Part shown: piece after piece, positions 1-11,835 of the stretch
Layout: each line of letters begins with the position of its first letter
How positions within the stretch are numbered: position 1 is the stretch's first letter
Source: Gammaproteobacteria bacterium
GTDB taxonomy: Bacteria; Pseudomonadota; Gammaproteobacteria; Pseudomonadales; Pseudohongiellaceae
Length of the DNA: 11,835 bases
Direction of reading: 5' to 3'
Assembly (NCBI GenBank): GCA_003451715.1
Contig: DMJN01000199.1
Coordinates: forward strand, 1 to 11,835
Made by a program: the position numbers and the translations under genes
Notes under the pieces: model-generated
Database searches by the model: none
Told to the model about the DNA's origin: nothing
What the model saw: the letters and a program-made list of their open reading frames with translations, nothing else

Positions 1-1106
1 GTGCGATCGAACACGTAGACAAATCCGTTTTTGTTTGCCTGCATTACGGCTTTGATGGTGCGACCATTCACTGTTATGTCACCAAGGATAGGTGGACTGG
101 AATTGTCGTACTCCCAAAGATCATGATGGATCATCTGGAAATGCCAGACTCTTTCACCGGTTTCAGCATCCAATGCCAACAGACTGTTGGCGAACAAGTT
201 ATCACCGGGCCGATGACCGCCGTAATAGGCAGAAGTTGGAGAGCCTAAAGGAACATAAACAATGCCCAGTTCATTGTCGGCAGATAAACAACACCAGGAT
301 CCTATGTCGCCGGACCATTCGGCAGATCCCTCTCCCCAGGTATCGTAACCAGTCTCTCCGGGTCGCGGTACTACATTGAATTCCCAGCTGAGTTCGCCGG
401 TTCTAACATCGAAGCCGCGAATATTTTCCGGTGCAGCCTCTTTTCGGTTGCCACCGTCTCCGGCACCATTTAGAAAACCGCCAATAACAGCGGTATTACC
501 AATCACCAAAGGAGAAGTGGTGAGCGTAAAGTTGTTTGCATTCTCAGCGCTGTAGGCAAGACTAACTCTTCCGGGTTCCTCGCGACTAAAATCAGGGAAG
601 GTTTCACCGGTTTGTGGGTTTAATGCGTAGAGATAACTACCTCGCACCGACATGAGTCGTTGATCGATTCCCTGTTCCCAGTGGGCAATGCCACGGGAAC
701 TGATACCAGCCGCTTCCAGCATAGTTTGTTGGTAGGGTGCTTGGGTCCAGAGTGTTTCGCCTGTGGCCGGATCGAATGCTTCTACTAGTCCGAAAACATT
801 CTGTGCGTATAGAACCCCATCTATAAATAGCGGAGTCGATCGAAGGTTTTTAATCCCACCTAATCCATCGTAATCATCCCGTAGCCAGGCGGCGGTAGCA
901 TCTTTGCGCCACTCTATACGGAGTTGGTCCACATTATTTGCATTAATCTGATCCAGTGGAGAGTAGCGATTGAAATTATTGTCGCCGCCAAAGTAACGCC
1001 AGGAACCATCTTCGATGGTCTGTGCTTCTGCGATACCGGCGATTAGACCAATCGAAACCAGGAGGATGCTTAGTTTTCTGATGAATTGAGTTCTTCTCTC
1101 TAGCAT
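1..1106 (-). CDS. PQQ-dependent quinoprotein dehydrogenase, N-terminal part (C-terminus outside window)
   Basis: Periplasmic PQQ (quinoprotein) alcohol/sugar-type dehydrogenase, which oxidises its substrate and passes electrons to the respiratory chain. I translated this minus-strand frame by hand: 368 codons are present and the frame is still open at the window edge. Residues 1-29 form a signal peptide ending AEA-QT. The start of the mature protein (DGSWRYFGGDNNFNRYSPL) is the typical family opening. Beta-propeller repeats of the ATGE.LW type follow near residues 114-120, 166-169 and 316-321. The family motif HHDLWEYD lies at 327-334 and KNGFVYVFDR at 359-368; its Asp and Lys correspond to the pair near PQQ in glucose dehydrogenase. 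A vicinal Cys pair sits at 272-273 (SWCCLSAD). The ATG at 1106 has AGAGG 8 nt upstream. It lies 83 nt downstream of the cupin gene and is probably co-transcribed with it. Substrate is unknown, and whether a C-terminal heme domain follows cannot be seen. Confidence 0.93.
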   Translation of the reverse strand, partial: MLERRTQFIRKLSILLVSIGLIAGIAEAQTIEDGSWRYFGGDNNFNRYSPLDQINANNVDQLRIEWRKDATAAWLRDDYDGLGGIKNLRSTPLFIDGVLYAQNVFGLVEAFDPATGETLWTQAPYQQTMLEAAGISSRGIAHWEQGIDQRLMSVRGSYLYALNPQTGETFPDFSREEPGRVSLAYSAENANNFTLTTSPLVIGNTAVIGGFLNGAGDGGNRKEAAPENIRGFDVRTGELSWEFNVVPRPGETGYDTWGEGSAEWSGDIGSWCCLSADNELGIVYVPLGSPTSAYYGGHRPGDNLFANSLLALDAETGERVWHFQMIHHDLWEYDNSSPPILGDITVNGRTIKAVMQANKNGFVYVFDR

Positions 1107-1189
1107 GGCTGCGACCTCTGTGCGTAAGCTCGGCAACAAGCTTGGAAATAGGGGATACTCGTGAAAGGGATCAACGTGTTGCAGCGAGA

Positions 1190-1639
1190 CTAGTCGTCAG
1201 ACGAATAGATTGCCCAAATCTTTTCATATCCATCCGTATCCCAGACTCCTGCCCATTCCTTAGGCATTGTTATCGCCTCGCCTGCGTGCACAGTCATCAC
1301 ACTACCGTCGCTGGAAGTCAGGGTGATACCCCCGCTCAGGAAATACATGAACTCATTGACACCGTAAGGCTGACTGATGTCGATGTGAGTTTTGCCTGAG
1401 CGATACATGCCACTGTGAAATTTCCCATCGCTACTCGCCATCGTAGTGACACTTTCAGTCTTATGGCCATCAGGATGTGTAGTCGCTGTCATATCAGCGC
1501 GCTTGAATATCATGCCTGCCGCATCATCTTTACTGATCTTGGCTGGTAGCACTGTTTTCGAATCCTGGCCAACTGCCACCACAGAGAAAAGAAGCCCAGC
1601 ACAAAGAAATGCAATCGTCAGCCTGAATTTGGAATACAT
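1190..1639 (-). CDS. Exported small cupin-domain protein (Cupin_3/DUF861-like)
   Basis: A 149-residue protein with a signal peptide (residues 1 to about 24, hydrophobic stretch LTIAFLCAGLLFSVVAVG) and one cupin beta-barrel over about residues 60-145. The core reads GVNEFMYFLSGGITLTSSDG, then AGEAITMPKEWAGVW and KIWAIY, which is the pattern of the Cupin_3 (ureidoglycine aminohydrolase-like) family. The His-rich metal site of classical cupins is not evident in the core; Glu96 is the clearest possible ligand, so it may bind a small molecule or act without metal. The ATG at 1639 has GAGGAA 6 nt upstream. It lies between the heme-copper fusion gene (168 nt upstream) and the PQQ dehydrogenase (83 nt downstream), which suggests a role in the same periplasmic process, but no function can be assigned. 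The family call is fairly sure; the role is unknown. Confidence 0.85.
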   Translation of the reverse strand: MYSKFRLTIAFLCAGLLFSVVAVGQDSKTVLPAKISKDDAAGMIFKRADMTATTHPDGHKTESVTTMASSDGKFHSGMYRSGKTHIDISQPYGVNEFMYFLSGGITLTSSDGSVMTVHAGEAITMPKEWAGVWDTDGYEKIWAIYSSDD

Positions 1640-1726
1640 GGCAAGTTCCTCATGAAGTAGAAGGAGATATCAGAATTCTTCAGAATATTCCTCATTGTAA
1701 TTTTTATGCTAAGAATTAACCTGATT

Positions 1727-1791
1727 AGACCGCGTTTTCCCAGTGATTGCCATTGACCTATGTCCCTGATTCGCCCCGGAAAACGTGGTCT
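1727..1791. repeat. 14+14 bp inverted repeat between the monooxygenase-like and cupin genes
   Basis: The arm at 1727-1740 (agaccgcgttttcc) and the arm at 1778-1791 (ggaaaacgtggtct) are inverted copies matching at 13 of 14 positions, separated by 37 nt. Read as plus-strand RNA the one difference is a G-U pair; as minus-strand RNA it is an A-C mismatch. It lies 17 nt past the stop of the minus-strand gene ending at 1808. No T-run follows the arm in the minus direction, so it is not a textbook Rho-independent terminator. It could be a processing or attenuation structure, or the remains of a small mobile element. Confidence 0.55.
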
Positions 1792-1807
1792 GTTTTCTAT
1801 GGTGCTA

Positions 1808-3190
1808 CTAAGGTCCGCACAGTTGGCTCAAATTTTCCGTATCCCACCCCCCATACTGTCCTCGCTCAAATTGTTCTCGACGTCGAGCCTGGGCGAGTAT
1901 GGATTCGGGAATTGCATCTCCGACTACGATTCCCTGTGGCTCTGCCCTGGTGAAGAAATAGCGGGCGTTCATCATTTCATCCACCGACCGGGCTCCCCAA
2001 CGAACTTCGGCCGTAGGATCGGGATTCGCTGGGTTGTCTGCGGAGTTGTCAAACCACCAGGTCACATGATATTTCGAGCCGGCTGGCAGGAATCTCGGTT
2101 CCTGGTACTCGTAGTGGAATTGCCAATTAAAGTCGTAGTTGGGTACCCAGAGCAGGGTTTCCCGCTCGTCTACACCTGGGAGTTGCAGTTCAACCTTGAC
2201 GGCTTTTCCACGATAGTGAGAATGAGGGGCAATCGCAAGCAGGAGAATGTCTTCCTCGATCGTGTGCTCGTGAGTCGTCATGTAGTTGGGATCACCTGGT
2301 GGAATCACAATGTCCCTGTTCATTGGAATCGTGTTTTGAACTACGTAATCGATTACGTCACCCGGTTCATAGAAGAGGAAACCACCAACGGTGTTATCTT
2401 CCACAGCTGTGCCAGGACCTGATTGCTTGGCATAGTGCATCCCGATGGTGACGAATGGATCCGCGGGAAGAAGGAAGCCCCATCCTTCTGGATAGACTTG
2501 AGGGCGTCGACCAGGAACGGCTACTCCCAGGTAGTTGGAAACTACATGGTGCATTGTGCTACCGGTTAGGATCTCAGTTGCCTGAATCCATTGATGCTTG
2601 CTCAGATCACCTTCGGTACGCTGCATGAGTATCGTAGGTTGCCAATCTGTTACTTCTTCGCATACTTCCACCGGCTCGCGAAAGGCGACTCTCGCATCGG
2701 GCACACCCATCCACCACATGGATCCGTCCGGTGCCTGTACAGGCTCATTCGGCGGCGCGCTCAGCGCGAGCTCGTCAGCATCGAGTTGCTCGGCAGGATC
2801 TCCCTGAAGCGCACCTGCCTCAATCCAGTCGATCAGAAGCTGCTTGTCCTCATCAGAGATATAACGCTCGTTCTTGAAGGTTCCCTGGTGCTGTCGATGC
2901 GCGCCCCAAGGAGGCATGGATCCGTCTTTCAGTCGCAGGGATATCACCGGTGCCCAAATTTTTGCATCTTCGTAAGAGAGGATCGAAAAAGGCGCTGTTA
3001 TCCCTCCCAGATTTGGAACATCGGACCGGTGGCATTCGGCGCAGTTACGACTGAATGCGTCCTGAGCTTCCCCGTAGAAGGTTGGCGCTTCAGTCGACTG
3101 CGCTAAGGCTCCTGCCGAAGCACTGAGCAGTGCTGCCAACGGGAAGAATATTTTGGTTATCAAACAAAGGTTTTTGTATTGGTAGTTCAT
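1808..3190 (-). CDS. Exported cytochrome c - PHM/DBH-like copper monooxygenase fusion protein (copy 1)
   Basis: A 460-residue periplasmic protein with signal peptide 1-30 (cleavage near ALA-Q). Residues about 38-125 form a mono-heme c domain: CAECH at 50-54 binds heme, and Met92 in SMPPW is the likely distal ligand. Residues about 150-415 carry, in order, His214-His215 (TMHHVV), His252 (GMHY), His323 and His325 (HSHYRG) and Met406 (DEMMNA). This is the ligand order of the two copper sites in peptidylglycine monooxygenase and dopamine beta-hydroxylase (H,H,H for one site; H-x-H,M for the other). The stretch WFDNSADNPANPDP before DEM is shared with the gene at 8924-10294. The ATG at 3190 has a strong AAGGGGAG just upstream. 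The cupin and PQQ dehydrogenase genes follow on the same strand. Copper hydroxylation with the heme as electron donor is inferred; the substrate is unknown. It could instead be a non-catalytic copper/heme protein. Confidence 0.82.
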   Translation of the reverse strand: MNYQYKNLCLITKIFFPLAALLSASAGALAQSTEAPTFYGEAQDAFSRNCAECHRSDVPNLGGITAPFSILSYEDAKIWAPVISLRLKDGSMPPWGAHRQHQGTFKNERYISDEDKQLLIDWIEAGALQGDPAEQLDADELALSAPPNEPVQAPDGSMWWMGVPDARVAFREPVEVCEEVTDWQPTILMQRTEGDLSKHQWIQATEILTGSTMHHVVSNYLGVAVPGRRPQVYPEGWGFLLPADPFVTIGMHYAKQSGPGTAVEDNTVGGFLFYEPGDVIDYVVQNTIPMNRDIVIPPGDPNYMTTHEHTIEEDILLLAIAPHSHYRGKAVKVELQLPGVDERETLLWVPNYDFNWQFHYEYQEPRFLPAGSKYHVTWWFDNSADNPANPDPTAEVRWGARSVDEMMNARYFFTRAEPQGIVVGDAIPESILAQARRREQFERGQYGGWDTENLSQLCGP

Positions 3191-3544
3191 GATGCTCCCC
3201 TTCTAGTTTGTTGATCTTCTTATCCGATTATTGTTGCATCATTCATATCTGTTTCTCGACTCAAATGGGTTTACCTGCTGCCTAATCTTACACTAACCCT
3301 GCTTAGTGTAAACGAGCGCTTTTCAGGCCCCTAGATCCAGGTGATTCAGGGTATGGATATTGGAAGTCTCGGGTCTAGATCCTTATTGTATTCTGAGACT
3401 TCAATCAGCTTTGGATAATTGAATTTCAGCTCTGCAAAGGTTAGTTTTCGACCAAGAACGGGCACTTGGAATTTGCTTTGACACATCCTTATTTACGTAG
3501 ATTGTAATGTTCTGAAGGCATCCGGCTTGATGCTCAATACACGC
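3191..3544. other. Gene-free interval upstream of the monooxygenase-like gene
   Basis: 354 nt without a convincing gene on either strand. It contains the ribosome binding site and the promoter/operator of the gene starting at 3190. It also holds a loose inverted repeat (gaagtctc at 3363-3370 with gagacttc at 3395-3402) and two copies of ctagatcc (3331-3338 and 3375-3382). No U-rich terminator hairpin was seen after the esterase stop at 3545. Confidence 0.5.
3285..3312 (-). promoter_or_regulatory. Promoter with a palindromic operator between -35 and -10
   Basis: On the minus strand, TTTACA (3307-3312) and TAAGAT (3285-3290) are separated by 16 nt, a plausible sigma-70 promoter about 95 nt upstream of the start at 3190. 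A perfect inverted repeat, TTACACTAA at 3288-3296 and TTAGTGTAA at 3303-3311 with a 6-nt spacer, fills the promoter core and overlaps both boxes. This placement is typical of a repressor site, for example of a TetR-type dimer. No regulator gene for it is in the window. Confidence 0.6.
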
Positions 3545-4552
3545 TCAATTCTCACTGCGACGTTGACCGAATGGTCGTTGACCAAGCGCCCGTTGCATGA
3601 CCTCGTATTGCACCGCCATGATCCGCCCGATTGACTGAATCCAATAGTCTGCATTGTGCTCTCCCGGCATCTGCATGTAGTCGAAAGGGATATCTCTGTT
3701 AATCAAAATACCTGCTAATTCTCTGGCCCCAGCGATGAGCCGATCTTCCGTGCCACAATCCAAATAGATGTGGGGAAGTTGATCGGCCGATAGTTTGTCA
3801 ATCAGAGTAAAAGGATCGTAGGCGTCGGCATCCTCGGCAGTGACGAACTCTTGACCTAGTGGCGAGCGTTCGACCTGGCTACTGAAACCGTCAATTCCAA
3901 TGAGCGGATTCACACGCTGGCGTCGGGCTTCTCTTGCAGCTCGTTCAGCCTGTGTTAGATCAGGGAGCTCTCTCGGTGGAGCTTCTCCGCGCATAACGCG
4001 GGCGATCTGACGCGCGTGTTCCAGGGCGCCGCTAGTACTTCCAATGGAGATGAACAGCTCGGGATTACGCAGCCCCAGCGTGATCGAACCGTATCCTCCC
4101 ATAGACAGGCCAGCGATGGCTCTGCCCTCACGTCGAGGGATAGTCCGATAGTTCCAGTCCACGTGATTAACCACGTCGCTGACGATATGGTCTTCCCAAT
4201 TGTTTTTTTGTCCACCTTCGTTTGCTGCCCAATTGACATACCAGGAGTTACCCCCGTCGGGCATCACCACAATGAGGTCGTCGTAAAGGCCGGCATAGTA
4301 CGGAGTACCGTTTCGGAGCCCCCAAGCCGTGTAGTTCTGCGTCAATCCGTGTAGTAAATAAAGCACAGGATAGCGTTCAGATGAGGTTTCATAGTCACGC
4401 GGGAGAACAATGTTGTACTTCATAGTTCGCTCTACGGCGGGACTAAGGAATTCGACAGTTCGAAGCTCCAGGTGTTGGGCTGATGCGGGAATCGCAACAA
4501 ACGTGAAGAGAATAGCTACTGCTGTTGTATAAGCGCTTGCTCGAAAATTCAT
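3545..4552 (-). CDS. Exported alpha/beta-hydrolase esterase (esterase D / FrmB type)
   Basis: A 335-residue serine hydrolase of the putative esterase family (relatives include esterase D, Fes-type and feruloyl esterases and the antigen 85 fold), exported by a signal peptide of about 25 residues (cleavage near ASA-Q). The core is complete: YPVLYLLHGLTQNYTAW at 61-77 gives the oxyanion-hole region, the nucleophile Ser150 lies in GLSMGGYGS, Asp270 in CGTEDRLI and His299 in PGEHNADYW, forming the catalytic triad. A charged Arg/Ala/Glu-rich insert at about 185-215 may be a lid. The ATG at 4552 has AAGGAG 7 nt upstream. Both flanking gaps are large (354 nt and 191 nt), so it may be its own transcription unit; TTGACC followed after 17 nt by TCATAT on the minus strand is a weak possible promoter. 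Substrate unknown; a small-acyl or aryl ester is likely. Confidence 0.9.
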   Translation of the reverse strand: MNFRASAYTTAVAILFTFVAIPASAQHLELRTVEFLSPAVERTMKYNIVLPRDYETSSERYPVLYLLHGLTQNYTAWGLRNGTPYYAGLYDDLIVVMPDGGNSWYVNWAANEGGQKNNWEDHIVSDVVNHVDWNYRTIPRREGRAIAGLSMGGYGSITLGLRNPELFISIGSTSGALEHARQIARVMRGEAPPRELPDLTQAERAAREARRQRVNPLIGIDGFSSQVERSPLGQEFVTAEDADAYDPFTLIDKLSADQLPHIYLDCGTEDRLIAGARELAGILINRDIPFDYMQMPGEHNADYWIQSIGRIMAVQYEVMQRALGQRPFGQRRSEN

Positions 4553-4672
4553 TGTTGAACTCCTTGTTCTAAGTTTTGGATATGAGAGTATGTTTGTTGT
4601 TTGGTCAAATTGATTTGATTAGTCGATTGCTTTCTGGTCTAGCCTCAGCAATTCGGGCCAATTCGTTGGGCT

Positions 4673-4686
4673 CAAGTATCCGCTTT
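4673..4686. repeat. 14-bp dispersed tag, copy 1
   Basis: caagtatccgcttt occurs here and again, identically, at 8550-8563; in both places it is followed by a TGCCA or GGCCA-like sequence. Here it starts an imperfect hairpin (ccgctttctgccaggggcgg). Neither copy is within a gene, which suggests a degraded dispersed element rather than coding homology. Confidence 0.4.
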
Positions 4687-4743
4687 CTGCCAGGGGCGGT
4701 CGTTCAGTGTCAAAGCAACGCGAGTAATTTGAGTCTATTGTCC

Positions 4744-6216
4744 TTATGGATTTGTTCGATCCGAATGATTTGATGTCTTTTTGTCAGTATCTGATTTTAG
4801 TTCTTGGTAAAAATCTTCTTTGCAGGAGGGACAAATCCCATGAGAAAAAGTGGTATTGGGCCGTTTGCTGATGTAGCTCTCGATCTGCTCCCAATAGCCT
4901 TTATCATCACGAATATTTTTACAACTCGCACAAATCGGCAGTAATCCTCCTAAAGTATCAATTTCGACGAGAGCTTGCTCAAGGTCTCTATTTCTCGTTA
5001 TCAACTCTTCAGTTCTTTCTTGTACTTCACCTTCCAGCTCGCTCTGGTATGCCAGCATATCTTGTTCCCTGAGGTATCGGTGCCTGACTATTGTGAAGAA
5101 AACTAGCATCATAAGGGAAATCGTGGCACTTACCAGCCAGATGATTACAGTGCGAGTTCTGTAATAGGGTGCCAAGACTTCGTCAGAATCGATCTCTGTA
5201 GTCAGTCCAATGCCAAGCTCATCACTCCATAACCAAACACCGAATACCTCAACACCCCGGTAGTCTCGATAGCCTTCGACGTTGCTACCTGCATTTCCCG
5301 AAGTAGCACTTGCAGCCATAACGGTAAGCGGAAGCTCGTCTTGAGCTAATGGAGATTGATAATTTTCAATCAGGTTTCCGCCGGGATCTGCTATTCTAAT
5401 CGCCAAAATTCCACGCCCGCCTGGGGTGATTCTACCGATAGATTCAAGCTGGTCGTCAAAGCGACTTTCAGTGATTAATAGCCCTGTGCGATCGAATGCG
5501 TATGTTTCCCCTGACTCACCAATCCTGCCCAGCTGAGTTATCCGAGTGAAATCCTCTCCTGGATCTAAACGCACTGCCAGGGCAGCAATAATTACATCTT
5601 CAGTGTCTCGTATGGGGGATATAGCAAACATCGTTGCTTCGCCATCAATATTACGAACCCTATTGTTATCTATTTCCACATCGGTTCGAATTGGTGGCAC
5701 TATTAGGGAGCGACCTTCGAATACTTCACCGAACAAGTCCGGTCTCTGAATCGCGATAATGTTTCTACTACCCATGTTCTCTTCACGCATCGAAGCAATA
5801 CTGATTGCATCTGGGGATATTACAAAGATACCTTGAATCAAGTTTCTCTCAAATTGAAATTGATACAGCGATCGAATCGTTCCAAGTGCTGAATTCGCTA
5901 GATCAAGCGCTTGATTGCCACGTGAATCCAGCAATTCTATAGTTGACTGAACCAGTTGTGGATTTTGTGCCGCCTCAGAGACATACGTGATCAACTGGTC
6001 TTGCCACAACTCAAGAGCTGCTTCCGTTGTATACAGGACAGTTTCGAGTGCCTCGCCATTAGATTGCCGAGTTTGGCTCTCTATACGATTGAGCGCATAG
6101 GCGACGAGGCTCAGCACGATAATGACAAATCCAACGACTAAGCTCAAAAAAAGCAAATTCGATGAGAGTAGTCGAGTTTTAGCGGGAAGCCGATGTGTTG
6201 AAAGAGTGGAGTTCAT
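4744..6216 (-). CDS. Two-TM Cache-type sensor with a coiled coil and a four-Cys C-terminal tail
   Basis: Counting from the ATG at 6216, this 490-residue protein has TM1 at about 21-42 and a periplasmic Cache-type sensor region at about 45-350, which includes GRIGESGETYAFDRTGLLI, the usual signature of double-Cache ligand domains. TM2 follows at about 356-377, then an acidic coiled coil at about 382-422. The end is a tail, ICASCKNIRDDKGYW...SHGICPSCKEDFY (about 428-472), with two CxxC pairs (429/432 and 462/465). This tail occurs at the C-terminus of many bacterial PAS and response-regulator proteins; its role is not established. No histidine kinase, GGDEF, EAL or methyl-accepting domain is present. 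The frame stays open to a TTG at 6345, adding 43 residues, but these do not look like a natural N-terminus and would bury the TM segment, so I prefer 6216, although its ribosome binding site is weak. It lies downstream of the SIR2 gene. Confidence 0.85.
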   Translation of the reverse strand: MNSTLSTHRLPAKTRLLSSNLLFLSLVVGFVIIVLSLVAYALNRIESQTRQSNGEALETVLYTTEAALELWQDQLITYVSEAAQNPQLVQSTIELLDSRGNQALDLANSALGTIRSLYQFQFERNLIQGIFVISPDAISIASMREENMGSRNIIAIQRPDLFGEVFEGRSLIVPPIRTDVEIDNNRVRNIDGEATMFAISPIRDTEDVIIAALAVRLDPGEDFTRITQLGRIGESGETYAFDRTGLLITESRFDDQLESIGRITPGGRGILAIRIADPGGNLIENYQSPLAQDELPLTVMAASATSGNAGSNVEGYRDYRGVEVFGVWLWSDELGIGLTTEIDSDEVLAPYYRTRTVIIWLVSATISLMMLVFFTIVRHRYLREQDMLAYQSELEGEVQERTEELITRNRDLEQALVEIDTLGGLLPICASCKNIRDDKGYWEQIESYISKRPNTTFSHGICPSCKEDFYQELKSDTDKKTSNHSDRTNP

Positions 6217-6411
6217 GAGCGGGGTTCTTGCTCTTACTGCTGGCGATACAGCATTCGACCCGTCATTTGAACAAAGAACCTGGCAAAAGTATTGATATAG
6301 CTCATAAGTCGCCATTTTTTGGGGGTGAATTTGAGCTGTTTCCAAGGAAACGCCACCATCCGCTTGGGGTTGAATGCGGCCACTTTGAGGATTCTTCAGA
6401 ATAGGTCAATA

Positions 6412-7173
6412 TTACGAGTGTTTGAGCTCTGAAACTATCTGCGAGAGTACGGGCCCAATTTCACCGTGAATCACCATATCGGCAATACCGTCCATCTCTG
6501 TTGGCTCGCGATTCAAGATCACCAACTTTGCCCCATGCTGTTTTGCCTGTAAGGGAAAACTCGCAGCCGGATAGACAACCAATGATGAGACAATGGCAAT
6601 AAACAGATCGCAATCAAGTGTCGCTTGTTGGGCTAACAACATTTCACGCTCGGGCATGGGCTGCCCAAAAGAAATAGTCGCCGTCTTAATCATGCCGCCA
6701 CAGTGCTCACAGTCAGGAACCTCACCCTTGTTCTGAAATGCCACTTTCAAGGGAGCGAACTCATACGCATGACCACAAGCCAGGCACTTGGCATAAGTCG
6801 CATTGCCGTGTAGCTCTATAACCTTGTCATCCGGCACGCCAGAATTTTGATGCAGGTTATCCACATTCTGGGTAATCACATGACTGACTTTTCCATTATC
6901 GACCAACTTCGCTACTGCGATATGCCCGTTATTTGGCAGGGCCTTGGCCATGCCATCCATGCCTTCAAATTTCCTGCGCCAGCTCTCTTCTCGCATTTTA
7001 GGATCGGCAACAAAATCCTGGAACTGAATCGGTTTCATTTTGGACCAAACACCACCTGGCGAACGAAAATCCGGTATGCCGCTTTCAGTGGAAATGCCGG
7101 CCCCGGTGAAAACTACCACCCGGGAAGATTGAACAATTAGCTCGGCGAGGTTGGTATTTGAGGAGATAGTCAA
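6412..7173 (-). CDS. SIR2-family NAD-dependent protein deacylase (sirtuin)
   Basis: A 253-residue cytoplasmic sirtuin that removes acyl groups from lysines, using NAD+ and releasing nicotinamide and O-acyl-ADP-ribose. Visible motifs are GAGISTESGIPDFRSPGGVW (24-43, NAD binding), TQNVDNLHQNSGVP (101-114), the catalytic His122 in ELHGN, and a complete zinc site Cys130/Cys133 and Cys155/Cys158. The usual GSS/GTS loop after the last Rossmann strand reads VSS here: Val195 (codon at 6589-6591) replaces the conserved Gly. The start is TTG at 7173, with AAGG 7 nt upstream; an in-frame TAA lies just four codons upstream and no ATG occurs before residue 46, so no other start fits. It has no Tyr-x-x-Arg desuccinylase signature that I can see. 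It follows the methyltransferase after 127 nt. The family call is firm; activity is in some doubt because of Val195. Confidence 0.93.
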   Translation of the reverse strand: MTISSNTNLAELIVQSSRVVVFTGAGISTESGIPDFRSPGGVWSKMKPIQFQDFVADPKMREESWRRKFEGMDGMAKALPNNGHIAVAKLVDNGKVSHVITQNVDNLHQNSGVPDDKVIELHGNATYAKCLACGHAYEFAPLKVAFQNKGEVPDCEHCGGMIKTATISFGQPMPEREMLLAQQATLDCDLFIAIVSSLVVYPAASFPLQAKQHGAKLVILNREPTEMDGIADMVIHGEIGPVLSQIVSELKHS

Positions 7174-7215
7174 AGAGGGAGCCTTATCGTCGCAGTGTAT
7201 AGGGGTAGTTACCTA

Positions 7216-7249
7216 TGTTAAAAGTAGACACTCGGTGTTTACATTAACA
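7216..7249. repeat. Interrupted palindrome upstream of the SIR2 gene
   Basis: The left arm at 7216-7231 (tgttaaaagtagacac) and the right arm at 7235-7249 (gtgtttacattaaca) are inverted copies with a 3-nt loop, one single-base bulge and two mismatches. It lies 43 nt upstream of the SIR2 start and 52 nt past the methyltransferase stop. No U-run follows in the minus direction, so a regulator binding site is at least as likely as a terminator. Confidence 0.5.
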
Positions 7250-7300
7250 TTAAATTGAGCGGCGAGTGTAAGCTCGTCCGCTGCAAGGATTTGTTCTGCC

Positions 7301-7909
7301 TCACGGTCTCGCTAGCAAAACTGTGCGGTCTCCACAGCTCTTGTCTTGAAGAGTCATCTCAATATTGCCGAGGCCACGGGAACGAAGGATATGTTCGTAT
7401 TCCTGAGGTTCCAGGCTCGAATGATAAACATCTTCACCCTCGACAACTCCGAGGACTTCTCCGGATTCATGACCAACCGTCAGCAGAAGCGCGCCCCGAG
7501 AATCGAGGTGTGTCAGGAAACGTTGAAGAACCTGGCGCTGCTCATCCGGACTAAGATGGAAGAAACTATCCCAGGCAATTATTGCGGCGAACCGCTCGCC
7601 CAAGCTCAGCTCCCGCATATCCATAACGATCCACGATTGATCTGGGAATCTAGTCTTACAGATTTCAATCATCTTTGGCGATGAGTCTACTCCGGTTAAA
7701 GAGAAACCCCTCTTTAAGACGTACCTGGATATTGGCTCTCCTGCTCCGCACCCGACATCAAGTACCGAACTCCCAGGAGCCATGGAGTTGAGAAGTTTGT
7801 CGAGCCAGGGTTTCTCAATTAACGAACGCGGTCGTCGTTCGTCCCAACCGTGCGCGTTTCGTTCGTACACGGCTGTGGTTTCCCGGTGAATATCGCTAAA
7901 TTGAGACAT
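7301..7909 (-). CDS. Class I SAM-dependent methyltransferase
   Basis: A cytoplasmic Rossmann-fold methyltransferase, 202 residues from the ATG at 7909. Motif I is VLDVGCGAG at 49-57. The acidic residue that holds the SAM ribose is Asp75 in LTGVDSSPKMI, followed by DMREL at about 97-101 and AAIIAWDSFFHL at about 108-119. The N-terminus MSQFSDIHRETTAVYERNAHGWDE matches the usual entry helix of this family. The frame is open a further 13 codons to a TTG at 7948, with an ATG at 7939, but those residues do not resemble the family; no start has a clear ribosome binding site. It lies 63 nt after the small membrane-anchored gene and 127 nt before SIR2. The target is unknown; small molecule, thiol or protein are all open. 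Confidence 0.88.
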   Translation of the reverse strand: MSQFSDIHRETTAVYERNAHGWDERRPRSLIEKPWLDKLLNSMAPGSSVLDVGCGAGEPISRYVLKRGFSLTGVDSSPKMIEICKTRFPDQSWIVMDMRELSLGERFAAIIAWDSFFHLSPDEQRQVLQRFLTHLDSRGALLLTVGHESGEVLGVVEGEDVYHSSLEPQEYEHILRSRGLGNIEMTLQDKSCGDRTVLLARP

Positions 7910-7972
7910 GGTAGTCAGAACTGGAGTGAGGCATAACATGTACAACAACCATTTTGCTTGTTAACACACTAT

Positions 7973-8473
7973 TTATCCGGATGGTTCTACCAGAAAGATG
8001 TGGACGTTTTCGATACCGGGGCTGGTCCATTCTGGATATTTATCGACAAAGGCTTGGAGGACCGGCGCCCTGATACTTTCGTTGTCGACGTGGCTAAGGG
8101 TCTGATCAAACAAACGATCCCCGATCTTCAAGCGCACGCGTGGATCTCTCAAAACATTCTGGTTCCAGCTTCTCATGTCTGGAAAGTTACCGCCCCCGTA
8201 ATAGGCAGAGAAAAGGTAAAAGTCGCCGGCGTATTCGGCGCAGTATACGGTGACTGAGTGTGGAATCCCGTACCGCGTATTGGTCTGAACGAATATTTCC
8301 CCGAACTGGTTGGTAAAACTCCAATCCGAGACGGGTTCGGTAACCAGTTCTCCGGTGACCCATAATCCAGGACGCAAGTCGCTGGGCTCGAAACCGAATA
8401 TCCTGAGTGATGCGAGCGTGACTACCAACACCACCAGGATTCCCATTGCTGCTATCTTTAAATATTTCTTCAT
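7973..8473 (-). CDS. Membrane-anchored small protein, possibly of split beta-barrel (nitroreductase/PNPOx-like) fold
   Basis: A 166-residue protein with an N-terminal hydrophobic anchor or uncleaved signal (KIAAMGILVVLVVTLASL, about 6-23) and a soluble domain facing the periplasm. The pattern LRPGLWVTGELV...TRYGIPHSVTVYCAEYAGDFYLFSAY...RSWNQNVLRDPRVRLKIGDRLFDQTL (about 33-126) resembles split-barrel flavin or F420-type proteins, where a W-x-x-N ... PxVxLKIG segment follows the beta hairpin. That resemblance is by eye and weak. The ATG at 8473 has AGGA 7 nt upstream. The methyltransferase follows after 63 nt on the same strand, so the two may share a transcript. Upstream lies the gene-free mobile-element scar. 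I do not recognise a specific function. Confidence 0.75.
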   Translation of the reverse strand: MKKYLKIAAMGILVVLVVTLASLRIFGFEPSDLRPGLWVTGELVTEPVSDWSFTNQFGEIFVQTNTRYGIPHSVTVYCAEYAGDFYLFSAYYGGGNFPDMRSWNQNVLRDPRVRLKIGDRLFDQTLSHVDNESIRAPVLQAFVDKYPEWTSPGIENVHIFLVEPSG

Positions 8474-8523
8474 GGCATTGTCCTGATCCCGAATCAGAAA
8501 ATGTAAATTAGGGGTTTTCGAAT

Positions 8524-8547
8524 AAAAATAGATCTGTCCCCTTTTTT
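8524..8547. mobile_element. Short element end, gatctgtcccctttttt type
   Basis: Reads, on the minus strand, an A-run then GGGGACAGATC and TATTTTT. Sequences of this form are, to my recollection, common as dispersed tags beside REP-associated or IS200-like transposases in environmental proteobacteria. No transposase of that type is here, so this would be a solo remnant. It stands directly before the 14-bp repeated tag. Confidence 0.35.
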
Positions 8548-8549
8548 CA

Positions 8550-8563
8550 CAAGTATCCGCTTT
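8550..8563. repeat. 14-bp dispersed tag, copy 2
   Basis: Identical to 4673-4686 (caagtatccgcttt) and followed by ttggcca. It sits between the element end at 8524-8547 and the IS-like inverted repeat at 8571-8598, which strengthens the view that it belongs to mobile DNA. Confidence 0.4.
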
Positions 8564-8570
8564 TGGCCAA

Positions 8571-8672
8571 GTGGTCTGGCCCCGGTTTTACGGACCACCT
8601 CAATATGCACAATAATGTGCTTGGAGCTGGGTTATGGCAAGAAGAAAAAGGTACAGTACCGAGTTCAAATAA
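8571..8672 (+). pseudogene. Remnant of the left end and transposase OrfA start of an IS3-type element
   Basis: From the ATG at 8634 the plus strand reads MARRKRYSTEFK and then TAA. This is the usual beginning of IS3-family OrfA (a helix-turn-helix protein starting M.(R/K)(R/K)..Y(S/T).EFK), cut off after 12 codons. Past the stop the same frame continues QALRRAAQ before a second stop, as a decayed OrfA would. About 60 bp upstream, gtggtctggcccc...gaccacc forms an inverted repeat (gtggtc 8571-8576, gaccac 8593-8598) of the kind found at such element ends. No catalytic OrfB (DDE) region is present, and the right end was not found. It is a scar of an old insertion, deleted or heavily mutated. Confidence 0.5.
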
Positions 8673-8858
8673 CAAGCATTGCGAAGGGCAGCGCAGTAAG
8701 CAGTCTTCGAATCCTTATTATTGTTCTACACCTCATAGCAGGGGGGTGATGTCCAGTCAAGGCTTTCCAAATATTATGAAACCTCGCAATCAGCTGCCTT
8801 TGTGGACCTGTAAGAAATACGAAAAACAGTGAAATGATGGGTCTCTATCCCACAAAAT

Positions 8859-8886
8859 AGGCCGACTGGATTGCTCCAGCCGGCCT
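8859..8886 (-). terminator. Rho-independent terminator of the second heme-copper fusion gene
   Basis: A 12-bp stem (aggccgactgga at 8859-8870 with tccagccggcct at 8875-8886) closes a 4-nt loop. The single irregular position is a G-U pair in minus-strand RNA, so the hairpin is better formed in that direction. It starts 37 nt past the stop at 8924 and is followed by a short U-rich run (UAUUUUG). Confidence 0.8.
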
Positions 8887-8923
8887 TCCCGCAGGGACGG
8901 GTCTTGCAATTCCAAGGTAAGGC

Positions 8924-10294
8924 TTAGTCGTTGCCGGCAACCGAACGTTCTTGTTTTGCTTTGCGCTCAGCCACGAGGCGATCATAACCTTCGTCATCGA
9001 GGTGAGTCACCGCGATCCAGGCATGGGACATCTCGTCACCGGTGCGGCTGCCATCGTAAACCCACTGATCGGGGTCGGGGTTGTTGGGGTTATCTGCAGT
9101 GTTGTCGTACCACTGCTTGATTACCAGTACGGCACCAGTCGGCAGCAGGGGAGCTGCTTCCGGGTTGTAGATGTGGCTGTGGTGCCAGGTGGCGCTCCAA
9201 TTGGAGATCTGGCTGATCTGTTCGGTGCGACCCGTTTCCGGATAGAACACTTCCAGTGACGCGGCGTTCATGCGCAGGTGGCCGTGGGGCTGGAAGCTGT
9301 CGATACGAACGGGGTGATCGAAAGAGTGGAAGCCCTGGGTCATGCCATGACTGTGAGGAGGAATGATCAGGTGGCCATTCTCATAACCATCGCGCATGCC
9401 ATACAGGCTCAGGTTCTGACGATAGGGTTGCTCAACTTCTTCGTAGTCATCCTCGTGGAACCAGATGCCCAGTTCGACAACGTTGTTCAGTACGGCCTCG
9501 CCTTGGGCTGTAGCGCCCACACCACCGGGGTACATGTGGATATCCCAGAAGACGCGCGAATCGGCTGGTATCTGACGACACACGCCTTCCGGCATTAGCT
9601 CGCCCCATTTGCCCATCGCATATTCGGTCAGTTGGCTGAAGCGGTCATAGTCGCCGGTGTCGGCATTAAGTACTTGAACGGAAGGGTTGGCGTGGTGCAC
9701 GACTGCGCGGGCATCGCCGCGCGGCTTCACCTGCATGGCCTTGATGCACTTACCTTCGGTGATACCCGTAGGTACGTAGTGCTTGTGCCACATGTCATTG
9801 CCGCCGGCCGGAATATCCACTGGCGTGGACGCGATGATCAGGCTCGGCTCACCGAACAGGGGCTCGAAATTCCAGGCATCGGTATCGAGCAGTTCTGGTG
9901 CTGGGGGCACGATGTCTGCCGGTCCCAGGGGCGAACCCTGATTGACCCAGGCAACGATCGTATCGATTTCTTCTTGCTCCATGCGCCAGTCTCCTTCCAG
10001 ATCCTGGATACCGATATGCTGGTCGTAGGCGTAGGGAGGCATCTCCCGATTAGCGACTCGTAACTGGATCAGTGGTGCCCAGGGACGGATCTGGTCATAG
10101 GTTTCGAACTGCATCGGACCGATACCACCTTCTCGATGGCAGGTCACGCAGTTCTCATTCATGATACTTGCAACGTGGGTGTTGTAAGTAATTTGGTCAT
10201 CCTGGGCCTGTGCGCTGGAGAATCCTAGCGTCAGCAAAGCCACAGATGCTCCTGCGAGCAATCTTCGCATCGTTCTCATTCTTCTCATCCTCAT
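8924..10294 (-). CDS. Exported cytochrome c - PHM/DBH-like copper monooxygenase fusion protein (copy 2)
   Basis: A 456-residue periplasmic protein, a distant paralogue of the gene at 1808-3190. The signal peptide covers about 9-30 (cleavage near AQA-Q). The heme c domain, about 33-125, has CVTCH at 49-53 and Met85 in EMPPY as the likely distal ligand. The C-terminal part carries His200-His201 (VVHHANPS), His253 (DIHMYPGG), His337 and His339 (PHGHLRM) and Met422 (GDEMSHA), the same copper-ligand order as in PHM/DBH. WYDNTADNPNNPDP at about 395-408 matches the other copy. Unlike copy 1 it has extra His clusters (PHSHG at 313-317, HHSH at 371-374) and a possible disulfide, Cys183-Cys239. Four in-frame ATGs open the frame (10294, 10288, 10279, 10270); the third has AGGA about 8 nt upstream, so the true start may be 10279. 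Strong terminators lie both before and after it, so it is probably transcribed alone. The reaction is inferred. Confidence 0.82.
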   Translation of the reverse strand: MRMRRMRTMRRLLAGASVALLTLGFSSAQAQDDQITYNTHVASIMNENCVTCHREGGIGPMQFETYDQIRPWAPLIQLRVANREMPPYAYDQHIGIQDLEGDWRMEQEEIDTIVAWVNQGSPLGPADIVPPAPELLDTDAWNFEPLFGEPSLIIASTPVDIPAGGNDMWHKHYVPTGITEGKCIKAMQVKPRGDARAVVHHANPSVQVLNADTGDYDRFSQLTEYAMGKWGELMPEGVCRQIPADSRVFWDIHMYPGGVGATAQGEAVLNNVVELGIWFHEDDYEEVEQPYRQNLSLYGMRDGYENGHLIIPPHSHGMTQGFHSFDHPVRIDSFQPHGHLRMNAASLEVFYPETGRTEQISQISNWSATWHHSHIYNPEAAPLLPTGAVLVIKQWYDNTADNPNNPDPDQWVYDGSRTGDEMSHAWIAVTHLDDEGYDRLVAERKAKQERSVAGND

Positions 10295-10394
10295 AGCAGG
10301 TTTAAGTACAAAGTTTCAGGGAATAACTAGTACTGCGGCTGAGTCTACTTCGTTTCCGGGTAGGGAAAAAGTAAAAATCGCAGAAATATTGATC

Positions 10395-10400
10395 TGTCAA
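10395..10400 (-). promoter_or_regulatory. Possible -35 box for the second heme-copper fusion gene
   Basis: A perfect TTGACA on the minus strand, about 100 nt upstream of the start and just past the terminator of the preceding gene. The best -10 candidate 16-18 nt further on is only a T-run, so the promoter is tentative. Confidence 0.3.
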
Positions 10401-10408
10401 TCACATAA

Positions 10409-10445
10409 AAAAACGGCCGATCTGGATGCCCGACCGGCCGTTTTT
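10409..10445. terminator. Strong, symmetrical Rho-independent terminator
   Basis: aaaaacggccg (10409-10419) and cggccgttttt (10435-10445) are perfect inverted copies around a 15-nt loop. It lies 14 nt past the stop of the minus-strand gene at 10459. The A-run and T-run on either side would allow termination in both directions. It separates the two right-hand exported genes. Confidence 0.88.
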
Positions 10446-10458
10446 CGGGATTCGCAAA

Positions 10459-11397
10459 CTACCTTACCGTGACCCGCTGGTAGATGTTCGACCAGCAGCA
10501 CTGGTCGCCATTGGAGCTGTCCGGGGCATCGTGGACATCGACCTTGGTGGAGATGATGTAGTCACCCGGTGCGGAGAATTTTGCATAGACCTGTCCGGTA
10601 CCGGAAGGACCGGTAATCTCCAGGCTGCTCACCGAAGGAGTGCGGAAAAATCTGGAACGGGGGTCGTCTTCTGCATAGGGATTTTCAGGTATTGCCGTGT
10701 CCTCATGGCGCATGAACTCGACTTTACCCGGGCCCTGGTATTTAGAGAACTCGACACCCAATGCAATCGGTTCACCGAAGCGTGGATCATCAGGGTCACG
10801 CACGGCGGGGTCGCTTACATTGACAGACAGCAACACCTGCTCGCCGGCACTCACAGCGCCGCCGGGGTAATCACCGATCTGCGCGTACAGCCCGGCAGCC
10901 TGACTGCCATTGTCTCCGATTCCCACCAGGGGCTGTAAGGCACCCTGTGGGCGCGGCAGAATGAAGTCCAGCTCGTAGGCGGCTGAGCCACGTCGTCCTG
11001 GAACCTTCAGCGTTTCCGCATCGCCGGTTTTAATATGCCACCAAACGTCATTACCTTCTTCGGCGGGGGGAACTGTTACGGCGAAGGCACCGGTAGTTCG
11101 ACCGGGAGGAAAATGTGTGGGTTGCATGCCCTGGTATTTCCCGGGTTCGATGTAGTTATTTTCACCCAGAGGGATTTCAACCGGGTCATCATTTCGGTTG
11201 ATGATGCCGAATGAAAAACTGGTGGTGCCGTCTGCATTCGCAATCCAGCCTTCCAGTACCGGGATGACGGGAAGTCCTTCTGGTGGAGCCAGACTCAGGA
11301 AGCGGGCAGTTTCAGTCGACTGCGCCTGCACTCCAAAGGCCAGCGTGGACAGTAGTCCGAACAGTATGGCAGAGAGAATTTTGTTTTTGATTTGCAT
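10459..11397 (-). CDS. Exported beta-rich protein with a C-terminal Cys-Cys pair, function unknown
   Basis: A 312-residue secreted protein with signal peptide 1-25 (cleavage near VQA-Q). The mature part is rich in beta-strand and Pro/Gly: SLAPPEGLPVIPVLEGW at 35-51, SFGIINRNDDPVEIPLG at 62-78, then QPTHFPPGR and FAVTVP, resembling an immunoglobulin-like or adhesin-like sandwich. A charged stretch at about 195-250 and a final strand segment, APGDYIISTKVDV, follow. The only cysteines in the mature protein are the adjacent pair at 300-301 (GDQCCWSN). The ATG at 11397 has GGAG 9 nt upstream. It is followed by a strong terminator and so is a single-gene unit, next to the heme-copper fusion gene. 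I do not recognise a named family. It may be an accessory or copper/heme partner of that enzyme, but this is a guess from position. Confidence 0.85.
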   Translation of the reverse strand: MQIKNKILSAILFGLLSTLAFGVQAQSTETARFLSLAPPEGLPVIPVLEGWIANADGTTSFSFGIINRNDDPVEIPLGENNYIEPGKYQGMQPTHFPPGRTTGAFAVTVPPAEEGNDVWWHIKTGDAETLKVPGRRGSAAYELDFILPRPQGALQPLVGIGDNGSQAAGLYAQIGDYPGGAVSAGEQVLLSVNVSDPAVRDPDDPRFGEPIALGVEFSKYQGPGKVEFMRHEDTAIPENPYAEDDPRSRFFRTPSVSSLEITGPSGTGQVYAKFSAPGDYIISTKVDVHDAPDSSNGDQCCWSNIYQRVTVR

Positions 11398-11485
11398 TGC
11401 GTGTATCTCCGATTATAAGCAGGGTTTAAATAAGCGTTTTTCCAATAGGCAAAGCTGTCCTGTCCTGTATCTGAAGAGGATAAAT

Positions 11486-11514
11486 TTTATAAGCAGTTGA
11501 ATCTTCTCAAACAA
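11486..11514 (-). promoter_or_regulatory. Promoter of the exported beta-rich protein gene
   Basis: On the minus strand, TTGTTT (11509-11514) and TATAAA (11486-11491) are 17 nt apart. The -10 box is near consensus and the -35 matches in its first three bases. It lies about 90 nt upstream of the ATG at 11397. Confidence 0.5.
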
Positions 11515-11591
11515 CGACGCTAGGATAAACGCCATTTTCGCCCGCGTCCAGTTGTGAAGTGTGCAAAATGGTGACTATATGTCATTGTTGG

Positions 11592-11609
11592 GTTACAAGA
11601 TGTTACAAG
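11592..11609 (+). promoter_or_regulatory. Two GTTACAAG direct repeats, 10-bp period
   Basis: gttacaag occurs at 11592-11599 and 11602-11609, one helical turn apart, about 60-80 nt upstream of the plus-strand gene at 11671. Direct repeats with this period are the usual target form of OmpR/PhoB-type response regulators. No clear -10/-35 pair was found around them. Confidence 0.4.
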
Positions 11610-11670
11610 GATATTCGACAACAGCCCTACTACGATCCGACTGCGTGCCGCTTCAACAGAGGTTTTTTAA

Positions 11671-11835
11671 ATGACCAATGAGTCCAGTTACATCAGTGCC
11701 CAGGCAAGACTGCACCACGCCTACCTGCTTGGATTGCAACTAATGGTCGCCAGCAATCGCAGCGCGGCCGAGGTGGGTGACTGGATGTTCAGCCTGTTCC
11801 GCCGCCAGCATCTGGAGAAGTTTCTTGCCAGTTTT
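11671..11835 (+). CDS. Hypothetical protein, N-terminal 55 residues (continues past window)
   Basis: The only convincing plus-strand gene, open to the end of the window. It begins MTNESSYISAQARLHHAYLL and continues with GLQLMVASNR, AEVGDWMFSLFRRQH and LEKFLASF. The segment looks helical and amphipathic, with no signal peptide or TM helix, so the protein is probably cytoplasmic. AGAGG lies 8 nt before the ATG at 11671. It is divergent from the exported beta-rich gene across a 273-nt interval. I cannot assign a family from this fragment. Confidence 0.75.
   Translation, partial: MTNESSYISAQARLHHAYLLGLQLMVASNRSAAEVGDWMFSLFRRQHLEKFLASF

What the first reader, a model, noticed from the sequence alone, without database searches (positions are those of the whole stretch)
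1808..3190. Cytochrome c fused to a PHM/DBH-like two-copper monooxygenase region
The protein has a heme c motif (CAECH, Met92), then H214-H215, H252, H323-x-H325 and M406 in the exact order of the two copper sites of PHM/DBH. Those enzymes need an outside reductant (ascorbate); here a heme domain on the same chain could deliver electrons, giving a self-contained periplasmic hydroxylase. The motifs are seen; the ligand roles are known for PHM; the electron path is inference.
Basis: partly seen in the sequence, partly recalled or inferred. Interest (0 to 1): 0.72.

Follow-up and report, generated by a model that had tools for sequence, protein, structure and literature searches.

The report
Heme-tethered two-copper monooxygenase family
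A marine bacterium carries many copies of an exported protein that joins a heme electron-carrier domain to the two-copper core otherwise known from the animal enzymes that make noradrenaline and peptide amides, which suggests a different way of feeding electrons to this kind of enzyme.

The parts
1808..3190 (-). PHM1: heme c + dicopper monooxygenase fusion, 460 aa; heme domain about residues 35-130, PHM/DBH-like core about 153-420
3029..3043 (-). CAECH heme c attachment site (residues 50-54 of PHM1)
   Evidence: coordinates worked out from the ORF
2915..2917 (-). M92, presumed distal heme ligand
2546..2551 (-). H214-H215, presumed CuH ligands
2435..2437 (-). H252, presumed CuH ligand
2216..2224 (-). 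H323-x-H325, presumed CuM ligands
1973..1975 (-). M406, presumed CuM ligand
1190..1639 (-). Cupin (Cupin_3) with apparent signal peptide, next gene downstream of PHM1; between PHM1 and a PQQ dehydrogenase also in L042, L043, L047
3..1139 (-). PQQ-dependent dehydrogenase, cut by the contig end; no CxxCH in the part present
8924..10294 (-). PHM2: second heme c + dicopper paralogue, 26% identical, all ten ligands present
10459..11397 (-). 312-aa protein (c23) with apparent signal peptide, predicted mostly beta, regularly beside PHM2-type genes

Best explanation
PHM1 is an exported, periplasmic copper monooxygenase of the PHM/DBH fold in which the usual diffusible reductant, ascorbate, is replaced by a tethered His/Met cytochrome c. 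Shown here by computation: the two-domain fold (predicted model), all six copper ligands in register with DBH, the heme c motif, and their conservation. Inferred: both coppers are loaded; electrons enter one at a time at heme c, pass to CuH (H214, H215, H252) and then to CuM (H323, H325, M406), where O2 is activated and a C-H bond is hydroxylated. The heme is probably reduced by periplasmic dehydrogenases coded beside it (a heme-less PQQ dehydrogenase for PHM1; a GMC flavoprotein with a gluconate-dehydrogenase-like small subunit in some PHM2-type clusters). Substrates are unknown and likely differ between the many paralogues.
Against: No coordinates were available, so heme-to-CuH distance and site geometry were not measured. 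No activity, metal content or substrate is known. The query scores below Pfam thresholds. PHM's disulfide-rich scaffold (recalled) is absent; only C177 and C458 lie outside the heme site and signal peptide. PHM1 itself is not general: only 13 of 137 genomes of the family show a copy at 72% identity or more (up to 12 candidates scored per genome). In one genome of 4 contigs PQQ dehydrogenases are so many (52 genes, after leaving out 14 short second pieces of the 66 matches) that nearness to 23 heme-PHM genes is only weakly above chance: 5 within 1.5 kb against 1.46 expected, p 0.029; 6 vs 2.19 within 3 kb, p 0.048; 7 vs 3.0 within 5 kb, p 0.061. GMC neighbours are missing in 16 of 22 clusters, some cut by contig ends.
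Confidence: 0.7

Rival explanations
1. Electrons flow the other way: the copper sites take electrons from a substrate and the heme is the exit to the respiratory chain, making it a copper dehydrogenase, not a monooxygenase.
For: It lies beside periplasmic-type dehydrogenases; His/Met cytochromes often serve as electron exits (general knowledge).
Against: The full CuM set HxH plus Met, the O2 site of PHM/DBH (recalled), is kept in 131 of 153 rows, all but 16 of the rest being truncated or masked; no PHM/DBH-fold dehydrogenase is known to me (recall). Neighbouring PQQ and GMC dehydrogenases could already oxidise alcohols.
Confidence: 0.12
2. The heme domain is a passenger (localisation, partner docking or O2/redox sensing) and the copper core uses a diffusible reductant as PHM and DBH do.
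For: Domain fusion alone does not prove electron transfer; some paralogues carry a further N-terminal AhpC/TSA-like part with no or few Cys, so passenger domains may exist in this family.
Against: CxxCH and the distal Met are kept in 13 of 13 complete own-genome copies and in 16 of 16 copies that lost the CuM His pair, so the heme is kept even where the catalytic copper seems lost.
Confidence: 0.1
3. The copper sites do other chemistry (peroxide-driven hydroxylation, oxidase, peroxidase or nitrogen-oxide reduction) on the PHM fold.
For: Residues after the CuM Met differ between paralogues (motif lists: DEMMNA, DEMFFG, DEMSHA, DEMAHN); the heme domain's best match among solved structures by profile A2 is hydrazine synthase alpha.
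Against: Both ligand sets match the monooxygenase arrangement.
Confidence: 0.08

Closest known systems
Peptidylglycine alpha-hydroxylating monooxygenase (PHM, rat; PDB 1phm, 1opm, 1sdw)
   Different: Fused heme c domain; no Arg two residues before the HxH (PHM's carboxylate-binding Arg, recalled); no PHM-type disulfides (recalled); 12-18% identity in the structural matches
Human dopamine beta-hydroxylase (DBH, PDB 4zel)
   Different: DBH carries a DOMON domain (recalled); here no DOMON match was reported and a c-type heme domain sits in front of the core
Fungal cellobiose dehydrogenase + LPMO (recalled)
   Same: Works-like analogy: a dehydrogenase feeds a copper monooxygenase through a cytochrome
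   Different: Unrelated copper enzyme, b-type heme on the dehydrogenase; here a c-type heme on the monooxygenase chain
Quinohemoprotein alcohol dehydrogenases (PDB 1yiq, 1kb0, 1kv9)
   Same: Best solved relatives by sequence of the PQQ enzyme beside a PHM1 orthologue (L042)
   Different: Those carry their own heme c (by name); the PQQ ORFs of the neighbour set do not (0 of 38)

Membership tests
PHM/DBH copper monooxygenase superfamily | Tandem beta-sandwich core | tested here: met
   Foldseek and VIA on the predicted model
PHM/DBH copper monooxygenase superfamily | CuH site: His-His plus His | tested here: met
   H214, H215, H252 aligned with DBH; invariant, (sequence level; geometry not measured)
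PHM/DBH copper monooxygenase superfamily | CuM site: His-x-His plus Met | tested here: met
   H323, H325, M406 aligned with DBH; invariant; HxH lost in one paralogue group elsewhere
PHM/DBH copper monooxygenase superfamily | Pfam PF03712 above its curated cut-off (a detection rule) | tested here: not met
   Query 11.4 vs 23 bits. Own-genome paralogue L012 reaches 24.7; 7 of 120 listed relatives carry PF03712 precomputed
PHM/DBH copper monooxygenase superfamily | Pfam PF01082 (N-terminal domain) match (a detection rule) | tested here: not met
   No match for the query at E<=1; among ten own-genome paralogues only L011, at E 0.29
PHM/DBH copper monooxygenase superfamily | Copper binding and O2-dependent hydroxylation | not testable with these tools
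   needs protein
PHM proper (peptide amidation) | Arg two residues before HxH for the peptide carboxylate (recalled) | tested here: not met
   Position 321 is G or A in 81 of 82 rows and Q in 1
DBH proper | N-terminal DOMON domain (recalled) | tested here: inconclusive
   No DOMON match at E<=1; a heme c domain occupies the N-terminus; the rows barely test that part
Class I cytochrome c | CxxCH plus distal Met | tested here: met
   (motif level)
Class I cytochrome c | Pfam cytochrome c model above cut-off (a detection rule) | tested here: not met
   PF13442 17.7 vs 27 bits for the query; 77 of 82 relatives match at E<=0.01

The most novel reading that the evidence does not exclude
A large, apparently undescribed family of heme-wired dicopper hydroxylases that run on periplasmic dehydrogenases instead of ascorbate: the neighbouring PQQ or FAD enzyme oxidises an alcohol (possibly the hydroxylated product itself) and returns the two electrons needed for the next hydroxylation, a redox-closed pair; and the family includes a natural heme + CuH-only member, found in many genomes of the genus, that serves as an electron relay or partner without a catalytic copper.
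Probability: 0.3. Interest if true: 0.86.

Novelty: new variant of a known kind. Interest (0 to 1): 0.72.

Why it matters
PHM and DBH have shaped the view of how two distant coppers share electrons, with ascorbate or a substitute as donor (general knowledge). A built-in heme would give a spectroscopic handle on each electron, and a natural paralogue without the CuM His pair could isolate the heme-to-CuH step. The family is large (12-31 matches per genome in one marine genus; also in Gemmatimonadota), yet where a source names the relatives they are called 'mono/diheme cytochrome c', 'cytochrome c' or 'hypothetical protein', so a store of periplasmic oxygenases may be overlooked.

Tried and rejected
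Single-sequence search of solved structures gave only noise; profile A1, made mostly of close relatives, listed cytochromes and cytochrome-bearing enzymes but no PHM or DBH; the more diverse A2 found DBH and PHM. A chance-motif reading was dropped. A SCO-like copper-chaperone role for the AhpC/TSA-like part of long paralogues was considered and dropped: of 12 looked at, 3 have no Cys there and none shows CxxC or CxxxC after the presumed signal region (two of the three without Cys, L016 and L025, had no Pfam AhpC/TSA call and are alike only by eye). A substrate could not be named: neighbours differ between paralogue groups. The 312-aa neighbour (c23) has no clear fold match (query-normalised TM at most 0.26 in the 50 rows shown). 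In the 50%-identity group a NosR-like FMN/4Fe-4S membrane protein often lies a few genes away on the other strand (36 of 80 loci; the name rests on motifs, and recall); it may be another donor and was not pursued. No plasmid match. Paper searches (all ten allowed) gave listings only, two of them empty; no listed title or abstract start describes a heme c-PHM fusion. No paper was opened, and subscription journals and preprints are largely outside the library, so absence from print is not shown. One search's one hit outside the genus covers only the heme part of the profile (25-141); that call scored at most 6 candidates per genome.

Full report
What is there. ORF 1808-3190 on the minus strand (460 aa) has an apparent Sec signal, CAECH at 50-54, M92, and H214/H215, H252, H323/H325, M406.

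Conservation. Of 120 sequences (query plus 119 of the 120 listed relatives; 564 found), nine of the ten ligands are in 120 and H252 in 119. All ten are invariant in A1, which includes the second window copy at 26% identity. Among ORFs of 420 aa or more collected from own-genome stretches, named loci and same-genus clusters, 131 of 153 rows (152 distinct, the query counted twice) have all ten; of the 22 others, 6 are truncated, gapped or contain masked letters and 16 form one group.

The exception. These 16 are redoxin-like-heme-PHM proteins coded divergently from the 312-aa gene (c23). They keep the heme site, H-H, H and Met, but HxH reads R-x-N (14), K-x-N (1) or R-x-S (1) in an otherwise well aligned stretch (for example RARMNYRGKK against PHSHYRGKA). 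The group was picked by this change, so the fair count is: of 17 divergent copies beside c23 in the 22 fetched clusters, 16 were long enough to judge and all 16 show it; the 17th (L147) is cut by the fetched end. It is thus a heme + CuH form without the CuM His pair. Relatives are widespread in the genus (58 of 61 genomes have some match at E<=1e-100 to one of them), but these matches include HxH paralogues, so this is no count of the half-site form. In the window's own contig this gene is absent from its usual place: c23 is followed by the start of the gene that in G012 lies beyond it (compared by eye). No such motif was found in the own-genome ORFs fetched, but the assembly is 69% complete.

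Copy number and spread. The own genome gave 28 matches: 13 complete ORFs with all ten ligands, one gene split over two ORFs, and contig-end fragments, five of which cover the C-terminus, so at least 19 genes if contigs are not redundant; 25 of 25 genomes of the genus (own included) have 12-31 matches, and 0 of 13 genomes of other families of the order; matches exceed genes, e.g. 31 matches are 23 genes in G012. Of 248 other genomes drawn from the phylum one matched, on the heme part only (at most 6 candidates scored per genome). Named loci (80 kept of 168 confirmed) are mostly titled Gammaproteobacteria or Pseudomonadales, some Pseudohongiella, OM182 or SAR86, one Betaproteobacteria, and ten are from Gemmatimonadota (one of these titled Longimicrobiales). 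16 of 16 such genomes tested carry 5-41 matches; these were chosen because they have the gene, and some are the same genomes as (G298 and G012 share coordinates). No call names the genus; Pseudohongiellaceae is inferred from record titles. PHM1 itself is rarer: 13 of 137 genomes of the family have it at 72% identity or more.

Neighbours. In the window PHM1 is followed on its strand by a cupin and a PQQ dehydrogenase cut by the contig end. Of 13 PHM1 orthologues (window and L042-L053, 70% identity or more) 9 have a PQQ dehydrogenase next to PHM1 or one gene away: downstream after the cupin (window, L042, L043, L047) or directly upstream (L048, L049, L050, L052, L053). L044, L045 and L046 do not (L045 is a short contig), and L051 ends soon after PHM1. 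None of 38 PQQ-dehydrogenase ORFs of the neighbour set, some truncated, has CxxCH, although the best solved relatives of the one compared are quinohemoproteins. As a control, in G012 52 PQQ dehydrogenases and 23 heme-PHM genes are near each other only modestly more than by chance (5 within 1.5 kb, 1.46 expected, p 0.029; 7 within 5 kb, 3.0 expected, p 0.061; contig lengths taken to the last gene). PHM2 with c23 belongs to a cluster fetched from 22 places chosen for their PHM2-type hits (L147-L168): c23 is present in 19, each time with a heme-PHM gene as neighbour, and one to four heme-PHM copies follow in a row, mostly two. Gluconate_2-dh3 and a GMC flavoprotein lie there in 6 of 22; in G012 this is one of only four Gluconate_2-dh3 genes. 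In those six no other ORF over 120 aa with CxxCH was found in the fetched stretch, so the heme-PHM may stand in for the dehydrogenase's cytochrome (inference).

How it may work. Shown: predicted fold, ligand sets, heme motif, conservation. Inferred: the route donor dehydrogenase -> heme c -> CuH -> CuM -> O2/substrate. An alcohol dehydrogenase yields two electrons per turnover, which is what one hydroxylation needs (general knowledge); if the dehydrogenase acts on the hydroxylated product the pair would be redox-closed. This last step is speculation. The variable residues after the CuM Met fit differing substrates.

Novelty. The fold and copper sites are known from PHM/DBH; the heme c fusion, the heavy expansion, the dehydrogenase neighbours and the CuM-less paralogue are not described in any listing I saw (ten searches, listings only). 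I file it as a new subfamily of the PHM/DBH fold, a new variant of a known kind; not as PHM or DBH proper.

Noticed in passing
L148:4480-6270, L149:9463-11286, and the divergent copies in L151-L158, L160, L162, L163, L165, L167, L168: A redoxin-like-heme-PHM paralogue with R/K-x-N/S in place of the CuM HxH pair, heme and CuH ligands intact, coded divergently from c23.
   Followed up: partly
window 10459-11397: 312-aa protein (c23) with no Pfam or NCBIfam match and no clear fold match, with an invariant QCCW motif near its C-terminus in 54 sequences, kept beside PHM2-type genes.
   Followed up: partly
window 11398-11835: Start of a plus-strand gene that in G012 (L148) lies beyond the divergent half-site paralogue, so that paralogue is missing here.
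   Followed up: partly
G012: One same-genus genome holds 52 PQQ-dehydrogenase-like genes in 4.5 Mb.
   Followed up: partly
flanks of L054-L121: A NosR-like FMN/4Fe-4S membrane protein lies near the gene in 36 of 80 named loci, on the opposite strand.
   Followed up: no
own-genome loci L011, L012, L013, L015, L016, L017, L025: Long paralogues carry an extra N-terminal part, AhpC/TSA-like by Pfam in five of them, with no or few cysteines.
   Followed up: partly
window 1808-3190, residues about 35-82 of PHM1: The heme domain's best profile match in solved structures is the heme region of hydrazine synthase alpha (E 1.6e-6).
   Followed up: no
window 4744-6345: dCache-type sensor protein with a CASCKNIRDDKGYW element near its C-terminus.
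   Followed up: no
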